A stretch of 64,000 bases of DNA from contig NZ_QRNF01000015.1 in assembly GCF_003474435.1 (NCBI RefSeq), positions 20,921-84,920 of the forward strand, given 5' to 3'. The notes below the pieces were generated by a model that worked only from the letters and a program-made list of their open reading frames with translations, did not search any database and had not been told where the DNA came from. Each line of letters opens with the position of its first letter. The first letter of the stretch is position 1. This document shows, in pieces, positions 1-64,000 of this stretch. This DNA is from Ruminococcus sp. AF46-10NS (GTDB lineage Bacteria > Bacillota > Clostridia > Lachnospirales > Lachnospiraceae). A program made the translations under genes and the position numbers.

Positions 1-1818
1 TTTCTGGGGCTGCGTACCCTGACTGTTATCCAGAATGCGGTAAAAATGGTGAAAAAAGGCAACGGCGTTCTTCTGGATATGCAGAAGATTGATTACAATG
101 ATAAAAAAGTTCTGGATTCTCTCGGAACCGGGCGTACTGACGGTGTGTTCCAGCTTGAGAGTTCAGGAATGAAAAACTTCATGAAGGAGCTGAAACCACA
201 GAGCCTTGAGGACGTGATCGCAGGAATTTCCCTGTATCGCCCAGGTCCTATGGACTTTATTCCTCAGTATATCCGGGGGAAAAACCGTCCGGATACCATC
301 CGTTATGACTGCCCGCAGATGGAGCCGATCCTGAAGCCGACTTACGGCTGTATTGTGTACCAGGAGCAGGTTATGCAGATTGTCCGGGATCTTGCCGGAT
401 ATACTCTTGGACGAAGTGACCTTGTGCGTCGTGCCATGTCAAAGAAAAAAGCTTCTGTCATGGCAAAAGAGCGTCAGAATTTTGTTTACGGTAACGTGGA
501 AGAAGGGGTTCCGGGATGTATTGCCAATGGAATCTCCGAGGAGATCGCGAATAAAATCTACGATGAGATGACGGATTTTGCCAAGTATGCATTTAATAAA
601 TCCCATGCAGCAGCTTATGCGGTAGTTTCCTATCAGACTGCGTATCTGAAATATTATTATCCTGTGGAATTCATGGCTGCGCTGATGACATCTGTTGTGG
701 AAATGCCGAACAAGGTTGCAGAGTATATTTCGGTGTGCCGCCAGATGGGAATCCAGATACTGCCGCCGGATATTAACCGTGGTATGTATGGATTTTCTGT
801 TGATAAAGGAGCTATCCGCTATGCACTTTCTGCCATTAAGAGTATTGGCCGTCCGGTTATTGAAGGAATCGTGAGAGAAAGGGAAGAACATGGAGAATAT
901 ACTTCCCTGAAGACTTTTGTGGAGCGTAATATTGATCAGATCAACAAAAGAGTTGTGGAAAATCTGATCAAGGCTGGAGCACTGGATTGTCTGGAAGGAA
1001 ACCGGAAGCAGAAGATGTTCGTTTATCCGCAGATTATCGACAGTATTAACCAGGATAAGAAACATTCAATGGCAGGGCAGATGAGTCTTTTTGATATTGT
1101 ATCAGAAGAAGATAAGAAAGAATTTGAGATCCGTATGCCGCAAATCGCTGAGTATACGAATGATGTGATCCTCGCCTTCGAAAAGGATGTTCTTGGGATT
1201 TACCTGAGCGGACATCCTCTGGAACAGTACCGCAGCATGATGGAAAAAATGATTTCCGCAAAAACCTCGGATTTCCAGCCGGATGATGAGACAGGAATTC
1301 CGGAGGTTTATGATAACCAGAAAGTTATTGTCGGCGGAATGATCACGGATAAAACGATAAAATATACAAAGAATAATAAGGTAATGGCATTCCTTACACT
1401 GGAAGATCTGGTAGGAACTGTGGAGATCGTAGTTTTCCCGCGTGACTACGAAAAATGCCAGATGTTTATCAATGAAGAGGCGAAGCTTTTTATTCAGGGA
1501 AGAGTATCTGCCGAGGACGACAAAGCCAGCAAGCTTATTCTGGAAAAAGTCCGCTCTTTTGATGATATGCCGCGTGAATTGTGGATCCAGTTTGACAGCA
1601 GGGAAGACTACGCAAAAGCAGAAACCGACCTGGTGGATGATCTGATGGAATCAAAAGGAAACAGCACAGTAGTCATCTATCTGAAGGATGTCAAGGCCAT
1701 GAAGAAACTTCCTCCCGCATATCAGGTTCATATCGAGGATTCCTGGCTGGAACGCATGTGTGAAAAATATGGAAGTTCCAATGTTAAAATTGTGGAGAGA
1801 GTATTGAAAAACTTATAA
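1..1818 (+). CDS. dnaE: DNA polymerase III subunit alpha, 3' part (5' end outside window)
   Basis: The replicative DNA polymerase catalytic subunit of the DnaE type, acting at the replication fork. The reading frame is open from the first base, so the gene starts upstream of the window; 605 C-terminal residues are visible. They include the end of the palm/fingers region (VFQLESSGM, LYRPGPM, YQEQVMQI, FNKSHAAAYA), a helix-hairpin-helix stretch (LPPDINRG, IKSIG), and an OB-fold near residues 420-510 (KVIVGGMITD, FLTLEDLVGTVEIVVF). Family assignment is secure because these are signature DnaE strings. The PHP domain cannot be seen. The next gene, pfkA, follows after 68 bases. Confidence 0.96.
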   Translation, partial: FLGLRTLTVIQNAVKMVKKGNGVLLDMQKIDYNDKKVLDSLGTGRTDGVFQLESSGMKNFMKELKPQSLEDVIAGISLYRPGPMDFIPQYIRGKNRPDTIRYDCPQMEPILKPTYGCIVYQEQVMQIVRDLAGYTLGRSDLVRRAMSKKKASVMAKERQNFVYGNVEEGVPGCIANGISEEIANKIYDEMTDFAKYAFNKSHAAAYAVVSYQTAYLKYYYPVEFMAALMTSVVEMPNKVAEYISVCRQMGIQILPPDINRGMYGFSVDKGAIRYALSAIKSIGRPVIEGIVREREEHGEYTSLKTFVERNIDQINKRVVENLIKAGALDCLEGNRKQKMFVYPQIIDSINQDKKHSMAGQMSLFDIVSEEDKKEFEIRMPQIAEYTNDVILAFEKDVLGIYLSGHPLEQYRSMMEKMISAKTSDFQPDDETGIPEVYDNQKVIVGGMITDKTIKYTKNNKVMAFLTLEDLVGTVEIVVFPRDYEKCQMFINEEAKLFIQGRVSAEDDKASKLILEKVRSFDDMPRELWIQFDSREDYAKAETDLVDDLMESKGNSTVVIYLKDVKAMKKLPPAYQVHIEDSWLERMCEKYGSSNVKIVERVLKNL

Positions 1819-1886
1819 AAATGCTATAAACTATATCCGAATATGTGTATTACAATAGGTTGTTTCATAAGATGGAGGATAACAAT

Positions 1887-2876
1887 ATGGCAGAGAACAA
1901 AATCAAAACGATCGGCGTTTTGACCAGTGGCGGTGATGCCCCTGGAATGAATGCTGCAATCCGTGCTGTTGTCAGAAGAGGATTAAGCAGCGGACTGAAC
2001 GTAAAGGGAATCTATAAAGGATACAGCGGTCTCTTAAATGAAGAGATCAGGGACATGACAGCAAAAGATGTTTCCGATACGATTGAACGAGGCGGAACAA
2101 TTCTTTACACTGCCAGATGTGCAGAGATGAGAACAGAGGAAGGACAGCAGCAGGCTGCAGAAATCTGCAGAAAACATGGAATCGACGGCCTTGTTGTTAT
2201 CGGTGGAGATGGTTCCTTCGCAGGTGCTCAGAAACTTGCGAACCTTGGAATCAATACCATTGGTCTGCCGGGAACTATCGACCTTGATATCGCATGTACT
2301 GAGTATACGATCGGTTTCGATACAGCTGTAAATACAGCGATGGAAGCTATTGACAAGGTACGTGATACATCCACATCCCATGAGAGATGCAGTATCATTG
2401 AGGTTATGGGACGTAACGCCGGATACCTTGCAGTATGGTGCGGTATCGCAAACGGTGCTGAGGATATCCTGATCCCGGAGAAATATGATTATGACGAGCA
2501 GAAGCTTATTGACAATATCGTTGAGAGCCGTAAGAAAGGCAAGAAACACCACATTATCGTAAATGCTGAGGGTATCGGTCATTCAGAAGCCATGGCTAAA
2601 CGTATCGAGGCTGCAACAGGTATCGAGACACGAGCTACTATTCTTGGCCACATGCAGCGTGGTGGAAGCCCGACATGTAAGGACCGTGTATACGCGTCCA
2701 TGATGGGAGCTCTTGCAGTAGACCTTCTTGTTGCCGGAAAACGCAGCCGTGTAGTAGGATACCGCCACGGTGAGTTTGTCGATTTTGACATCAATGAGGC
2801 TCTTGCAATGCAGAAGAATGTAGACTCCTACATGTGGGAGGTTTGTAATTCACTTTCTCATAATTACAGAAAATAA
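1887..2876 (+). CDS. pfkA: ATP-dependent 6-phosphofructokinase
   Basis: Phosphorylates fructose-6-phosphate to fructose-1,6-bisphosphate in glycolysis; cytosolic. The 329 residues match the family length. Visible motifs are the ATP loop LTSGGDAPGMNAAIRA, GGDGSFAGA, the catalytic PGTIDLD and EVMGRNAGYLA. GGDGS (not GGDDS) and PGTID (not PKTID) point to ATP rather than pyrophosphate as donor, by established family rules. The usual TIDND is TIDLD here; both aspartates are kept. An upstream in-frame ATG at 1845 exists, but GGAGG at 1874-1878 sits 8 bases before the ATG at 1887, so that start was chosen. Lies 68 bases after dnaE and 5 before the potassium transporter gene. Confidence 0.95.
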   Translation: MAENKIKTIGVLTSGGDAPGMNAAIRAVVRRGLSSGLNVKGIYKGYSGLLNEEIRDMTAKDVSDTIERGGTILYTARCAEMRTEEGQQQAAEICRKHGIDGLVVIGGDGSFAGAQKLANLGINTIGLPGTIDLDIACTEYTIGFDTAVNTAMEAIDKVRDTSTSHERCSIIEVMGRNAGYLAVWCGIANGAEDILIPEKYDYDEQKLIDNIVESRKKGKKHHIIVNAEGIGHSEAMAKRIEAATGIETRATILGHMQRGGSPTCKDRVYASMMGALAVDLLVAGKRSRVVGYRHGEFVDFDINEALAMQKNVDSYMWEVCNSLSHNYRK

Positions 2877-2881
2877 TATTT

Positions 2882-4276
2882 ATGAACTTAAAAAAAGTTT
2901 CAGACGGATTGCATAAACTGAATACGTCACAAATAATTGCCCTCGGCTTTGCGGGGGTGATTTTTGTAGGCGGACTTATTTTGTGGCTGCCGTTCTGCAG
3001 TGCACCCGGGCAGGCTGTTACCTTCCCGGATGCTGTTTTTACAGCGGCAACCAGTGTATGTGTAACAGGTCTTACTACAGTTGTTATGGCAACTCAGTGG
3101 AGCTGCATTGGAAAAATTGTTATACTGTGTCTGATACAGATCGGTGGAATCGGATTAATTGCGCTGGCTAATATGATATTTATCAGTCTCCGCAGAAAAA
3201 TTTCTCTTAAAAACCGCCGGATCATTAAAGAATCCTATAACCTGGATGAGATGGGCGGTGTGGTTTCGGTCATGCGGAGTGTAGTAAAATGTGTATTTCT
3301 GGCAGAAGGAATCGGTGCGGTTCTGTATGCAATCTGCTTTGTGCCGGAATTCGGATGGAAAAAAGGTATGACTCATGCAGTGTTTCTGGCAATATCTGCA
3401 TTCTGCAATGCAGGAATCGACCTTTTCGGAGAAACAAGTCTTGCTGCTTATGTGAGCAGCCCACTGGTGAATCTTACGACGATCGGACTGATCATTGTTT
3501 CAGGACTTGGATTTATTGTATGGTGGGATCTCTGGGATAAATTCCGTAAGATCATAAAGAAAGAACTTTCCCTGGGGAGATTTTTTCGGGTGCTGCGCCT
3601 TCAGAGCAAACTGGTCCTTACCATGACTGGGATACTGGTATTTGCAGGAGCACTGCTTGTATTTATCTTTGAATCCGGAAATCCGCTTACACTGGCAGAC
3701 AAGCCACTTGGAACAAAGATCATGGCATCTTTTTTCCAGTCAGTGACAACACGTACAGCTGGATTTTATACGATAGATCAGTCACAGCTGTCCACACCGA
3801 CAGTGATCATCTCTCTGCTGTGGATGTTTACCGGTGGTTCTCCTATGGGAACAGCAGGTGGTGTGAAGACAACGACTATCGCGGTTCTGATTCTTTCCAT
3901 TGTAGCGTACCTTCAGGGAAAAAAAGACGTGGAAGTTTACGGTCGGAGGATTCGCGAGAGCTATCTCCGTTCAGCAATGGTTGTTGCCGGAACCAGTTTG
4001 CTGATACTTTTTACTATGTCGGTTCTTTTATCAGCAGTAATGCCGGAAGCAGATCTGGCAGATATTTTATATGAAATCACTTCCGCAGAGGCAACAGTAG
4101 GACTTTCCAGAGGACTGACACCGCAGTTAAATGTGACAGGTAAATGGATCGTGATCCTCACTATGTATCTGGGGCGTATCGGACCGCTGACTCTGGGAAC
4201 AGCAGTTGTGGCAAAAGTACGCAACATGCCGGGAAGTACCACTCATCTGGGTGAAGAGGATATTATGATCGGTTAA
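2882..4276 (+). CDS. TrkH/KtrB-family potassium uptake channel subunit
   Basis: Membrane subunit that conducts K+ (probably coupled to Na+ or H+) in a Ktr/Trk system. The 464 residues are hydrophobic throughout, with the four-fold repeated pore signatures typical of the family: AATSVCVTGLTT, AISAFCNAGIDLF, VTTRTAGFYTI and SAEATVGLSRGLT, each carrying the selectivity-filter glycine. The start lies only 5 bases after the pfkA stop and has no strong ribosome site, so it may be translated by coupling. Followed after 13 bases by the regulatory subunit gene, so the two form one operon. KtrB versus TrkH cannot be decided by eye; the short length and a Firmicute host favour KtrB. Confidence 0.93.
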   Translation: MNLKKVSDGLHKLNTSQIIALGFAGVIFVGGLILWLPFCSAPGQAVTFPDAVFTAATSVCVTGLTTVVMATQWSCIGKIVILCLIQIGGIGLIALANMIFISLRRKISLKNRRIIKESYNLDEMGGVVSVMRSVVKCVFLAEGIGAVLYAICFVPEFGWKKGMTHAVFLAISAFCNAGIDLFGETSLAAYVSSPLVNLTTIGLIIVSGLGFIVWWDLWDKFRKIIKKELSLGRFFRVLRLQSKLVLTMTGILVFAGALLVFIFESGNPLTLADKPLGTKIMASFFQSVTTRTAGFYTIDQSQLSTPTVIISLLWMFTGGSPMGTAGGVKTTTIAVLILSIVAYLQGKKDVEVYGRRIRESYLRSAMVVAGTSLLILFTMSVLLSAVMPEADLADILYEITSAEATVGLSRGLTPQLNVTGKWIVILTMYLGRIGPLTLGTAVVAKVRNMPGSTTHLGEEDIMIG

Positions 4277-4289
4277 ACAGGAGAAAAGA

Positions 4290-4952
4290 ATGAAGAATAA
4301 ATCATTTGCTGTGATAGGTCTGGGACAGTTCGGAATGACTCTTGCAGTGACACTTGCTGAGTCAGACTGTGACGTTCTTGCCATTGACGACAAAGAAGAA
4401 AATATTGAAGAAATTTCCGAAAAAGTAACCTACGCGGTGAAAGCGGATGTACGTGAGCCGGGGATTCTCAAGGCACTGGGCGTTCAGAACGTGGATGTGG
4501 CGATCATTGCAGTTGCCGAGAACCTGGAGGCCAGTATTTCTGCAACAATGCAGGCCAAGGATCTGGGAGTTCCTTTTGTAGTAGCGAAGAGCATGAATTC
4601 CCTTCATGGACGCATTCTTGATAAAATCGGTGCAGATAAAATTATCTACCCGGAACAGTCCATGGGGCTGCGTGTGGCCAGAAATCTTCTGTCCGGCGGA
4701 TATCTGGATGTGTTTGAACTTTCCTCGGAATTCAGCATAGCAGAGTTTGCCATTCCGGAATCCTGGATCGGAAAAAGCCTCGTAGAGCTTAATGTCAGGG
4801 AGCGTTTTCATATCAATATTATCGGTATCAAACAGGGTGAGAATGTTACTGTGGATCTGAAACCTTCCGAACCGCTTCCAGAGCATTGTTCCGTAATCGC
4901 CATTGGAAAGAATAAAGATCTGAACGCAAGCTCTGAGGGACTGCGTTCGTAA
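4290..4952 (+). CDS. KtrA/TrkA-type RCK potassium channel regulator
   Basis: Cytosolic ring-forming regulator that binds nucleotide and gates the membrane channel encoded just upstream. The 220 residues show an N-terminal Rossmann fold with the dinucleotide motif GLGQFG (residues 8-13) and the acidic strand end AIDDKEENIE, then a C-terminal RCK_C domain from about residue 140 (FAIPESWIGKSLVELNVRERF, ending near VIAIGKNKDL). One RCK_N plus one RCK_C gives the KtrA length, about half that of a proteobacterial TrkA, which supports a Ktr-type system. Ribosome site AGGAG lies a few bases before the ATG. Confidence 0.93.
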   Translation: MKNKSFAVIGLGQFGMTLAVTLAESDCDVLAIDDKEENIEEISEKVTYAVKADVREPGILKALGVQNVDVAIIAVAENLEASISATMQAKDLGVPFVVAKSMNSLHGRILDKIGADKIIYPEQSMGLRVARNLLSGGYLDVFELSSEFSIAEFAIPESWIGKSLVELNVRERFHINIIGIKQGENVTVDLKPSEPLPEHCSVIAIGKNKDLNASSEGLRS

Positions 4953-5044
4953 GCAGGCAGCAAAATGAAATGTGAAAATCTGCTTTGCCCGGAATCGGCA
5001 TTTATGCAGGAAAAACGGATAAGCAGAAATGGAGAAATATAAAC

Positions 5045-5821
5045 ATGATAACCAGCGTATCAAATGCAAAAATAAAAAATGTCATGCAGCTGAACCAGAG
5101 AGCGAAAGCCAGAAGAGAACAGGGACTTTTTGCGGCAGAAGGCAGAAAGATGTTTCTGGAAGCACCGGAAGAATGGGTTTCACAGGTGTTTGTCTCAGAG
5201 AGCTTTTCCCAGGATGGAGAGCTGATGGCACAGGTGGAGAAATATCCGTACGAGATCGTAAAGGATTCCGTATTCCGTCAGATGTGTGACACCAAGACAC
5301 CACAGGGAATTCTGACCGTTTTGAAGCTTCCGACCTGGAGCGAAGACGATGTACTTGCAGGCGGGAATCCACTTGTGATGGTTCTCGAAGATCTGCAGGA
5401 TCCGGGAAATGCAGGAACCATTCTTCGAACCGGTGAAGGCGCAGGAGTCAGCGGTGTTTTTCTCACAAAAACATGCGTAGATATCACCAATCCAAAAGTG
5501 ATCCGTTCCACTATGGGATCCATTTACAGAATGCCTTTTCTATATGTGGAAGATGTGGTATCATTAGAAAAGAAGCTGAAAGAAAAAGGAATCCGCAGTT
5601 TTGCAGCTCATCTGAAAGGTGAGAACTCCTACGATCAGGAATCTTATAAAGGCGGCACAGCGTTTTTTATCGGAAACGAGGGAAAAGGCCTGACAGACCA
5701 GGCGGCAGAAGCAGCAGACTGTCTCATCCGGATCCCGATGTGCGGCAAGGTAGAATCCCTGAATGCTGCCATGGCATCGGGAATCCTGATGTATGAAGCT
5801 GCAAGACAGAGAAGAGAATAA
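5045..5821 (+). CDS. TrmH/SpoU-family RNA 2'-O-methyltransferase
   Basis: Transfers methyl from SAM to a ribose 2'-OH of rRNA or tRNA. An N-terminal substrate-binding domain (residues 1-95, starting MITSVSNAKIKN) is followed by the knotted SPOUT domain with the three family motifs: NAGTILRTGEGAG, FIGNEGKG, and IPMCGKVESLNAAMASGILMYEA. Length of 258 matches RlmB/TrmH homologues; the exact target nucleotide cannot be inferred. An in-frame ATG at 4985 is possible, but GGAGA at 5031-5035 suits the ATG at 5045 and the protein then begins where the family does. Confidence 0.9.
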   Translation: MITSVSNAKIKNVMQLNQRAKARREQGLFAAEGRKMFLEAPEEWVSQVFVSESFSQDGELMAQVEKYPYEIVKDSVFRQMCDTKTPQGILTVLKLPTWSEDDVLAGGNPLVMVLEDLQDPGNAGTILRTGEGAGVSGVFLTKTCVDITNPKVIRSTMGSIYRMPFLYVEDVVSLEKKLKEKGIRSFAAHLKGENSYDQESYKGGTAFFIGNEGKGLTDQAAEAADCLIRIPMCGKVESLNAAMASGILMYEAARQRRE

Positions 5822-5849
5822 TTTTTTCAAAAAAGAGAGGAGGGGTTTT

Positions 5850-6290
5850 ATGACACCTTTAGTCTGGCTTGGAATACTGGCAATTTTACTGGTAATTGAG
5901 GCGATCACAGTAGGACTTACCACTGTCTGGTTTGCAGGCGGTGCTCTTATTGCGTGCATTGCATCGTGGCTTGGCGGGGGAATTGTTGTACAGCTCCTTT
6001 TATTTTTCGGAGTTTCCGTGGTGCTTCTGATCTTTACCAGACCTCTGGCGGTCCGCTACATGAACAAGGGCGTGGAGAAGACCAATGCAGAGAGCCTTCT
6101 GGGAAAAAGAGCTGTAGTCATACAGCAGATCAACAACCTGGCCCAGACCGGGCAGGTACGGATCAATGATATCGAATGGACTGCCCGTGCGACTGATGAT
6201 TCAGTTCAGATCCCGGCAGGTGCAGTTGTCGAGATCGAAGAGATCCGCGGCGTGAAGCTGATCGTAAAAGAACTTAGCAAGGAGGGCTAA
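5850..6290 (+). CDS. NfeD-family membrane protein
   Basis: Short NfeD protein of 146 residues. Two or three N-terminal membrane helices (residues 1-70; LVWLGILAILLVIEAITVG, VVQLLLFFGVSVVLLIF) are followed by a C-terminal soluble OB-fold (LLGKRAVVIQQINNLAQTGQVRI ... AGAVVEIEEIRGVKLIVKE). NfeD proteins are almost always encoded beside an SPFH/flotillin-like partner and the next gene, 4 bases downstream, is one; together they organise membrane microdomains or assist membrane protein quality control. Start chosen at the ATG preceded by GAGAGGAGG (5835-5843), not the earlier in-frame 5793. Confidence 0.9.
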   Translation: MTPLVWLGILAILLVIEAITVGLTTVWFAGGALIACIASWLGGGIVVQLLLFFGVSVVLLIFTRPLAVRYMNKGVEKTNAESLLGKRAVVIQQINNLAQTGQVRINDIEWTARATDDSVQIPAGAVVEIEEIRGVKLIVKELSKEG

Positions 6291-6294
6291 AATT

Positions 6295-7235
6295 ATGGGT
6301 GGAATTATTGTTTTGCTTGTAGTCATTGTTCTTGTTCTGTGGATACTGGCATCCTGCATCCGTATCGTACCGCAGGCCTACGCAGTGGTACTGGAAAGAC
6401 TTGGTGCTTACAAGGCTACATGGGGAACAGGTATCCATTTCAAGGTTCCGTTTATTGAGCGTGTTGCAAGAAGAGTGAACCTGAAAGAGCAGGTTGTGGA
6501 TTTCCCACCACAGCCGGTGATCACAAAAGATAACGTAACCATGCAGATCGACACTGTAGTATTTTTCCAGATTACAGATCCGAAGCTTTATGCATATGGC
6601 GTTGAGAATCCGATCATGGCGATCGAGAATCTTTCCGCTACCACACTTCGTAACATCATCGGTGATATGGAGCTGGATGAGACACTGACATCCCGTGAGG
6701 TAATCAATACCAGAATGAGAGCTTCCCTTGATGAAGCTACAGATCCATGGGGAATCAAGGTCAACCGTGTTGAGCTTAAGAACATCATCCTCCGGCCGCG
6801 ATCCAGGATGCCATGGAGAAACAGATGAAAGCTGAGCGTGAGAGACGAGAGGCTATCCTGAAAGCAGAAGGTGAGAAGCGTTCTACTATCCTTGTGGCAG
6901 AAGGAAAGAAACAGTCTGCGATCCTTGACGCGGAGGCTGAGAAACAGGCGGCTATCCTTCATGCTGAAGCACAGAAGGAGCGTATGATAAAAGAAGCAGA
7001 AGGTCAGGCACAGGCAGTTCTCAAAGTACAGCAGGCAACTGCAGAGGGACTCCGCATGATAAAAGAAGCAGGCGCAGATGAGTCTGTTCTTACACTGAAA
7101 AGCCTGGAGGCACTTACAAAAGTTGCCGACGGCAAAGCAACGAAGATCATCATTCCGTCCGAGATACAGGGCATCGCAGGGCTGGCAACATCCCTGAAGG
7201 AAATTATGACAGATAAACCGGCAGAGCAGAAATAA
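6295..7235 (+). pseudogene. SPFH/band-7 (stomatin-like, QmcA-type) protein, frameshifted
   Basis: Membrane-anchored SPFH scaffold protein, partner of NfeD. One N-terminal transmembrane helix (residues 1-20), the SPFH domain (RIVPQAYAVVLERLGAYKATW, LKEQVVDFPPQPVITKDNV, MELDETLTSRE) and a long Glu/Ala-rich coiled coil (AEGKKQSAILDAEAEKQAAI). The frame shifts near 6789-6791: the expected NIIPPAAIQDAMEKQ is split because CCCT has become CCT, so one frame stops at 6828 and the other runs on to 7235. Restoring one C gives a normal protein of about 313 residues. Both halves are otherwise perfectly conserved in style, so a sequencing error is as likely as true inactivation. Confidence 0.87.
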
Positions 7236-7261
7236 ATCTGCAGCCGTGAGGAGGATATATT

Positions 7262-8258
7262 ATGAATCTTAAAGGAAGAAATTTCCTGACACTGAAAGAC
7301 TTTACACCGGAAGAGATCCTTTACATGATAGATCTTGCAGAAAATCTTAAAGCCAAGAAAAAAGCCGGAGAGCTTCATGAGTATTACAGAGGCAAGAACA
7401 TTGCCTGATTTTTGAAAAAACAAGTACAAGAACACGATGTTCTTTCGAGGTAGCTGCTCATGATCTTGGAATGGGTTCCACTTACCTTGATCCGACAGGT
7501 CCCAGATCGGAAAAAAAGAGAGCATCGCTGACACAGCAAGAGTTCTTGGAAGAATGTATGAGGGAATCGAGTATCGTGGATTCGGCCAGGATATTGTTGA
7601 GGAACTTGCGAAACATGCAGGTGTTCCGGTATGGAATGGTCTGACAAATGAGTATCATCCGACACAGATGCTTGCAGATATGCTGACAGTACGCGAGCAT
7701 TTCGGCAAACTGAAAGGTCTGAAACTTGTATACATGGGTGATGCCCGCTACAACATGGGTAATTCCCTGATGATCGTATGCTCCAAACTTGGTCTTGATT
7801 TCGTGGCATGTACCAACAAAAAATACTTCCCGAATGACGAGCTTGTAGCTCAGTGCCAGCAGTGGGCAAAAGAAGCAGGTTCTACCATCACTCTTACAGA
7901 AGATGTTGAGGCCGGAACAAAAGATGCAGATATTGTTTACACAGATGTATGGGTATCCATGGGCGAGCCTGACGAAGTATGGACAGAGCGTATCCATGAC
8001 CTGACACCATACAAAGTTACCAGACATGTAATGGAGAATGCAGGGGAGAAAGCAATCTTCCTTCATTGTCTGCCGGCATTCCATGACCTTAAGACAAAGA
8101 TCGGCAAAGAGATGGGCGAACGTTTTAACCTTACAGACATGGAGGTTACAGATGAGGTATTCGAGTCTCCGCAGTCTAAGGTATTTGACGAAGCTGAGAA
8201 CCGTATGCACACAATCAAAGCTGTGATCGTTGCAACATTGGGAGAGCCGGAGAAATAA
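7262..8258 (+). pseudogene. argF: Ornithine carbamoyltransferase, two frameshifts
   Basis: Carbamoylates ornithine to citrulline in arginine synthesis (or the reverse in the deiminase pathway). The start is an ATG behind GGAGG (7248-7252). Three frames carry the parts: residues 1-48 ([15 protein letters not shown]), then [20 protein letters not shown] with the carbamoyl-phosphate STRTR motif, then from about 7504 to the stop with the ornithine-binding region and the HCLPA loop ([10 protein letters not shown]). One base is missing at 7404-7405 (GCCCTG to GCCTG) and one near 7500 (GGTTCCC to GGTCCC). With both restored the protein has the usual 332-333 residues. argF versus an arcB role is not resolvable. 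The stop overlaps the birA start. Confidence 0.88.
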
Positions 8259-9064
8259 TGTCAGACTTATTTAATGAAGAAATAATTTCACAGGCAACAC
8301 ATACAAAATGGGCGGGCAAAACCGTCCATTTTGCAAGAGAAATTGATTCCACCAATCTCTGGGGAAAACGTGCCTGGAAAGAAGAAGGCGCAAAACATGG
8401 TGAGCTTTTTGTGGCAGAATATCAGTCCGCAGGACGCGGACGTTTCACAAGACGCTGGAGTGCACCACCGGACAGTGCAATAACCATGAGCATTCTCATC
8501 TGTCCGGAATTTTCCCCGATGAAAGCTCCGATGATGACCCTTGTTATGGGACTTTCCGTTGCGCAGGCAGTGGCAGATCTCGGGCTTGATGTGGGAATTA
8601 AATGGCCCAATGACGTAGTTGTTTCCCGCAAAAAGATCTGCGGTATCTTAACAGAGATGACCATGAAGCAGGACAAGATCGGCTGTGCTGTCATTGGTGT
8701 CGGGATCAATGTAAATATGGACAGCTTTCCGGAAGAGACGGCTGATAAGGCAACTTCGCTGTATCTGGAAAGCGGACATGTTTTTGACAGGGCTGAAGTA
8801 GTCGGGCTTGTGATGAAGCATTTCGAAGAAAATTACGAGAGATTTGTACAGACAGAAGATCTGTCAGAGCTGAAGGCAGATTATGAGAAGCTGCTGGCAA
8901 ACCTGAACCAGCCGGTACGTGTACTGAATCAGAATGATCCATATGAGGGAACTGCGCGGGGAATCAACGCAGGTGGCGAGCTTCTTGTGGAGCGTGCAGA
9001 TGGAAGCATTGAGGAAGTAAATTCCGGGGAAGTTTCTGTGCGCGGATTGTACAGCTATGTATAA
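8258..9064 (+). CDS. birA: Biotin--[acetyl-CoA-carboxylase] ligase (no HTH domain)
   Basis: Attaches biotin through biotinyl-AMP to carboxyl-carrier proteins. The 268 residues contain the catalytic core: STNLW, the biotinyl-AMP loop SAGRGRFTRRW, IKWPNDVVV, KICGILTEM, VIGVGINVN, and a C-terminal SH3-like domain (PYEGTARGINAGGELLVE). There is no N-terminal winged helix, so it is a monofunctional ligase and cannot act as the biotin repressor by itself. The ATG overlaps the argF TAA by one base, so translation is probably coupled. About 130 bases without recognisable signals follow. Confidence 0.93.
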   Translation: MSDLFNEEIISQATHTKWAGKTVHFAREIDSTNLWGKRAWKEEGAKHGELFVAEYQSAGRGRFTRRWSAPPDSAITMSILICPEFSPMKAPMMTLVMGLSVAQAVADLGLDVGIKWPNDVVVSRKKICGILTEMTMKQDKIGCAVIGVGINVNMDSFPEETADKATSLYLESGHVFDRAEVVGLVMKHFEENYERFVQTEDLSELKADYEKLLANLNQPVRVLNQNDPYEGTARGINAGGELLVERADGSIEEVNSGEVSVRGLYSYV

Positions 9065-9224
9065 AACCGGATTATAATACAGATGAGAGATGCAGGACTG
9101 TGCAGAGTGATGTTGAAATTGCTGTCAGTTACAGCTTCATCAGAAACTGCAGACAGCTGTGTTCGGAGTGACAGAAGTAAACGCTTTCGGACAGTAATTG
9201 TATTTAATGTGTAGAGGAGATTTT

Positions 9225-9593
9225 ATGTATCAGGATAATATTGTGCTTTGTGGGGCAAGCTCTTATGAGCAGAAATACTATTTTAACCAGGATTTTGCAT
9301 CCCTTCCGGACGCAGTAAAACAGGAGCTGCAGATTATGTGTGTGCTTTTTACAGAGGATGTAGGCGGAATCCTGACACTGGAATATGATGAGAACGGAAA
9401 TCTGCAGTTTAAGACAGAGGCACTGGAGGCCGACGGCCGTTTTGATGAGATCGGAAGCGCACTGAAGATCAAAGAGATCCAGCGCAATAAGAAAGATCTT
9501 CTGGAATCCCTGGAAATGTATTATAAAGTATTTTTCCTCGGGGATATCCCGGATGAGGAACTTAAGAAAAAAGCAGATGCAGTTGAGGACTGA
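9225..9593 (+). CDS. Conserved hypothetical protein (DUF6145-like)
   Basis: A 122-residue soluble acidic protein beginning MYQDNIVLCGASSYEQKYYF. No catalytic motif or membrane segment is visible. The style matches a family I associate with Lachnospiraceae (possibly DUF6145), but I cannot confirm that without a search. AGAGGAG lies just before the ATG at 9225; an upstream start at 9198 is less likely. It ends 3 bases before dusB, so it probably shares its transcript. Confidence 0.75.
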   Translation: MYQDNIVLCGASSYEQKYYFNQDFASLPDAVKQELQIMCVLFTEDVGGILTLEYDENGNLQFKTEALEADGRFDEIGSALKIKEIQRNKKDLLESLEMYYKVFFLGDIPDEELKKKADAVED

Positions 9594-9596
9594 TCC

Positions 9597-10571
9597 ATGA
9601 AGATGCAGTGGAAGATCGGAAATGTGGAGATGGAGAATCCTTTTGTGCTTGCACCAATGGCAGGGGTGACAGATCTGGCATTCCGAAAACTTTGCAAGGA
9701 GCAGGGAGCAGGACTGATCTGCATGGAAATGGTCAGTGCAAAAGCCATTTCCTATCATAATAAAAATACAGAAGCACTGATGGAGATCGACCCCGGAGAA
9801 CATCCGGTGTCCATGCAGCTTTTTGGCAGTGAACCGGAGTTGATGGCAGAAGTGGCAAAAAGCATCGAGGATCGTCCTTTTGACATTCTTGATATCAATA
9901 TGGGATGCCCGGTTCCGAAGGTAGTAAACAATGGCGAGGGATCCGCACTTCTGAAAAATCCAAGGCTCATTGAACAGATCGTACGAAGTGTTTCAGGAGC
10001 AGTTTCCAAACCTGTGACTGTGAAGGTGAGGATCGGTTTTGACGAGAATACACCGGTGGATGTGGTGGAGATCGCCAAGCGTGTGGAAGACGCCGGGGCA
10101 GCGGCCATTGCAGTTCATGGAAGAACAAGGCAGCAGTACTATTCCGGGCAGGCTGACTGGGATGCCATCCGTCGTGTGAAAGAGGCTGTGACGATTCCTG
10201 TGATCGGAAACGGAGATATCGTTTCCCCGGAAATAGCAGAGGAGATGTTTAAAGAGACTGGCTGTGATGCAGTGATGATCGGCCGCGCAGTCCGTGGAAA
10301 TCCGTGGATATTCCGGGAGCTGAACCACTACTTCCGGACCGGCGAAAAGCTGCCGAAACCTTCTGTGGAGGAAGTCTGTGAGATGATTTTGCGTCATGCG
10401 CGAAACCAGATTGAGATCAAGGGAGAATATATCGGGATCCGGGAGATGCGTAAACATGTGGCCTGGTACACAGCAGGTATGCGCCACAGTGCCGGGATTC
10501 GGAGAGAATCCAATAATATTGCAAGCTATGAGGAGCTGAAAAAGCTTACAGATATGCTTCTGGAAAGATAA
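9597..10571 (+). CDS. dusB: tRNA-dihydrouridine synthase (DusB type)
   Basis: FMN enzyme that reduces uridine to dihydrouridine in the tRNA D-loop. The 324 residues have the TIM-barrel signatures of the family: LAPMAGVTDLAFRKLC, the catalytic-cysteine segment INMGCPVPKVVNNGEGSALL, VKVRIGF, IAVHGRTRQQYYSG, PVIGNGDI and DAVMIGRAVRGNPWIF, then a C-terminal helical tRNA-binding domain. The greA gene downstream has its own promoter, and a hairpin lies directly after the dusB stop. Start is either the ATG at 9597 or the one at 9603. Confidence 0.94.
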   Translation: MKMQWKIGNVEMENPFVLAPMAGVTDLAFRKLCKEQGAGLICMEMVSAKAISYHNKNTEALMEIDPGEHPVSMQLFGSEPELMAEVAKSIEDRPFDILDINMGCPVPKVVNNGEGSALLKNPRLIEQIVRSVSGAVSKPVTVKVRIGFDENTPVDVVEIAKRVEDAGAAAIAVHGRTRQQYYSGQADWDAIRRVKEAVTIPVIGNGDIVSPEIAEEMFKETGCDAVMIGRAVRGNPWIFRELNHYFRTGEKLPKPSVEEVCEMILRHARNQIEIKGEYIGIREMRKHVAWYTAGMRHSAGIRRESNNIASYEELKKLTDMLLER

Positions 10572-10585
10572 GAAAAAATGCTTGG

Positions 10586-10624
10586 AAAACCGTGTGGAAA
10601 TTTATGATTTCCTGCGGTTTTTCT
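10586..10624 (+). terminator. Rho-independent terminator after dusB
   Basis: Stem AAAACCG / CGGTTTT with an inner GGAAAT / ATTTCC pair, followed by T residues. It separates dusB from the greA promoter. Confidence 0.75.
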
Positions 10625-10659
10625 GCGTTTCAGGAGGTCCTTTTTTCGACGTGGAATGC

Positions 10660-10688
10660 TTGACAATACTGGGGCTTTTCGGTATAAT
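10660..10688 (+). promoter_or_regulatory. Sigma-A promoter for greA
   Basis: Consensus TTGACA (10660-10665), 17-base spacer, TATAAT (10683-10688). The transcript would have a leader of about 130 bases before greA. Confidence 0.85.
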
Positions 10689-10823
10689 ACAGGAATTGTG
10701 AATATCCTGAGATTTTTACGCCCTTTTTTAGAAAAAAGAGCTCTTGGGAATGGTAGCAACAGAAATATCCGAAGCTGTATTTTTTCAGAAAAACAGCACG
10801 GTTTTGAAAGGAAGTAAGGCAAA

Positions 10824-11309
10824 ATGGAAGAAGCAAAGAAGAACTTACTCACATACGCAGGACTTAGAAAATTGGAAGACGAGCTGCATGATCTGAAAGT
10901 TGTTAAGAGAAAAGAAGTAGCAGGAAAGATCAAAGAGGCCAGAGAGCAGGGAGACCTTTCTGAGAACGCTGAGTACGATGCAGCAAAAGACGAGCAGAGA
11001 GATATCGAGGCACGTATCGAGGAGATCGAGAAGATCCTTAAGAATGCCGAGGTTGTAGTAGAGGACGAAGTTGATCTTGACAGAATCAGCGTAGGCTGCA
11101 AGGTTAAGGTTCATGATTATGAGTTTGAGGAAGACATGGAGCTGAAGATCGTAGGTTCCACAGAGGCTAACAGCCTTGAGGGCAAGATCTCCAACGAGTC
11201 TCCGGTAGGCAAGGCACTGATCGGTGCACACACCAACGATATCGTTGAGGTTGAGATGCCGTCCGGAATCATGAAATACAAAGTTCTTGAGATCCAGAGA
11301 AACGTATAA
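10824..11309 (+). CDS. greA: Transcription elongation factor GreA
   Basis: Binds the RNA polymerase secondary channel and stimulates cleavage of backtracked transcripts. 161 residues: N-terminal coiled coil (residues 1-80) with the acidic tip region EQGDLSENAEYDAAKDEQ, whose Asp/Glu residues act in the polymerase active site, and a C-terminal FKBP-like domain (VGCKVKVHDYEFEED, SPVGKALIGAHTNDIVEVEMP). Length and motifs fit GreA exactly. Preceded by its own strong promoter and by AAAGGAAG. Confidence 0.97.
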   Translation: MEEAKKNLLTYAGLRKLEDELHDLKVVKRKEVAGKIKEAREQGDLSENAEYDAAKDEQRDIEARIEEIEKILKNAEVVVEDEVDLDRISVGCKVKVHDYEFEEDMELKIVGSTEANSLEGKISNESPVGKALIGAHTNDIVEVEMPSGIMKYKVLEIQRNV

Positions 11310-11312
11310 TAT

Positions 11313-11371
11313 AACTGTGAAACAGTTATTTAATTATGAGCAAGTAGCGAATGCGGATTGCAAATATCCGC
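11313..11371 (+). repeat. Partial copy of dispersed hairpin repeat (copy B)
   Basis: Between greA and lysS lies a small hairpin (AACTGT-GAA-ACAGTT, 11313-11327) followed by TGAGCAAGTAGCGAA and a second hairpin GCGGAT / ATCCGC. The same order and nearly the same bases occur in the longer element at 62574-62733, and the last hairpin also at 60014-60060. It sits in the 5' leader of lysS. Confidence 0.75.
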
Positions 11372-11402
11372 TAAACGATTGGTAGATTAAGGAGGCCGAC
11401 AA

Positions 11403-13436
11403 GTGGCAGAGCAGAAGAAGCAGGATGTAAACCAGCTGCTTAAGGTACGTCGTGACAAACTGGCAGACCTTCAGGCAAATGGCAGGGACCCGTTTCAGAT
11501 CACAAAATTTGATCAGACACATCATTCCCTTGAGGTGAAAAATCTCTATGAAGCACATGAGGCAGAGCTTCTCAGAGACCGCAAGGAGCTTGATGTAACA
11601 GGTCTTGATGAAGAGCAGACAAAAGAGGCTCAGAAGAAGGATTATGAAGAAAGAAGAAGCATCATGGACGCAAGCCCGATCCATGTATCGATCGCAGGAC
11701 GTATGATGTTCAAGCGTGTAATGGGAAAAGCTTCTTTCTGCAATATCCAGGATTTACAGGGTAACATTCAGGTTTATGTGGCAAGAGACGCCATTGGAAC
11801 CGATTCCTATGCAGATTTCAAGAAATCTGATATCGGTGATATTTTTGGTCTGGAGGGATTTGCTTTCAGAACAAGAACAGGTGAGATCTCCATTCATGCA
11901 GAGAAGATGACTCTTCTTTCCAAGAGCTTACAGATCCTTCCTGAGAAATTCCACGGACTGACAGATACAGATACCCGTTATCGTCAGAGATATGTGGATC
12001 TTATCATGAACCAGGACAGTAAGAAGGTATTCATCAAACGTTCCCAGATCCTTAAGGAAATCCGTAATTTCCTTGCAGGACGTGACTTCATGGAAGTGGA
12101 AACACCAATGCTGGTTTCCAACGCAGGCGGTGCAGCTGCAAGACCGTTTGAGACACATTACAACGCACTGAACGAAGACGTTAAGCTTCGTATTTCCCTG
12201 GAGCTTTATCTTAAGAGACTGATCGTGGGCGGACTTGAGAGAGTTTACGAGATCGGCCGTGTATTCCGTAACGAGGGTGTTGATACCCGCCACAATCCGG
12301 AGTTCACTCTGATGGAGCTTTATCAGGCATATACTGATTATGAGGGAATGATGGAGCTGACAGAGTCCATGTTCCGTTACCTTGCAGAGAAGGTCTGCGG
12401 TTCCACAAAGATTTCCTACAATGGTATCGAGATCGATCTTGGAAAGCCTTTCGCACGTCTGACCATGAACGATGCCATCAAGAAATATGCAGGAATCGAC
12501 TTTGACGAAGTAGCAGATGATGAGGCAGCCAAGAAGCTTGCTGACGAGCATCATATCGAGTATGAGGATCGTCATAAGAAGGGTGACATCATCAACCTCT
12601 TCTTCGAGGAGTACTGTGAGAAAGAGCTGATCCAGCCGACATTTATCATGGATCATCCGATCGAGATCTCTCCGCTGACCAAGAAGAAACCTTCCGATCC
12701 GAACAAGGTAGAGCGTTTCGAGCTCTTTATCAATACATGGGAAATGTGTAACGCATATTCCGAGCTCAACGACCCGATCGATCAGAGAGAACGTTTCAAA
12801 GCACAGGATGCCCTTGCAGACGCAGGTGATGAGGAAGCAAACCATACAGATGAAGACTTCCTGAATGCACTGGAGATTGGTATGCCGCCAACAGGTGGTA
12901 TCGGATACGGAATCGACCGTCTCGTTATGCTCCTGACAGATAGCCAGGCAATCAGAGACGTACTGCTGTTCCCGACAATGAAGTCACTGGACGCTGATAA
13001 GAAAGCTTCCAAGCCAGCAAACAGCACTTCTGAAGCAGCACCGGAGAAAGAAGAAGTAATTGATTTCTCCAAGGTAAAAGTGGAGCCGTTATTTGAGGAA
13101 TTCGTAGATTTCGATACTTTCAGCAAATCAGATTTCAGAGCTGTAAAGGTAAAAGCATGTGAAGCTGTTAAGAAATCCAAGAAGCTGTTACAGTTCACTC
13201 TGGATGACGGAACAGGCACAGATCGTACCATTTTAAGCGGTATTCACGCTTATTACGAGCCAGAAGAACTGGTTGGTAAGACACTGATCGCTATCACAAA
13301 TCTGCCTCCAAGAGCTATGATGGGAATTGAATCCTGTGGTATGCTGTTATCTGCAATTCATGAGGAAGAGGGAGAAGAAAAACTTCATCTTCTGATGGTT
13401 GATAACCATATTCCGGCAGGTGCAAAGCTGTACTAA
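11403..13436 (+). CDS. lysS: Class II lysyl-tRNA synthetase with C-terminal tRNA-binding domain
   Basis: Charges tRNA-Lys. The 677 residues comprise an N-terminal OB-fold anticodon-binding domain (residues 60-170), the class II core with motif 2 ([14 protein letters not shown]) and motif 3 ([15 protein letters not shown]), and about 120 extra residues from 555 on. The extension ([45 protein letters not shown]) is the EMAP-II/Trbp111-like tRNA-binding domain usually found on MetG or as a separate protein. A Ser/Ala/Glu-rich linker joins the two. Start is GTG at 11403 behind GGAGG (11391-11395). Confidence 0.95.
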
Positions 13437-13671
13437 AATTAAATATTAAATGTCTAAAACCATGATGTCAGACTGCGTTTGACAACAATTTGACAACAAA
13501 ATTTGGGATAATAATGAATCGTTATGAAGCATGACGAATTTCAGGTGGAAAGACACAGGTTTGAGAATGAAATCAAAATTGATTCACTGGATCAATGATT
13601 GATATGCATGACAACAAGAGCACTTCTTAGAGTTTAATCTGAGAGGTGCTTTTTTTCGTACTCAAAAATAT
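13437..13671. other. Non-coding junction between core genes and accessory island
   Basis: No coding frame is convincing. Two tandem copies of TTTGACAACAA occur near 13479-13500, a sequence style often seen beside integrase-mediated insertions, but no integrase gene is present. A terminator hairpin lies at its end. I infer this is an old recombination scar. Confidence 0.4.
13619..13656 (+). terminator. Rho-independent terminator
   Basis: Stem AGCACTTCT / AGAGGTGCT (with G-U pairing) followed by seven T residues. It closes the lysS transcript or whatever reads into the island. Confidence 0.75.
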
Positions 13672-13700
13672 ATCCCGGCAGTCAACTTCTGTAAAACAGT
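13672..13700 (+). repeat. 29-base direct repeat, left copy
   Basis: Begins ATCCCGGCAGTCAACT and ends AAAACAGT. It matches 21732-21760 at 27 of 29 bases in the same orientation. Both copies lie shortly upstream of a gene start. The repeats bracket the accessory genes of 13.7-21.7 kb, so they could be attachment-site scars or a shared leader sequence. Confidence 0.7.
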
Positions 13701-13725
13701 GAATCTAATTTTGGAGGAAAATATC

Positions 13726-13995
13726 ATGGATAAAAATTATAAACCAATCACAAGTATGAAGGAAGTACCAGAGCAGCTTAGAAAATTACGCCGACAGTAT
13801 CTGCGCTATCAACAGGCAGAAATCATTTACAGTATCTCCCATAAGAAACTTTTGGAACTTGCCAGTGATGCAGGTGCGATTTACAGAATAGATGGAACGG
13901 TACTGATTAACAAGGATATTTTTGATACTTATCTGGAACGATTCCATGAACCGGCGATAGGAAAAGGCAGGGAGGAAATGATGGATGAGCGGTAA
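13726..13995 (+). CDS. DUF6462-like small protein (mobile-element associated)
   Basis: 89 residues with an excisionase-like winged-helix look: YQQAEIIYSISHKKLLELAS, DAGAIYRIDGTVLINKDIFDTYLE. The pattern of a Tyr-rich helix, then AGA-x-Y-x-I(G/D) and a final LI-x-(R/K)-x-IF-x-x-YL, is the one I associate with DUF6462 proteins carried on Firmicute conjugative elements. GGAGG lies 9 bases before the ATG. The next gene, a paralogue, overlaps its end by 11 bases. Role unknown; DNA binding in element control is a guess from the fold. Confidence 0.75.
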   Translation: MDKNYKPITSMKEVPEQLRKLRRQYLRYQQAEIIYSISHKKLLELASDAGAIYRIDGTVLINKDIFDTYLERFHEPAIGKGREEMMDER

Positions 13996-14212
13996 TGTAT
14001 GGATGTTTTCAGATGAGATTGACGATGAAGATCTGGAATTTATGAGCCATGACTACGTGACCTATAATATGGCATGTGAATATTACAGACTGGGAATCAA
14101 GCCCGTAGTTCGTATGGCACATGAAGCCGGAGCAGTATATAAGATTGGGAAGAAAGTACTGATTCGTAGAAGTATATTTGAAGCGTATCTGCGAGAGCAG
14201 AGGAAGATTTGA
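13985..14212 (+). CDS. Second DUF6462-like small protein
   Basis: 75 residues sharing the layout of its upstream neighbour: YVTYNMACEYYRLGIKPVVRMA, then HEAGAVYKIGKKVLIRRSIFEAYL. The start overlaps the previous gene by 11 bases and its stop overlaps the next frame, so the three genes were translated as one unit. A third, truncated relative occurs at 20194-20313. Probably a remnant of an integrative element's control region. Confidence 0.72.
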   Translation: MSGNVWMFSDEIDDEDLEFMSHDYVTYNMACEYYRLGIKPVVRMAHEAGAVYKIGKKVLIRRSIFEAYLREQRKI

Positions 14213-14226
14213 TAGAGGAGAAGAAC

Positions 14227-14577
14227 ATGAGTGAACAGAGAAAAATAATACATGATGATAACAATGGATTGGATTATGTGCTGGTGGGAGATTATTACAT
14301 GCCGATGTTAGCCTTGCCGGAGGAAAACCGACCGATTGGTTACTGGGGAATACTTCGGAAACAATATCTGAAAAAACATAAATCAGGGATGTATTCTTAT
14401 CTTTTGTTGACCGGAAAACTGGATCGCTATCTGGCAGATCTTAACGAACAGGCACAGGAATGGTATGAGCTGATTGAAGCACAAATGAGAATTGCGGATG
14501 GAGTTACCGAGGAACTGAAGAGTCAGAATCCTATGGAATGGGCAGGTAGACTATATGTATGGAGAAGCACTTTATAA
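14227..14577 (+). CDS. TnpV-family transposon protein with aberrant C-terminus
   Basis: 116 residues. The first 100 match the TnpV family pattern: DYYMPMLALPEENRPIGYWG, LRKQYLKKHKSGMY, LLLTGKLDRYLADLNEQAQE, and IADGVTEELKSQNPMEWAGR. The usual ending with further helical residues is missing: after WAGR the frame runs into LYVWRSTL and stops. At that point another gene fragment begins in a different frame, so a deletion has joined the 3' end of this gene to foreign sequence. TnpV proteins ride on Tn4451/Tn1549-like elements. Start taken at 14227 (MSEQRK) behind GAGGAG. Confidence 0.75.
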   Translation: MSEQRKIIHDDNNGLDYVLVGDYYMPMLALPEENRPIGYWGILRKQYLKKHKSGMYSYLLLTGKLDRYLADLNEQAQEWYELIEAQMRIADGVTEELKSQNPMEWAGRLYVWRSTL

Positions 14578-14743
14578 GCCTGAAATGAAAGAAGGAAATC
14601 CTATAAGGTTATATAGTTTGGATGAAATCACGGAGATATTCTGTAAATTAGGACTTCGTATTTGTAACAGCTTTGCTGATTTCAGTGGAAAGCCGAGTTC
14701 TGATAATGATATTCAATTGATGGTTTATTCCATACGGGAATAA
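14555..14743 (+). pseudogene. C-terminal remnant of a SAM-dependent methyltransferase
   Basis: About 62 residues in a frame different from tnpV: MYGEALYKPEMKEGNPIRLY, SLDEITEIFCKLGLRICNSF, ADFSGKPSSDNDIQLMVYS. This resembles the last helix-strand pair of class I methyltransferases, with an acidic substrate loop and a final hydrophobic strand; the SAM-binding part is absent. It abuts the truncated end of tnpV. I infer a deletion scar, and the original gene may have been an antibiotic- or DNA-modifying enzyme. Confidence 0.55.
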
Positions 14744-14777
14744 ATCTTCATCAAATCTTTATTTTTTTCTGTTAGGT

Positions 14778-14803
14778 TATATTTCAGTAAGAAATGAAAT
14801 ATA
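14778..14803 (+). promoter_or_regulatory. Inverted repeat just before the LanF-like gene
   Basis: Nine-base arms TATATTTCA / TGAAATATA separated by 8 bases, directly upstream of the AAGGAAGGA ribosome site of the ABC operon. Possible regulator binding site or RNA hairpin masking the ribosome site. Confidence 0.45.
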
Positions 14804-14821
14804 GAAGGAAGGATAGTAAAG

Positions 14822-15535
14822 ATGGAAATGATGTTACAGACACAAAATCTATGTAAATATTTTAGAAAACAGAAAGCGGTAAATAATGTTTCACTTAATA
14901 TCGAAAAGGGACAGATTTATGGACTGCTTGGACCGAATGGCGCTGGTAAATCTACCACATTGAAAATGCTGACCGGTATGATGAAACCAACTGCAGGAAA
15001 GATTTACTTTGATGGAAAACTTTTGGATAGGAAAGATTTATCAAAAATAGGAGCGTTAATTGAAAATCCGCCTATTTATGAAAATCTTTCCGCCAGAGAG
15101 AATTTAAAAGTAAGACAATTATTGCTTGGTACAGATGAAAACAGAATTGATGAGGTCTTGCAGATTGTATCACTTACAAATACCGGAAAGAAGAAAGCAG
15201 GGCAGTTTTCTTTGGGAATGAAGCAAAGACTAGGCATTGCAATGGCATTGCTTGGAGAACCGGAACTTTTGATATTGGATGAACCTACGAATGGATTAGA
15301 TCCAATAGGTATCGAGGAATTACGAGAGCTGATTCGGTCTTTTCCGGAACAGGGAATCACTGTAATTCTCTCCAGTCATATTCTCTCGGAGGTACAGTTA
15401 CTTGCAGATAAAGTCGGGATTATTTCAGGTGGAATCTTAGGATACGAAGGAGCATTAAAGCAGGGAGATAATCTTGAAGATTTGTTTATGAATGTGGTAA
15501 GAAAAAACCGGAAAGCAGGTGAAATCCATGGTTAA
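14822..15535 (+). CDS. LanF-like ABC transporter ATP-binding protein
   Basis: 237-residue ATPase of the lantibiotic-immunity/bacitracin BcrA class. Walker A GPNGAGKST near residue 38, Q-loop region ALIENPPIYENLSARENL, signature FSLGMKQRLGIAMALLG, Walker B LLILDEPTNGLDP and the H-loop VILSSHILSE are all present. Followed by two overlapping or abutting permease genes and a response regulator/kinase pair, the arrangement of LanFEG-RK or CprABC-RK systems that expel cationic antimicrobial peptides. An alternative start lies two codons downstream. The sequence is visibly more A/T-rich than the housekeeping genes before it. Confidence 0.9.
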   Translation: MEMMLQTQNLCKYFRKQKAVNNVSLNIEKGQIYGLLGPNGAGKSTTLKMLTGMMKPTAGKIYFDGKLLDRKDLSKIGALIENPPIYENLSARENLKVRQLLLGTDENRIDEVLQIVSLTNTGKKKAGQFSLGMKQRLGIAMALLGEPELLILDEPTNGLDPIGIEELRELIRSFPEQGITVILSSHILSEVQLLADKVGIISGGILGYEGALKQGDNLEDLFMNVVRKNRKAGEIHG

Positions 15536-16259
15536 TATTATAAAAGCAGAACATCAAAAAGCCAAAAGAACCATGCGAAAAAAGTTTATCTGGGGATTTC
15601 CTCTTCTTACATTTGTCATGGCATTTATATTTACTCTTGGGATGACAAATGCTTATGCAGAAAGTGTTTGGAACTGGTGGTATACACTTTTGCTGCCAGG
15701 GATGATTGCTCTATTTTGTTATCTTTCTGTGGCGCAGGAGAAAAAGATAAAATACTATCATTTAATGACTATTCCCACAGACAGAAGAAAATTGTTGCTG
15801 GGGAAAATTATTTATATTGGGTACATGATTTTGTTTTCTAATGTGATTGTGTTTGCAGGAGCAACGCTTGGAGGCTTTCTTCTAACGACACATGTTCCAG
15901 TTGGAGGAGCGTTGATTGCAGTATTGTTTCTGACGGTTTCTGAGTTATGGGAGATTCCGGTAGCTTTATTTTTAAGTGAACGCTTTGGAATGATTGTAAA
16001 CCTGTTCGTCTGTCTATTTATTACCGTCAGCGGTGTGGTGATATCACAAACCAGAATCTGGTATGTACTTGTTTCTGCAATCCCTATGCGAATGATGTGT
16101 CCGTTGCTTCATATTTTACCGAATGGTCTTGCAGCAGAAGATGGGAATCCTTTTCTGAATACGGGAGTGATTGTTCCGGGGATCTGCCTCTCAATGATCT
16201 GGTTTGTTCTTGCAACGGTTTTGTTTTTGAAATGGTTTGAGAGAAGAGAGGTGAAGTAA
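15528..16259 (+). CDS. LanE-like ABC permease
   Basis: About 243 residues with six predicted membrane helices (for example FIWGFPLLTFVMAFIFTLGM and LLLPGMIALFCYLSV). It begins with the short basic segment MVNIIKAEHQKAKRTMRKKF typical of LanE/LanG subunits. AGGTG at 15517-15521 points to the ATG at 15528, inside the end of the ATPase gene, so translation is coupled. An in-frame GTG at 15519 is the alternative. Pairs with the next permease to form the membrane channel of the exporter. Confidence 0.87.
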   Translation: MVNIIKAEHQKAKRTMRKKFIWGFPLLTFVMAFIFTLGMTNAYAESVWNWWYTLLLPGMIALFCYLSVAQEKKIKYYHLMTIPTDRRKLLLGKIIYIGYMILFSNVIVFAGATLGGFLLTTHVPVGGALIAVLFLTVSELWEIPVALFLSERFGMIVNLFVCLFITVSGVVISQTRIWYVLVSAIPMRMMCPLLHILPNGLAAEDGNPFLNTGVIVPGICLSMIWFVLATVLFLKWFERREVK

Positions 16260-16260
16260 G

Positions 16261-17001
16261 ATGCTTGGAAGATCTCTTAATGCAGACTTGCGAAAGATGA
16301 AAGGAACATCTGTGATTCTGGCACACTTACTGATTCCGATTATAACCAGCGTTATATTTTTAATATATTACTTTTTTTCACCATGGAATGAAAATATGAA
16401 AGTGATTGCATTTTATCAGGCAATAGGAGCAGGACTTCCGGTACTTATTGGAATTTTTACAGCAAGTGTGATGGAACAGGAACAAAATGCAGGTGATTTT
16501 CAAAATCTGTTGTCTTTACCGGATAAACCTGCAGCATTTTTATCGAAACTGTTGATGCTACTGGTTTTGTGTCTGTGCTCTATCCTATTGACAGCAATCA
16601 TATTCGGAATTGGATTTGGAAGAATCGCATCAAGCGATATCGAAATCATGAAAGGATGTATATTTGCAGCATTGCTGCTGTGGGGAAGCAGTGTTCCACT
16701 TTATCTGTGGCAGCTGATTCTGGCTTTTCAGTTTGGAAAAGGGGTATCCATTGGAGCAGGGATTATATCAGGACTAATTAGTGCATTGATGCTTACCGGA
16801 CTTGGAGATTATGTGTGGAAATATGTATTTGTCTGCTGGACGGGTAGAGTACCATATACTTATCTGCAATCTGTATTGGGAGAAACTAGTGTAGGTGAAT
16901 GGTTGTCATTCATACCAGGTTGCTTAATATTTACAGGGATTAGTATGGTATACTATTTTTGGTGGGTAAACCACTGGGAAGGAAACAGAATATCGGAATA
17001 G
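16261..17001 (+). CDS. LanG-like ABC permease
   Basis: 246 residues, six predicted membrane helices, with the N-terminal MLGRSLNADLRKMKGTSVI and a periplasmic/extracytoplasmic loop after helix 1, as in LanG/MutG subunits. It starts one base after the stop of its partner permease. With the ATPase it would form an exporter protecting the membrane from lantibiotic-like peptides. The peptide itself is not encoded nearby, so this looks like resistance and not producer immunity. Confidence 0.87.
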   Translation: MLGRSLNADLRKMKGTSVILAHLLIPIITSVIFLIYYFFSPWNENMKVIAFYQAIGAGLPVLIGIFTASVMEQEQNAGDFQNLLSLPDKPAAFLSKLLMLLVLCLCSILLTAIIFGIGFGRIASSDIEIMKGCIFAALLLWGSSVPLYLWQLILAFQFGKGVSIGAGIISGLISALMLTGLGDYVWKYVFVCWTGRVPYTYLQSVLGETSVGEWLSFIPGCLIFTGISMVYYFWWVNHWEGNRISE

Positions 17002-17015
17002 AATCGAGGGAAACT

Positions 17016-17678
17016 ATGGCAAAAATACTGGCAGTTGATGATGAACCGGCAATTCTGGAAATGATAGAAAGCATTTTGAATAAGGATGGACATCTGGTTA
17101 CCAAAGTAAGTAATCCGCTGAAACTTAATATGGAAGAATTACATCGTTATGACCTGATTTTACTTGACATTATGATGCCTGGAATGGACGGCTTTGAATT
17201 ATGCAAAAGAATCAGGGCACTTGTGGATTGTCCGATTTTGTTTCTTACCGCAAAAACGGAGGAAAAAAGTCTGGTGAACGGACTTTCGTTGGGAGCAGAT
17301 GATTATATTTCAAAGCCATTTGGAGTGATGGAACTTCGGGCAAGGATTCATGCACATCTTAGAAGAGAGCACAGGGAACATTCTGTCCGGATGGTTTTGG
17401 GGAGGGTCTGTATTCAAATATCTCAAAAGAAACTATTGGTTGATGATAAGGAACTTCCTCTTACGAAAGCGGAGTACGAAATTTGTGAATTCCTGGCTAA
17501 AAACAGGGGACAGGTTTTCTCGAAAGAACAGATTTTAGAAGAGGTCTTTGGTTTTGACAGTGAGAGTAATGACAGTACCATTATCACGCATATCAAAAAT
17601 ATAAGAGCAAAATTTGCGGATTATGATTATACACCGATAAAAACAGTCTGGGGGATTGGATATAAATGGGAAGAGTAA
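17016..17678 (+). CDS. OmpR-family response regulator
   Basis: 220 residues: receiver domain with acidic pocket VDDEP (residues 7-11), phospho-acceptor Asp51 in LLDIMMPGMDG, and Lys in SKPFG; then an OmpR/PhoB winged-helix (residues 125-220; LLVDDKELPLTKAEYEICEF, FSKEQILEEVFG, TIITHIKNIRAKF, KTVWGIGYKWE). It probably activates the upstream exporter operon on signal from the kinase encoded next, whose start overlaps its stop by 13 bases. Start chosen at the ATG that begins the receiver fold; the preceding bases overlap the permease end. Confidence 0.93.
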   Translation: MAKILAVDDEPAILEMIESILNKDGHLVTKVSNPLKLNMEELHRYDLILLDIMMPGMDGFELCKRIRALVDCPILFLTAKTEEKSLVNGLSLGADDYISKPFGVMELRARIHAHLRREHREHSVRMVLGRVCIQISQKKLLVDDKELPLTKAEYEICEFLAKNRGQVFSKEQILEEVFGFDSESNDSTIITHIKNIRAKFADYDYTPIKTVWGIGYKWEE

Positions 17679-19041
17679 AGAGAAGCAATGCACTCAGCTG
17701 GATTTTTATGAGATATGTACTGGTCATGCTTGGATCATTAGTAGGTTTGGTGATTGTTGCTTGGCTGCTGCTGTACCTTTTGATTAGTGTGGGCTGTATC
17801 TATCCGGCGAATTATGCAGAGCAAAAGATTAATGAAGCATATGATACGATTTTACGTGCGGATAAAGTAACTGCTGAGATGATTCCTGCACTTTGTGATT
17901 ATGTAATCTTTTCAGAGAATGGAGAGAAAATAGGTGGAGATCTGTCAGAACAATACGAACAGATAGCATGGAATGTTGCAAAGTACGGAAACGCATCCGG
18001 GAAATATTTTTATAAAGTAATTGTAAGGGAAAATGAATATGTTGTATTGCAATATCGCCTGACACCTCAATATCATTCAGCTTTTTTGAGGGAGCATTTT
18101 ATAGGACCACAGAATGTGATGAGTATTATGTCAGTGATTGGAGCGGTAGCGATTATCATCATTCCGTCCATACGTTTTGGAAAAAGAATCAAAAAGCAGA
18201 TGCAGCCTGTATTAGACGCAATCAGACAAATAAAGGATCAAAATCTGGAATATGAGACATCCTGTTCCGGTATCAAAGAGTTTGATGACTGTTTATCGGC
18301 AATCGATGATATGCGAGATGCATTGCGAGAATCTTTAGAAAAGCAGTGGAAAACAGAGCAGGAAAAGAAAAAACAGATGTCTGCTTTGGCGCATGATATT
18401 AAAACACCTCTTACGATTGTACGGGGAAATGCAGAACTACTTTCAGAGACTGAACTGACCACAGAACAGAAGAATAATATCACTTATGTTTTGAACGGCA
18501 CAACACAGATACAAAGTTATGTAAAACAGTTGATAGATGTCACAAAATCATGGAATTGCAGTGATGTTACCTATACAACGGTGAGGTTAGAAGATTTTTT
18601 CGCAGATATAAAGGAACAGGCACTCGGACTGGTAGAAATCTATCACCAGAAAATAGATTGGAAGGCGGGACAAAGTGATAAAAAGGTAACGATTGCTTAT
18701 GATCCAATGTTCCGGGCCGTAATGAATATGATTCAGAATGCAGTGGAGCATACAAAAGAAAATGGAATCATTTATATTGACGCAAAGGAGCAGGATGGCC
18801 GGCTGACATTCATTGTGGAGGATAGCGGATCAGGATTTACAAAAGAAGCATTATTGCATGGCACAGAGCAGTTTTTTATGGATGACACAAGTAGAAATGG
18901 CGAAGCCCATTATGGGATGGGACTATTTTTGCAAAAACTGTGGCTGAAAAATATGGTGGAGGTATTAAACTTTCAAATTCTGAAAATACAGGTGGGGCGA
19001 GGGTAGAAATATTTTTCCTGAGTAGTCAAGAAACAAGCTAA
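17666..19041 (+). pseudogene. Sensor histidine kinase of the LanFEG-like system, frameshifted near its end
   Basis: Membrane sensor: two helices (residues 15-42 and about 152-172) flank an extracytoplasmic domain of about 110 residues, then HAMP-like linker, H-box with His243 (SALAHDIKTPLTIV), N-box (MNMIQNAVEHTKENG), and G1 (VEDSGSGF). The frame continues to 19006 with a nonsense tail. Adding one T to the T5 run at 18926-18930 restores the expected G2 region and ending (FFAKTVAEKYGGGIKL, GGARVEIFF) with a stop at 19039-19041. Only the last 25 or so residues are affected, so this is probably a sequence error or a mild truncation. Confidence 0.87.
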
Positions 19042-19165
19042 ATAGACCGCAATTAAGCTATGTAAAAGAAATTTTACATGCTTTTATCTAATATGTAAAA
19101 GCCTTTTGATAGACATTACTACTACGTTTGCTGTAATCTCATGGAAGAAGGAGGCATACAGAATT

Positions 19166-19306
19166 ATGATAGCTGATAAAATTAAAAATGCTCGTACTAT
19201 TCTTTATTACATAAGAACCATGTGTGATGTAAGAAGCCGGATGAAGAATGAGTTGGAGTATCGAGTAAATGAAAAACAGGAAAACAGTATTCTGTTAAAA
19301 GAATGA
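19166..19306 (+). CDS. Small uncharacterised ORF
   Basis: 46 codons starting MIADKIKNARTILYY behind GGAGG at 19149-19153 (12 bases away, a little far). Basic, helical, no recognised domain. It lies between the kinase and the toxin-antitoxin pair and could be a remnant. Low confidence that it is translated. Confidence 0.3.
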   Translation: MIADKIKNARTILYYIRTMCDVRSRMKNELEYRVNEKQENSILLKE

Positions 19307-19409
19307 TGGGTGGCAGAGTCATTGAAGCAAATACAAATTTTTATAGATACCCTATCTGCCACCTGCCGTCTGCCGGTGTATGAAATTACGAAAACAGATT
19401 GCGAATCGC

Positions 19410-19438
19410 TTGCAACTTGCAATCAAACAAGATATAAT
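19410..19438 (+). promoter_or_regulatory. Promoter of the toxin-antitoxin operon
   Basis: TTGCAA (19410-19415), 17-base spacer, TATAAT (19433-19438), then GAGGAGG and the antitoxin ATG. ATTGC / GCAAT inverted arms at 19399-19403 and 19418-19422 overlap the -35 box and could bind the antitoxin for autoregulation. Confidence 0.75.
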
Positions 19439-19463
19439 GAAGAAAAAAGAGGAGGCGATATCT

Positions 19464-19772
19464 ATGGCAAGAACAGCAAATGTATTTGCACGTGTCGAAC
19501 CTGAAGTAAAAGAACAGGCAGAGCAGGTGCTTGATCGACTTGGAATTCCAATGTCCAATGCAGTAGGAATGTTTCTGAGACAGATTGTGCTCCAGAGAGG
19601 AATTCCTTTTGAGATGAAACTTCCAGCTTATGAGGAGCCTGTGGCATATGGCTCTCTGACAAAGGAACAGTTCAATGCAGAAATAGAAAAAGGCATGGAA
19701 GATATTAAGGCTGGCAGAGTGTATTCAGCAGATGAAGTTGAAGCAGAAATGAAACGGGAATTTGGTATATGA
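19464..19772 (+). CDS. RelB/DinJ-family antitoxin
   Basis: 102 residues. The N-terminal ribbon-helix-helix (TANVFARVEPEVKEQAEQVL, DRLGIPMSNAVGMFLRQIVL) is the DinJ/RelB signature; the C-terminal half (LTKEQFNAEIEKGMEDIKAG ... EVEAEMKREFGI) is the flexible toxin-wrapping tail. It would neutralise the toxin encoded next and, with it, repress the shared promoter. Its stop overlaps the toxin start by four bases. Start chosen at MARTANVF because GAGGAGG precedes it. Confidence 0.92.
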   Translation: MARTANVFARVEPEVKEQAEQVLDRLGIPMSNAVGMFLRQIVLQRGIPFEMKLPAYEEPVAYGSLTKEQFNAEIEKGMEDIKAGRVYSADEVEAEMKREFGI

Positions 19773-20107
19773 AATATAAAGTGATGTATACAGCAGGAGC
19801 AAAGAAAGATCTGCGAAATATTTTCAGATATATTTCAGAGGAACTGTTAGCCCCAGAGAATGCTGCAGGACAGACAGAGCGGATTATGACGGCAATTCGG
19901 AAGCTGGATACTATGCCGAACAGAAATCGGCTCTATGAGGAAGAACCGTGGCACAGCAGAGGACTTCGATTCTTTCCGGTGGATAATTATCTGGTATTTT
20001 ACAAAACAGATGATGAAACTGAAATAGTATATGTAGTGCGAATTATGTATGGTGGACGTGATATTCATAAACAGTTAAGTCAAACAGAAGACGTTTCAGT
20101 AAATTAA
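19769..20107 (+). CDS. RelE/ParE-superfamily toxin
   Basis: 112 residues starting MKYKVMYTAGAKKDLRNIFR, with the family pattern of AKKDL near the start, a central LDTMPNRNRLYEEEPWHSRG and the closing strands LRFFPVDNYLVFYKTD ... VYVVRIMYGGRDIHKQL. ParE-like and YafQ/RelE-like members share this layout; whether it cleaves mRNA or inhibits gyrase cannot be told from sequence. Overlaps its antitoxin gene and is followed by a terminator. Confidence 0.9.
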   Translation: MKYKVMYTAGAKKDLRNIFRYISEELLAPENAAGQTERIMTAIRKLDTMPNRNRLYEEEPWHSRGLRFFPVDNYLVFYKTDDETEIVYVVRIMYGGRDIHKQLSQTEDVSVN

Positions 20108-20131
20108 AATAGAATATGGAACTAAAACACG

Positions 20132-20170
20132 AGCAGTTAGTCTATGAAAAATAGGTTAGCTGCTTTTTTT
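20132..20170 (+). terminator. Terminator after toxin-antitoxin operon
   Basis: Stem AGCAGTTA / TAGCTGCT (one G-U pair) with a 15-base loop region and eight following T residues. Confidence 0.7.
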
Positions 20171-20193
20171 ATGCAAAAAGGGAGGTGCGGTGT

Positions 20194-20313
20194 ATGGGAT
20201 ATGCACGTAAAGATGTAGAGAAAACAAAGAAAATAGCAAAGAAATTTGTGCGCTATCAAGAGGGTGCAGAGCTTTATAGCATTGGACTGACGAAATTGAA
20301 TAATACGGAGTGA
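20194..20313 (+). pseudogene. Truncated DUF6462-like protein
   Basis: 39 codons: MGYARKDVEKTKKIAKKF, VRYQEGAELYSIGLTK, then a quick stop. This is the N-terminal half of the DUF6462-type layout seen at 13726 and 13985, cut just where the AGA-x-Y segment should begin. Preceded by a good GGAGG site. It marks a second mobile-element scar at the right side of the island. Confidence 0.6.
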
Positions 20314-20373
20314 AAGCCGTTACTGCGATTGGGCAGTTACAAGCCCGAATTACCGTACTCATGTAAGTTCCTC

Positions 20374-20955
20374 TCAGATTCCATGAAATGCCCGGTATTC
20401 CCGGTACATTTCAATCATATTTTTTTTTGCATTTTTCAAATAAGAAGTATCATCGCTAATTCGTCCAAGAAGAAAATATCCCTGATAGATAGAAAGCATG
20501 CGCTGAGAAAGAATTTTTGCATGATCTGGAGACAATCCGGAGTATAACAATACTTCCTGAAAAATCTGCTCAAATTTTTTCAGTCCTTCCATAAATACAG
20601 ATGCAACTGCAGGCTTGCTAAGTGCTGTTTCCATGCCCATCACCGCATACGGGCAGCCTGCAAATGTTTGTCCATTTGTCCTTTCAGATAAAAAATCAAA
20701 GATTTCTTCAATAAAACTTTCCCAGTCATTTCCCTGAGAACTATTTTGAAATTGTTCCAGTAAGATTTTTTGATAGTATTCCGTTACCGCTGTTGCCAGG
20801 TCATCCTTGCTTTTGAAATAAAAATAAAAAGATCCTTTTGGAAGGTCTGTTTGTTTGAGGATTTCGCTGATTCCAGTAGCAGAATACCCATTTTTCCAAA
20901 ATAATTCAGCAGCACACTCGATCAGGCGTTGTCTGGATTCTTCACCCTTTTTCAA
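20374..20955 (-). CDS. TetR/AcrR-family transcriptional regulator
   Basis: 193 residues: N-terminal TetR helix-turn-helix (SRQRLIECAAELFWKNGYSA, TGISEILKQTDLPKGSFYFY, FKSKDDLATAV) and a C-terminal ligand domain of the YxaF/LmrA-like type (TFAGCPYAVMGMETA, EGLKKFEQIFQEVL). It is the second gene of an operon: its start overlaps the end of the DUF3786 gene by 14 bases. A palindromic operator lies in the promoter of that operon, so it very likely represses itself. The inducing ligand is unknown. Confidence 0.93.
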   Translation of the reverse strand: MKKGEESRQRLIECAAELFWKNGYSATGISEILKQTDLPKGSFYFYFKSKDDLATAVTEYYQKILLEQFQNSSQGNDWESFIEEIFDFLSERTNGQTFAGCPYAVMGMETALSKPAVASVFMEGLKKFEQIFQEVLLYSGLSPDHAKILSQRMLSIYQGYFLLGRISDDTSYLKNAKKNMIEMYREYRAFHGI

Positions 20956-21580
20956 TTCGCATTTCCTCCTTCAGTCTGGAAAACAGATGTGTAAGTGCAA
21001 ACATAAGCGTTTCATAATGCATGTAATCTAAAGTATTCCTATCTGCAAGAATTTGAAGACTTGCCGGGAACTCGTCATCAGCTTCCCAGAAACGGATGAT
21101 AATCGGCAAAAAAGGAAAAAGATTTAATTTAAAAGCAACATCTCCTTTTTCCAGTTCCTTTCCGGAAAGTGATATACAGGCATTACGCAATTCAACGGTT
21201 TTTCCGTTAAAAAAGTCAGCGGTATTCTGAAAAAATCCTCTGTTCGGTGAGAGATTTCCTGTTCGGACAGAGGAAAGGCTGTTTATATTTACAAATTCAT
21301 GTGACAGATGGCATCTATCCTTTGAATAACATAAAACATCATAAATAGTCATTGCTTCATTATGATTGGCTTCATGAACTGTTTCAAAATCATTATCTGA
21401 CCACTGAACACTTCCCGTTTTTCGGTTAATACGATAGGTACGGTTAATAAAAGTAATATATAACCAGTCAGAATTGTAATCTAATGAATATTTATGTATC
21501 ATTGTAGCCTGATCATATTGCAGGAAAACATGTGCCATTGAAATTTTTGTTTTATCATAATTATTGATAGCTTTCGTCAT
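20942..21580 (-). CDS. DUF3786-type hypothetical protein
   Basis: 212 residues, MTKAINNYDKTKISMAHVFL onwards, with no signal peptide or membrane helix. Features such as YSLDYNSDWLYITFINRTYR, EAMTIYDVLCYSKD and FPFLPIIIRFWEADDEFPAS match DUF3786, a family often linked to corrinoid/one-carbon metabolism in anaerobes but without a settled function. An in-frame TTG lies four codons upstream; the ATG at 21580 was preferred because TTGGAGA precedes it. Co-transcribed with a TetR repressor. Confidence 0.75.
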   Translation of the reverse strand: MTKAINNYDKTKISMAHVFLQYDQATMIHKYSLDYNSDWLYITFINRTYRINRKTGSVQWSDNDFETVHEANHNEAMTIYDVLCYSKDRCHLSHEFVNINSLSSVRTGNLSPNRGFFQNTADFFNGKTVELRNACISLSGKELEKGDVAFKLNLFPFLPIIIRFWEADDEFPASLQILADRNTLDYMHYETLMFALTHLFSRLKEEMRIEKG

Positions 21581-21617
21581 ATATTTCTCCAAGAAGATTT
21601 TTGTTGTAGCTATTTAC

Positions 21618-21646
21618 AAAATAGACTAATCGGTCTATAAAGTCAA
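21618..21646 (-). promoter_or_regulatory. Promoter with TetR-type operator in the spacer
   Basis: Read on the minus strand: TTGACT (21646-21641), 17-base spacer, TATTTT (21623-21618). Inverted repeat ATAGAC-N6-GTCTAT at 21621-21638 fills the spacer, the classical position for TetR-family repression of the DUF3786-tetR operon. Confidence 0.8.
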
Positions 21647-21731
21647 TACATTTTGCGTAACAAATAAAAATTAATGATCATGAAAAGTAAATGACTAAGA
21701 CTTCCCATACCTTCTAATGGCAGATGACAGA

Positions 21732-21760
21732 ATCCCGGCAGTCAACTACTGCAAAACAGT
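21732..21760 (+). repeat. 29-base direct repeat, right copy
   Basis: Same sequence as 13672-13700 with two substitutions. Its last seven bases (AAACAGT, 21754-21760) form the outer start of the GntR operator, so at this copy the repeat and the operator share bases. Confidence 0.7.
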
Positions 21761-21802
21761 ATATAACAGTTGACAACAGTATTATACTGTTATATACTGT
21801 TT
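21754..21802 (+). promoter_or_regulatory. Promoter with perfect 17-base inverted repeat (GntR operator)
   Basis: Arms AAACAGTATATAACAGT (21754-21770) and ACTGTTATATACTGTTT (21786-21802) are exact complements around a 15-base centre. The promoter TTGACA (21770-21775), 17 bases, TATACT (21793-21798) lies inside it, so a dimeric repressor bound here would block RNA polymerase. The GntR gene follows at 21820. Confidence 0.88.
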
Positions 21803-21819
21803 ACAACAGGAGGGAACAT

Positions 21820-22194
21820 ATGAAGATTATAATCAATAATACATCGATGGTACCAATTTATGAGCAGATCATGGAGCAGATCAAGGCGCAGATCATCTCC
21901 GGAGAGTTAAAAGAAAATGATATATTGCCGTCCGTGAGAACAATGGCAAAGGAACTGAAGATCAGTGCACTTACTGTGAAGAAAGCATATGACAATCTGG
22001 AAGCAGAGGGCATGACAGTCACAGTTCATGGGAAAGGAACGTATGTAGCGGCTTCGAATACACAGCTGATGGAAGAAGAGCGCAGGAAAGAGGTTGAGGC
22101 GGATCTGGAAGCAGCAATTCAGAAGGGAAGGCGCTGCGGAATGAAAGAGGAAGAGATCCGTTCGTTGTTTGAACTCATCATGGAGGATGAATGA
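21820..22194 (+). CDS. GntR-family (YtrA subfamily) repressor
   Basis: 124 residues: winged helix (MVPIYEQIMEQIKAQIISGE, NDILPSVRTMAKELKISALT, VKKAYDNLEAEGMTVTVHGK, GTYVA) and a short acidic helical tail for dimerisation, the YtrA layout. It precedes an ABC exporter pair with a four-base stop/start region, as in ytrAB-type operons, and its own promoter carries a perfect palindrome, so it should repress the operon until an inducer, often a cell-wall antibiotic, is present. Start at the ATG behind GGAGGGA. Confidence 0.94.
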   Translation: MKIIINNTSMVPIYEQIMEQIKAQIISGELKENDILPSVRTMAKELKISALTVKKAYDNLEAEGMTVTVHGKGTYVAASNTQLMEEERRKEVEADLEAAIQKGRRCGMKEEEIRSLFELIMEDE

Positions 22195-22196
22195 TT

Positions 22197-23045
22197 ATGT
22201 TGGAGATTAAAGGAGTAAAGAAAAGCTACGGTGAATTTCAGTTAGACTGTTCGTTAAATGTAGAAAAAGGAAGAATCACTGGTCTGGTTGGAGAGAACGG
22301 AGCCGGTAAGAGTACTTTGTTCAAGGCAGTGCTCGGACTCATTTCTTATGATGCCGGTGAGATAAAGATCCTGGGAAAAATACCGGAAGAGTTAAGTGAA
22401 AAAGAGAAAGAAGAGCTGGGAGTTGTCCTGGCAGAAACCGGATTCAGTGGATACTTGAAAGGGAAAGATGTTGAGGCAGTCCTTGCCAAATTGTATCCAA
22501 AGTTTGAAGCAGAAAAATTTCATCAGATGTGTGAAGAATATCAGATTCCGTTGGATAAATTTATAAAAGAGTACTCAACAGGAATGAAAGCAAAGCTGAA
22601 TCTGATCATTGCATTGACACATCAGGCAGAATTTCTGATGCTGGATGAGCCGACAGCAGGGCTTGATGTCGGAGCGAGGGAAAGGATGCTGGATATTTTA
22701 AGAGAGTATATGGAAGAAGAGCCGGAGAGAAGTATCCTGATCAGCTCACATATTTCTTCGGACCTAGAACATCTGTGTGATGACATTTATGTGATACATA
22801 AAGGAAAGATCATACTTCATGAAGAGATGGATATGATTCTTGAAAAATATGCAGTGTTGAAGGTCAGTGAGGAACAATATCAGGCAGTGGATAAAAGGTA
22901 TCTTTTGAAAGAGAAAAAAGAGTTTTTTGGAGTTGCCTGTCTGACGAACGAGAAGCAGTATTATATAGAAAATTATCCGGAAATCGTAGTAGAGAGCGGA
23001 TCACTCGATCAGGTGATCCTGATGTTGACAGGAGGCGAAAGATGA
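22197..23045 (+). CDS. ABC transporter ATP-binding protein (YtrB-like)
   Basis: 282-284 residues: Walker A GENGAGKST, Q-loop LAETGFSGYLKG, signature YSTGMKAKLNLIIALTH, Walker B FLMLDEPTAGLD and H-loop ISSHISSDLEHL, with about 70 extra C-terminal residues as in YtrB/CcmA-type ATPases. Powers the permease encoded next, whose start overlaps by 4 bases. Two starts (22191 and 22197) are possible; GGAGG at 22182-22186 favours the second. Substrate unknown. Confidence 0.92.
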   Translation: MLEIKGVKKSYGEFQLDCSLNVEKGRITGLVGENGAGKSTLFKAVLGLISYDAGEIKILGKIPEELSEKEKEELGVVLAETGFSGYLKGKDVEAVLAKLYPKFEAEKFHQMCEEYQIPLDKFIKEYSTGMKAKLNLIIALTHQAEFLMLDEPTAGLDVGARERMLDILREYMEEEPERSILISSHISSDLEHLCDDIYVIHKGKIILHEEMDMILEKYAVLKVSEEQYQAVDKRYLLKEKKEFFGVACLTNEKQYYIENYPEIVVESGSLDQVILMLTGGER

Positions 23046-23716
23046 TGAAAGGAATCAGAGGGCTTTTGGAAAAGGATTTTCGATTGTTTTTTCGGCAAGG
23101 TGGTAATCTTTTTTTGGTGTTAGCGTTTGTAGCATTGTTTTTTATACTTACGGGAAAAACGGGAGCTGCTTTCATTGCAATGTATATCCCATCTGTTCTG
23201 GCGATATATTCAGGTAATACGATCAGTTATGATGAAAATGGCCATGGTTACACATATTTATTTTCTTTACCCGTAAATAAAAAAATATATGTCAGAGAGA
23301 AATATATTTTTTCCTTTATCATGACAGTATGTGGATGGTGCATTGGAATGATCTGTGCAGGAATTATGGTACTCATAAATCCTGAAGAGGTGTTTGATCC
23401 GGAAATGCTGGCAATGGAGTTGATCACATTTTTTGTGTTTCAGGCAATTGCGGGAATTATGATCGCGATCAGGATAAGGTTCGAAGGAGAGAAAGGGCGA
23501 ATTGTGCTGCCAATCGCAATTTTAATTATTTTTGCGATTTGTTATACAATTGGATCTTTTGTGAAGGCTAACTTGGGATTAAAAGAAAGTATTCTGCATA
23601 TGATAGGTGGAATAGGAGATTTTGAAATTGCGATTGCCCTTATTGTGCTAAGTCTGCTTATATGCTTTGCTTCGTATAAGTATAGTATGAGCGCCATGAA
23701 GAAGAAAGAGTTTTAA
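23042..23716 (+). CDS. ABC-2 type permease
   Basis: 224 residues with six predicted membrane helices in pairs (NLFLVLAFVALFFILTG, MYIPSVLAIYSGNTISYDENG, YIFSFIMTVCGWCIGMICAG). The motif after helix 2, TISYDENGHGYTYLFSLPVN, is typical of ABC-2 subunits working with CcmA/YtrB ATPases. Overlaps its ATPase gene and is the last gene of the GntR-controlled operon. Confidence 0.88.
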   Translation: MMKGIRGLLEKDFRLFFRQGGNLFLVLAFVALFFILTGKTGAAFIAMYIPSVLAIYSGNTISYDENGHGYTYLFSLPVNKKIYVREKYIFSFIMTVCGWCIGMICAGIMVLINPEEVFDPEMLAMELITFFVFQAIAGIMIAIRIRFEGEKGRIVLPIAILIIFAICYTIGSFVKANLGLKESILHMIGGIGDFEIAIALIVLSLLICFASYKYSMSAMKKKEF

Positions 23717-23871
23717 GATAGGTGTGGCAAAAATGATCCGTTAAAAATAATGATTATAAAGTTGTAATAGCTACCAAAAATATGAGAAAAACTTTGTGAA
23801 AAAATAGGCTTGTGTTTCGTAAGAGTCCCTTGTAAAATAGCGGTCAAGGATGAAAAGAAAAGGAGATTCTT

Positions 23872-25230
23872 ATGGGAACTAATGAAAAAGATATGACTGC
23901 CGGATCTCCCGGAAAACTGATCATAACTTTTGCCATACCAATGATGCTTGGAAATATTTTTCAGCAGTTTTATACAATGGCAGACACCATGATCGTCGGA
24001 CAAGTGGTAGGAGTTAAGGCACTGGCGGCAGTAGGTGCCGGTGATTGGCTGGTATGGCTGGTGTTGGGGATCATGACAGGTATCACACAGGGTTTTTCTA
24101 TTCTTGTATCTCAGTATTATGGAGCAAGGGAAAAGGAAAATCTGAAATGTGCAGTAGCGAAAAGCTATATCATGACAGCATTACTGTCTGTGGTCGTACT
24201 CGCAGTAAGTGAAGGTACAGTTTATCATGTTCTTTTATTTTTACAGACACCGGATAATGTCATTGATCTGACAATGCTATATTTGCGGCTGATCTTTGCA
24301 GGAATCCCGATCATAGCTGCTTATAATATATTTGCAGCGATCCTTCGGGCACTTGGAAACAGCAGATCTCCGTTGATCGCAATGACAGTGGCAGCAGTGA
24401 TCAATGTGGGACTGGATCTGTTATTTGTGGCGGTTTTTGGCTGGGGTATAGTCGGAGCAGCAGTGGCAACCGTTATCGCACAGGGATTTTCAGCCTTGTA
24501 CTGTTTGATCGTATTACGTAAAATTCCGGATATCCGCCTGGAAAAGAAGGATTTTTACAGGCAGCCTTCTATGAGCCTGCGGCTTTTGGAACTGGCGGTT
24601 CCTCTTGCGATACAGAATGTGATCATCTCCGTGGGAGGACTTGTGGTACAGTATGTGATCAATGGATTTGGTTTTCTGTTTGTGGCGGGATTTACGGCAT
24701 CGAACAAGCTGTATGGGGTTTTGGAGATGGCTGCCGTTTCATATGGATATGCTATTACAACCTATGTAGGCCAGAATCTTGGTGCAAAGAAATATCAGAG
24801 GATTCGAAAAGGCGTGCGCAGCGGCACTTATATGGCAGTGCTCACTTCGGCTTTCATTTCCGGCATGATGGTACTGTTTGGACGTAATGTACTGTCCCTG
24901 TTTGTATCCGGTGAACCGGATCAGACCCGACAGGTATTGGATATAGCATATAAGTATTTGTTTATTATGGCTGTCTTTTTGTGGGTGCTGTATCTGCTGT
25001 ATGTGTATCGTTCTGCTATCCAGGGCCTGGGTAATACTTTGATTCCGCTTGCCAGCGGCATTGCAGAATTTATAATGCGTGTCAGTGTTGCGCTGCTACT
25101 GCCAAAACTGATTGGTGAAGATGGAATATACTATGCAGAGATCTGTGCATGGAGCAGCGCAGCTGTTTTATTATTCGTAAGTTATATGATCATTATACGG
25201 AAATATAAAGAAGTCACTGTTCATACATAA
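23872..25230 (+). CDS. MATE-family efflux transporter
   Basis: 452 residues, twelve predicted membrane helices in two homologous halves, with family strings: GSPGKLIITFAIPMMLGNIF, YTMADTMIVGQVVG, GITQGFSILVSQYYGA and, in the second half, YGYAITTYVGQNLGAKKYQR. Exports organic cations or drugs against Na+ or H+. It has its own AGGAG site and stands between the GntR operon and the cobalamin riboswitch; no regulatory link to either is seen. A second MATE gene lies at 43017 on the other strand. Confidence 0.92.
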   Translation: MGTNEKDMTAGSPGKLIITFAIPMMLGNIFQQFYTMADTMIVGQVVGVKALAAVGAGDWLVWLVLGIMTGITQGFSILVSQYYGAREKENLKCAVAKSYIMTALLSVVVLAVSEGTVYHVLLFLQTPDNVIDLTMLYLRLIFAGIPIIAAYNIFAAILRALGNSRSPLIAMTVAAVINVGLDLLFVAVFGWGIVGAAVATVIAQGFSALYCLIVLRKIPDIRLEKKDFYRQPSMSLRLLELAVPLAIQNVIISVGGLVVQYVINGFGFLFVAGFTASNKLYGVLEMAAVSYGYAITTYVGQNLGAKKYQRIRKGVRSGTYMAVLTSAFISGMMVLFGRNVLSLFVSGEPDQTRQVLDIAYKYLFIMAVFLWVLYLLYVYRSAIQGLGNTLIPLASGIAEFIMRVSVALLLPKLIGEDGIYYAEICAWSSAAVLLFVSYMIIIRKYKEVTVHT

Positions 25231-25389
25231 TGTCATTTACTTGAGGATCTATAATGATATACAGGCGGAAAATATCCGGGTTTTAATATGAAATGTTCAG
25301 ATATTTCATATTTGACAGAAAAACTATTTATATAAAAAGAAAAGTATGATATTATGTACTTATTCGTTGCAACTATGAAAATTGAATAG

Positions 25390-25540
25390 TCAGAAGGGTG
25401 TACAAAGTACTTAATAAGGAATCTGGTGAAATGCCAGAACAGCCACCGCTACTGTGACAGGGACGAAAACCAAAATATCACTGGAGAGATCCGGGAAGAT
25501 GGTAAGTAGGAAGAACTGGAGTCAGGAGACTTGCCTTTTT
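25390..25540 (+). promoter_or_regulatory. Cobalamin riboswitch
   Basis: Carries the conserved core of the B12 aptamer in order: GGTG near 25397, AAGGAATCTGGTGAAATGCC, the B12-box region CAGCCACCGCTACTGTGA, then CACTGG, GGGAAGATGG and the closing AGTCAGGAGACTTGCC. A strong intrinsic terminator follows at 25613, so binding of cobalamin should stop transcription of the downstream transporter operon. Boundaries are approximate. Confidence 0.92.
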
Positions 25541-25612
25541 GATAGAAGAATTCTGATTCGGATGGGATACAGAAGGAATAAGCTCTGCCTGAGGTGGAGG
25601 TTTGTTTTTTGT

Positions 25613-25646
25613 GCTGATATGATGCTGGATCATATCAGCTTTTTTT
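25613..25646 (+). terminator. Riboswitch expression-platform terminator
   Basis: Perfect 11-base stem GCTGATATGAT / ATCATATCAGC with a 5-base loop and seven T residues, between the aptamer and the first transporter gene. Confidence 0.9.
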
Positions 25647-25688
25647 ATTTTAACCGAATAAACAGATGAAAAATGAGGAGAGATGAAG

Positions 25689-26618
25689 ATGGGAAAAGTA
25701 ATTGCAAAGCGTTTTATATTTATGATTCCGGTAGTGCTGGCGGTTACATTTATTATTTTTATGCTGAGTTTTATATCGGCAGGTGATGCTGCCAGAGTGC
25801 TGGCGGAGAAAAAATATGAGCATCCGTCACCGGAGCAGGTAGAAGAAGTACGGCATGAGGAAGGACTGGATCAGCCGGTGCTGGTACAATACGGGAAATG
25901 GCTGGATCAGGCACTTCATGGCGATTTTGGAAAATCATATTCTACCAGAAAACCGGCTTTTGAGGAATTAAAAAGATATTTTCCACAGACATTTAAACTG
26001 GCAGTTACTTCGTTTTTATTGTTGATGATCGTATCAGTCCCTCTCGGGATTTTGTCGGCAATTTATGAAAACAGAGTTCTGGATAAAGTCATTCGCATTT
26101 TGTCGTCCCTCAGTGTATCTATGCCGTCTTTCTGGATCGGTCTGATGCTGCTCTATATATTTGGAGTAAAGCTAAAAGTGATTTCCGTGATCGGAGGAGA
26201 TGCCGGAGGCATCCCGATTCTTGCGGCATTTGCCATGGATATCAGTTTCTTTGGAATTATGACGAGATTGATCCGTACCAATATGATACAGGTGCTGAAG
26301 CAGGATTACATACGTGCCAGCAGAGCTAAGGGATTGTCATCTGTAAATGTAATTTTGCGTCATGGTCTGAAAAATATTCTGATTCCTGTGCTGACACGTC
26401 TGGTATCAATTGTGATCGGTTTTTTCTGTGGCTCAGCTGTGATAGAAAGTATTTTTTCAATTCAGGGAATCGGAAATCTGGCATTGAAATCCGTGATCTC
26501 AAAAGACACTCCGGTGCTGCAATGCTTTATCTTTATTCTGGCTGTTGGCATTGTAGTATTAAATTTTCTTGTGGATATCGCCTATTCTGCGATTGACCGG
26601 CGAATCCAGTTAAAGTAA
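25689..26618 (+). CDS. NikB/DppB-type ABC transporter permease
   Basis: 309 residues. An N-terminal helix anchor (KRFIFMIPVVLAVTFIIFML) precedes an extracytoplasmic segment and five further helices; the EAA loop is DYIRASRAKGLSSVNVILRHGLKN (residues about 205-228). This is the first permease of peptide/nickel transporters. First gene behind the cobalamin riboswitch, hence predicted to be shut off by B12. GAGGAG at 25675-25680 fits the second of two neighbouring ATGs. The binding protein of the operon resembles NikA, so cobalt or nickel is the likeliest cargo. Confidence 0.92.
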   Translation: MGKVIAKRFIFMIPVVLAVTFIIFMLSFISAGDAARVLAEKKYEHPSPEQVEEVRHEEGLDQPVLVQYGKWLDQALHGDFGKSYSTRKPAFEELKRYFPQTFKLAVTSFLLLMIVSVPLGILSAIYENRVLDKVIRILSSLSVSMPSFWIGLMLLYIFGVKLKVISVIGGDAGGIPILAAFAMDISFFGIMTRLIRTNMIQVLKQDYIRASRAKGLSSVNVILRHGLKNILIPVLTRLVSIVIGFFCGSAVIESIFSIQGIGNLALKSVISKDTPVLQCFIFILAVGIVVLNFLVDIAYSAIDRRIQLK

Positions 26619-26633
26619 AGGAGAGATCATAGA

Positions 26634-27497
26634 ATGGGAAGCAGAAGAAAGCAGAAAACAGAAAAAAGCATGATCCAGAATCTGTACTGGAAACAGGTAT
26701 TCCGGTCACCGAAAACAAAAATAGGATTGATGGTGGTCATAATTTTTGCATTGGCAGCTATTTTTGCACCTGTACTGGCGCCGCATGATCCACTGCTTGT
26801 GGATGTTTCGATAAAATTAAAGAATCCGTCGGCGGCATATCCTTTAGGTACTGATCAGCTGGGACGATGTATTTTATCAAGACTTCTCTGGGGCAGCCGG
26901 TATTCACTGAGCTATAGCTTTACGGTGCTTCTGATCACCGTATGTGTCGGGGTGCCGATCGGACTGTTTGCCGGATATGTAGGTGGAAAAATCGATTCCA
27001 TAATTATGAGGATCATTGATGTATTTATGGCTATGCCGGTCTTTATTGTGGCACTTGCCATTGCAGGAACCGTAGGAGCCAGCGGCGCTCATCTGATTCT
27101 GTCCTTATCGGTCGTATCCTGGGCAGAATATGCAAGGCTTGCCCGAGCATTGACACTTCAGGAAAAAAATAAAAATTATATGACCGCACTAAAAGCCGGC
27201 GGCTGCGGCCACGCAAGGATCATATTTAGGCATGTATTGAGAAATATCCTGCCATCTGTGATCGCACTGGCAACAATGGAAATCGGTTCGATCATTCTGT
27301 CAATTGCCGGTTTTTCCTTTATCGGTCTTGGTGTGCAGGCACCGACACCGGAATGGGGGATCATGCTCAGTGACAGTAGAAGTTATATTCAGACTTATCC
27401 AAGACTGATGTTTTATCCGGGCATACTGATCATGATCATTGTTCTGGCATTTAATTATCTGGGGGAGGGAATACAGAATGGAACAGCCCAAAAATGA
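26634..27497 (+). CDS. NikC/DppC-type ABC transporter permease
   Basis: 287 residues, starting with the DppC-type amphipathic N-terminus, then FGLMVVIIFALAAIFAPVLA-like first helix, the extracytoplasmic APHDPLLVDV ... YPLGTDQLGRCILSRLLWGS signature and the EAA loop NYMTALKAGGCGHARIIFRH. Heterodimer partner of the preceding permease. Its 3' end overlaps the start of the first ATPase gene by 20 bases. The GTDQLGRD motif common in the family reads GTDQLGRC here. Confidence 0.92.
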   Translation: MGSRRKQKTEKSMIQNLYWKQVFRSPKTKIGLMVVIIFALAAIFAPVLAPHDPLLVDVSIKLKNPSAAYPLGTDQLGRCILSRLLWGSRYSLSYSFTVLLITVCVGVPIGLFAGYVGGKIDSIIMRIIDVFMAMPVFIVALAIAGTVGASGAHLILSLSVVSWAEYARLARALTLQEKNKNYMTALKAGGCGHARIIFRHVLRNILPSVIALATMEIGSIILSIAGFSFIGLGVQAPTPEWGIMLSDSRSYIQTYPRLMFYPGILIMIIVLAFNYLGEGIQNGTAQK

Positions 27498-28269
27498 TGT
27501 TCTAAAGGTAAAAAGACTACATGTGGAGTTTCAGACTTCTCACGGAATGGTTCATGCAGTAAAAGATGTCAGCCTGGAAGTAAAACGCGGAAGGATCCAT
27601 GCTCTGGTGGGAGAAAGTGGAAGCGGCAAGTCAGTTACCTCTCTGACGATCATGAATCTGCTTGCAGGAAACGGAAAGGTGATATCCGGAGATGTGACAC
27701 TGAACGAAAAGAGTCTTCTGAAGTTATCAGGAAAAGAAAAACGACAGTTATACGGAGACAGGATCGGAATGATCTTTCAGGATCCGACCGCTGCTCTTGA
27801 TCCGCTTTTTACAGTTGAACAACTGCTTCTGGAAGGACTGAGAAAACATCGCAGAATGAGCAAAAAACAGGCAAGGGAAGCAGCGTTGGAAAGTCTGCGG
27901 ATGATGAATCTGCGTGATCCGGAAGAACTGATGAAGAAAAAACCTTACGAATTGTCTGGTGGTATGTGCCAACGTGTTATGATCGCCATTGCCATGTCCA
28001 TGAAACCGGATTATCTGATCGCAGATGAGCCGACGACAGCCTTGGATGTAACCGTACAGAAGCAGATCCTGGAAGAAATCTATCAGCTATCCAGGAAAGA
28101 AAATCTGGGTGTGTTATTTATTACGCATGATCTGGGTGTGGTGGCAGAGATCGCAGATGATGTTTCGATCATGAAAGACGGCGAAATAGTGGAAAACGGA
28201 ACGGTTGAAGAGATCTTTTATCATCCGCAGCATTCATATACAAAAAAACTGTTGGATGCAGTTTTATAG
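27478..28269 (+). CDS. NikD/DppD-type ABC transporter ATPase
   Basis: 263 residues. Walker A GESGSGKS, Q-loop MIFQDPTAALDP, signature ELSGGMCQRVMIAIAMS, Walker B YLIADEPTTALDV, H-loop LFITHDLGVVAEIAD. The C-terminus ends soon after HPQHSYTKKLLDAVL, lacking the long Cys-containing oligopeptide extension seen in many DppD proteins. Start at the ATG behind GGGAGG, inside the end of the permease gene; an upstream in-frame start at 27439 is unlikely. Confidence 0.92.
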   Translation: MEQPKNDVLKVKRLHVEFQTSHGMVHAVKDVSLEVKRGRIHALVGESGSGKSVTSLTIMNLLAGNGKVISGDVTLNEKSLLKLSGKEKRQLYGDRIGMIFQDPTAALDPLFTVEQLLLEGLRKHRRMSKKQAREAALESLRMMNLRDPEELMKKKPYELSGGMCQRVMIAIAMSMKPDYLIADEPTTALDVTVQKQILEEIYQLSRKENLGVLFITHDLGVVAEIADDVSIMKDGEIVENGTVEEIFYHPQHSYTKKLLDAVL

Positions 28270-28278
28270 GGGAAAAGT

Positions 28279-29217
28279 ATGAGTACGTTACTAAAGACAG
28301 AACATTTAAAAAAATATTATGGCAAGAAAAAAATTGTGAAGGCAGTGGATGATGTAAGTCTGGAAATCCATGCAGGATCATCCATGGCTCTGATCGGTGA
28401 AAGTGGAAGTGGTAAAACTACATTCGGAAAGCTGATCGCCGGCCTGGAGAAACCTACAGATGGAAAATTCTGGTTTCAGGGACAGGAAATGCAGGATTTG
28501 TCTGAAAAGCAGTTTCGTCCATATCGCAAGAATCTTCAGATGGTCTTTCAAAGCAGTAGCGGGGTATTTGATCCCGGTTATACCATTGGAGAAAATATTT
28601 TGGAAATTTTGAAATTACATGAAAAACTGCAAGAGGGTGAGTATGAAGAGCGAGTAAAGGAGGCTTTGATCCAGACGGGGCTTGATCCGGATATCCGCAA
28701 CCGTTATGTTGGACAGATTTCAGGAGGTCAGTGTCAGAGAGCTAATATTGCGAGAGCATTGGTATTAAGACCGGAGCTTGTGATCTGTGATGAACCGGTA
28801 TCCAGTCTGGATTATTCCATACGAAAGCAGATCCTGCATCTGTTAAATGAGCTGCAGGAAAAATATGAGATGACCTATTTACTGATCACTCACGATCTGT
28901 CCAACGTTCCATATCTCTGCAAAGAGGTGGCTATTATGTATCAGGGACGCGTGGTCGAGTTTATCGATCATACGGACAGCTTAAAGGAGACTGCCGTACA
29001 TCCTTATACAAAAGATCTGTTTGATTCTATTCCGGTAAAAGAACCGAAAATGCGAAGAATCGGATTGCAGGAAAAGAAAATATTTTCAGATACCATTCCG
29101 GAACAGGGCTGCCCATATCAGAACCGGTGCAGAAGATGTACAAATATATGCAGAGAGCATATACCGGAATTGACAGAAATTGAAACAGGACATTTTGCGG
29201 CATGTCATATGCTGTAA
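28279..29217 (+). CDS. NikE/DppF-type ABC transporter ATPase
   Basis: 312 residues. Walker [11 protein letters not shown]-loop [12 protein letters not shown], signature [17 protein letters not shown], Walker [14 protein letters not shown]-loop [14 protein letters not shown]. After the ATPase core comes the oligopeptide/dipeptide C-terminal domain with the cysteines [17 protein letters not shown] ... AACHML, which in this family can hold an iron-sulfur cluster or metal. Follows its partner ATPase by 9 bases in the riboswitch operon. Confidence 0.92.
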
Positions 29218-29246
29218 AATATAAAACAAACAAAGGAGAGGAAGAA

Positions 29247-30815
29247 ATGAAGAAAAGACGTGTAGCAAAACTGATAGCATTGAGCATGGTGGCGGCAACT
29301 TTACTGACAGGTGTCAATGTACAGGCAAAAGAGGAAAAAGTAGTTACGGCAATGACATCCATTGATCTGACTCCTGAACTTTGTGACCCTATAAAAAGTG
29401 GTCCAGACTTTCGTCTTTATGAAATGATCTATGATCCACTGGTGCGTTATGGAGAAAATGGAGAAATCAAACCGGCATTGGCAGAATCTTGGGATATCAG
29501 CGAAGATGGCACAACCTATACGTTCCATTTAAGAAAAGATGTGAAATTCTCGGACGGCACAGAGTTTAATGCAGACAATGTGATGTGGAATTATAACAGA
29601 TGGGTGGAACAGGATGTGATCGGTAACTTTTCAGCCAAACTGGAAAATGTTACAAAGGTAGATGATTATACTGTAGAATTTAAGTTCGCAGAACCATGCT
29701 ATACACTGCTGATCGAATTCAGCTATCCAAGACCATTCCGTTTCACCTGTGAAAGTGCACTGGATGAAGACGGAGAATTTTGTCAGGAAGTGGGTACCGG
29801 AATGTGGATGATCGACAGTTATGAAAGCGGTCAGGAGGTTGTCCTGGTACCAAATCCTAATTATTACGGTGAGAAACCAAATATTGATAAAGTAGTTCTG
29901 AAACAGGTGGTAGACGGTGATGCCAGAGTGATGGCACTTCAGAGTGGAGAGGCAGATCTGAATCTTCAGGATATTCCATCCGAAAGCTTCAGTATTATCC
30001 AGGCAGATAAAAATTTATCGACAGAACAGCAGGTTTCCACACTTTCTTACTATCTGATCGAAAATTATGATACACCGGCGCTTCAGGATATAAACGTACG
30101 TCAGGCACTGAATTATGCAACAAATAAAGAAAGCATTGTAAATGATCTGCTGGATGGTTACGGCAATCCGGCAACCGGACTTATGTCTCCGACAGTTCCT
30201 TATGTAACAGAAGAAAACAGCAAGGGTTATCCATATGATCCGGATAAAGCAAAGGAACTGTTAAAGGAAGCAGGATATGAGGATACAGACGGAGATGGTA
30301 TTGTAGAAAAAGACGGAGAACCACTGAGCCTCAGACTGGTATTCCAGACTGAAGAATATGCTTCCTGGAAGTCACTGTGTGAATACCTGAAATCTGAATA
30401 TGAGAAGGTTGGTGTGGGTGTTGAACTGGTAGAAAAAGAATCTGCAGCTTACTATGATGAAATCTGGAACACCAGAGACTACGATCTGTGCATTTACCGC
30501 AGCTATGAAGACTCCTGGATGCCTCATGGTTTCCTGAAATCAATGTTCTATGCGGAAGATGGAGCAAAGGCAGTAAACTGGTACGATGAGGAGCTGAACA
30601 AAGATCTCGGAGAAGTATTAAAAACACAGGATGAAGAAAAACGTACGGAATTATACGATAAGATCCTTACACGTATCAATGATCAGGCAGTAACAGTGCC
30701 GCTGTATTATCCGAACCGTGATTATATCTATAATAATACCAGACTGACCAATGTAGAGCTTGCACCGACTGCCTATGAAGGCATTAACTGGGCAACACTG
30801 GATGTAGTGGAGTAA
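29247..30815 (+). CDS. NikA-like substrate-binding protein (SBP_bac_5)
   Basis: 522 residues. N-terminal signal peptide [20 protein letters not shown] then TGVNVQA, apparently a type I signal with no lipobox cysteine. The mature protein has the family 5 pattern: [59 protein letters not shown] (the RPFRF segment is typical of nickel-binding NikA relatives), [19 protein letters not shown], and [15 protein letters not shown]. Captures the cargo outside the cell for the four transporter subunits encoded upstream. Start at ATG behind GGAGAGG; an earlier in-frame ATG at 29202 lies inside the previous gene. Confidence 0.9.
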
Positions 30816-30820
30816 AAAAA

Positions 30821-31573
30821 ATGTTTGAAAAAATCGAGAATAAATGGACAGAAGATTCCGGTGATTATGATGATATGATCCAAAAACAATTGAGTAACAA
30901 AAGAACGGTATCTCACTGGACAAAAGAATTGAAAAGACTTCTTGGACCTGAGCCCCTTCGTATTTTAGAAGTGGGCTGCGGCCCGGGTTTTATGAGCATC
31001 ATAGCAGCGCGTCTGGGACATGATGTAAAAGCGATAGATGGTTCATCAGGAATGGTAGAAAAAGCCAGAAGGAATATGCGACAGTATCATCAACAGGTGG
31101 AAATCTGTGAGGAAGATGGTGTAACTTTGCCATTGGAACAGGAACAAAGCTATGATGTGATACTTTCCAGAGATGCGGTGTGGACATTATATGATCCGGA
31201 AAAAGCTTTCAGACGCTGGAAGGCTGTATTAAAACCAGGTGGAAGGATCATTTATTTTGATGGGGACTATCGTACCATCGAATCCACATTAAAAAATAAG
31301 ATCCATATGAAAATTGCTGATTTTCTTATTTATGTTACAGAAAGAAAAACATATGGATCTGACGTGAAGGAAAACAGTGGAATTTATGAAAAGCTGCCAT
31401 TTACATCGCAGAAGCGTCCGGAAGCGGACTTTCAGATATTAAAAAAGGTACGCTTTGCCAGGATCCAGATCAGAGAGAACCGCTGGCTAAACAGACCATG
31501 GACGATGGATTTCTGGAAATACGGATATCAGGGAAAAAAATTTATTGTAGTAGCCACAAAGAAGGAGAAGTGA
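30821..31573 (+). CDS. Class I SAM-dependent methyltransferase (first of two)
   Basis: 250 residues, cytosolic. SAM-binding motif I EVGCGPGFMS (residues about 47-56), acidic end of strand 2 VKAIDGSSGMVEKARRNM, motif II around SYDVILSRDAVWTLYDPEKA, and post-motif LKPGGRIIYFDGDY. The C-terminal half (residues 160-250) has no recognised substrate domain. It starts 5 bases after the binding-protein stop, so it belongs to the riboswitch operon. The next gene is a paralogue with the same WTL-x-DP-x-KA motif. Target unknown; small-molecule or metallophore methylation is a guess from context. Confidence 0.88.
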   Translation: MFEKIENKWTEDSGDYDDMIQKQLSNKRTVSHWTKELKRLLGPEPLRILEVGCGPGFMSIIAARLGHDVKAIDGSSGMVEKARRNMRQYHQQVEICEEDGVTLPLEQEQSYDVILSRDAVWTLYDPEKAFRRWKAVLKPGGRIIYFDGDYRTIESTLKNKIHMKIADFLIYVTERKTYGSDVKENSGIYEKLPFTSQKRPEADFQILKKVRFARIQIRENRWLNRPWTMDFWKYGYQGKKFIVVATKKEK

Positions 31574-31574
31574 C

Positions 31575-32321
31575 ATGCAAAACGATAAGATCAAAGAGTA
31601 CTGGGAAGGAGAAGCTGGCATTTACAGCGAAGGGATCAAGGCAGAATTGAAAAGTGAAACAGCAGAAAACTGGAAGAATCTGATTCTGGAGTATGCGCCG
31701 GAAAAAGAACATCTGGAAGTACTGGATGTAGGCTGCGGGCCGGGATTTTTTGAAATTATGCTGGGAAAAGAAGGACATCATGTGACCGGGATCGATATTA
31801 CTGAAAATATGATCCATGAAGCAAAGGAAAATGTAAAGGCAGCAGGTTTATCCGCAGATCTGATGACTATGGACTGCCACAATCTGAATTTCCCGGATGA
31901 GACATTTGATATGATTATCTGCAGAAATATCACATGGACGCTGGATGATCCACAGAAGGCTTACAAGGAGTGGCTGCGTGTACTGAAAAAAGGCGGACGC
32001 CTTTTGGTATCGGACGCCTGCTGGTATCTGCATCTTTATGATGAAGAAAAGAAAAAGATTTACGAGGCACATGATGCTGCCATGTGGGAAAAATACGGAA
32101 GAGGTATCCATGCTCATGAAGATGCGGAAACAGGGAAAGAGCTCAGCAGTAAGCTGTTTATGAGTGATAAAAAGCGCCCGGCATGGGATCTGGATCACAT
32201 GATGGAGATCGGCTTTTCCAAAGTGTTTGCCCTGAAGGACATCAGTGATATTTCCAGAACTTCCATGGATCGTGAGCTGAATAAGCTGACACCTCAGTTT
32301 TTAGTGGGTGGAGAAAAATAA
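31575..32321 (+). CDS. Class I SAM-dependent methyltransferase (second of two)
   Basis: 248 residues starting with MQNDKIKEYWEGEAGIYSEG, a layout common to UbiE/small-molecule methyltransferases. Motif I DVGCGPGFFE, strand 2 end VTGIDITENMIHEAKENV, DMIICRNITWTLDDPQKAYKEW and LKKGGRLLVSDACWY. Begins one base after the stop of the first methyltransferase. The paralogy and tight spacing suggest a duplication and either a heterodimer or two successive methylations. Last gene of the cobalamin-controlled operon. Confidence 0.88.
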   Translation: MQNDKIKEYWEGEAGIYSEGIKAELKSETAENWKNLILEYAPEKEHLEVLDVGCGPGFFEIMLGKEGHHVTGIDITENMIHEAKENVKAAGLSADLMTMDCHNLNFPDETFDMIICRNITWTLDDPQKAYKEWLRVLKKGGRLLVSDACWYLHLYDEEKKKIYEAHDAAMWEKYGRGIHAHEDAETGKELSSKLFMSDKKRPAWDLDHMMEIGFSKVFALKDISDISRTSMDRELNKLTPQFLVGGEK

Positions 32322-32332
32322 GCGGACCGGCG

Positions 32333-33106
32333 TTAAATAAAACGCTGGACCCGCTCCATTGTAGTTTTTAGAATAAAGATATCCGTCAGTACATCACCGG
32401 TTTCCAGAGAATGGTTGGCGTTTTGGGTGAGAAAGAGAGGTACATCTTTCTGCGCTGCCAGTTTCTGGATGGAATCGGTTTCGGCCCAGGGATCTGCGGT
32501 GCCGTGGAAGGCAATGCTTCCGGCAAGTGGGAGGGAAAAGGTCTCTGCAAGAGGTGTAAACAGGATACTTTTTACAGTCAGATCGTGTCTGGAAGCATAG
32601 GCAGAGGAGATGACTGTACCAATGCTTTTGGAAATAAACAGAATGCTGCCATAGGAATTCCAGTCGATGCTGCCTAAGGAGCGTTCTGTTTGTTCCAGGG
32701 CAAGGTCAAAGGCCTGTTTTATTTTTTCAGGATCTCCTTTGACATTTTCCGGGAGGGTGCCATAGGATACAGTGTGGATTTTGTAGCCGTGTTTGCTGGC
32801 AAGGCGGCTGGTATAGTACAGAAGCGGCTTGTCAGCAGTGTATCCGATGCCCGGAAAAACAACAGCTAATTTCGGGGCATTTTTATCTGCTCCGGCTGTA
32901 TGAGCGGAAACTTTTGTATAGAGCATCTGCAGCTGAAGCTTTTCCTGAAGCTCCTTTAAGGTAATGGAGATCGTACAGGAATCGGATGGAAGATAATCAT
33001 AATCGGTAACAATGTCGTCCTCTTCCATGGAATAAACAATGTGTGAGGAACCCATGAGCTCCATGTCTTCTTCAATATCTGAAAGTAATTCTTCGTATGA
33101 TTTCAT
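32333..33106 (-). CDS. Alpha/beta-hydrolase fold protein
   Basis: 257 residues, soluble. An N-terminal segment of about 75 residues precedes the fold. LAVVFPGIGYTADKPLLYYT marks the oxyanion strand-turn, ILFISKSIGTVISS the nucleophile elbow (S-x-S-x-G, with the central Ser or its neighbour as nucleophile), GTADPWAET the acid, and NANHSLETGD the catalytic His. Convergent to the methyltransferase operon and divergent from the NifX-FKBP gene. Substrate not predictable; resembles small acyl hydrolases of the YheT/KANL3 kind. Confidence 0.8.
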   Translation of the reverse strand: MKSYEELLSDIEEDMELMGSSHIVYSMEEDDIVTDYDYLPSDSCTISITLKELQEKLQLQMLYTKVSAHTAGADKNAPKLAVVFPGIGYTADKPLLYYTSRLASKHGYKIHTVSYGTLPENVKGDPEKIKQAFDLALEQTERSLGSIDWNSYGSILFISKSIGTVISSAYASRHDLTVKSILFTPLAETFSLPLAGSIAFHGTADPWAETDSIQKLAAQKDVPLFLTQNANHSLETGDVLTDIFILKTTMERVQRFI

Positions 33107-33158
33107 TTTAATTCAAACCTTCTTATTTAAAAAATCGTTTATTTTTACAGATTCTTCT

Positions 33159-33187
33159 ATTATACTGGATTCATCGAATGACAGCAA
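33159..33187 (-). promoter_or_regulatory. Promoter of the alpha/beta-hydrolase gene
   Basis: On the minus strand TTGCTG (33187-33182), 17-base spacer, TATAAT (33164-33159). Confidence 0.75.
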
Positions 33188-33209
33188 GAGCCGGCAGAGA
33201 GATTAAACC

Positions 33210-33238
33210 TTGCTTTTATCCTGTCTGCACGATATACT
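33210..33238 (+). promoter_or_regulatory. Promoter of the NifX-FKBP fusion gene
   Basis: TTGCTT (33210-33215), 17-base spacer, TATACT (33233-33238), with GGAGG following before the ATG at 33276. Diverges from the hydrolase promoter 22 bases away. Confidence 0.75.
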
Positions 33239-33275
33239 AATACAATACATATCTGATTAATGGAGGGTTTTACAA

Positions 33276-34151
33276 ATGAAAATTGCAGCAACATACGATA
33301 ATGGAAACATTTTTCAGCACTTTGGAAAAACAGAGTTTTTCAAGGTATATGAGGTGGAGGATAACAAGGTTATTTCCAGTGAAGTGATCAGCTCCAATGG
33401 CACCGGACATGGTGCACTTGCAGGACTTCTTGCGGATCAGGGTATCAGTGTTCTGATCTGTGGTGGAATCGGCGGCGGCGCTCAGACAGCACTTGCTGAG
33501 GCTGGTGTTGAGTTATGTTCCGGAGCACAGGGTGACGTAGATGCAGCTGTGGATGCTTATCTGAAGGGCGAGCTGGTATCCACAGGTGTGAATTGTGATC
33601 ATCACCATCATGAGGATGGACATTCCTGCGGAAGCCATGAGGATGGACACTCCTGCGGCGGCCATGAGGAAGGACATTCCTGTGGAAACTGTGGCGGCGG
33701 ATGTGGTTCCCAGCCGGCTATTACAGGTCCTAACGTTGGAAAAACCTGCCGTACCCATTACAGAGGAACTTTTAATGATGGAACACAGTTCGATTCTTCT
33801 TATGACCGTGGCGAGCCACTGGAATTCATCTGCGGAGCAGGACAGATGATCAAAGGCTTTGATGCGGCAGTTGCAAATATGGAGGTTGGTCAGGTGGTAG
33901 ATGTTCATCTGATGCCGGAAGAAGCTTACGGAATGCCGGATCCGAGCGCAATTTTTACACTTGAGATTGAACAGCTTCCGGGTGCTGAGGATCTTACTGT
34001 AGGACAGCAGGTATACCTCTCCAATCAGTATGGTCAGCCGTTCCCGGTTAAAGTTAACGCAAAAGATGAAAAAACCATTACTTTCGATGCTAATCATGAG
34101 ATGGCAGGTAAAGAGCTGAATTTCAGAATTGAATTAGTAGAAGTGAAATAA
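33276..34151 (+). CDS. NifX/NifB-like domain fused through a His/Cys linker to an SlyD-type FKBP
   Basis: 291 residues in three parts. Residues 1-103 are a dinitrogenase iron-molybdenum cofactor (NifX/NafY/NifB-tail) domain: MKIAATYDNGNIFQHFGKTE, then GISVLICGGIGGGAQTALAE. Residues 107-143 are a metal-binding linker with nine His and six Cys arranged in three HSCG-containing repeats (EDGHSCGSH, EDGHSCGGH, EEGHSCGNC). Residues 152-291 are an FKBP peptidyl-prolyl isomerase of the SlyD type (TFNDGTQFDSSYDRGEPLEF, PEEAYGMPDPS) with its inserted chaperone flap. SlyD handles nickel in other bacteria, so a metal-delivery chaperone is the natural reading. Own promoter and terminator. Confidence 0.9.
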   Translation: MKIAATYDNGNIFQHFGKTEFFKVYEVEDNKVISSEVISSNGTGHGALAGLLADQGISVLICGGIGGGAQTALAEAGVELCSGAQGDVDAAVDAYLKGELVSTGVNCDHHHHEDGHSCGSHEDGHSCGGHEEGHSCGNCGGGCGSQPAITGPNVGKTCRTHYRGTFNDGTQFDSSYDRGEPLEFICGAGQMIKGFDAAVANMEVGQVVDVHLMPEEAYGMPDPSAIFTLEIEQLPGAEDLTVGQQVYLSNQYGQPFPVKVNAKDEKTITFDANHEMAGKELNFRIELVEVK

Positions 34152-34163
34152 GAAGGAACAGTG

Positions 34164-34201
34164 GGAGGTGCTGTATGGGAGCATATGGCATCTCCTTTTT
34201 T
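34164..34201 (+). terminator. Terminator after the NifX-FKBP gene
   Basis: Stem GGAGGTGC / GCATCTCC (one G-U pair) with seven T residues immediately after. Confidence 0.75.
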
Positions 34202-34225
34202 GTCTGAAGGGAGGAAGCTTTCCTG

Positions 34226-35620
34226 ATGAGGATCTCTATGATACCATTTGGATTACTGTCCGGCTTTATGGACAGTAAAGAAATCCGGATCACAGAGCTG
34301 GGTGAAGATGGATTTCGGTTTCGGCTGGCAGAGGAATGTTCGGAACCGGAGCAGTTTCTGATCTGTTTTTATGATATGAAAAAAGCCGGGTACAGGAGAG
34401 TGGAGATCCGGAGGTTTGGGATGAGTGCAGCAGAGGAGCAATGCCTGCAGGATCAACAGCCAGTTGAAAAGAAAAACGGAAAATATTTTTACAGGGAATA
34501 TTTTGTGAGAGCAGAACAGAAGGACTATGTACAGGAGGGTCGGCGTCTGGTCGGAGAGTACAACAGATATATCCGTCTGAAGCTGGATGGAGACGATGCA
34601 GAGCTGGCGAAGACACTGACCGGTTATCCTGCAGAGTTGGATGAGGTGCACTGCAGGAGTCTGGAAGAACAGAAGAAGCAGTGGTTTTTCAGAGAAAGTG
34701 AAAAGGCTTCCGGAAATCCACAGGATACAATGGGTGAAGAAGAATTAAAGCTTTTGGATAATACAGAGTTTGCCCTGGAATTAAACTGCACTTCCCTGTA
34801 TGAAGAATATCTGTGCCAGCCGCTGCAGGCTTTTCTGGCATCTTACTGGCAGAAGAATTATCTCACTCACAGTTATTTTGCAGGCCGGATACCGGACAGA
34901 TTTTATATTGGAAATCAGTTCTGCCATAATCTGTTTCCGACAGAAGTGCAGCTTTTTTCTATTATGGATAAAATATATTCTGAAGGGTTGGAGATCACAC
35001 TGGAATTTTCTTATATCCGGGAATTTATGCTTTCGTCTGTGGGAAAGCTTCTGGAAAAGGTGGATAACTGGTGTTGTATTCATGGGGTGAATGTGGAAAT
35101 CGTAGTCAATGACTGGGCCATGATGGAAATGCTCTGTGGAAAAACATTCCGCCTGCGTCCTGTTCTTGGGACATTGCTCAATAAACGAAAAAAGGATCCG
35201 CGAATGAAATATAAATCCGGTGATACCTTATTATTTCAGCAAAACAGCCTGAATGCGGGGTTTTACCGGGATTTCCTGGCAGAAGAATTTCATATCCACA
35301 GATACGAGTGGGAGTCCTGCGGATATCCACAGGAGCTTCCACCGGGAAAAAACAGTCTGCATCTGCCTTTTTATCAGACAAACACTTCTCAGTACTGTCC
35401 ATTGTATGCTTTGTGCACCACTGGGGATCGTGGTACACAGCAGCTTGCGGAGCACTGTCCGAAATTTTGTGAAAAATACGCACTTCTTTATCCGGAACAT
35501 TTACACATGACAGGGCGGTATAACTCCCTGTTTGGTGTGGATAAAACATTTCCGGAGATACCTGAAATGTGGAAAAATATAAAAGGCACAAAGCCGGATC
35601 GTATTGTTGTTAATATATGA
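34226..35620 (+). CDS. Uncharacterised U32-associated protein with C-terminal cysteines
   Basis: 464 residues, no signal peptide or membrane helix. The N-terminal 180 residues are not recognised. Residues 190-400 look like a TIM-barrel related to U32/UbiV proteins: FALELNCTSLYEEYL, LEITLEFSYIREFMLSSVGK, VNVEIVVNDWAMMEML, LRPVLGTLLNKRKKDPRMKY. Four cysteines follow in the pattern C-x6-C-x13-C-x3-C (CPLYALC ... HCPKFCEKY), a plausible iron-sulfur ligand set. The stop overlaps an in-frame ATG of the U32 gene, so the two proteins probably act together, like the UbiU-UbiV heterodimer. No function claimed. Confidence 0.72.
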   Translation: MRISMIPFGLLSGFMDSKEIRITELGEDGFRFRLAEECSEPEQFLICFYDMKKAGYRRVEIRRFGMSAAEEQCLQDQQPVEKKNGKYFYREYFVRAEQKDYVQEGRRLVGEYNRYIRLKLDGDDAELAKTLTGYPAELDEVHCRSLEEQKKQWFFRESEKASGNPQDTMGEEELKLLDNTEFALELNCTSLYEEYLCQPLQAFLASYWQKNYLTHSYFAGRIPDRFYIGNQFCHNLFPTEVQLFSIMDKIYSEGLEITLEFSYIREFMLSSVGKLLEKVDNWCCIHGVNVEIVVNDWAMMEMLCGKTFRLRPVLGTLLNKRKKDPRMKYKSGDTLLFQQNSLNAGFYRDFLAEEFHIHRYEWESCGYPQELPPGKNSLHLPFYQTNTSQYCPLYALCTTGDRGTQQLAEHCPKFCEKYALLYPEHLHMTGRYNSLFGVDKTFPEIPEMWKNIKGTKPDRIVVNI

Positions 35621-35697
35621 CAGGTGATGAGCAGGCTGCGAAGGTAGATCGCGAATATCTGTTTGACAAAAATACATTTCAAAAAAAGGAACAGGAC

Positions 35698-36714
35698 ATG
35701 GATAACGGTATGAAAATAACAGCCGGGTTAGGCTCCATAGATGAATATGAACGTTTTGTGCAGGCAGGAGCAGATGAATTTTTCTGTGGCTATGTACCAT
35801 TTTCCTGGGCGGAAAAATACGGCACAGTAATGCCGTTAAATCGCAGGGAGGTTCTCTGCTGCAATGTTCAGCTTGGAGCATACAGTGAGCTGGAGATCCT
35901 TTCCCAGATGGTGAAAAAATATAAAAAGCCGGTGCATCTCACCTTCAATTCCCTGTATTATCTGCCGAAACAATATCTGGAGATCGGAGATATCATAGAG
36001 AAGTGCATGGAAATTGGATTTCGAAGCTATATCATTGCAGATCCGGCGCTTCTTGTTTATCTGAAAAACAGGGGGATTTCCTGTGAGATCCATCTCAGCG
36101 GAGAGACAGGGGAAGTGAACAGCGAAATGCTGAAGATGTTCCGGCGCTTTCCTCTGAAGAGATTGATCTTTCATCGGAAAAACACGTTCCGGGATATGCA
36201 GTCTGTTATTGCATCTCAGAGAGAGGTGGAGAAACAGGCCGGGATCCGGCAGGAGGAGGGAATGGAGTTCGAGGCCTTTGTGCTGAATGAAATGTGTCAG
36301 TTTACAGGAGCTTTCTGTAATTCTCTTCACTGTGATGAGCTGGGATATCTTTGCAGGGTGCCCTATTGGCTGGGAACTGTACGGAATGGTGAGGCTGTTC
36401 CGGAAAAAATAAAGGCTCTTCAGGAGCAGGCGTGGGATCAGGAACCAGCTCCGGAATCATATGATGAAACCGGATATCTCTGCGGCGAGACCGGCTGTGG
36501 CCTGTGCGCACTGTATCAGCTGAAGCAGGCAGGGATCACGCACCTGAAGCTGGTTGGCCGGGGAAACTATGTGAACTATATGGAAAAAGATATCCGGAAC
36601 CTGCGAAAAGCGCTGGAAATTCTGGACGCTACAGAAAATGAGAGGGAATTTAAATATACGTTAAAACGGACAGTGTTTCCGGCGGGGTGTAGCGGAAGAT
36701 GTTATTATCAGTAA
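35698..36714 (+). CDS. Peptidase U32-family protein
   Basis: About 338 residues. U32 strings: MKITAGLGSIDEYERFVQAG, ADEFFCGYVPFSW, KPVHLTFNSLYY, YIIADPALLVYLKNRG, IHLSGETGEVNSEMLKMF and FEAFVLNEMCQFTGAFCNSL. Cysteines cluster after residue 230 (MCQ, FCN, HCDE, YLC, then YLCGETGCGLCALYQL), as in UbiU/TrhP-type members that carry a [4Fe-4S] cluster and act on RNA or quinone precursors. A start at 35617 overlapping the previous stop (ATGA) is possible; AAGGA before 35698 and the family N-terminus favour the shorter form. Confidence 0.85.
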   Translation: MDNGMKITAGLGSIDEYERFVQAGADEFFCGYVPFSWAEKYGTVMPLNRREVLCCNVQLGAYSELEILSQMVKKYKKPVHLTFNSLYYLPKQYLEIGDIIEKCMEIGFRSYIIADPALLVYLKNRGISCEIHLSGETGEVNSEMLKMFRRFPLKRLIFHRKNTFRDMQSVIASQREVEKQAGIRQEEGMEFEAFVLNEMCQFTGAFCNSLHCDELGYLCRVPYWLGTVRNGEAVPEKIKALQEQAWDQEPAPESYDETGYLCGETGCGLCALYQLKQAGITHLKLVGRGNYVNYMEKDIRNLRKALEILDATENEREFKYTLKRTVFPAGCSGRCYYQ

Positions 36715-36804
36715 CAAAAAGGGAAGCTTTTTTGCGTTGGATTAAATGATAAATGGGATGAAAACCAGAATCAGGAAAGGACATGGTGCAGATTGCAGAT
36801 TTGA

Positions 36805-36957
36805 CGGTCCTGGGAAAAAGCTATTTCCGGATTATTTGGGATCAATGGTGTGTGGAGTTTCTTCCTGAGTTCAGAGATCATTACAGTTGCTGTGATCCTG
36901 ATACTGGCGAGATCCGGGCAGAAAAAGAATGTATTTTCCGAAGAAATCCAGGACTGA
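36805..36957 (+). pseudogene. C-terminal remnant of a MATE-type transporter
   Basis: An open stretch without a start codon encodes ISGLFGINGVWSFFLSSEII, TVAVILILARSGQKKN and a stop. The phrase FGINGVW followed by a Glu-containing hydrophobic helix and a basic tail is typical of the last helix of MATE pumps. Upstream sequence in this frame has stops. A gene relic in the spacer between the U32 gene and the acetyltransferase. Confidence 0.5.
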
Positions 36958-37007
36958 AAGCTGTGAATATCAAATTGCTAAGATAGTGTGAGGAGAAAAG
37001 ATAAAAA

Positions 37008-37490
37008 ATGAATTTCGAGCGTGTAAAAAGAGAAGAAGCAGATACAGTTCTGAAGCTGTACCGTTCGCTGCTGGGGACGCCCTATTGTGTGTGGACAGAA
37101 GATTACCCTTCAGAAAAAGAAGTGGAATTTGATTTTTCCAGAGATGCGCTGTTCTGTATGCGGGACAATGCAGGAAATATCGCAGGTGTGATCTCCATTG
37201 ATGATGATCCAAATGTGGAATGTCTCACATGCTGGTCAGAAACCATGGTGCCGTCAGCGGAGGTCTCCCGGGTGGGAGTACGCCGGGAATTCCAGAACCA
37301 GGGAATTGCCCGGAAGCTTCTTGAGGGTGTAATGGAAGAACTGAAGAATCGGGGTTATCAAGCTGTACATCTCCTTGTTGCGAAGGACAATGTAAAAGCA
37401 CTCCGCTCTTATGATAAGCTGAATTTTGAGAATGTGGGAGAGTGTGAACTCTGGGGACATATGTACTGGTGTTATGAGAAAGAATTATAA
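37008..37490 (+). CDS. GNAT-family N-acetyltransferase
   Basis: 160 residues with the acetyl-CoA binding motif VSRVGVRREFQNQGIARKLL (R-x-x-x-x-Q-G-x-A) around residue 88-107 and the later motif KDNVKALRSYDKLNFENVGE. The N-terminal MNFERVKREEADTVLKLYRS is the usual first strand-helix. Substrate unknown (protein, polyamine or small amine). Preceded by GAGGAG and followed by a bidirectional terminator shared with the LacI gene. Confidence 0.9.
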   Translation: MNFERVKREEADTVLKLYRSLLGTPYCVWTEDYPSEKEVEFDFSRDALFCMRDNAGNIAGVISIDDDPNVECLTCWSETMVPSAEVSRVGVRREFQNQGIARKLLEGVMEELKNRGYQAVHLLVAKDNVKALRSYDKLNFENVGECELWGHMYWCYEKEL

Positions 37491-37508
37491 AAAAACACTA
37501 TAAAAATG

Positions 37509-37606
37509 AAAAAAGGTATCTTTTTGCCGGGCGGTAGATCGACCACCAATGTCAGATCGATAAGTGGTGGTCAATATACAGTCAGCAGAGAAGATACCTG
37601 TTTTTT
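37509..37606. terminator. Long bidirectional terminator
   Basis: Nested inverted repeat: outer AAAAAAGGTATCTT / AAGATACCTGTTTTTT and inner GACCACCA / TGGTGGTC. It lies between the converging acetyltransferase and LacI genes and has A/T tracts on both sides. Confidence 0.8.
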
Positions 37607-37619
37607 GTTTGAAAGCAGA

Positions 37620-38639
37620 TCAGATCCTCCGACAGCTGTCCCTCTCGATCAGCTGATGAGGCACAATGATCTTTGTGGCCGGAAGGCTCGGATTTTCGAT
37701 ATGACTGATCATCTGCGTAGCCGCTTCCATTCCAAGCTGCCCGGAATTGATATCAATGGAGGTCAGCTGTGGCGAAGTCAGTCTGGCAAAAAGTGAATTG
37801 TTAAAGGAAAGAATGGACAGATCCTCCGGTATGGAGATATCTGCTTCCATACAGATCCTTTCCAGAGAAAGCGCCAGAATGTCATCACTGACAAGCACAG
37901 CTGTAGGACGATCCTCGCTTAAAAGCAGCTTTCGAAGCTCCTGAAACTCATCCTGGGAAGCTGCCGGAACCTCTATACAGTATTCAGGCTGTACGGTTAA
38001 TCCGTGACTGATCAGCGCAGTCATGTAGCCGGTTTTACGGTCTGCGGAAAAGACCAGGGAATTATCTACACCCAGATAAGCGATCTTCCGGTGGCCCAGA
38101 GCATAAAGATACTCCGTTGCCTCCTGTCCGGCCAGAAGGTTGTCATTATCGATGTAGATCGTATGATTGGTGTATTGTGCCGGTTTTCCGATCAGGATAT
38201 AGAGAAGTCCCTCACTGAAAAGAAAATCAATAACAGGATCATTCACACGGGAATAAAGAACGATAAATCCGTCAACCTTACCGCTTCTGGACATGGAACG
38301 TACCGCAGTCAGGATTTCTTCTTCATTCTGACCGGTAACAATGGTGCTGATATATTGATGTGCGTTACAGTAGTGGCTGATTCCCCGGATCGTCTCAAGA
38401 TAAAAGGAATTCTCGTATGTCTCCTTTGGGGACGGAGGCAGGATGATACCGATGGAGCGGGAAATCTGTGCTGCCAGGTTGCTGGCCTGGAAATTCGGCT
38501 CATAGCCAAGCTCCGCCATGGCTCTGCGTACACGTTCCTTGGTTTCTTCACTGATAGATGGATTGTTTTTGCAGGTTCTGGAAACGGTGGACGGGGACAC
38601 CCCGGCCAGAGCTGCCACATCCTTGATGGTTACTGCCAT
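37620..38639 (-). CDS. LacI-family regulator of malQ
   Basis: 339 residues. LacI helix-turn-helix MAVTIKDVAALAGVSPSTVS, RTCKNNPSISEETKERVRRA, hinge helix YEPNFQASNLAAQISRSIGI, then a periplasmic-binding-like sensor domain (residues 62-339; YIDNDNLLAGQEATEYLYAL, GHRKIAYLG, LSILSFNNSLFARLTSPQLT). Divergent from malQ, with a 13-base-arm palindrome sitting on the malQ promoter, so it most likely represses malQ until a maltodextrin-type signal appears. GGAGG directly precedes the ATG. Confidence 0.93.
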   Translation of the reverse strand: MAVTIKDVAALAGVSPSTVSRTCKNNPSISEETKERVRRAMAELGYEPNFQASNLAAQISRSIGIILPPSPKETYENSFYLETIRGISHYCNAHQYISTIVTGQNEEEILTAVRSMSRSGKVDGFIVLYSRVNDPVIDFLFSEGLLYILIGKPAQYTNHTIYIDNDNLLAGQEATEYLYALGHRKIAYLGVDNSLVFSADRKTGYMTALISHGLTVQPEYCIEVPAASQDEFQELRKLLLSEDRPTAVLVSDDILALSLERICMEADISIPEDLSILSFNNSLFARLTSPQLTSIDINSGQLGMEAATQMISHIENPSLPATKIIVPHQLIERDSCRRI

Positions 38640-38723
38640 AAGTTTGCCTCCTTACGGATATGCCGGATCAAAGCGGAAGTATGTATCTGATCTGGCTTTT
38701 TAATATCTCAGTTTGATAGATAT

Positions 38724-38752
38724 ATTGTAGTTCATAACAAGGATACTGTCAA
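38724..38752 (-). promoter_or_regulatory. Promoter of the LacI-family regulator
   Basis: On the minus strand TTGACA (38752-38747), 17-base spacer, TACAAT (38729-38724). Confidence 0.75.
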
Positions 38753-38906
38753 ACATATTGCATAGAAAATTGCATGAAATTGCGTAAAATCAGGTGTGCA
38801 GAGAATCATGCAGTGAAGTGCAGGCAGATTTCTGTTTGACATAATGAAAAACTGCACAAAATCAGGATGTAAAAATTGTAAGAAAGGTAGAAAAGACAAA
38901 AAGCCA

Positions 38907-38960
38907 TTGCACTTCATGCAAAATAAACGTATAATTTACGCAAACGATTGCGTAAATTAT
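38907..38960 (+). promoter_or_regulatory. malQ promoter with LacI-type operator
   Basis: TTGCAC (38907-38912), 17-base spacer, TATAAT (38930-38935). A palindrome with exact 13-base arms, ATAATTTACGCAA / TTGCGTAAATTAT around ACGA (38931-38960), overlaps the -10 box and start site. Its core GCAAACGATTGC is a standard LacI/CcpA-type operator shape. Confidence 0.9.
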
Positions 38961-39035
38961 ATGAATATGCATCCGTGAGAGGATAATAGATAAGATGCTC
39001 TGAGATGCAGGGCTCAACATAAGGAGAGAAAAGAT

Positions 39036-40544
39036 ATGGATAAAAGAGCAGCCGGCATTCTGATGCCGATCACAAGCCTGCCGTCAGAGTACGGCATCGG
39101 ATGTTTTTCAAAGAGTGCCTATGATTTTGTGGACTGGCTGAAGGAAGCGGGACAGAGCTACTGGCAGATCCTTCCGCTGGGACCTACCAGTTACGGAGAT
39201 TCTCCGTACCAGTCCTTCTCCACTTTTGCGGGAAATCCGTATTTTATCAGCCTGAAGGCACTGGTGGAAGAAGGTGTCCTTACAAAGGAGGACTGTGATA
39301 AGGTCAGCTGGGGAAGAAGAGCAGACAGTGTAGACTATGAGAAAATCTACAAAGGCCGTTACAAGCTTCTCCGCAAAGCCTATGAAAACAGTAACATCAG
39401 CGAGAATCCGGATTATCAGAAATTTGTTGCAGAAAACAGCTGGTGGCTTTCCGACTATGCACTTTTTATGGCAGTAAAGGATCAGTTCGGCGGTGTTGAG
39501 TGGACAAAATGGGCAGAGGATATCCGCCTTCGCTGGGCAAATGCCATGGATTACTATCGTAGAGAATTATATTTTGATATTGAATTCCAGCAGTATATGC
39601 AGTTCAAATTCTATGAACAGTGGATGAAACTGAAAAAATATGCCAACGAAAAAGGTATCCAGATCATCGGAGATATCCCGATCTATGTAGCTATGGACAG
39701 TGCAGATACCTGGGCTCATCCGGAGCTTTTCCAGCTGGATGAGGAGAATGTGCCGGTGGCTGTAGCCGGATGTCCGCCGGACGGATTTTCCGCAACAGGA
39801 CAGCTCTGGGGAAATCCACTGTATTGCTGGGATTATCACAGAAATACAGGATATCAGTGGTGGATCTCCAGACTGAGCTATGTATTCCGCCTTTATGATG
39901 TGGTAAGGATCGACCATTTCCGTGGCTTTGATGAGTATTTTTCCATTCCGTACGGTGCGGAAAATGCTATTAGCGGTCACTGGGAAAAAGGTCCTGGGAT
40001 CGATCTGTTCCGCAAGGTAGAGCAGGCTCTTGGATGGAAGCAGGTTATTGCCGAGGATCTTGGTTATGTGACAGATTCTGTTCGTCAGCTTGTCCATGAC
40101 AGCGGATTTCCGGGAATGAAGGTTCTGGAGTTCGCTTTTGATTCCAGAGATTCCGGATGTGCCAATGATTATCTTCCGCATAACTATCCGGAGAACAGTG
40201 TGGCATACACAGGAACTCATGATAATGAGACCATTGCCGGATGGTGGAAGAGCATTACTGCAAAAGAGCGTAAGCTTGCCAGAGATTATCTCTGTGACAG
40301 TTGTACACCGGACAAGGATCTGTATAAATGCTTTATCAGCCTGGTTATGAGAAGCAGCGCAAAGCTCTGCGTGATCCCCATGCAGGATTACATGGGGCTG
40401 GATAACAGCAGTAGAATGAATCAGCCTTCCACAGTAGGAAAGAACTGGAAATGGAGGATCCGCAAAAGGGAGCTGACTGTGAAGCTTCAGAAAGAGATTC
40501 ATGGTATTGCGCTTCGCTACGGACGTATGAACTGGTCCGATTAA
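39036..40544 (+). CDS. malQ: 4-alpha-glucanotransferase (amylomaltase)
   Basis: GH77 enzyme that moves alpha-1,4-glucan chains between maltodextrins and releases glucose; cytosolic. 502 residues, the family length. Motifs: RAAGILMPITSLPSEYGIGC, YWQILPLGPTSYGDSPYQSF, IIGDIPIYVAMDSADTW, DVVRIDHFRGFDEYF (catalytic Asp), VIAEDLGYVTDSV (acid/base Glu) and YTGTHDNETIAGWW. Preceded by AAGGAGAG, a strong promoter and a LacI-type operator. It stands alone, without malP or a maltose transporter in the window. Confidence 0.95.
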   Translation: MDKRAAGILMPITSLPSEYGIGCFSKSAYDFVDWLKEAGQSYWQILPLGPTSYGDSPYQSFSTFAGNPYFISLKALVEEGVLTKEDCDKVSWGRRADSVDYEKIYKGRYKLLRKAYENSNISENPDYQKFVAENSWWLSDYALFMAVKDQFGGVEWTKWAEDIRLRWANAMDYYRRELYFDIEFQQYMQFKFYEQWMKLKKYANEKGIQIIGDIPIYVAMDSADTWAHPELFQLDEENVPVAVAGCPPDGFSATGQLWGNPLYCWDYHRNTGYQWWISRLSYVFRLYDVVRIDHFRGFDEYFSIPYGAENAISGHWEKGPGIDLFRKVEQALGWKQVIAEDLGYVTDSVRQLVHDSGFPGMKVLEFAFDSRDSGCANDYLPHNYPENSVAYTGTHDNETIAGWWKSITAKERKLARDYLCDSCTPDKDLYKCFISLVMRSSAKLCVIPMQDYMGLDNSSRMNQPSTVGKNWKWRIRKRELTVKLQKEIHGIALRYGRMNWSD

Positions 40545-40650
40545 CTGGTACGTTTGTGAGGTATATTCCGTTTAAACGGGACGTGTAAGAGAGTGCGAAG
40601 AATTTAGATAGAATAGTGTTTTTTTGTGTGATATAATGCTGTTTCGTAGA

Positions 40651-40685
40651 GGCAGCTGTCAGTAAAGGGGAGGCTGACAGCTGCC
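40651..40685 (+). terminator. Strong hairpin after malQ
   Basis: Perfect 12-base stem GGCAGCTGTCAG / CTGACAGCTGCC with an 11-base loop; the T tract is weak. A TATAAT at 40632-40637 just upstream means it could instead fold in the leader of the following gene. Confidence 0.6.
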
Positions 40686-40766
40686 TTATTCGTTTATAAG
40701 GATGCAGGGAAGCGGAGGGAAATATCTGCTTTGGATGCGTCAGATTTTTTCAATAAGGGGAGAATT

Positions 40767-41396
40767 ATGACAGGAAAAACACACGCAGCAGTGGGACTTG
40801 GAACGGTACTGGCCGTAACGCAGCCGTCCACAGTTCACGGGATGATACTTGCAGCAGGAACGGGAATGCTTGGAGCACTGATCAGCGATATTGATGTGGG
40901 AACCTCCAAATCCCATAAGGATGCGGACCGGATCACGCTGGTCGCGGTTCTGCTTGTGGCAGCAGAGATTGCACTGAATTATTTTTATGATTATTCCATC
41001 TGGGAAAAGATCCGCAACAACCAGTCCATGGCACCGGTAGCCATGGGAGTTATTCTTTTTATTGCAGTCTGTGCCTTTGGAAAAAATCAGCCACACCGGT
41101 CATTTATGCATTCGATCATGGCTATGGCTATTTTGAGTGCGGCCATATCCATGGTGTCAATGAAGCTGGTCTTTTGCTTTGTGGTTGGATTTACATCACA
41201 TCTGGTACTGGACTGCTTTAACCGAAAACGGGTACGGATCCTGTATCCGCTGCCGGGAGGCATTGCACTGGATTTCTGTAAGGCAGGAGGCTTTGTGGAT
41301 TCTCTGCTTTTTAAGCTGGGATCTGTGGCTGTGATTTTTGAGATCGTATATCTGGCTGTACAGATGGGAGAGAGCTGGAAGTTTTTTCAGATGTAG
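40767..41396 (+). CDS. YdjM-type membrane-bound metal-dependent hydrolase
   Basis: 209 residues with four or five membrane helices and the His/Asp pattern of the YdjM (DUF457) family: MTGKTHAAVGLG, LGALISDIDVGTSKSHKDAD, NQPHRSFMHSIMAMAI, GFTSHLVLDCFNRKRVRILY. These residues are expected to bind metal. Physiological role is not established; in E. coli the family is in the LexA regulon. Start chosen at the ATG behind GGGGAG at 40767, not the upstream 40731. Confidence 0.85.
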   Translation: MTGKTHAAVGLGTVLAVTQPSTVHGMILAAGTGMLGALISDIDVGTSKSHKDADRITLVAVLLVAAEIALNYFYDYSIWEKIRNNQSMAPVAMGVILFIAVCAFGKNQPHRSFMHSIMAMAILSAAISMVSMKLVFCFVVGFTSHLVLDCFNRKRVRILYPLPGGIALDFCKAGGFVDSLLFKLGSVAVIFEIVYLAVQMGESWKFFQM

Positions 41397-41440
41397 AGGA
41401 TGTTTTATTTACCGATTACGGATATTTTTATGGTTAAGAC

Positions 41441-41484
41441 AAAAAAGGAGCAGATTTTCCAAATGCGGAAGATCTGCTCCTTTT
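41441..41484. terminator. Terminator after YdjM-type gene
   Basis: Stem AAAAGGAGCAGAT / ATCTGCTCCTTTT with inner TTCC / GGAA; T tract on + and A/T tract on the other side, so it may serve both strands. Confidence 0.8.
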
Positions 41485-41532
41485 AACCGAATCAAGGAAG
41501 CTCCCTGCTTCAATTACGAATATCCACTTGAC
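41483..41532 (+). repeat. Internally deleted copy of dispersed hairpin repeat (copy D)
   Basis: TTAACCGAATCAAGGAAGCTCC then CCTGCTTCAATT joins directly to ACGAATATCCACTTGAC. The first part matches the left end, and the last part the right end, of the full element at 62574-62733, with the middle missing. Confidence 0.65.
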
Positions 41533-41577
41533 TCAAATGCGGATCATGAATATATGTCTGACGGTTTATAAGTGTGA

Positions 41578-42786
41578 TCATTTATTCTTTCTGATCTTGC
41601 AGGCGCATGCTGTGTAAAGTACGTCTGTGGAAGAATTCAGTGCTGTCTCGCAGGAATCCTGGATCACGCCTACAATGAAACCGACACCAACTACCTGCAT
41701 GGCAACATCATTCGGGATTCCGAAAAGGCTGCAGGCCATCGGGATCAGAAGAAGAGAACCGCCGGCAACTCCGGAAGCACCAGCCGCACTTGCAGCAGCC
41801 AGGACGCAGAGGATAAGAGCGGTTGGGAAGTCTACGCTGATACCAAGTGTATGTGCAGCAGCCAGAGCCATGACGGAAATGGTGATCGCTGCACCACCCA
41901 TGTTGATGGTTGCACCAAGAGGGATGGAGATGGAGTATGTATCCTCATCAAGTCCCAGATCCTTGCAGAGCTCCATGTTTACCGGAATGTTGGCAGCAGA
42001 GCTTCTTGTAAAGAAAGCTGTGATACCACTGTCTTTCAGGCAACGCAGAACCAGCGGATACGGATTCTGGCGTGTGCAGATGAAAGTAACGATCGGGTTG
42101 ATCACCAGTGCAACAAAGAGCATGGTTCCCACCAGTACACAGATCAGACGGCCATAGCTTAACAGTACGCCAAGTCCCTGCTCGGAGATGGTTGTGAAGA
42201 TTAGACCCATGATACCAAACGGAGCAAGACTGATGATCCATCTTACTGCTGTTGAAGTTGCATCGGAAATGTTTTCGATGACAGTCTTGGTAGTTTCGCT
42301 TGCAGCCTTCAGCGCGATACCGAAGATGATTGCCCATGCAAGGATACCGATGTAGTTTGCATTTACAAGTGCGTCAACCGGGTTGGAAACAATGTTCATC
42401 AGAAGATTTTTGAGGACCTCTGCAACACCGCTTGGCGGAGTGACGTCGGAAGTATTTGTATTTTCGGAGAAAGTCAGCATGATCGGGAACAGGCGACTGG
42501 AGATAACAGCTGCCAGTGCTGAGAGTACATTTCCCAGAAGATAAAGTACAACGACAAATTTCATGTTTGTTTTCTGGCCTTTTCCCATGTGGCACAGAGA
42601 ACTCATTACCAGGAAGAACACCAGAAGTGGGGCAATTCCGCGGAGAGCACCGACGAACAGATCACCGAGAATAGAGATCACAGCTGCCTGTGGGATAGCA
42701 AGTCCGAGGATAATACCAACGATCAGACCACAGATGATACGTTTGATCAGATTGATGCTGTTCCATTTTTGAATCAGGTTTTTCAT
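41578..42786 (-). CDS. sstT: Serine/threonine:Na+ symporter SstT
   Basis: 402 residues of the dicarboxylate/amino acid:cation symporter (DAACS) family. SstT-type strings: [57 protein letters not shown], the substrate hairpin [40 protein letters not shown] and [20 protein letters not shown]. Imports serine and threonine with Na+. An in-frame GTG precedes the ATG by two codons. A good promoter lies upstream; between it and the ATG there is a leader of about 125 bases. Confidence 0.95.
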
Positions 42787-42916
42787 AGTCACGTTCCTCT
42801 TTCCTATTGTATGAGAGTGCTTTGATAAATGGTGGACTATACACGGCAGTCCGGTGTAGATCTGCTTGATTGATCTAAGGCAGTACTACTGCATCTCGCA
42901 AAAGCACAATATAATG

Positions 42917-42945
42917 ATTATATATGAATTTGTCCGCGTTGTAAA
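42917..42945 (-). promoter_or_regulatory. Promoter of sstT
   Basis: On the minus strand TTTACA (42945-42940), 17-base spacer, TATAAT (42922-42917). Confidence 0.75.
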
Positions 42946-43016
42946 GACAAATGTACAACAACAGGGAAAGCCATTATGAAAAACTGATTACAGGCGGCGT
43001 TTTTTGCAAATCGGAG

Positions 43017-44372
43017 TCAGATCCTGATTTTTTTGAAACTGACAGCAAAGAATAAAACTTCCGCAAGTCCTGTAATTCCCCATGAGAAGATATACAGAAG
43101 ATACAGTGCCGAAATCGTCTGGAAATGTGCAAATACTGTGTAGATCCAGATAATACGGAATACGCAGGAACCAAGGATAACAATGATGGTTGGCGGAATA
43201 CTTTTTCCGATACCGCGGGAAGCTGCGATGCTGCAATCCATAAAACAGCTGAAAGCATAGCAGAATCCCATGATGTGGATTCTCTGCATGCCGGCATCAA
43301 TAACAGCTGGATCCGTGGCGAATAACGAGAGAAACTGCGGACCAAATATAAGGAGCAGTCCACCAAGGATCGCGCCGGAGATGAAGGCATATGTAAGACT
43401 GACACCGTAGGATTTCAGCATTCGTTTCTTGTTCCCTGCGCCCCAGTTCTGTCCGATAAAGCTTGCACATGCAGTATAAAAAGAAAACATGACATTGTAT
43501 ATCAGTGAATCTGCATTTGCGGCAGCTGCATTTCCGGAAACCATTACTGCGTCAAAAGAGTTGACGCCTGTCTGTACGAACAGATTCGCAATGGCAAAAA
43601 TTCCGTTCTGCAGACCTGTGGGAATACCAAGGAGCAGTACTGCTTTGCAGGCGTTCGGGTGGAGACGAAGTTTACGCATAGATACCTGACATTCGTCTTT
43701 TCTCCGGAAAAGATGAATCATTACCAGAGATGCAGATACATACAAAGAGACCGCACTGGCTGTTGCAACACCTGCGGCTGCCATGTGACAGACGATAACG
43801 AAAAACAGGTTCAGAAGAACGTTGATCACACCTGCTATGGAGAGGTAGATCAGCGGCCGTTTCGTATCGCCACGTGCACTTAAAACACCGTTGCCAAAAT
43901 TGTATACAGCCATGGCTGGCATACCCAGAGCGTAAATCTTCATATATAAAATAGCCTGGTCGATCAGCTCCGGTTTTGTGTTCATCATGGTCAGCATCTG
44001 CCCGGAAAAAAGCAGACAGATAGCGCATACAAGAAGACCTGCAATGGTGCACAGAAGAAGAGCGGTATGGATCGTTTCTTCTGTCCCTTTCTTATTTCCG
44101 GCTCCCAGCTCATGGGCTACACGGACGTTAACGCCGGCACCCATGCCGATCAGTACACCCGTAAACAAGGTGACCAGCAGTGTTGTGGAACCGACGGAAC
44201 CCAGAGCCATGTAATCTGCAAAACGTCCCACGACCGCAACATCGCTTAAGTTAAAAAGAACCTCCAGGACCTGAGACCCCATAAGGGGAAGGCTGAAGAG
44301 GAGTATATTTTTCCAGAGAGAGCCAGTGGTCATTTCAATGGAATGAGATTTCTTTTTTTCGTTTTCACACAT
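43017..44372 (-). CDS. MATE-family efflux transporter
   Basis: 451 residues, twelve predicted membrane helices in two halves. Strings: MTTGSLWKNILLFSLPLMGS, FNLSDVAVVGRFADYMALGS, GVLIGMGAGVNVRVAHELGA, and in the second half YTACASFIGQNWGAGNKKRM. Expected to expel drugs or cationic metabolites. Divergence from the MATE protein at 23872 is large, so this is not a recent duplication. AGGT precedes the ATG at 44372; a start four codons earlier is possible. Follows sstT upstream promoter region but is a separate unit. Confidence 0.92.
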   Translation of the reverse strand: MCENEKKKSHSIEMTTGSLWKNILLFSLPLMGSQVLEVLFNLSDVAVVGRFADYMALGSVGSTTLLVTLFTGVLIGMGAGVNVRVAHELGAGNKKGTEETIHTALLLCTIAGLLVCAICLLFSGQMLTMMNTKPELIDQAILYMKIYALGMPAMAVYNFGNGVLSARGDTKRPLIYLSIAGVINVLLNLFFVIVCHMAAAGVATASAVSLYVSASLVMIHLFRRKDECQVSMRKLRLHPNACKAVLLLGIPTGLQNGIFAIANLFVQTGVNSFDAVMVSGNAAAANADSLIYNVMFSFYTACASFIGQNWGAGNKKRMLKSYGVSLTYAFISGAILGGLLLIFGPQFLSLFATDPAVIDAGMQRIHIMGFCYAFSCFMDCSIAASRGIGKSIPPTIIVILGSCVFRIIWIYTVFAHFQTISALYLLYIFSWGITGLAEVLFFAVSFKKIRI

Positions 44373-44515
44373 AATTGACCTCATAAAAATTTATAAAAAT
44401 TCCTTCATCCAAATTATACAATACTCTGTTGAAAAAGGTTTGTAAAGAGAGGGATTGATATGCTTGGTATTATATTTTGCCATAGGATGGAAAAGAGGAG
44501 TTTTGTATGGAAAAG

Positions 44516-44550
44516 AACCACCTCCCTGGATAAGGGGAAGTGGTTTTTTT
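44516..44550. terminator. Terminator hairpin next to a gene relic
   Basis: Stem AACCACCTCCC / GGGGAAGTGGTT (imperfect) with seven T residues on the + side; lies at the 3' side of the minus-strand relic at 44558-44857. Confidence 0.65.
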
Positions 44551-44557
44551 GAGATCA

Positions 44558-44857
44558 TTAATAGATGTATTCGGACATATAAGGATTGATCCACGTATAC
44601 CGGCCGTTTACGTAAACTTTATAATAAGGTGCATAATAATAACCAGATACTTTTTTCAGATATACCTGGGTAATTTTAAGTTTCTGATTTCGGCGGATCT
44701 GATCGGCCTTAATGTTTTTCTCTACGATCTTAAGACGGTCAGCCTTGCCATCGCCGGTGATGTCGGTTTTGTAAGTTTTGTTAAATTTCAGGCTGACCAG
44801 GCGGGCCTTGGCGTAGGTATAGGGGAACTGCAGGGAAAGGATTTCCGGTTACTGACT
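44558..44857 (-). pseudogene. C-terminal relic of an unrecognised (possibly secreted) protein
   Basis: About 99 codons on the minus strand with no start codon: FPYTYAKARLVSLKFNKTYK, TDITGDGKADRLKIVEKNIK, then VSGYYYAPYYKVYVNGRYTW and INPYMSEYIY. The TDITGDGKAD segment is a calcium-type loop as in dockerin/FG-GAP-like repeats of extracellular proteins. A stop closes the frame at the 5' side and I find no continuation upstream. The + strand frame over the same bases is a shadow. The 150 bases between this relic and the next gene show nothing recognisable. Confidence 0.5.
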
Positions 44858-45006
44858 GAATAGTGATCAGAAATACAGAACATACAGTAAATATTTGGGT
44901 TTCGGGTAAATTAAGCTTGACATATCATGTGCCACAGCTTACTCTTTTGAGAGATATTGAGTTTTAAATTAATGAAAATGTTGCTTGGAAAAGGGGAAAA
45001 ATACAC

Positions 45007-46094
45007 ATGAAAAACTGGGAGAATGTACGTCTGGTACCGGAGTTTAATGAGCAGGGGGTTGCCTGTTATCGTCTTGATGGCGGAGATTATGTAAATGAAT
45101 ATTATATTACTTCAGAGGCAGAGACAAGAAAGCTTCTGAATACCCCGGAAGTTGTAGGATATGAGGTTTATAACTGCCTGATCCCGTCTACCTGTCAGAT
45201 GCTTTACTATCTGAAAGAACAGAAAAAAGTTACGACTGCCAATATCCTTTCTATTTTAAGAGGCGCACTGAATTATCCGCTTGAGGAGGCCTGCTATAAA
45301 GAGCATATCCGTGTTCATGATATCAGCTTTCTTTCCAGTGAACGTGTTTTTGCGGAAGATGAAATGACCGGGCTTGAGATCAAGTACAGTAAACTGACTA
45401 TGGTTCCGGACAGCACACTGATGATCGGAGATATTATCGCAAGTGGTGAGACTTTGATTCACTGCCTGCGTTATGTGACGGATTTTTACAGAGAGCGTGG
45501 GACAAAACTTCGTAATATTATCATCTTTACAATTGGTGGAACCAAGGGTATTGATATCCTTGAGAACCTGACGAAAGAGATCCGTGAGTTCTGGCCGGAA
45601 TTTGAAGGCTTTATCACGGTATTTTATGAGGCATTTTTGCCACTTATGAGGATAAAGGTGTTTCCGGAATCAACCTTCCGGATGTGGATTTCTATTGGAA
45701 AGGCGGCATCGTTGCACCGGAGTTCAGAAGAGAGACACTTTCCATGTGTAGCCCGCTTTTTGAGAAATGTATCATTTACGATGGCGGTGCAAGACGATAT
45801 GAGATCCATGAGCACGTAGAAGAAGTCCTGGAATTCTGGGAGAGAATCCTGGAGCGTGCGGACAAGATCGACTTTAAGGAGCTCCTTGATGAAAAACTCG
45901 GCTACCCGACTCCGATCAGTTACGAAGACTGGCTGGCTCACAATCACTACCAGGAAATTCGTCCCGCTGACACCAAATGGCTCTATCGCCAGGAACAGGG
46001 ATATATCGAGAGCATGAAGAACATCACACTGAAAGAACTCGCAGAGCAGAGGATTGGGGAGTTCCGAAGTGCACTGAGGAAATACATTCTGTAA
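45007..46094 (+). pseudogene. Phosphoribosyltransferase-like protein, frameshifted
   Basis: The first frame (45007 on) gives about 210 residues, MKNWENVRLVPEFNEQGVAC onward, with ILSILRGALNYPLEEA and the PRPP-loop-like MVPDSTLMIGDIIASGETLI of type I phosphoribosyltransferases. The second frame carries the rest: VDFYWKGGIVAPEFRRETLS ... RIGEFRSALRKYIL to 46094. The join is at the T5 run 45634-45638; one extra T gives AFFATYEDKGVSG and a full protein of about 362 residues. No known PRTase of this length is recognised, so substrate is open. Isolated gene; no operon partners. Confidence 0.72.
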
Positions 46095-46397
46095 CAGTTC
46101 AGAGCAAAGCGAACGGTTCCTGGACTTGCCGTGAACGTACGGAGTGAGCAGTAACATAAACTGAAATGCTGAACCGGATAATATGGATTGTACATTGATT
46201 TCGGTATGAACAATGACTATAATAAATGATAGCAATGAGACAGTATTTTCAGAAATATTGTGTTCATGACCAGGCAAAAAACAAAATGGAAATGGCCGCT
46301 TTATTTGCTGGATGATGCTATGAAAATAGCGATACTTATTGAATTGCTGTAAGAACGAAAGACAGAAATACAGCAAACTAAGGAGGAACTTAACACA
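46095..46397. other. Intergenic region before the flavodiiron gene
   Basis: About 300 bases with no convincing ORF. Weak inverted segments near 46113-46130 (ACGGTTC / CCGTGAAC region) could end the upstream transcript. GGAGG at 46382-46386 serves the next gene. I see no riboswitch or clear promoter. Confidence 0.4.
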
Positions 46398-47555
46398 ATG
46401 AAAATCGGAAATGATATTTACTATGTAGGTGTAAATGACCATCAGGTAGATCTGTTCGAGGGACAGTATGTAGTGCCAAACGGAATGTCCTATAATTCCT
46501 ACGTGATCAAAGATGAGAAAATCGCAGTCATGGATACCGTAGATGCCAACTTCACAGAAGAGTGGCTTGGAAAAGTAGCAGAAGTTCTGGATGGCGCGAA
46601 ACCGGACTATCTTGTAGTTCAGCATATGGAGCCGGACCATGCCGCAAACATTGAGAACTTCATGAAAGCATATCCGGATACAACTGTTGTTGCCAACACA
46701 AAAACTTTCACCATGATGGAGAATTTCTTCCGTGGAATGGATCTGGAAGGAAAGAAACATATTGTAGCAAATGGTGACACCCTGACACTTGGAAAACATG
46801 TCCTTACTTTCGTATTTGCACCGATGGTTCACTGGCCGGAGGTTATGGTTACATATGACAGCACAGACAAGGTTCTGTTTTCAGCAGATGGCTTCGGCAA
46901 ATTCGGAGCTCTTGATGTAGAAGAGGACTGGGACTGCGAAGCACGCCGTTATTACATCGGAATCGTCGGAAAATATGGCCCGCAGGTACAGAAGCTTCTC
47001 AAAGCAGCAGCAACTCTGGATATCCAGACTATCTGCCCGCTCCACGGACCGGTCCTTACCGAGAATCTTGGACATTATCTGGAGAAATATGATATCTGGT
47101 CTTCTTATAAAGTAGAGAGTGAAGGTGTAATGATCGCCTACACATCTGTATACGGACATACAAAGAAAGCAGCAGAGCTTCTTGCACAGAAGCTGGAAGA
47201 AAAAGGCTGCCCGAAGGTTGTTGTCTGCGATCTTGCAAGAGAAGACATGGCAGAGGCAGTGGAGGACGCTTTCCGCTACGGCAAGCTGGTACTGGCCAGC
47301 ATTACATACAACGGAGAAGCATTCCCGTTTATGCGTACATTCATCGAGAACCTGACAGAACGTAATTACCAGAACCGCACCATCGGCCTCATTGAGAACG
47401 GAAGCTGGGCACCGACAGCAGCCAAAGTCATGAAAGGAATGTTCGAGAAGAGCAAAAATATCACATGGCTTGAGAACAATATAAAAATCATGTCCTCTCT
47501 CAGCGATGAGAATGTGGCAGAGATCGATGCAATGGCAGAGGAGCTCTGCAAGTAA
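46398..47555 (+). CDS. FprA-family A-type flavodiiron protein
   Basis: Reduces O2 to water and/or NO to N2O, protecting anaerobes. 385 residues: metallo-beta-lactamase-like domain (residues 1-250) with diiron ligands in QHMEPDHAANIE, MVHWPEVM, SADGFG and LHGPV, then a flavodoxin domain (residues 255-385) binding FMN at AYTSVYGHTKKAAE. No C-terminal rubredoxin, so it is the simple class A form and needs an external rubredoxin or ferredoxin. GGAGG site 11 bases before the ATG. Followed by a large bidirectional terminator. Confidence 0.94.
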   Translation: MKIGNDIYYVGVNDHQVDLFEGQYVVPNGMSYNSYVIKDEKIAVMDTVDANFTEEWLGKVAEVLDGAKPDYLVVQHMEPDHAANIENFMKAYPDTTVVANTKTFTMMENFFRGMDLEGKKHIVANGDTLTLGKHVLTFVFAPMVHWPEVMVTYDSTDKVLFSADGFGKFGALDVEEDWDCEARRYYIGIVGKYGPQVQKLLKAAATLDIQTICPLHGPVLTENLGHYLEKYDIWSSYKVESEGVMIAYTSVYGHTKKAAELLAQKLEEKGCPKVVVCDLAREDMAEAVEDAFRYGKLVLASITYNGEAFPFMRTFIENLTERNYQNRTIGLIENGSWAPTAAKVMKGMFEKSKNITWLENNIKIMSSLSDENVAEIDAMAEELCK

Positions 47556-47602
47556 TTTCTGAATGTCAGAACAGCTTATAAAAAATAAAGATATAACATA
47601 AT

Positions 47603-47692
47603 AAAAAGACGTGGACCCGGATCGATATGTTCGTTCATTTACTGAGTTGTTAATGAAAGAAATATATCGATCCGTAAGGTCACGTCTTTTTT
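47603..47692. terminator. Large bidirectional terminator
   Basis: Outer stem AAAAAGACGTG / CACGTCTTTTTT, then GGATCGATAT / ATATCGATCC around a 30-base loop. Separates the converging flavodiiron and amylosucrase genes. Confidence 0.85.
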
Positions 47693-47708
47693 ATTTACCG
47701 AGCAACAG

Positions 47709-49544
47709 TTACATCCTCTTACACCACATAAATCCATAAGCCGGAAGCTCCACGTCCTTAAGCTCCAGAGTCTGGTCTGTGATCAGATCGCGGAAAGTTC
47801 CCTCCTCCTGCATCCAGGCAGTTTTTTCACTGTCACTGAAGTTGAAAATTCCGATAAAGCGATCATCTCCCTTCTGACGGAGGATACAGAGAATACTGTC
47901 ATCATGAACATCATATGTATACACATCACAGTCCTTATCAAAAACAGATTCCTGACGGCGGATCTGTTCCATGCGGTTCAGAGTCTGGAAAATCTGTCCC
48001 TCAACGGAGGTTTTTGATTTTCTATTTCCGGCAAGCTCCCACTGGAAAGCACCACGGTGGATATAGCGGGAATCAGCAGCCTTATCCGGATCCTCTTTAT
48101 AGGAATAATCATTGAGGCGGCCAATTTCATCGGAGCTGTAAAGCATCGGGATTCCGGACTGGGTAAGCATATATGCGTGAAGCATCAGATCCTCACGGAT
48201 ACCTCTTTTCAGTTTCTCGTCATCTTTTTCAAAAAGAGCAGCCTCGATTCCGCACATGGAAGCAGTGGTTCCGCAGAAGCGGGCATCCTGAGTTACCGGG
48301 TCATCATTATAGAGCTCTCCGCGGCTGTCGCTTCCCGGATGCTTTCCTGTAAAGAAATCATTCAGGTAACGCTTATGGGATGGCTCATCCATGTCCCATT
48401 CTTTCAGGGTGGCGAAATCAAGTCCCCAGCCGATATCGTCATGGCAGCGGAGATAATTCAGGAAGGTGTACTGCTTCGGAAGGCTGTTTACAATATCCAT
48501 CTGTTTTTTCAGAAGGCGGATATCACGAGTGGCAATGCTGTTCCAGGTTGTAGCCATAGTGGTTACGTTGTAAAGCATATGGCACTCAGGCTTTTCTACA
48601 GTTCCGAAATAAGGAACAACCTTCTCCGGCTCCATAACGACCTCACCAAGAAGTACAACACTTGGGCAGACAATCTCGGCGATCATACGCATCATACGGA
48701 CGATGGTGTGAACCTGTTTCAGGTTACGGCATGGAGTTCCCAGTTCCTTCCAGATATACGGAACCGCATCAATACGGATGACATCCATTCCCTGGTTTGC
48801 AAGGAAGAGGAAGTTGTACATCATCTCATTGAAAACACGTGGATTGCAATAGTTCAGATCCCACTGATATGGATAAAAGGTAGTCATGACATAATGACCG
48901 ATATCCGGAAGCCAGGTAAAGTTTCCAGGAGCAGTGGTTGGGAATACCTGTGGTACGGTTTTTTCGTACTCGTCCGGGATCTCGCGGTTATTGTAGAAGA
49001 AGTAGCGGCTCATATATTCGCCGTCACCCTGGCGTGCTTTTTTGGCCCACTCATGATCCTCGGAGGTGTGGTTCATAACAAAATCCATACACAGGTTCAT
49101 TCCGTTTTTATGGCATTTGTCAGCAAGAGCGGCAAGATCCTCCATGGTACCAAGATCCGGGCGGACTTTGCGGAAGTCGGCTACTGCGTAACCACCGTCG
49201 GAACGGCCCTTCGGGGTATCCAGGAACGGCATCAGATGCAGACAGTTTACATTACACTCCTTAAGATATGGAAGCTTGGCAGAAACTCCCTTGATGTTGC
49301 CGGCAAAATTGTCAATGTAGAGCATCATGCCCAGCATATCCTTCTGGCGGAACCAGTCCGGATTATTTTCTCTTTCGAGGTCGCGGTTTTTGAGAGCACG
49401 GCGGCGTGCTGTAAAATACTGGTACATCTGGTCGCAGAGCTCTGCAAACATGTCATCATTGTGATAAAGCTCTGTGTACAGCCAGCGAAGCTCGTCGTGA
49501 TGATGGTTTAAACGTTTCTGAAAAATTTCCTGATCTTTTTTCAT
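47709..49544 (-). CDS. GH13 amylosucrase-like enzyme
   Basis: About 611 residues, cytosolic. GH13 conserved regions in order: MDFVMNHTS, DVIRIDAVPYIW (nucleophile Asp), LLGEVVMEPE (acid/base Glu), RCHDDIGW (transition-state Asp). The N-terminal helical domain (RLNHHHDELRWLYTELYHND) and DWFRQKDMLGMMLYIDNFAG match GH13_4 amylosucrases, which split sucrose and build alpha-1,4-glucan; sucrose hydrolase is the alternative. AGGGAGG directly before the ATG at 49544 argues for that start over the in-frame one at 49622. Next to a sucrose/fructan regulator and importer on the other side. Confidence 0.88.
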   Translation of the reverse strand: MKKDQEIFQKRLNHHHDELRWLYTELYHNDDMFAELCDQMYQYFTARRRALKNRDLERENNPDWFRQKDMLGMMLYIDNFAGNIKGVSAKLPYLKECNVNCLHLMPFLDTPKGRSDGGYAVADFRKVRPDLGTMEDLAALADKCHKNGMNLCMDFVMNHTSEDHEWAKKARQGDGEYMSRYFFYNNREIPDEYEKTVPQVFPTTAPGNFTWLPDIGHYVMTTFYPYQWDLNYCNPRVFNEMMYNFLFLANQGMDVIRIDAVPYIWKELGTPCRNLKQVHTIVRMMRMIAEIVCPSVVLLGEVVMEPEKVVPYFGTVEKPECHMLYNVTTMATTWNSIATRDIRLLKKQMDIVNSLPKQYTFLNYLRCHDDIGWGLDFATLKEWDMDEPSHKRYLNDFFTGKHPGSDSRGELYNDDPVTQDARFCGTTASMCGIEAALFEKDDEKLKRGIREDLMLHAYMLTQSGIPMLYSSDEIGRLNDYSYKEDPDKAADSRYIHRGAFQWELAGNRKSKTSVEGQIFQTLNRMEQIRRQESVFDKDCDVYTYDVHDDSILCILRQKGDDRFIGIFNFSDSEKTAWMQEEGTFRDLITDQTLELKDVELPAYGFMWCKRM

Positions 49545-49705
49545 GATTTCCTCCCTGAATAGATATTTATAGATGTCGGGAAACCTGTCAAATATTTCCC
49601 GGCGGTAATGGTTATCTGACATTTTTCCACAGAATTATAGCATGAAGTTTCCGGTACATGAATATACGGGTTGTTATGGAATATGGAAAAATGTTGTAAG
49701 TATTT

Positions 49706-50734
49706 TCAGTCTCCTGTTGTCTGGCGTCGTATCAGAACAGGAGTGATCTTTTTGTGAATCGGTTTTTGAAGCGGTGCCGGTTTTCTTTTCTTCATTTCGT
49801 TCATCTGTTCCACAAGCAGTTCCATGGTAGTCTGTGCGATCACATCAATCTGCTGTCCAACAGTAGTGATCGGAATGATGGACTCCGCAGCAATGGGTGA
49901 ATTATCGAATCCGATGATTTGATATTCATCCGGCAGACAGTTATATTTCTGGAAGATCAGATTGAGAAATATATTCGCGTAAGTATCATTGGATAAAAAT
50001 ATGCCTTTTTTCTGACCGGAATATTTACTGTCAATATCCTGAAAGATCACACGCATCTGTTCAAGAAGCTCCTGATAGGAATCACCGGAAACATTAAGGT
50101 TCAGTTCATAAGGAACATGATGTTCCCGGCATGTTTCCTCAAAGGCACGGATACGGTCATAAGCCGGAATATTCTCAGGTACATGGACATTGATGTGGAT
50201 CAGTACATCACACTGATTACGTATCAGCAGAGAAGTAGCTTGCATGCCGCCCATGTAATTGTCTGTTGTAACGCTGCATATATGTTCTGCTTCACGTTCA
50301 ATGGCGATCACAGGAATATTATAGGAAGCCAGTTTTTCGGAGGAAAGAGTATGGCTGAGAATAATAAGTCCTTCAATCTTATAAGCCATCAGCTCGTCCA
50401 GATACTGCATTTCTTTCTCCGGGCCGCCATCACTGACAAAAACCAGAAATTTGTAATGATAATCGGAGTAACTTCGAAGAAGCTGTGTCAGCATTTCGGA
50501 ATAATAATGAAGATAAAGGTTCGGGACAATGATCCCTACAAATTCGCTTTTTCCATTGGCAAGAACCCTGGCAAGCTTGTTTTTTCTGTAGCCGAGCTCA
50601 TCAAGGGCTTTTGCAATCTTTTCCTGATTTTCCAGGGTCAGAGAATCCGGATGATTGAAATATCTGGAGATCGTGGTCTTGGAAAAACCAGTGTATTCTG
50701 CAATATCGGCAAATGTTACCTGTTTTTTAGCCAT
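49706..50734 (-). CDS. LacI-family regulator of the sucrose/fructan locus
   Basis: 342 residues. Helix-turn-helix KQVTFADIAEYTGFSKTTIS, RYFNHPDSLTLENQEKIAKA, hinge RKNKLARVLANGKSEFVGII, then the sensor domain (YMGGMQATSLLIRN, GIFLSNDTYANIFLNLIFQK, IIGFDNSPIAAESIIPITTV). Divergent from the permease operon, with GTTACCGGTAAC-type palindromes in the shared control region that it very likely binds. The long upstream extension to 50851 is dismissed: GGAG precedes the ATG at 50734 and the HTH begins there. Confidence 0.94.
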   Translation of the reverse strand: MAKKQVTFADIAEYTGFSKTTISRYFNHPDSLTLENQEKIAKALDELGYRKNKLARVLANGKSEFVGIIVPNLYLHYYSEMLTQLLRSYSDYHYKFLVFVSDGGPEKEMQYLDELMAYKIEGLIILSHTLSSEKLASYNIPVIAIEREAEHICSVTTDNYMGGMQATSLLIRNQCDVLIHINVHVPENIPAYDRIRAFEETCREHHVPYELNLNVSGDSYQELLEQMRVIFQDIDSKYSGQKKGIFLSNDTYANIFLNLIFQKYNCLPDEYQIIGFDNSPIAAESIIPITTVGQQIDVIAQTTMELLVEQMNEMKKRKPAPLQKPIHKKITPVLIRRQTTGD

Positions 50735-50887
50735 AAAAAAATAGTCTCCTTTTAATAGCAGAAAGTTATGATACGGAATGCAGATGTGATCATATAAGAG
50801 AAAGCTGCAGACCGTACAGGATGATTGGATTGATATAATTAAGTATAACAATACAGACGTTAAATAGCAATAAAAAAATAACCAGTT

Positions 50888-50903
50888 AAGTTACCGGTAA
50901 CTT
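50888..50903. promoter_or_regulatory. LacI-type operator 1
   Basis: Perfect 16-base palindrome AAGTTACCGGTAACTT between the regulator gene and the permease promoter. Confidence 0.85.
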
Positions 50904-50928
50904 TTCTTAAATAAATTAACAAAAAAGG

Positions 50929-50957
50929 TTGACAGAAGCTATGGCATATAGTAGTAT
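50929..50957 (+). promoter_or_regulatory. Promoter of the sugar-transport operon
   Basis: TTGACA (50929-50934), 17-base spacer, TAGTAT (50952-50957), flanked on both sides by operator palindromes. Confidence 0.8.
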
Positions 50958-50965
50958 CAAATTAT

Positions 50966-50991
50966 AAAGTAACCGGTTACTTTACCGGTTA
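50966..50991. promoter_or_regulatory. LacI-type operators 2 and 3
   Basis: Perfect 18-base palindrome AAAGTAACCGGTTACTTT (50966-50983) just downstream of the promoter, overlapping an imperfect third site TTACCGGTTA (50982-50991). With operator 1 this gives sites 78 bases apart, suited to looping or road-block repression. Confidence 0.85.
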
Positions 50992-51030
50992 CTAAATAAG
51001 AACGAAAGAACAAAAAGGGAGGAAAAGAGA

Positions 51031-51969
51031 ATGAAAAAAGGTTCTGCGAAAGCTGTCCCGGCAGGAAAAAGAACTGCTGCAGAAAAGCTTCAATATGTGA
51101 AAAAGAACTGGCAGCTGTATGTGTTTTTTCTGTTGCCAGCACTTCTTCTGACGATCATCTTCAAATACGTGCCCATGGGTGGTGTACTGATCGCTTTTGA
51201 GGACTACAATGTTATTGATGGTGTATTTGGAAGCAAATGGGTAGGACTGGAATACTTCCGGAGATTTCTGGCATCACCGGACTTTATGAATTATCTTGTG
51301 AATACTCTGAAACTGAGTATTTACGGACTGCTGTGGGGATTTCCGATTCCGATCATCCTGGCACTTCTTCTGAATCAGATCCGGAGAGCCGGGATCAAGA
51401 AAAAGATCCAGCTTCTGATCTATGCACCGAATTTTATTTCAGTTATCGTACTTTGCGGTATGGTTCGTATGTTTCTTTCACCAGTAGGTCCGCTGAATAA
51501 ACTGATCGGTTCTGATGCTAACTGGATGACTATGCCGTCGGCGTTCCGTACGATTTACATAGCCAGCGGAATCTGGCAGACAGCCGGATGGGCGTCCATT
51601 ATGTATACAGCAGCACTTGCCAATGCAAGTAAGGATCTGGAAGAGGCAGCAGTGGTGGATGGAGCGAATATCCTGCAGCAGATCTGGTATGTACAGCTTC
51701 CGGCTATTAAAAATATCATTGTGATCCAGTTTATTCTTCAGGCCGGAAATATTATGAGCATTGGTTTTGAAAAAGCATATGCACTGCAGACAGATATGAA
51801 CCTCCCTGCGTCTGAGATTCTTTCTACTTATGTATACAGAATCGGTCTTCTGAATGGCGACTATGGATATTCTACAGCAGTGGGACTGTTTAATTCAGTG
51901 ATCAATGTAATTCTTTTGATTTTTGTAAACTGGGTAGTCAAGAAACTGAATGACGGAGAAGGATTATAG
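51031..51969 (+). CDS. LplB/YtcP-type carbohydrate ABC permease 1
   Basis: 312 residues, six predicted helices. After a basic N-terminus comes YVFFLLPALLLTIIFKYVPM; the EAA loop is DLEEAAVVDGANILQQIWYV. GGVLIAFEDYNVIDGVFGSK and FGSKWVGLEYF mark the LplB (CUT1-like) type. First gene of the operon under LacI control; works with the next permease and the long lipoprotein. No ATPase gene is in the operon, so a shared ATPase such as MsmK elsewhere in the genome is assumed. Confidence 0.92.
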   Translation: MKKGSAKAVPAGKRTAAEKLQYVKKNWQLYVFFLLPALLLTIIFKYVPMGGVLIAFEDYNVIDGVFGSKWVGLEYFRRFLASPDFMNYLVNTLKLSIYGLLWGFPIPIILALLLNQIRRAGIKKKIQLLIYAPNFISVIVLCGMVRMFLSPVGPLNKLIGSDANWMTMPSAFRTIYIASGIWQTAGWASIMYTAALANASKDLEEAAVVDGANILQQIWYVQLPAIKNIIVIQFILQAGNIMSIGFEKAYALQTDMNLPASEILSTYVYRIGLLNGDYGYSTAVGLFNSVINVILLIFVNWVVKKLNDGEGL

Positions 51970-51980
51970 GAGGTGCTGTT

Positions 51981-52877
51981 ATGGCAAAAGTAAAGAAAAA
52001 GAAATATTCGGCATCTGACAAGGCTATTTTAGGAATCGGATACGTGCTTCTGGGTGCATTTGTAATCTCCATTCTGGTTCCGCTTTTATATGTTGTGATC
52101 GCATCTTTTATGGATCCGAATGTGCTGAACAGCCAGGGAATCAGCTTTGATGTGCGGAAGTGGACGATCGATGCGTACCGCAGAGTTCTTGAAAATAATA
52201 TGATCTGGAGAGGTTTTGCAAACTCATTTTTTTATTCCCTGGTGTTTACCATTATTTCAGTTCTGGTAACTCTGCTGGCAGCATATCCAATGTCCAAGAA
52301 AGAATTTGTGGGAAGAAATTTCTTCAATGTTATTTTTCTCATTACCATGTTTTTCGGTGGAGGAATGATCCCGACTTTTATCCTGATCAATCAGCTGCAT
52401 CTGGTAAATACAATCTGGGCAATCCTGCTTCCGGGTGCGTTTAATGTCTGGAACATGATCCTTGCCAGAACCTATTATCAGTCTATCCCCAAGGAACTCA
52501 GAGAGGCATCTGCCATTGACGGTGCCACGGAAATCGAGCATTTTTTCAAGATCATGATGCCGGTATGCAAACCGATCATCGCAGTGCTTGCACTGTGGTC
52601 CTTTGTAGGAATGTGGAACAGTTATTTTGACGCTATGATTTATTTGAATGATGCGAAACTGCAGCCATTGCAGCTGGTACTTCGTTCCATCCTTGTACAG
52701 AATACACCGCAGCCCGGAATGATCGCAGATATCCAGAGTACTGCACAGATGGCAAAGGTAGCGGAACTTCTGAAATATGCTACGATCATTGTATCAAGTT
52801 TACCGCTTCTGATCATGTATCCATTCTTCCAGAAATATTTTGACCAGGGCATTATGGTTGGTTCTGTAAAAGGCTGA
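51981..52877 (+). CDS. YtcP/MalG-type carbohydrate ABC permease 2
   Basis: 298 residues, six helices; ILVPLLYVVIASFMDP, then the EAA loop ELREASAIDGATEIEHFFKI and the C-terminal PLLIMYPFFQKYFDQGIMVG SVKG typical of the YtcP group. Starts 11 bases after its partner, behind AGGAGG. Forms the sugar-conducting heterodimer. Confidence 0.92.
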   Translation: MAKVKKKKYSASDKAILGIGYVLLGAFVISILVPLLYVVIASFMDPNVLNSQGISFDVRKWTIDAYRRVLENNMIWRGFANSFFYSLVFTIISVLVTLLAAYPMSKKEFVGRNFFNVIFLITMFFGGGMIPTFILINQLHLVNTIWAILLPGAFNVWNMILARTYYQSIPKELREASAIDGATEIEHFFKIMMPVCKPIIAVLALWSFVGMWNSYFDAMIYLNDAKLQPLQLVLRSILVQNTPQPGMIADIQSTAQMAKVAELLKYATIIVSSLPLLIMYPFFQKYFDQGIMVGSVKG

Positions 52878-52893
52878 TGACAGGAGGTTGATA

Positions 52894-54579
52894 ATGATGA
52901 AAAAAAGAATGAAGGCATTATTAGCAATCGGGCTTTCTGCAATTATAATGGTATGCAGTGCCGGATGTGGAAATGGAAAAGAACACATGAAAGCAGAAAT
53001 AGATCCGGATATCCCGGTGGAAGATGTGTCATTTCCTTTGAAAGAAAAAGCAGAGCTGTCTTTTATTACCAGTGCACCTGCAACATCTACACAGGAACCT
53101 AATGAAAGAACGATTTTTGAAAGACTGGAAAAGCAGACCAATGTCCACATTGACTGGACCTGTTTTGTATCGGATCAGTTTAATGACAAAAAAAATCTGG
53201 CACTGGCACAGTTCGGAAATCTTCCGGATGGACTTTTTAACGCAGGTATGAGTGATTATGATCTTCTTCGCTATGCCAAACAGGGAATCATCATTCCGGT
53301 AGAAAATCTTATTGATAAATACATGCCGAATCTTAAGGCTGTATTGGAAAAATACCCGGAATACAGAACAATGTGTACAGCACCGGACGGACATATTTAT
53401 TCTTTCCCATGGATCGAACAGCTTGGTGAGGGGAAAGAAGCCATTCAGGCAATTGGAGATATTCCCTACATTAATAAAAAATGGCTGGATTATCTGAAGC
53501 TGGAGGTTCCGAATACAACAGAGGAACTGGAACAGGTTCTGATCGCTTTTCGTGATAATGCAGATAAACTGGAAAAAGAATTTGATATTGAGGGTGATGT
53601 GATCCCAATGTCCTTTATTATCAATAACGGTGATCAGGATCCTGCAATTCTCATCAACGGATTCGGAGAAGGATATGGTGACACCGGTGATCATTTTGCA
53701 GTAAAAGATGATGGAACCGTTATTTATACAACTGTACAGGAAGGCTATAAAGAAGGTATTCAGTGGCTCCATCAGCTGGTAGAAGAAAAGCTGGTGGATC
53801 CGGAGGCTTTTACCCAGGAATGGTCAACTTATGTTGCAAAAGGTAAGAACCACAGATATGGTCTGTGTTTCACCTGGGATATTGCAAATATTGATAACAA
53901 TGAAGATTATGTAATGCTCCCGGCGCTGGCCGGTCCGGATGGTCTTGTAAATATCACAAGACAGAATAACAGTGAAACCAGTGGCTTTGACAGAGGACGC
54001 TGCGTTCTGACTACAAGCTGTCGGAATACGGCACTGGCAGCAGCATGGATCGATCAGATGTATGCACCGATCCAGTCTCCGCAGAATAACTGGGGTACTT
54101 ACGGGGAAAAAGATTCATTTAATATCTTTGAGATGTCCGAGAATGCAGAAGGTGGTCAGATGCTGAAACATATGGATCTGGGAGATGCATCTCCGGTAGA
54201 GGTTCGTGAAGCACAGTCTGTAAACGGACCGTTGGCAATACTTAACGAGTATTACGATGTATATGTAACAGAGCCGGCAGATGCAAAATGGCGTCTCGAC
54301 AATATGCACGAAACATATCTTAAGGATATGAACAGTAAATATGTGTATCCGAATGTATTTATGAGTATTGATGATACCAATAAGGTATCTCAGTACGACA
54401 CAGATATCAAGAAGTATGCGGAACAGAAAAAAGCAGACTGGATCCTGAATGGCGGCATCGATAAAGAATGGGATTCCTATCTGAAAAAGATGGAGCAGTA
54501 TGGACTGTCTGATTATCTGGCGATCAAACAGAAATATTTTGACCAGTATCAGAAGTCTCTTAGTGAGACAGAGAAATAA
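52894..54579 (+). CDS. LplA/YtcQ-type extracellular sugar-binding lipoprotein
   Basis: About 561 residues. Signal peptide MMKKRMKALLAIGLSAIIMV followed by lipobox CSAGC, so it is lipid-anchored outside the membrane. The mature part has the long (over 500 residue) extracellular-binding architecture of LplA/YtcQ proteins: RTIFERLEKQTNVHIDWTCF, LPDGLFNAGMSDYDLLRYAK, YSFPWIEQLGEG, WLDYLKLEVPNTTEELEQVL. AGGAGG at 52882-52887 fits the ATG at 52894 or 52897. Context (GH32, amylosucrase) suggests sucrose or short fructans as ligand. Confidence 0.91.
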   Translation: MMKKRMKALLAIGLSAIIMVCSAGCGNGKEHMKAEIDPDIPVEDVSFPLKEKAELSFITSAPATSTQEPNERTIFERLEKQTNVHIDWTCFVSDQFNDKKNLALAQFGNLPDGLFNAGMSDYDLLRYAKQGIIIPVENLIDKYMPNLKAVLEKYPEYRTMCTAPDGHIYSFPWIEQLGEGKEAIQAIGDIPYINKKWLDYLKLEVPNTTEELEQVLIAFRDNADKLEKEFDIEGDVIPMSFIINNGDQDPAILINGFGEGYGDTGDHFAVKDDGTVIYTTVQEGYKEGIQWLHQLVEEKLVDPEAFTQEWSTYVAKGKNHRYGLCFTWDIANIDNNEDYVMLPALAGPDGLVNITRQNNSETSGFDRGRCVLTTSCRNTALAAAWIDQMYAPIQSPQNNWGTYGEKDSFNIFEMSENAEGGQMLKHMDLGDASPVEVREAQSVNGPLAILNEYYDVYVTEPADAKWRLDNMHETYLKDMNSKYVYPNVFMSIDDTNKVSQYDTDIKKYAEQKKADWILNGGIDKEWDSYLKKMEQYGLSDYLAIKQKYFDQYQKSLSETEK

Positions 54580-54631
54580 AAACAGAAAAAGATACCGGTC
54601 AGAAACATAAAAAAGAAAGAGAGAGCAGAGT

Positions 54632-56155
54632 ATGAGTGAAAAACTTGAAAAAGCACGTCTTTATGAAATAGAGGAAGCAAAAAATATCCCGCAGGAAGAG
54701 AAACCGGCCTTTCATGTATCTGCACCGGTTGGCTGGATCAATGATCCCAATGGATTTTCTGTTTTTAAAGGAAAGGTACATCTTTTTTACCAGTATCATC
54801 CTTACAGCCGTGACTGGGGTCCTATGCACTGGGGCCATAGTGTGACAGAGGATATGATCAGATGGGAGCAGCTTCCTGCAGCGCTTGCACCGGATCAGGA
54901 ATATGATCGAGAGGGATGCTTTTCCGGAAGTGCTATTGAAGCGGATGGAAAACAGGCTTTGATCTACACAGGAGTTACAACAGAAAAGCTGCCGGATGGA
55001 AAAGAAGAAGTCCGGCAGAATCAGTGCATTGCCTGGGGTGACGGAAAAGATTATGTAAAGGCAGAGAAAAATCCGGTAGTCACCGGGGATATGCTTCCGG
55101 AGAAATGCAGCAGAGTTGATTTCCGTGATCCGAAGGTATGGGAAGATAACGGAACATACCATATGCTCGTAGGATGCCGCAGCGAAGAAATTCCTGGACA
55201 GGTAGTTCTGTTTTCCAGTAAAGATCTGAAAGAATGGAAATTTGAAACAATTCTTGCGGAGAACTCCACAGGAGAAATCGGTGTTATGTGGGAATGCCCC
55301 GATTTCTTTCCGCTCGGGGATAAACATGTGCTGATCTGTTCTCCGCAGCATATGCGGGCAAAAGGGTATGAGTTTCATAATGGACATAATTCCCTATATT
55401 TTACGGGAGATTATGACAGCGAAAAACATACATTTGAAAAAGACGCACCGGTAAGTCTGGACTATGGACTTGATTTTTATGCGCCGCAGACAACCCTTCT
55501 TCCAGATGGAAGAAGAGTGATGATCGCCTGGATGAAATCCTGGGATAGCTGTGTGATCAAGGAAAAGCAGAGATGGCAGGGAATGATGACTCTTCCGAGA
55601 GAGCTGGAATATCGTGACGGAAAGATCTGGCAGAAGCCGGTCCGAGAAATTGAGAATTATCGGAAAAACCGTTGCTGTTATGAGAATGTAAAAGTGGGTG
55701 AGAGCTTAAGCCTTGAAGGCGTCCGTGGCCGAATGATCGATCTGACTGTGGAACTGCAGAACGCAGATGGCATCATGGATGGAAGCAGGAACTCCGGAAA
55801 TCCAAATCAGGAAGCATTGGATGTGTACAATGAGTTCCGGATCGAGCTTGCACGCAATGAAGAATATACAACGGTCTTTACCTATGATCGAAAAAGACAG
55901 ATACTGGAGATCGACAGAACCTGGAGCGGGGTGCAGCGTGATGTTGTATGTACAAGAAAGATCCAGATCACAGATGGCAGACAAAATCTGAAGCTGCGTT
56001 TTATCCTGGATCGAAGCTCCATAGAGCTTTTTATCAATGATGGAAGCAAAACTGCGACTACCGTGATCCCAACACCAGTGGAAGCAGATGAGATCCTGTT
56101 TCACAGTGACGGAAATGCTGTGATCCAGGTTGAGAAATATGATATTGTATTGTAG
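54632..56155 (+). CDS. GH32 beta-fructofuranosidase
   Basis: 507 residues, no signal peptide, so intracellular. GH32 hallmarks: nucleophile WINDPNG (in PVGWINDPNGFSVFKGKVHL), FSGSAIE, the RDP motif DFRDPKVW, acid/base WECPDFF, and a C-terminal beta-sandwich from about residue 330. Hydrolyses imported sucrose, sucrose-6-phosphate or short fructans to give fructose. Last gene of the LacI-controlled operon, 52 bases after the binding protein. Phosphorylated versus free sugar cannot be decided; the ABC uptake route argues for free sugar. Confidence 0.93.
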   Translation: MSEKLEKARLYEIEEAKNIPQEEKPAFHVSAPVGWINDPNGFSVFKGKVHLFYQYHPYSRDWGPMHWGHSVTEDMIRWEQLPAALAPDQEYDREGCFSGSAIEADGKQALIYTGVTTEKLPDGKEEVRQNQCIAWGDGKDYVKAEKNPVVTGDMLPEKCSRVDFRDPKVWEDNGTYHMLVGCRSEEIPGQVVLFSSKDLKEWKFETILAENSTGEIGVMWECPDFFPLGDKHVLICSPQHMRAKGYEFHNGHNSLYFTGDYDSEKHTFEKDAPVSLDYGLDFYAPQTTLLPDGRRVMIAWMKSWDSCVIKEKQRWQGMMTLPRELEYRDGKIWQKPVREIENYRKNRCCYENVKVGESLSLEGVRGRMIDLTVELQNADGIMDGSRNSGNPNQEALDVYNEFRIELARNEEYTTVFTYDRKRQILEIDRTWSGVQRDVVCTRKIQITDGRQNLKLRFILDRSSIELFINDGSKTATTVIPTPVEADEILFHSDGNAVIQVEKYDIVL

Positions 56156-56169
56156 AAGCCTCTCAAATA

Positions 56170-56250
56170 TTGACAATTTCCCTGTTTTTGTATAACATAA
56201 GGGAAGTTGCTTACGCCGGGTCAGGAGCTGTGTATGTCTCCTGATCCGGC
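56170..56250 (+). promoter_or_regulatory. Promoter and leader hairpin before the SEC-C gene
   Basis: TTGACA (56170-56175), 17 bases, TAACAT (56193-56198), then a 13-base stem GCCGGGTCAGGAG / CTCCTGATCCGGC (56214-56250, one G-U pair) without a T tract. The hairpin could be a leader structure of the next gene. Confidence 0.55.
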
Positions 56251-56277
56251 ATATATTTACAGGAGAGGAACACAGGA

Positions 56278-57931
56278 ATGTTTTATCAGTTAAAAATCAC
56301 AAGAAAAGGAACGAAACCGCCGGTATGGAGACGTTGTACTGTTGCGGCTGACGTTACATTTGCAAAGATGGCAGCCATGCTTGAAAAACTGGTTCAGTAT
56401 CCGGCAGGCAGCCTATATGAGATTGAATTTTTCAGAAAAAGTACAGATCCGTGAGAACGGTGACGGAGAAGCAAAGAATAATTTCACATTATTAAATGCA
56501 GGAGAGACAGAGACTGCAGAGCTTATGGATTCCGAGAAATGGTTTACCTTCCGGCAGTATGGTGCGGATAAGGAAGCTCCGGAATACAGAGTTGATATTG
56601 AGAAGAAAGACGAGGGAACAGCAGAAGCTCCTTCTATTATAAAAGAAGTAAAGGGTGAGGATGATCCGTACTGGACAGAGGCACCGGAGCTGGAATGCAC
56701 TGCAGCAGTTGAAACTGAGGCGGAAACAGCCAAAGCATCTGAAGACATTGCTGCAACAGTAGCGGCAGTAGAGGCAGCAGCCAGAGCTGCAAAAGCAGAT
56801 GAGGCAGCCACAGGCAGCAGAAGAAATCCTACAGTAAAAGATTTCCTCATGTCCTATCGTAAAGAAGACCTTCTCAGCATTGCAGGTGAGCTTGGACTTC
56901 ACTGCAAGGGAATGGGTCAGGAAGAGATCGCTGCAATGGTTTCCGCAGAGGTTCTTAAACCGGAGGTTATGAAAGCAAGCTTCCTCGTAGCAGACGATCA
57001 GGAGGTACTGGCTTTTGAGGCAGCTATTCAGAGAAAATGCTTCCATGTTGCAGAGGATGAGTGGAATACCTTAGAGTGGCTGAACGATATGGGCTACCTT
57101 GTTTCCTACAGTGATGATTACGCAGAAGTTCCGGCAGAGGTTGCAGCTGTTTACGACCAGATCAACACACCTGAATTCCGGACACTTCGCAGTCAGGTAA
57201 ACTGGCTGAAGGATTGTCTTGTTATGGTAAGCTATCTGTATGTATCTGCACCGGCGAAGACAGTATATGAGATGTTTAAGCAGAGAAAAGGCTTTGACAT
57301 CGGATATGACAGGTTCATCGAGCTGTATCATACCGTTCCGGAAAAGGCCTGCATCTGTGAGCTTGCGGAGGATCAGCTGATCCTGAAATCCGCACTGGTC
57401 AATAACATCTACAAGGATATCGAGAGACGTCAGGGCGGACGGAAATTCTATATTCCGTCAGTAGATGAGATCCTGGATTATTCCGAAAACGGTTATCCGA
57501 CAAAATCTGCTTCTTATCAGAAACTGGGCAGATTCCTGATGGATGAGATGAAGGTTTCCGAGGCGGTGAAGGATCAGGTACTGTTTTTTATTTACAAAGA
57601 ATGCTCCATGGATGGCAGAATGTCAGCAATCATGGAAAACCTGAACCAGAAGGGGATCCAGTTTAACGATGAGCAGCTTGAGAAATTTACAAAGCTGATC
57701 ATGGAGGCAAACAATAACACAAGAATGCTGGAATTCCGCGGTTACACACCGAATGAGATCTCAGGAGCAGTATGGCCGTTTGCCACAGGCAAGCCGCACA
57801 CTGCAATGCCGAACAGCTTTGTGCCGACAGCAATGCCGATGCAGCCGGCATCTGCAAGAAAAATCTACCCGAACGATCCGTGTCCGTGCGGAAGCGGTAA
57901 GAAATATAAGAAGTGCTGCGGAAGAAGATAG
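56278..57931 (+). pseudogene. pRiA4b ORF-3-like and SEC-C domain protein, frameshifted
   Basis: The start MFYQLKITRKGTKPPVWRRC (ATG 56278 behind GGAGAGGA) is the plasmid pRiA4b ORF-3/IS1096-type domain, including VAADVTFAKMAAMLEKLVQY and SLYEIEF. The frame then stops at TGA near 56453; the main frame continues from there to 57931. Removing one T from the T5 run 56428-56432 joins them as EIEFSEKVQIRENGDGEAKN. The rest has an Ala/Glu-rich linker (residues 120-160), a helical region, and the zinc-binding SEC-C ending DPCPCGSGKKYKKCCGRR. Total about 550 residues. Function unknown; SEC-C motifs bind zinc and occur on SecA and many housekeeping adaptors. Confidence 0.8.
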
Positions 57932-58083
57932 TTCTGCAGGAAATTTACAGTGGTTCCGGAGCTGATACAGCTGAGTTTTTGAGATAGTATCGCCGGGATA
58001 TCATACAAATTAAATATAAGACAGTTCATTTGTACCATCCTGTCTATAAATAAAACCAGGGCTGAAGAAGATGTGAGAATCAG

Positions 58084-58113
58084 GGCAGACTCGTGGCGGG
58101 TCTGCCTTTTTTT
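58084..58113 (+). terminator. Terminator-like hairpin upstream of queD
   Basis: Stem GGCAGAC / GTCTGCC followed by seven T residues, 50 bases before queD. It could end the SEC-C transcript or be the off-switch of a leader; I could not fit the upstream bases to a known preQ1 aptamer. Confidence 0.7.
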
Positions 58114-58163
58114 ATTTATGGAATATCGGGGTGGTGTGACAGATTCAGAAGGAGGAAGAAATT

Positions 58164-58613
58164 ATGTATCAGTTAAAAACAGAAGCAGATTTTGATTCTG
58201 CACATTTTCTGTCCGGTTACACCGGCAAATGTTCCAATATCCATGGCCATCGCTGGCATGTGGAGATTGAGATCGAAAGCCGAAAGCTGGAGAAAAACGG
58301 CCAGGAGCGAGGGATGCTGGTAGACTTCGGAGATCTGAAAAAGGATCTGAAGGAGCTGGCAGATTCCATGGATCACACACTGATCTATGAAGAAAATACA
58401 TTACGTCCGAAAACGCTGGAAGCACTGGATGAAGAAGGCTTTCATCTGGTGAAGGTTCCCTTTCGCCCTACAGCAGAGAATTTTTCAGAGTATTTTTTCA
58501 AGAAAATGGAAGAAAAGGGCTATCCTGTAAAAAGAGCTGTTGTTTACGAAACACCAAATAACTGTGCAGCTTACCGGGAAACGGAAGAAGAAACGGAGGC
58601 GGTATGGCTATGA
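58164..58613 (+). CDS. queD: 6-carboxytetrahydropterin synthase
   Basis: Converts 7,8-dihydroneopterin triphosphate to 6-carboxy-5,6,7,8-tetrahydropterin, the first dedicated queuosine step. 149 residues; zinc ligands in FDSAHFL and IHGHRWH, catalytic Cys in GKCSNIHGH, and later SMDHTLIYE and PTAENFSEYFF. First gene of a queDECF operon; it overlaps queE. AGGAGG precedes the ATG. folE (GTP cyclohydrolase) is not in the window. Confidence 0.95.
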   Translation: MYQLKTEADFDSAHFLSGYTGKCSNIHGHRWHVEIEIESRKLEKNGQERGMLVDFGDLKKDLKELADSMDHTLIYEENTLRPKTLEALDEEGFHLVKVPFRPTAENFSEYFFKKMEEKGYPVKRAVVYETPNNCAAYRETEEETEAVWL

Positions 58614-59278
58614 GTACCTATCAGGTTGTAGAGAAATTTGTCAGCATCAACGGAGAGGGCAGACGGGCAGGAGAGCTTGCCGCTTTTATCCGGTTTAAGG
58701 GCTGCAATCTTCAGTGCAGCTATTGTGATACCAGCTGGGCAAATGAGCCGGGGTGTGAGAGTGAAAGGTTGACAAAAGAAGAGATTCTTTCCTGGATCCG
58801 CGAGGCAGGTGTAAAAAATGTGACACTTACAGGCGGGGAACCACTTTTGCGGGAAGGGATGGAGGAGCTGATCGAGGCAATCCTGGAGGATCCATCTCAT
58901 CGGGTAGAGATTGAGACCAATGGAAGTGTGGATCTGAAGCCTTATCATATATTAAAAAAACGTCCGTCCTTTACCATGGATTATAAAACACCGGATAGCG
59001 GCATGGAAAAAGAGATGCTTCTTTCCAATCTGGAGCTTCTGGGCAGTGAGGATACGCTGAAATTCGTGGTCAGCAGCCGCAGAGATATGGAAAAAGCCCT
59101 GGAAATCCTGGAAAAGTACAGGCTGATCGGAAAAACAGTAGTTTATCTCAGCCCTGTTTTCGGCAGGATCCAGCCGGTGGAGATCGTGGATTTCCTTATG
59201 GAAAAAAAGCTCAACGATGTAAAGCTTCAGATCCAGCTTCATAAGGTGATCTGGGACCCGCAGAAACGGGGAGTATAA
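58604..59278 (+). CDS. queE: 7-carboxy-7-deazaguanine synthase
   Basis: Radical SAM enzyme that contracts the pterin ring to 7-carboxy-7-deazaguanine. 224 residues: YQVVEKFVSINGEGRRAGEL, the cluster motif C-x3-C-x2-C in FKGCNLQCSYCDTSWANEPG, and the SAM-binding TLTGGEPLLREG. The start overlaps the queD stop (ATG at 58604 or 58610, with GGAGG at 58595-58599), indicating coupled translation. Confidence 0.95.
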   Translation: MAMSTYQVVEKFVSINGEGRRAGELAAFIRFKGCNLQCSYCDTSWANEPGCESERLTKEEILSWIREAGVKNVTLTGGEPLLREGMEELIEAILEDPSHRVEIETNGSVDLKPYHILKKRPSFTMDYKTPDSGMEKEMLLSNLELLGSEDTLKFVVSSRRDMEKALEILEKYRLIGKTVVYLSPVFGRIQPVEIVDFLMEKKLNDVKLQIQLHKVIWDPQKRGV

Positions 59279-59329
59279 CAGGAAAATATATCACAATATA
59301 ACAGAAATACCGCAGAAAAGGAGAACGAC

Positions 59330-60013
59330 ATGAAAGCACTTGTACTTGCAAGCGGCGGTGTGGATTCCACCACCTGCCTGGGGCTTGCCGTGAACAAATA
59401 TGGAAAAGAGAATGTAATTGCATTAACAGTAGCTTACGGACAGAAGCACACAAAAGAAATCGAGGCTGCCAGAAAAACAGCAGAATATTACGGAGTGGAG
59501 CATCTTTATCTGGATCTGGAGCCGATCTTCCGGTACAGTGACTGTTCGCTTCTGAAGCATTCAGACAGAGAAATCCCTCACGAAAGCTATGCAGAGCAGC
59601 TGAAGGAAACCGATGGCTCACCGGTTTCAACCTATGTGCCGTTCCGGAACGGATTGTTTCTTTCCTCGGCAGCAAGTATTGCGTTGTCAAAAAACTGCAG
59701 TGTGATCTATTACGGAGCGCATGCGGATGATGCTGCTGGAAATGCATATCCGGACTGTAGCAGTGCGTTTCACAATGCGATCAACGAGGCGATCTATCAG
59801 GGAAGCGGCGGCCAGCTGAAGGTTGAGGCGCCTTTTGTCAGCTGCACAAAGGCAGAGGTCGTAAAAACCGGATTGGAGCTTAATGTTCCTTATGAACTGA
59901 CATGGAGCTGTTACGAAGGCGGTGAAAAGCCCTGCGGTGTGTGCGGAACCTGTATTGACAGAGCAGAAGCATTCCGTCTCAATGGAGTGAAGGACCCGGC
60001 ACTTGACAGATAG
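59330..60013 (+). CDS. queC: 7-cyano-7-deazaguanine synthase
   Basis: ATP-dependent conversion of 7-carboxy-7-deazaguanine to preQ0. 227 residues: PP-loop LASGGVDSTTCLGLAV, PFRNGLFLSSAASIA, YYGAHADDAAGNAYPDC, and zinc cysteines CYEGGEKPCGVCGTCIDRAE. Third gene of the operon, preceded by AGGAGAA. A copy of the dispersed hairpin repeat lies between it and queF. Confidence 0.96.
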   Translation: MKALVLASGGVDSTTCLGLAVNKYGKENVIALTVAYGQKHTKEIEAARKTAEYYGVEHLYLDLEPIFRYSDCSLLKHSDREIPHESYAEQLKETDGSPVSTYVPFRNGLFLSSAASIALSKNCSVIYYGAHADDAAGNAYPDCSSAFHNAINEAIYQGSGGQLKVEAPFVSCTKAEVVKTGLELNVPYELTWSCYEGGEKPCGVCGTCIDRAEAFRLNGVKDPALDR

Positions 60014-60060
60014 ATCGGTCATGAGTAAGTAACGAAGCGGATCGCAAATATCCGCCTGAC
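60014..60060 (+). repeat. Partial copy of dispersed hairpin repeat (copy C)
   Basis: TCGGTCATGAGTAAGTAACGAA followed by the hairpin GCGGAT-CGCAAAT-ATCCGC. It is the right end of the element at 62574-62733 and matches copy B at 11313-11371, here inside the que operon just upstream of queF. Confidence 0.7.
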
Positions 60061-60078
60061 CATAGAAAGGAAAAAAAT

Positions 60079-60573
60079 ATGAGCAGAGAAAACCTGGAAA
60101 AAGAAGGGATCACCCTTCTCGGAAATCAGAAAGTAAAATATCCGGACAATTATGCACCGGAGGTACTGGAAACATTTTTGAACAAGCACCCGGACAACGA
60201 TTACTTTGTAAAATTTAACTGCCCGGAATTTACAAGCCTTTGTCCCATTACCGGACAGCCGGATTTTGCAACGATCACGATATCTTACGTACCCGGTGAA
60301 AAAATGGTGGAGAGCAAATCTCTGAAGCTGTATCTTTTCAGCTTTCGCAATCACGGAGATTTTCATGAGGATTGCGTGAATATCATTATGAAGGATCTGA
60401 TCCGTCTTATGGACCCGAAATACATTGAGGTCTGGGGAAAATTTACTCCGAGAGGCGGCATTTCCATTGATCCCTACTGCAATTACGGAAAAGCCGGGAC
60501 CAGATGGGAGGAGATTGCCTGGAAACGTCTGACAGAGCATGACATGTATCCGGAAAAGATCGATAACCGGTAG
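60079..60573 (+). CDS. queF: NADPH-dependent preQ0 reductase (QueF, YkvM type)
   Basis: Reduces preQ0 nitrile to preQ1. 164 residues, the short unimodular Bacillus-type form. Catalytic Cys in [17 protein letters not shown] (with the partner Asp), substrate Glu/His in [13 protein letters not shown]. Completes the queDECF set, so this organism makes preQ1 itself, given GTP cyclohydrolase elsewhere. AAAGGAA precedes the ATG; the hairpin repeat lies just upstream. Confidence 0.95.
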
Positions 60574-60579
60574 AAAAAC

Positions 60580-60628
60580 AAAAAGTCCCTGTTTTCACTG
60601 CAAAAAGCAATGAAAGCAGGGGCTTTTT
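60580..60628. terminator. Bidirectional terminator after queF
   Basis: Stem AAAAGTCCCTGTTTTCACTGC / GCAATGAAAGCAGGGGCTTTTT (imperfect) between converging queF and FabK-like genes. Confidence 0.8.
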
Positions 60629-60668
60629 GTGTAGTGCGCCTGACAGCGCAGGTTTATCTTTATGACAG

Positions 60669-61738
60669 TCAGATGCATTCTGGCTCTGTGCCAAACAGAT
60701 CAGCGATCACATCGTGCACGGTTTCGATCTTATCTGCCATATAAGCCTTTGCTCCGCAGAACAGCAGACCGTTTTCCACGTCGCCCTTTACGGCGGCGAT
60801 CAGCTTGTCTGTAATGCAGTAAGGGATCTCGCCGGGGGAACATTTGGCAAGGCAGCGGTGGCATGGGCTGTGCGGGATTTTTTCACCGGCCATGACGTGC
60901 TGCATGAAGGGATTCATAATGGCACGTCCCGGCATACCTACCGGGCTTTTTACAATGGCAATGTCGTCCTTTGCGGCGTGGATCAGGGATTCTTTCAGCC
61001 GGATGTCTGCGTCACATTCTTCCGTTGGGATAAAGCGGGTGGCGACCTGAACGCCGTCCACACCAAGATCAAGGACATGCTTTACATCCTCGTGCGTGGC
61101 GATGCCGCCGGCAGCTACTACAGGGATTTCCGTGCCGAATTTTGCGGCATAGCTTTTTACAGTCTGGACGATCTTTCGGATCTCATTGTCATAGGCTTCC
61201 GGTGTATAGGAATCCAGCTCTTCCTTGTGGAAGCCAGATGACCGCCTGCCTGGGGACCCTCGATCACTACAAGGTCTGCAGTGCGCTTGTACTTTCTTTC
61301 CCAGTATTTCAGGATAACCTTTGCAGATTTGTCCGTTGAGACAATGGGGGCGATCTTTGTTTTGCTTCCGCTGATAAGAGCAGGGAGCTCTGTAGGAAGT
61401 CCTGCACCGGAGATGATCAGGTCAGCGCCGGCATGGACAGCGGCTTTTACATGAGATGCATACTCCTTCAGCGCAACCATGATGTTGTAGCCGATGATAC
61501 CGTCAGGAGAAATCCTGCGTGCTTTTTTCATCTCGGACAGGATAGCCCGCTGGTTGGCTTCCGCTGTATTCTGGTCGAAATCCTTTTCCTTGTAGCCGAT
61601 CTGAGCGGTGGAAATGATTCCGATTCCGCCTTCTTTTGCAACGGTGCCTGCCAGCCGGCCAAGGCTGATGCCGACACCCATTCCACCCTGGATCAGGGGA
61701 AATCTCGTAAGTTTATCACCGATTTTAAAATTCTTCAT
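60669..61738 (-). pseudogene. NMO/FabK-type FMN oxidoreductase, frameshifted
   Basis: Flavin TIM-barrel of the nitronate monooxygenase/enoyl-ACP reductase II group. Frame 1 from 61738: KIGDKLTRFPLIQGGMGVGI, GIGIISTAQIGYKEKDFD, and VVIEGPQAGGHL with the active His region. Frame 2 continues to 60669: GVDGVQVATRFIPTEECDAD, KSPVGMPGRAIMNPFMQHV, and a cysteine set SPCHRCLAKC ... IPYC. One G is missing at the CC pair 61234-61235 (CTGGGCTTCC expected on the minus strand); restoring it yields GPQAGGHLGFHKEELDSY and a protein of about 356 residues. NMO-like (not FabK) is favoured by the Cys-rich C-terminus and lone gene. Confidence 0.85.
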
Positions 61739-61899
61739 AATGATCAGATCCTCACATTCATTTGCGTTCTTTAAATAATTTTAATATAAAATAGTTTTAT
61801 CATCAAAGTATATCATAACAGGGAAATTTGTCAATGTATATGTAGGAAGGTTGGCTCAGGGAGATGTGGTGATTTGTCGGTATAGCTTTTCGGAATAAG

Positions 61900-61945
61900 A
61901 AAAGGGTGAGCTGACAGCATTACGCTGTGTAGTCTCACCCTTTTT
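61900..61945. terminator. Terminator hairpin
   Basis: Stem AAAAGGGTGAG / CTCACCCTTTTT with inner ACAGC / GCTGT. It serves the DUF296 gene on the minus strand and possibly the other direction. Confidence 0.8.
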
Positions 61946-62006
61946 ATGTGTGATGAAATCTAAAACTGTAAAGCAGTAGACTGTAGCTGAGCTCCGTCTG
62001 GCAAAA

Positions 62007-62425
62007 TTAGAATTTAAACAGATTCAGACCGATCTCTTCGCTGAACTCACGACCGATTTCTCCGTCGATCACCTGGATCTGGATCTCGGAGGTAGCACTG
62101 ATGATGGCACGGTTTAGATGGCCGCCGTGTACAAGGCTTCTTCGTCACCGGCTGCGATATGGAGATGAAGATAAACGTCGCCGTCCTTGCGGGTGACGGT
62201 GCCGGTAAGAGAAACAATCTCATAGGCTCCCTGAAACTGAATAGAGTGGTATTCCTTTGTTACGGTGTTGTATACACCTGCAGTGAAATCATTGATGGCA
62301 CCAAGGCCTGTGACCTGTGCAAGGCGGATGTTCTCTTTCTCTGCAACCTTGCCGATCTCCTCCAGGATCTCTTCCTTCGGATCAAGTCGAAGATAGATCG
62401 TGTTTCCAAAACGTCTGTATTCCAT
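62007..62425 (-). pseudogene. PPC/DUF296-domain protein, frameshifted
   Basis: Small soluble protein of the PCC/PPC (DUF296) fold, often called a DNA-binding or ligand-binding domain. Frame 1 from 62425: MEYRRFGNTIYLRLDPKEEI, TGLGAINDFTAGVYN, FQGAYEIVSLTGTVTRKDGD, YLHLHIAAGDEE. It stops at 62114. Adding one G at 62135-62139 (GAAGGCC expected, GAAGCC seen on minus) continues LVHGGHLNRAIISATSEIQI to a TAA at 62007-62009, about 139 residues, the family length including the LHLH and GGHL metal-type motifs. Probably intact in the organism. Confidence 0.8.
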
Positions 62426-62573
62426 GATAAAAAACCTCCCTGTAAATTCTTTGATTTTCCCATTGTCTGAGTATGATTTCAGTATAATACATTCCTGTTT
62501 TTATTCAATAGTTATATTAATCAGATTACAGCACTTCCGGAAATTATTGCATCATGCTCTGTCCAACTTCTTT

Positions 62574-62733
62574 TTAACCGAATCAAGTAAGTCCCCTGCT
62601 TCAATTGCGAGGAGCAATAAGCAGTGGGTGGGACTTACTTGTATCAGGAGGGGTACAAGGCCCCTCCTGCATAAACTGCGGAGCAGTTATTCGGTTATGA
62701 GCAAGTAGCGAAAGCGGATTGCGAATATCCGAT
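62574..62733 (+). repeat. Full-length modular hairpin repeat element (copy A)
   Basis: About 160 non-coding bases built from hairpins in series: outer arms TAACCGAAT / ATTCGGTTA enclose CAAGTAAGTCCC / GGGACTTACTTG (with an inner TGCTT / AAGCA), a 9-base stem CAGGAGGGG / CCCCTCCTG and AACTGC / GCAGTT; after the outer arm come GAGCAAGTAGCGAA and CGGAT / ATCCG. Parts recur at 11313, 41483 and 60014. Its right edge abuts a truncated coding fragment. Confidence 0.75.
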
Positions 62734-62877
62734 TGACTTCTTGATAAAACGAAAGCATATCATGTTGGTGTGTCTTTGAAGGACGCAGGTAAAAAATGTT
62801 TTGGAATTAATTTGATTGAAGATGCAGGTATTGTAAGAGATATTTTACAGAGATTGGAATTAGAAACAGAAGAATAG
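62734..62877 (+). pseudogene. C-terminal fragment of an unidentified mobile-element-type protein
   Basis: Open frame without a start codon directly after the repeat: LLDKTKAYHVGVSLKDAGKK, CFGINLIEDAGIVRDILQRL, ELETEE, stop. The phrase YH-x-G-x-SLKD-x-GKK resembles the ends of proteins carried on Firmicute mobile elements (ORF6N/antirepressor-like), but I am not certain of the family. Everything before the repeat boundary is missing, so the repeat may mark the deletion point. A terminator follows. Confidence 0.5.
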
Positions 62878-62891
62878 AAAAGTAAGTTATG

Positions 62892-62935
62892 CAGAAAGGC
62901 GTGAGTCATAAGAATATGGCTTGCGTCTTTTTCTG
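62892..62935 (+). terminator. Terminator after the coding fragment
   Basis: Stem AAAGGCGTGAGTCATA / TATGGCTTGCGTCTTT (several G-U pairs) followed by T residues. Confidence 0.7.
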
Positions 62936-62973
62936 TCTGGATTCTTTCGAGGTCTGGCAGTTATTTTTTTGCA

Positions 62974-63015
62974 CAAGAAAAGGAGCTACGCACTAATACT
63001 TAGTGCGACAGCCCC
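62974..63015 (-). terminator. Terminator of the AraC-family gene
   Basis: On the minus strand, stem with core CGCACTAA / TTAGTGCG and flanking GGGGCT / AGCTCC, followed by TTTTCTTG. Directly after the stop codon. Confidence 0.75.
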
Positions 63016-63888
63016 TTATTTTACCAGAACAATTTGGCGTTCGCGTTTGTGACGGTTTTTTCTATATTCTGTAGGAGAAATTCCGTGGTATTCTTTAAAT
63101 ATTTTTGAAAAATAAGAAGGCGAACTGAATCCACAGATCTGACTGATATAGTCCACGGACCAGTCAGAAGTAAAAAGAAATTCTTCACTCTGGGTGATGC
63201 GAAAATCCAGTATATATTTTTTCAATGGAACACCCATCTGCTTTGAAAAGATTTCTGAGAGATAGGATCGATTCAGATTCAGTTTGTCTGCAATATACTG
63301 AACTGTCAGGCCTCGTCCGTAGAAATCTTCTACAATAGAAATTGCTTGCTGTACATGACTTTCTGAATTCTGACGACTTTTTCTTTCGGGAAGCTCTTTG
63401 GAGTTCTCGATAAAAGTACCAACTTTTGAAAGAAGAAGGAGAAGAATGCCATTGGTATACAGATCATTTTTTGTACTATCATTTTTTATGGAAATCAGAA
63501 TCTCAAGGAGATTCTTGATTTCCTCAAAGACTTCTGTAGAAAGTCCTTTTGTGAGGGACGGATAACCGAATCCAAGACGATGCATGAAGTATGGAGCGAG
63601 TTTGCCATTGAAGCCAACCCACGAATAAGTCCATGGATTCTCCTTATCGGCCTGATAGAAGACCATCTGATCCGGTTCAATCAAAAAAATCTGTTTTTCT
63701 TCAATAAGATATTCTGTTTTATTAACAACAAGACGTCCCTTCCCGGAAAGAACAAAATGCATGAGATAATAGGGTCTTGTTCCAGGTCCGTAGGAATGAA
63801 GCGGCAGACATTCTGAATGACCGCAGAAACGAAGTTTTATATCATTCCAGCTGGTGTCTCTGTACAGATTCAATTTTTCTAATTCCAT
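63016..63888 (-). CDS. AraC-family transcriptional regulator
   Basis: 290 residues. N-terminal cupin ligand domain (residues 15-110; LHSYGPGTRPYYLMHFVLSG, KGRLVVNKTEYLIEEKQIFL, NPWTYSWVGFNG) as in sugar-responsive regulators, a helical linker, and a C-terminal pair of helix-turn-helix motifs (residues 185-285; GLTVQYIADKLNLNRSYLSE, IFSKQMGVPLKKYI, VDYISQICGFSSPSYFSKIF, KEYHGISPTEYRKNR). Its targets would usually lie divergently, beyond the window edge. The last 110 bases of the window are A/T-rich and show no further gene. Confidence 0.93.
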   Translation of the reverse strand: MELEKLNLYRDTSWNDIKLRFCGHSECLPLHSYGPGTRPYYLMHFVLSGKGRLVVNKTEYLIEEKQIFLIEPDQMVFYQADKENPWTYSWVGFNGKLAPYFMHRLGFGYPSLTKGLSTEVFEEIKNLLEILISIKNDSTKNDLYTNGILLLLLSKVGTFIENSKELPERKSRQNSESHVQQAISIVEDFYGRGLTVQYIADKLNLNRSYLSEIFSKQMGVPLKKYILDFRITQSEEFLFTSDWSVDYISQICGFSSPSYFSKIFKEYHGISPTEYRKNRHKRERQIVLVK

Positions 63889-64000
63889 AGGATTTCCTTT
63901 CGGTAGTTTGTATATTTATATTCGATAGATACAAAATTCTTGCTTTTATTAAACTACAATTTCCGACAAAATTTATAAGTTATCCAACAAAAGTGACTAA

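Follow-up and report, generated by a model that had tools for sequence, protein, structure and literature searches.

A cobalamin riboswitch operon combining a NikABCDE-type importer with two paralogous methyltransferases, a candidate system for cobalt-chelate uptake

Results

The window analysed here, a 64,000-nucleotide stretch of DNA from Ruminococcus sp. AF46-10NS, carries a cobalamin riboswitch aptamer and an intrinsic terminator followed by seven genes on the same strand in the order nikBCDEA-MT1-MT2, the last two encoding class I SAM-dependent methyltransferases (MT). Tentatively, and with slightly less than even confidence, we read the operon as encoding an importer of cobalt chelates under cobamide repression; the chelating ligand would be methylated inside the cell, most likely to release the metal.

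The aptamer (25379..25552, + strand) was recognised by the RF00174 model over its full length (1-189/189) with a score of 105.7 bits (E 2e-25) against a gathering score of 31.5, was the sole match at the gathering score within the 64 kb and contains the box AGTCAGGAGACTTGCC. The B12 aptamer of the original prediction passed the comparison with RF00174, with a start 11 nt ahead of the one proposed. The terminator, which had been described as perfect, was indeed found at 25613..25639 (+) as an 11-bp perfect stem with a 5-nt loop and a T7 tail (-16.1 kcal/mol, z -4.3). Together the two elements represent a candidate ligand-dependent switch for the operon.

All seven of the packed, same-direction genes expected downstream were recovered by ORF and profile searches on the + strand. 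The NikB/Opp-type permease (25683..26618) scored 299.8 bits on Opp2B (cut-off 350), 275.9 on Opp1B and 267.7 on NikB TIGR02789, and the NikC-type permease (26634..27497) scored 329.8 bits on NikC TIGR02790 (cut-off 358) and 303.5 on the Opp2C nickel permease, exceeding the cut-off of 300. The NikD-type ATPase (about 27478..28269) returned 285.8 bits on TIGR02770 (cut-off 318.7) in a profile search begun at 27484, and the NikE/DppF-type ATPase (28279..29217) returned 266.9 bits on PRK11308 and 240.2 on NikE TIGR02769, each below its cut-off. With the NikA-like solute-binding protein (29247..30815), all five NikABCDE components occur within one operon. The starts of NikD and NikA were chosen by us inside longer open frames; the NikA frame extends from 29202 in the ORF list, and a ribosome-binding site and signal peptide recognised by eye favour 29247. 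Directly upstream of the riboswitch operon lies a MATE exporter gene (23872..25230, +; TIGR00797 221.6 bits, cut-off 147.4), possibly serving as a chelator exporter, and related MATE genes also occur at loci L002, L003, L005 and L063.

The binding protein proved NikA-like, as had been claimed, scoring 363.2 bits on the NikA model TIGR02294 against 166 for DppA, 156 for GsiB and 117 for OppA, although the curated NikA cut-off of 393 bits is higher. Its closest PDB entry is NikA 1uiu. A 2024 NikA study describes roles for His416 (nickel ligand), Arg97, Trp100 and Arg137 (carboxylate anchor) of NikA (PMC11091072). Arg137 corresponds to R162 of the window protein and is invariant across 12 aligned sequences; aligned pairwise with 1uiu, the window protein shows gaps at the positions of His416 and Arg97 and an Ile opposite Trp100. 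Inspection by eye indicated a signal peptide and no lipobox cysteine. Nik proteins 99-100% identical to those of the window occur in Blautia massiliensis GD8 (L002), and since the record of this genome, whose completeness is not stated, contains CbiD and gave no match for CbiM or NiCoT, cobalt is the likely metal carried, in agreement with the original prediction. Elsewhere the metal may be nickel.

MT1 (30821..31573, +) and MT2 (31575..32321, +), whose genes lie one base apart, both show a Methyltransf_11 domain (73.7 and 91.7 bits), the SAM motif G-x-G-P-G and the class I fold (AlphaFold2 pLDDT 87.8 and 92.9), identifying them as class I SAM-dependent methyltransferases. They are paralogues, as predicted, with 30% identity over 217 aa (E 5e-30), and the tree resolved an MT1 clade (15 rows, support 100/100) and an MT2 clade (15 rows, support 96/93). 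Their nearest solved structures range widely over N-, O-, C- and S-methyltransferases. The best-scoring NCBIfam families were CpaM (NF043040) and DVU_1556 (NF045667), both far under the curated cut-offs; on CpaM, MT1 and MT2 reached 63.8 and 69.6 bits against a cut-off of 180, placing them outside the family. The gene context of both families is presumably unlike that of MT1 and MT2. Among relatives, fusions of the types MT-MT and MT-AstE-MT were found, AstE being a deacylase-type domain.

The expectation that the methyltransferases stay with the transporter held well beyond Lachnospiraceae. Among 25 MT1-clade loci (window counted), which are best matches and not independent (the window and L002 are nearly identical, and ten come from Paenibacillus or Bacillus), 20 combine MT1 and MT2 with a window-type binding protein and two or more permeases. 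Gene order varies among these 20, whose hosts are Firmicutes, Treponema and Methanosarcina, and two of the five exceptions lie on short contigs. Methyltransferase and binding-protein identities correlate, with r values of 0.89 and 0.86 (11 non-redundant loci, species relatedness uncontrolled).

A larger set was assembled from a scan with MT1, in which 387 places were confirmed and the best 80 kept (79 distinct), and from 20 loci picked among matches in family genomes, some for a riboswitch or NikA match on the same contig. A Nik/Opp permease and a binding protein occur no more than 9 kb away at 63 of these 99 MT-anchored loci (48/79 from the scan, 15/20 of the others) and at 0/20 control windows, the latter placed at round-number positions in five Lachnospiraceae genomes and the former coming from many phyla; the count of 99 includes contig-end loci and L081, which appears to duplicate L001 (contigs of equal length, near-identical genes). 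At the other 36 loci, some on short contigs, no Nik-type pair was nearby. MT relatives also accompany a binding protein over the NikA cut-off (481 bits, L082) and binding proteins nearest Opp5A, though under its cut-off (L084, L089), while a HemC-CbiK cobaltochelatase fusion closes the MT-Nik gene run at L072.

The pair is nevertheless not obligatory. MT2 is kept without MT1 at three loci, and when window-type binding proteins were sought independently, an MT2-type gene was present at three of four places (two of one genus) and MT1 at none of the four. An MT1-level match was obtained in 1/200 sampled family genomes (G149), the window-type set being patchy, and four B12-switched Nik operons (L093, L094, L095 and L164) have no adjacent methyltransferases. 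The RF00174 riboswitch itself was detected at 6/17 related loci scanned and at 0/8 further loci.

Across 200 genomes, 12/36 MT loci have a palindrome within 3 kb (14 sites observed against about 0.03 expected), and the same palindrome precedes CbiM-type genes in four genomes. A looser pattern gave 14 matches in 6/10 genomes, eight of them at loci of MT or Nik type and a further one ahead of CbiM, against six (in 2 genomes) for the reversed control. NikR was rejected as the regulator, as the consensus sequences given for it in PMC545781 differ. Genes of LysR, AraC or Btr type adjoin some loci only.

CbiK-type neighbours were also considered. CbiK at L092 was dropped as proof of a cobalt operon, given its signal peptide and a terminator-like hairpin separating it from the MT genes (both by eye), and its link with the methyltransferases is one of adjacency only. 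The CbiK family search (119/200 genomes) mixes short and long frames and did not enter the counts. In B. massiliensis, a B12-switched gene run separate from the Nik operon encodes a secreted CbiK-like protein together with an ABC ATPase.

Discussion

According to the mechanism that we propose, scarcity of B12 would allow the riboswitch to permit expression of the operon, the secreted NikA-like protein would capture metal bound to a small organic ligand and NikBCDE would move the complex into the cell, where MT1 and MT2 would methylate the ligand. Methylation of donor groups would weaken the chelate, freeing cobalt for corrin synthesis and keeping the ligand from rebinding metal, and an exporter (MATE, or an ABC pair in some relatives) may then expel the methylated ligand. 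From the repeated linkage, the fusions and the shared operator sites we infer that the methyltransferases may act on the chelator or cargo; cobalt as the metal, import of the whole chelate, ligand methylation and metal release are likewise deductions from sequence.

The main alternative, unlikely in our judgement, is metallophore synthesis, in which a common metabolite would be turned by MT1 and MT2 into a small cobaltophore, or the cobaltophore completed by them, with secretion through a MATE or ABC exporter and retrieval of the loaded form by NikABCDE. Exporters occur at a share of the loci, with MATE near 9/99 MT loci (2/20 controls), exporter-fold ABC proteins near 12/99 (0/20 controls) and the tight runs NikABCDE-MATE-MT-ABC-ABC (L082) and NikBCDEA-MT1-MT2-ABC-ABC (L001), and the AraC- or Btr-type regulators beside some loci resemble siderophore regulators. 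However, the seven operon genes include no scaffold-forming enzyme, the AstE-type fusions suggest breakdown and not building, and at most loci no exporter was seen by BLAST with few reference proteins.

It is less probable still that the methyltransferases are passengers, or serve some general function that does not concern the metal chelate, such as detoxifying a co-imported compound. The abundance of class I methyltransferases, their generic annotation, the 36/99 loci without a nearby Nik-type pair and the MT-free Nik operons would agree with such a role, but not the excess of Nik-type pairs over control windows, a linkage that survives changes of gene order and spans bacteria and archaea, or the operator sites at a third of the 36 MT loci.

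A corrinoid or corrin-precursor cargo, modified by the methyltransferases, is very unlikely. The original prediction had admitted a corrinoid precursor, for which the analysis gave no support, and the upstream B12 riboswitch and the sub-cut-off resemblance of both enzymes to CpaM, a corrinoid protein-associated methyltransferase, would be in line with it. Yet in Methanosarcina, Treponema and Paenibacillus, orthologues of MT1 and MT2 stand beside importers for which RF00174 gave no match, and operator sites are common to more distant relatives and CbiM-type metal transporters. Corrin-ring methylases belong to a different methyltransferase class, and B. massiliensis has its separate B12-switched run. 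A plain oligopeptide importer mistaken for a metal importer is the least credible reading, compatible with the shared ABC family and the unconserved His416, Arg97 and Trp100 but disfavoured by the margin of the NikA model over DppA, GsiB and OppA, the riboswitch and the CbiM/NiCoT result in B. massiliensis.

The chelate-methylation reading could be extended beyond the window, a generalisation that we consider somewhat unlikely as a whole: bacteria and archaea would take up whole nickel or cobalt chelates by way of NikA-type importers, and methylation of the ligand would release the metal, some lineages also cutting the ligand with an AstE-type deacylase fused to the methyltransferases; the genes would form a Ni/Co regulon with its own operator or, in the case of the window, a B12 riboswitch. 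The 2024 NikA study notes that no bacterial nickelophore is known to be dedicated to NikABCDE and that it is unclear what becomes of aspergillomarasmine complexes once NikA has bound them (PMC11091072), and Methanosarcina is credited with a large complement of Ni- and Co-dependent proteins (PMC2667541). Two conserved enzymes that may modify the ligand would offer a genetic handle on nickelophore identity and chelate fate in common gut bacteria and Methanosarcina. Both bacteria and archaea have MT relatives beside nickel/cobalt-type importers, which points to chemical modification of the metal-carrying chelator by the cell; if so, ligand methylation would be an undescribed step of Ni/Co acquisition, the counterpart of siderophore esterases and reductases.

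Finally, the operon was compared with known systems. E. coli NikABCDE, a nickel-histidine importer, shares the gene set, the best-scoring binding-protein family and Arg137 with the window, whereas the window binding protein falls below the NikA cut-off and lacks His416, the nickel ligand; methyltransferases are not known from the E. coli operon. The Cnt system, which imports metal chelates through a transporter of the same ABC family and has enzymes of small-molecule chemistry encoded close by, is the model for metallophore synthesis: CntKLM make, CntE exports and CntABCDF import staphylopine. The window binding protein scored 244.1 bits on CntA NF047575 (cut-off 800), outside that family, and the seven operon genes gave no match for CntKLM-type synthesis genes, class I methyltransferases being there instead. 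S. aureus Opp5A/SaNikA represents another NikA clade, whose nearest binding proteins in Lachnospiraceae have MT relatives; on its model NF045468 the window protein reached 225.9 bits against a cut-off of 600, again outside. A Nik-type ABC importer controlled, as in the window, by a cobalamin riboswitch has already been reported in Clostridium tetani and Desulfitobacterium hafniense, where it is set apart from the Ni-specific NikA proteins, and the accessible text of that report mentions no methyltransferases for these operons (PMC2667541). No description of methyltransferases with Nik-type importers was found in the literature searched, which left subscription papers mostly outside. Compared with these systems, a NikABCDE importer behind a B12 riboswitch is already known, and what the window operon apparently adds is the methyltransferase pair.

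Organization of the operon and its surroundings

The operon region of the window (25379-32321) contained a single cobalamin riboswitch aptamer (RF00174, 105.7 bits), a terminator with a perfect 11-bp stem and a run of seven genes on one strand in the order NikB, NikC, NikD, NikE, NikA-like binding protein, MT1 and MT2, the last two encoding class I methyltransferases and separated by one base, thus confirming the operon of the original prediction as real and unusual. The nearest among the loci fetched was that of Blautia massiliensis GD8 (L002), whose Nik proteins were 99-100% identical to those of the window. About 1 kb past the operon lay a gene (33276-34151) for a protein in which a His/Cys-rich linker joins a NifX/FeMo-co-type domain to an FKBP domain, a SlyD-like layout; this protein is possibly a metal chaperone.

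Association of MT1 and MT2 with the importer

Genome contigs were scanned with the MT1 alignment, which confirmed 387 places, the best being kept as 79 distinct loci. MT1-clade proteins occurred at 25 loci, counting the best scan matches and the window, together with MT2 at 21, a binding protein resembling that of the window (window-type) at 21 and at least two permeases at 23. All four components were found at 20 of the 25, distributed among Lachnospiraceae, one Clostridiales genome, Treponema, Methanosarcina and Paenibacillus/Bacillus. The incomplete sets lay on short contigs (L006, L013), had divergent Nik proteins (L008), adjoined a FecCD-type importer (L012) or belonged to L018, and three Paenibacillus loci (L038, L059, L067) carried MT2 without MT1. 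Gene order varied among related loci (Nik-MT1-MT2, MT2-Nik-MT1, MT1-MT2-Nik). Protein identities across 11 non-redundant loci, species kinship being ignored, correlated with r values of 0.80 (MT1-MT2), 0.89 (MT1-binding protein) and 0.86 (MT2-binding protein), as would be expected from joint inheritance or transfer of the set.

A reverse search with the binding-protein alignment alone against 391 genomes of the class (E <= 1e-100) returned six places in five genomes, four of them window-type by best match. Since MT2-type genes lay beside three of these four (two of the three genomes belonging to one genus) and MT1 beside none within the stretches fetched, the MT2-type enzyme is the steadier partner of the window-type binding protein. 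The fourth place (genome G566) showed no methyltransferase gene, its contig ending 0.9 kb downstream. The two remaining places were CntA/NikA-like, one (G459) with a methyltransferase and an ABC exporter pair, the other (G441) with an AstE-type (deacylase-type) gene. Methyltransferase relatives (E <= 1e-30) were present in 30 of 200 family genomes, but just one of these (G149, 411 bits) reached MT1-orthologue level, so that the window-type set is patchy. Methyltransferases thus accompany the transporter far outside Lachnospiraceae, but the pair is not obligatory. No methyltransferases were found beside the B12-switched Nik operons L093, L094 and L095, nor beside L164, the second such operon of B. 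massiliensis.

The wider methyltransferase family

Of 99 methyltransferase-anchored loci, 63 had a Nik/Opp permease together with a binding protein within 9 kb, versus 0 of 20 control windows. AstE-type genes or domains (7/99 versus 0/20), exporter-fold ABC proteins (12/99 versus 0/20) and MATE proteins (9/99 versus 2/20) were also encountered. The partner binding proteins differed, being window-type, NikA proper (L082, 481 bits, above the NikA cut-off) or nearest Opp5A yet under its cut-off (L084 and L089, 362 and 337 versus 600). Fusions comprised MT-MT (about 490-520 aa), AstE-MT (about 570 aa) and MT-AstE-MT proteins of 813 and 856 aa; in the latter the middle part matched AstE/aspartoacylase (L080 6415-8856) or was AstE-type by BLAST (L089 803-3373), and both adjoined LysR and Nik/Dpp-type importers. 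The Paenibacillus MT-Nik loci L016 and L020 also carried ArsB arsenite efflux, a Btr-type AraC regulator and an FhuD-type binding protein.

In a tree of 122 methyltransferase domains, whose bootstrap was not fully settled, MT1 (15 rows, support 100/100) and MT2 (15 rows, 96/93) formed separate clades. As judged from this tree, unlike methyltransferase pairs are retained in more than one lineage, because the two methyltransferases, or two fusion halves, of Opp5A-like loci fell mostly in two further clades (19 rows, 99/98; 15 rows, 100/99).

Metal supply and a candidate operator

The B. massiliensis GD8 record carried four RF00174 riboswitches, one preceding the window-type operon, a second preceding an Opp5A-like Nik operon with an AstE-type gene just upstream, and another preceding a secreted CbiK-like protein and further genes including an ABC ATPase. 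CbiD was present, and a search for the CbiM and NiCoT transporter families gave no matches in this record of unstated completeness. A cell making corrins without CbiM or NiCoT would need another cobalt route, for which the B12-switched Nik operons are thus candidates. CbiK-like proteins with signal peptides immediately followed B12 riboswitches at L165 7158-8450 and L092 9814-11010, and long CbiK frames were numerous in Lachnospiraceae.

Riboswitches were detected at 6 of 17 related loci in one scan (L001-L006, in L006 between MT1 and NikB), at 5 of 10 further loci, some picked for a riboswitch match (L092-L095, L102), and at none of 8 loci in another set. At many other loci a palindrome, ATCCCC-N2-4-GGGG-CTT, lay about 40-160 nt 5' of methyltransferase, Nik, AstE or ABC genes; it was absent from the window operon. 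Its sites 5' of methyltransferase, AstE or Nik operons or of CbiM-type Ni/Co transporter genes included L014 3679, L043 9918, L086 13183, L092 1648 and 9625, L105 8230, L154 4984, L193 6060 and L200 4496. Related low-GC loci (1.15 Mb in total) contained 57 copies of the loose form CCCC-N1-5-GGGG, of which 13 lay inside a CRISPR-like array, versus two copies in 0.32 Mb of controls. A CRISPR-like array of 13 repeats at L099 1-930 bears no relation to the finding.

Across 200 Lachnospiraceae the exact palindrome gave 63 sites in 39 genomes (reversed control, 8), of which 14, including one at AstE/MT genes (L207), lay within 3 kb of a methyltransferase (about 0.03 expected), at 12 of 36 methyltransferase loci. 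Sixteen regions were fetched and 15 assessed (L203 fell below the length limit), about 31 of the 63 sites lying outside the inspected set. In seven of the 15 the palindrome had an identified neighbour, being followed by NikB in L192 and L202, by a Dpp-type binding protein in L195 and L197 and by CbiM in L193 and L200, and lying at AstE/MT genes in L207; in the other eight no reference protein stood behind it. CbiM-type genes also followed it at L154 (above the CbiM cut-off) and L092 (below). The palindrome is unlike the NikR consensus sequences in PMC545781. As it precedes methyltransferase, Nik and CbiM-type genes, these enzymes and the metal transporters appear to share a Ni/Co regulon, with the palindrome as a candidate Ni/Co operator in Lachnospiraceae.

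Proposed mechanism

The best reading of these gene arrangements is that a whole metal chelate would be imported via the Nik-type importer and its ligand modified later. Methylation may release the metal or may instead build a ligand for export, the sequence alone being compatible with both. This reading is suggested by the methyltransferases tracking the importer and not a synthesis cluster, by the deacylase-type domain fused in some lineages, by the palindrome common to metal-transport operons preceding many of these enzymes, and by a HemC-CbiK fusion that closes the MT-Nik gene run of L072. The structures indicated no substrate for MT1 or MT2.

Comparison with NikA and known systems

NikA (TIGR02294) was the top NCBIfam model for the window binding protein, with 363 bits versus a cut-off of 393, followed by CntA (244), Opp5A (226), Opp4A (183), DppA (166), GsiB (156) and OppA (117); no binding-protein model in this ranking exceeded its own cut-off. 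The best solved structure was also NikA (1uiu, E 2e-68). Among the NikA pocket residues, whose roles are given in PMC11091072, Arg137 is retained as R162, invariant in 12 aligned sequences. In the single pairwise alignment to 1uiu, uncertain close to gaps, His416 and Arg97 lay opposite gaps, Trp100 opposite Ile, and Trp398 and Tyr402 were replaced by Tyr and Trp. Judged by model rank, nearest structure and residues, the protein is a NikA-clade member with a predicted altered pocket. The original assignment to NikA relatives thus stands as to rank, but the protein falls outside NikA proper, scoring below the TIGR02294 cut-off and lacking the nickel-ligand residue. By eye, it seemingly bears a signal peptide without a lipobox cysteine (29247-29340), unusual among Gram-positive ABC binding proteins; relatives such as L004 have a likely lipobox.

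The pairing of riboswitch and Nik genes was previously reported for C. tetani and D. hafniense, according to PMC2667541. The B12-Nik portion of the operon is already known, the methyltransferase portion is undescribed within the literature searched, and the wider methyltransferase family is widespread.
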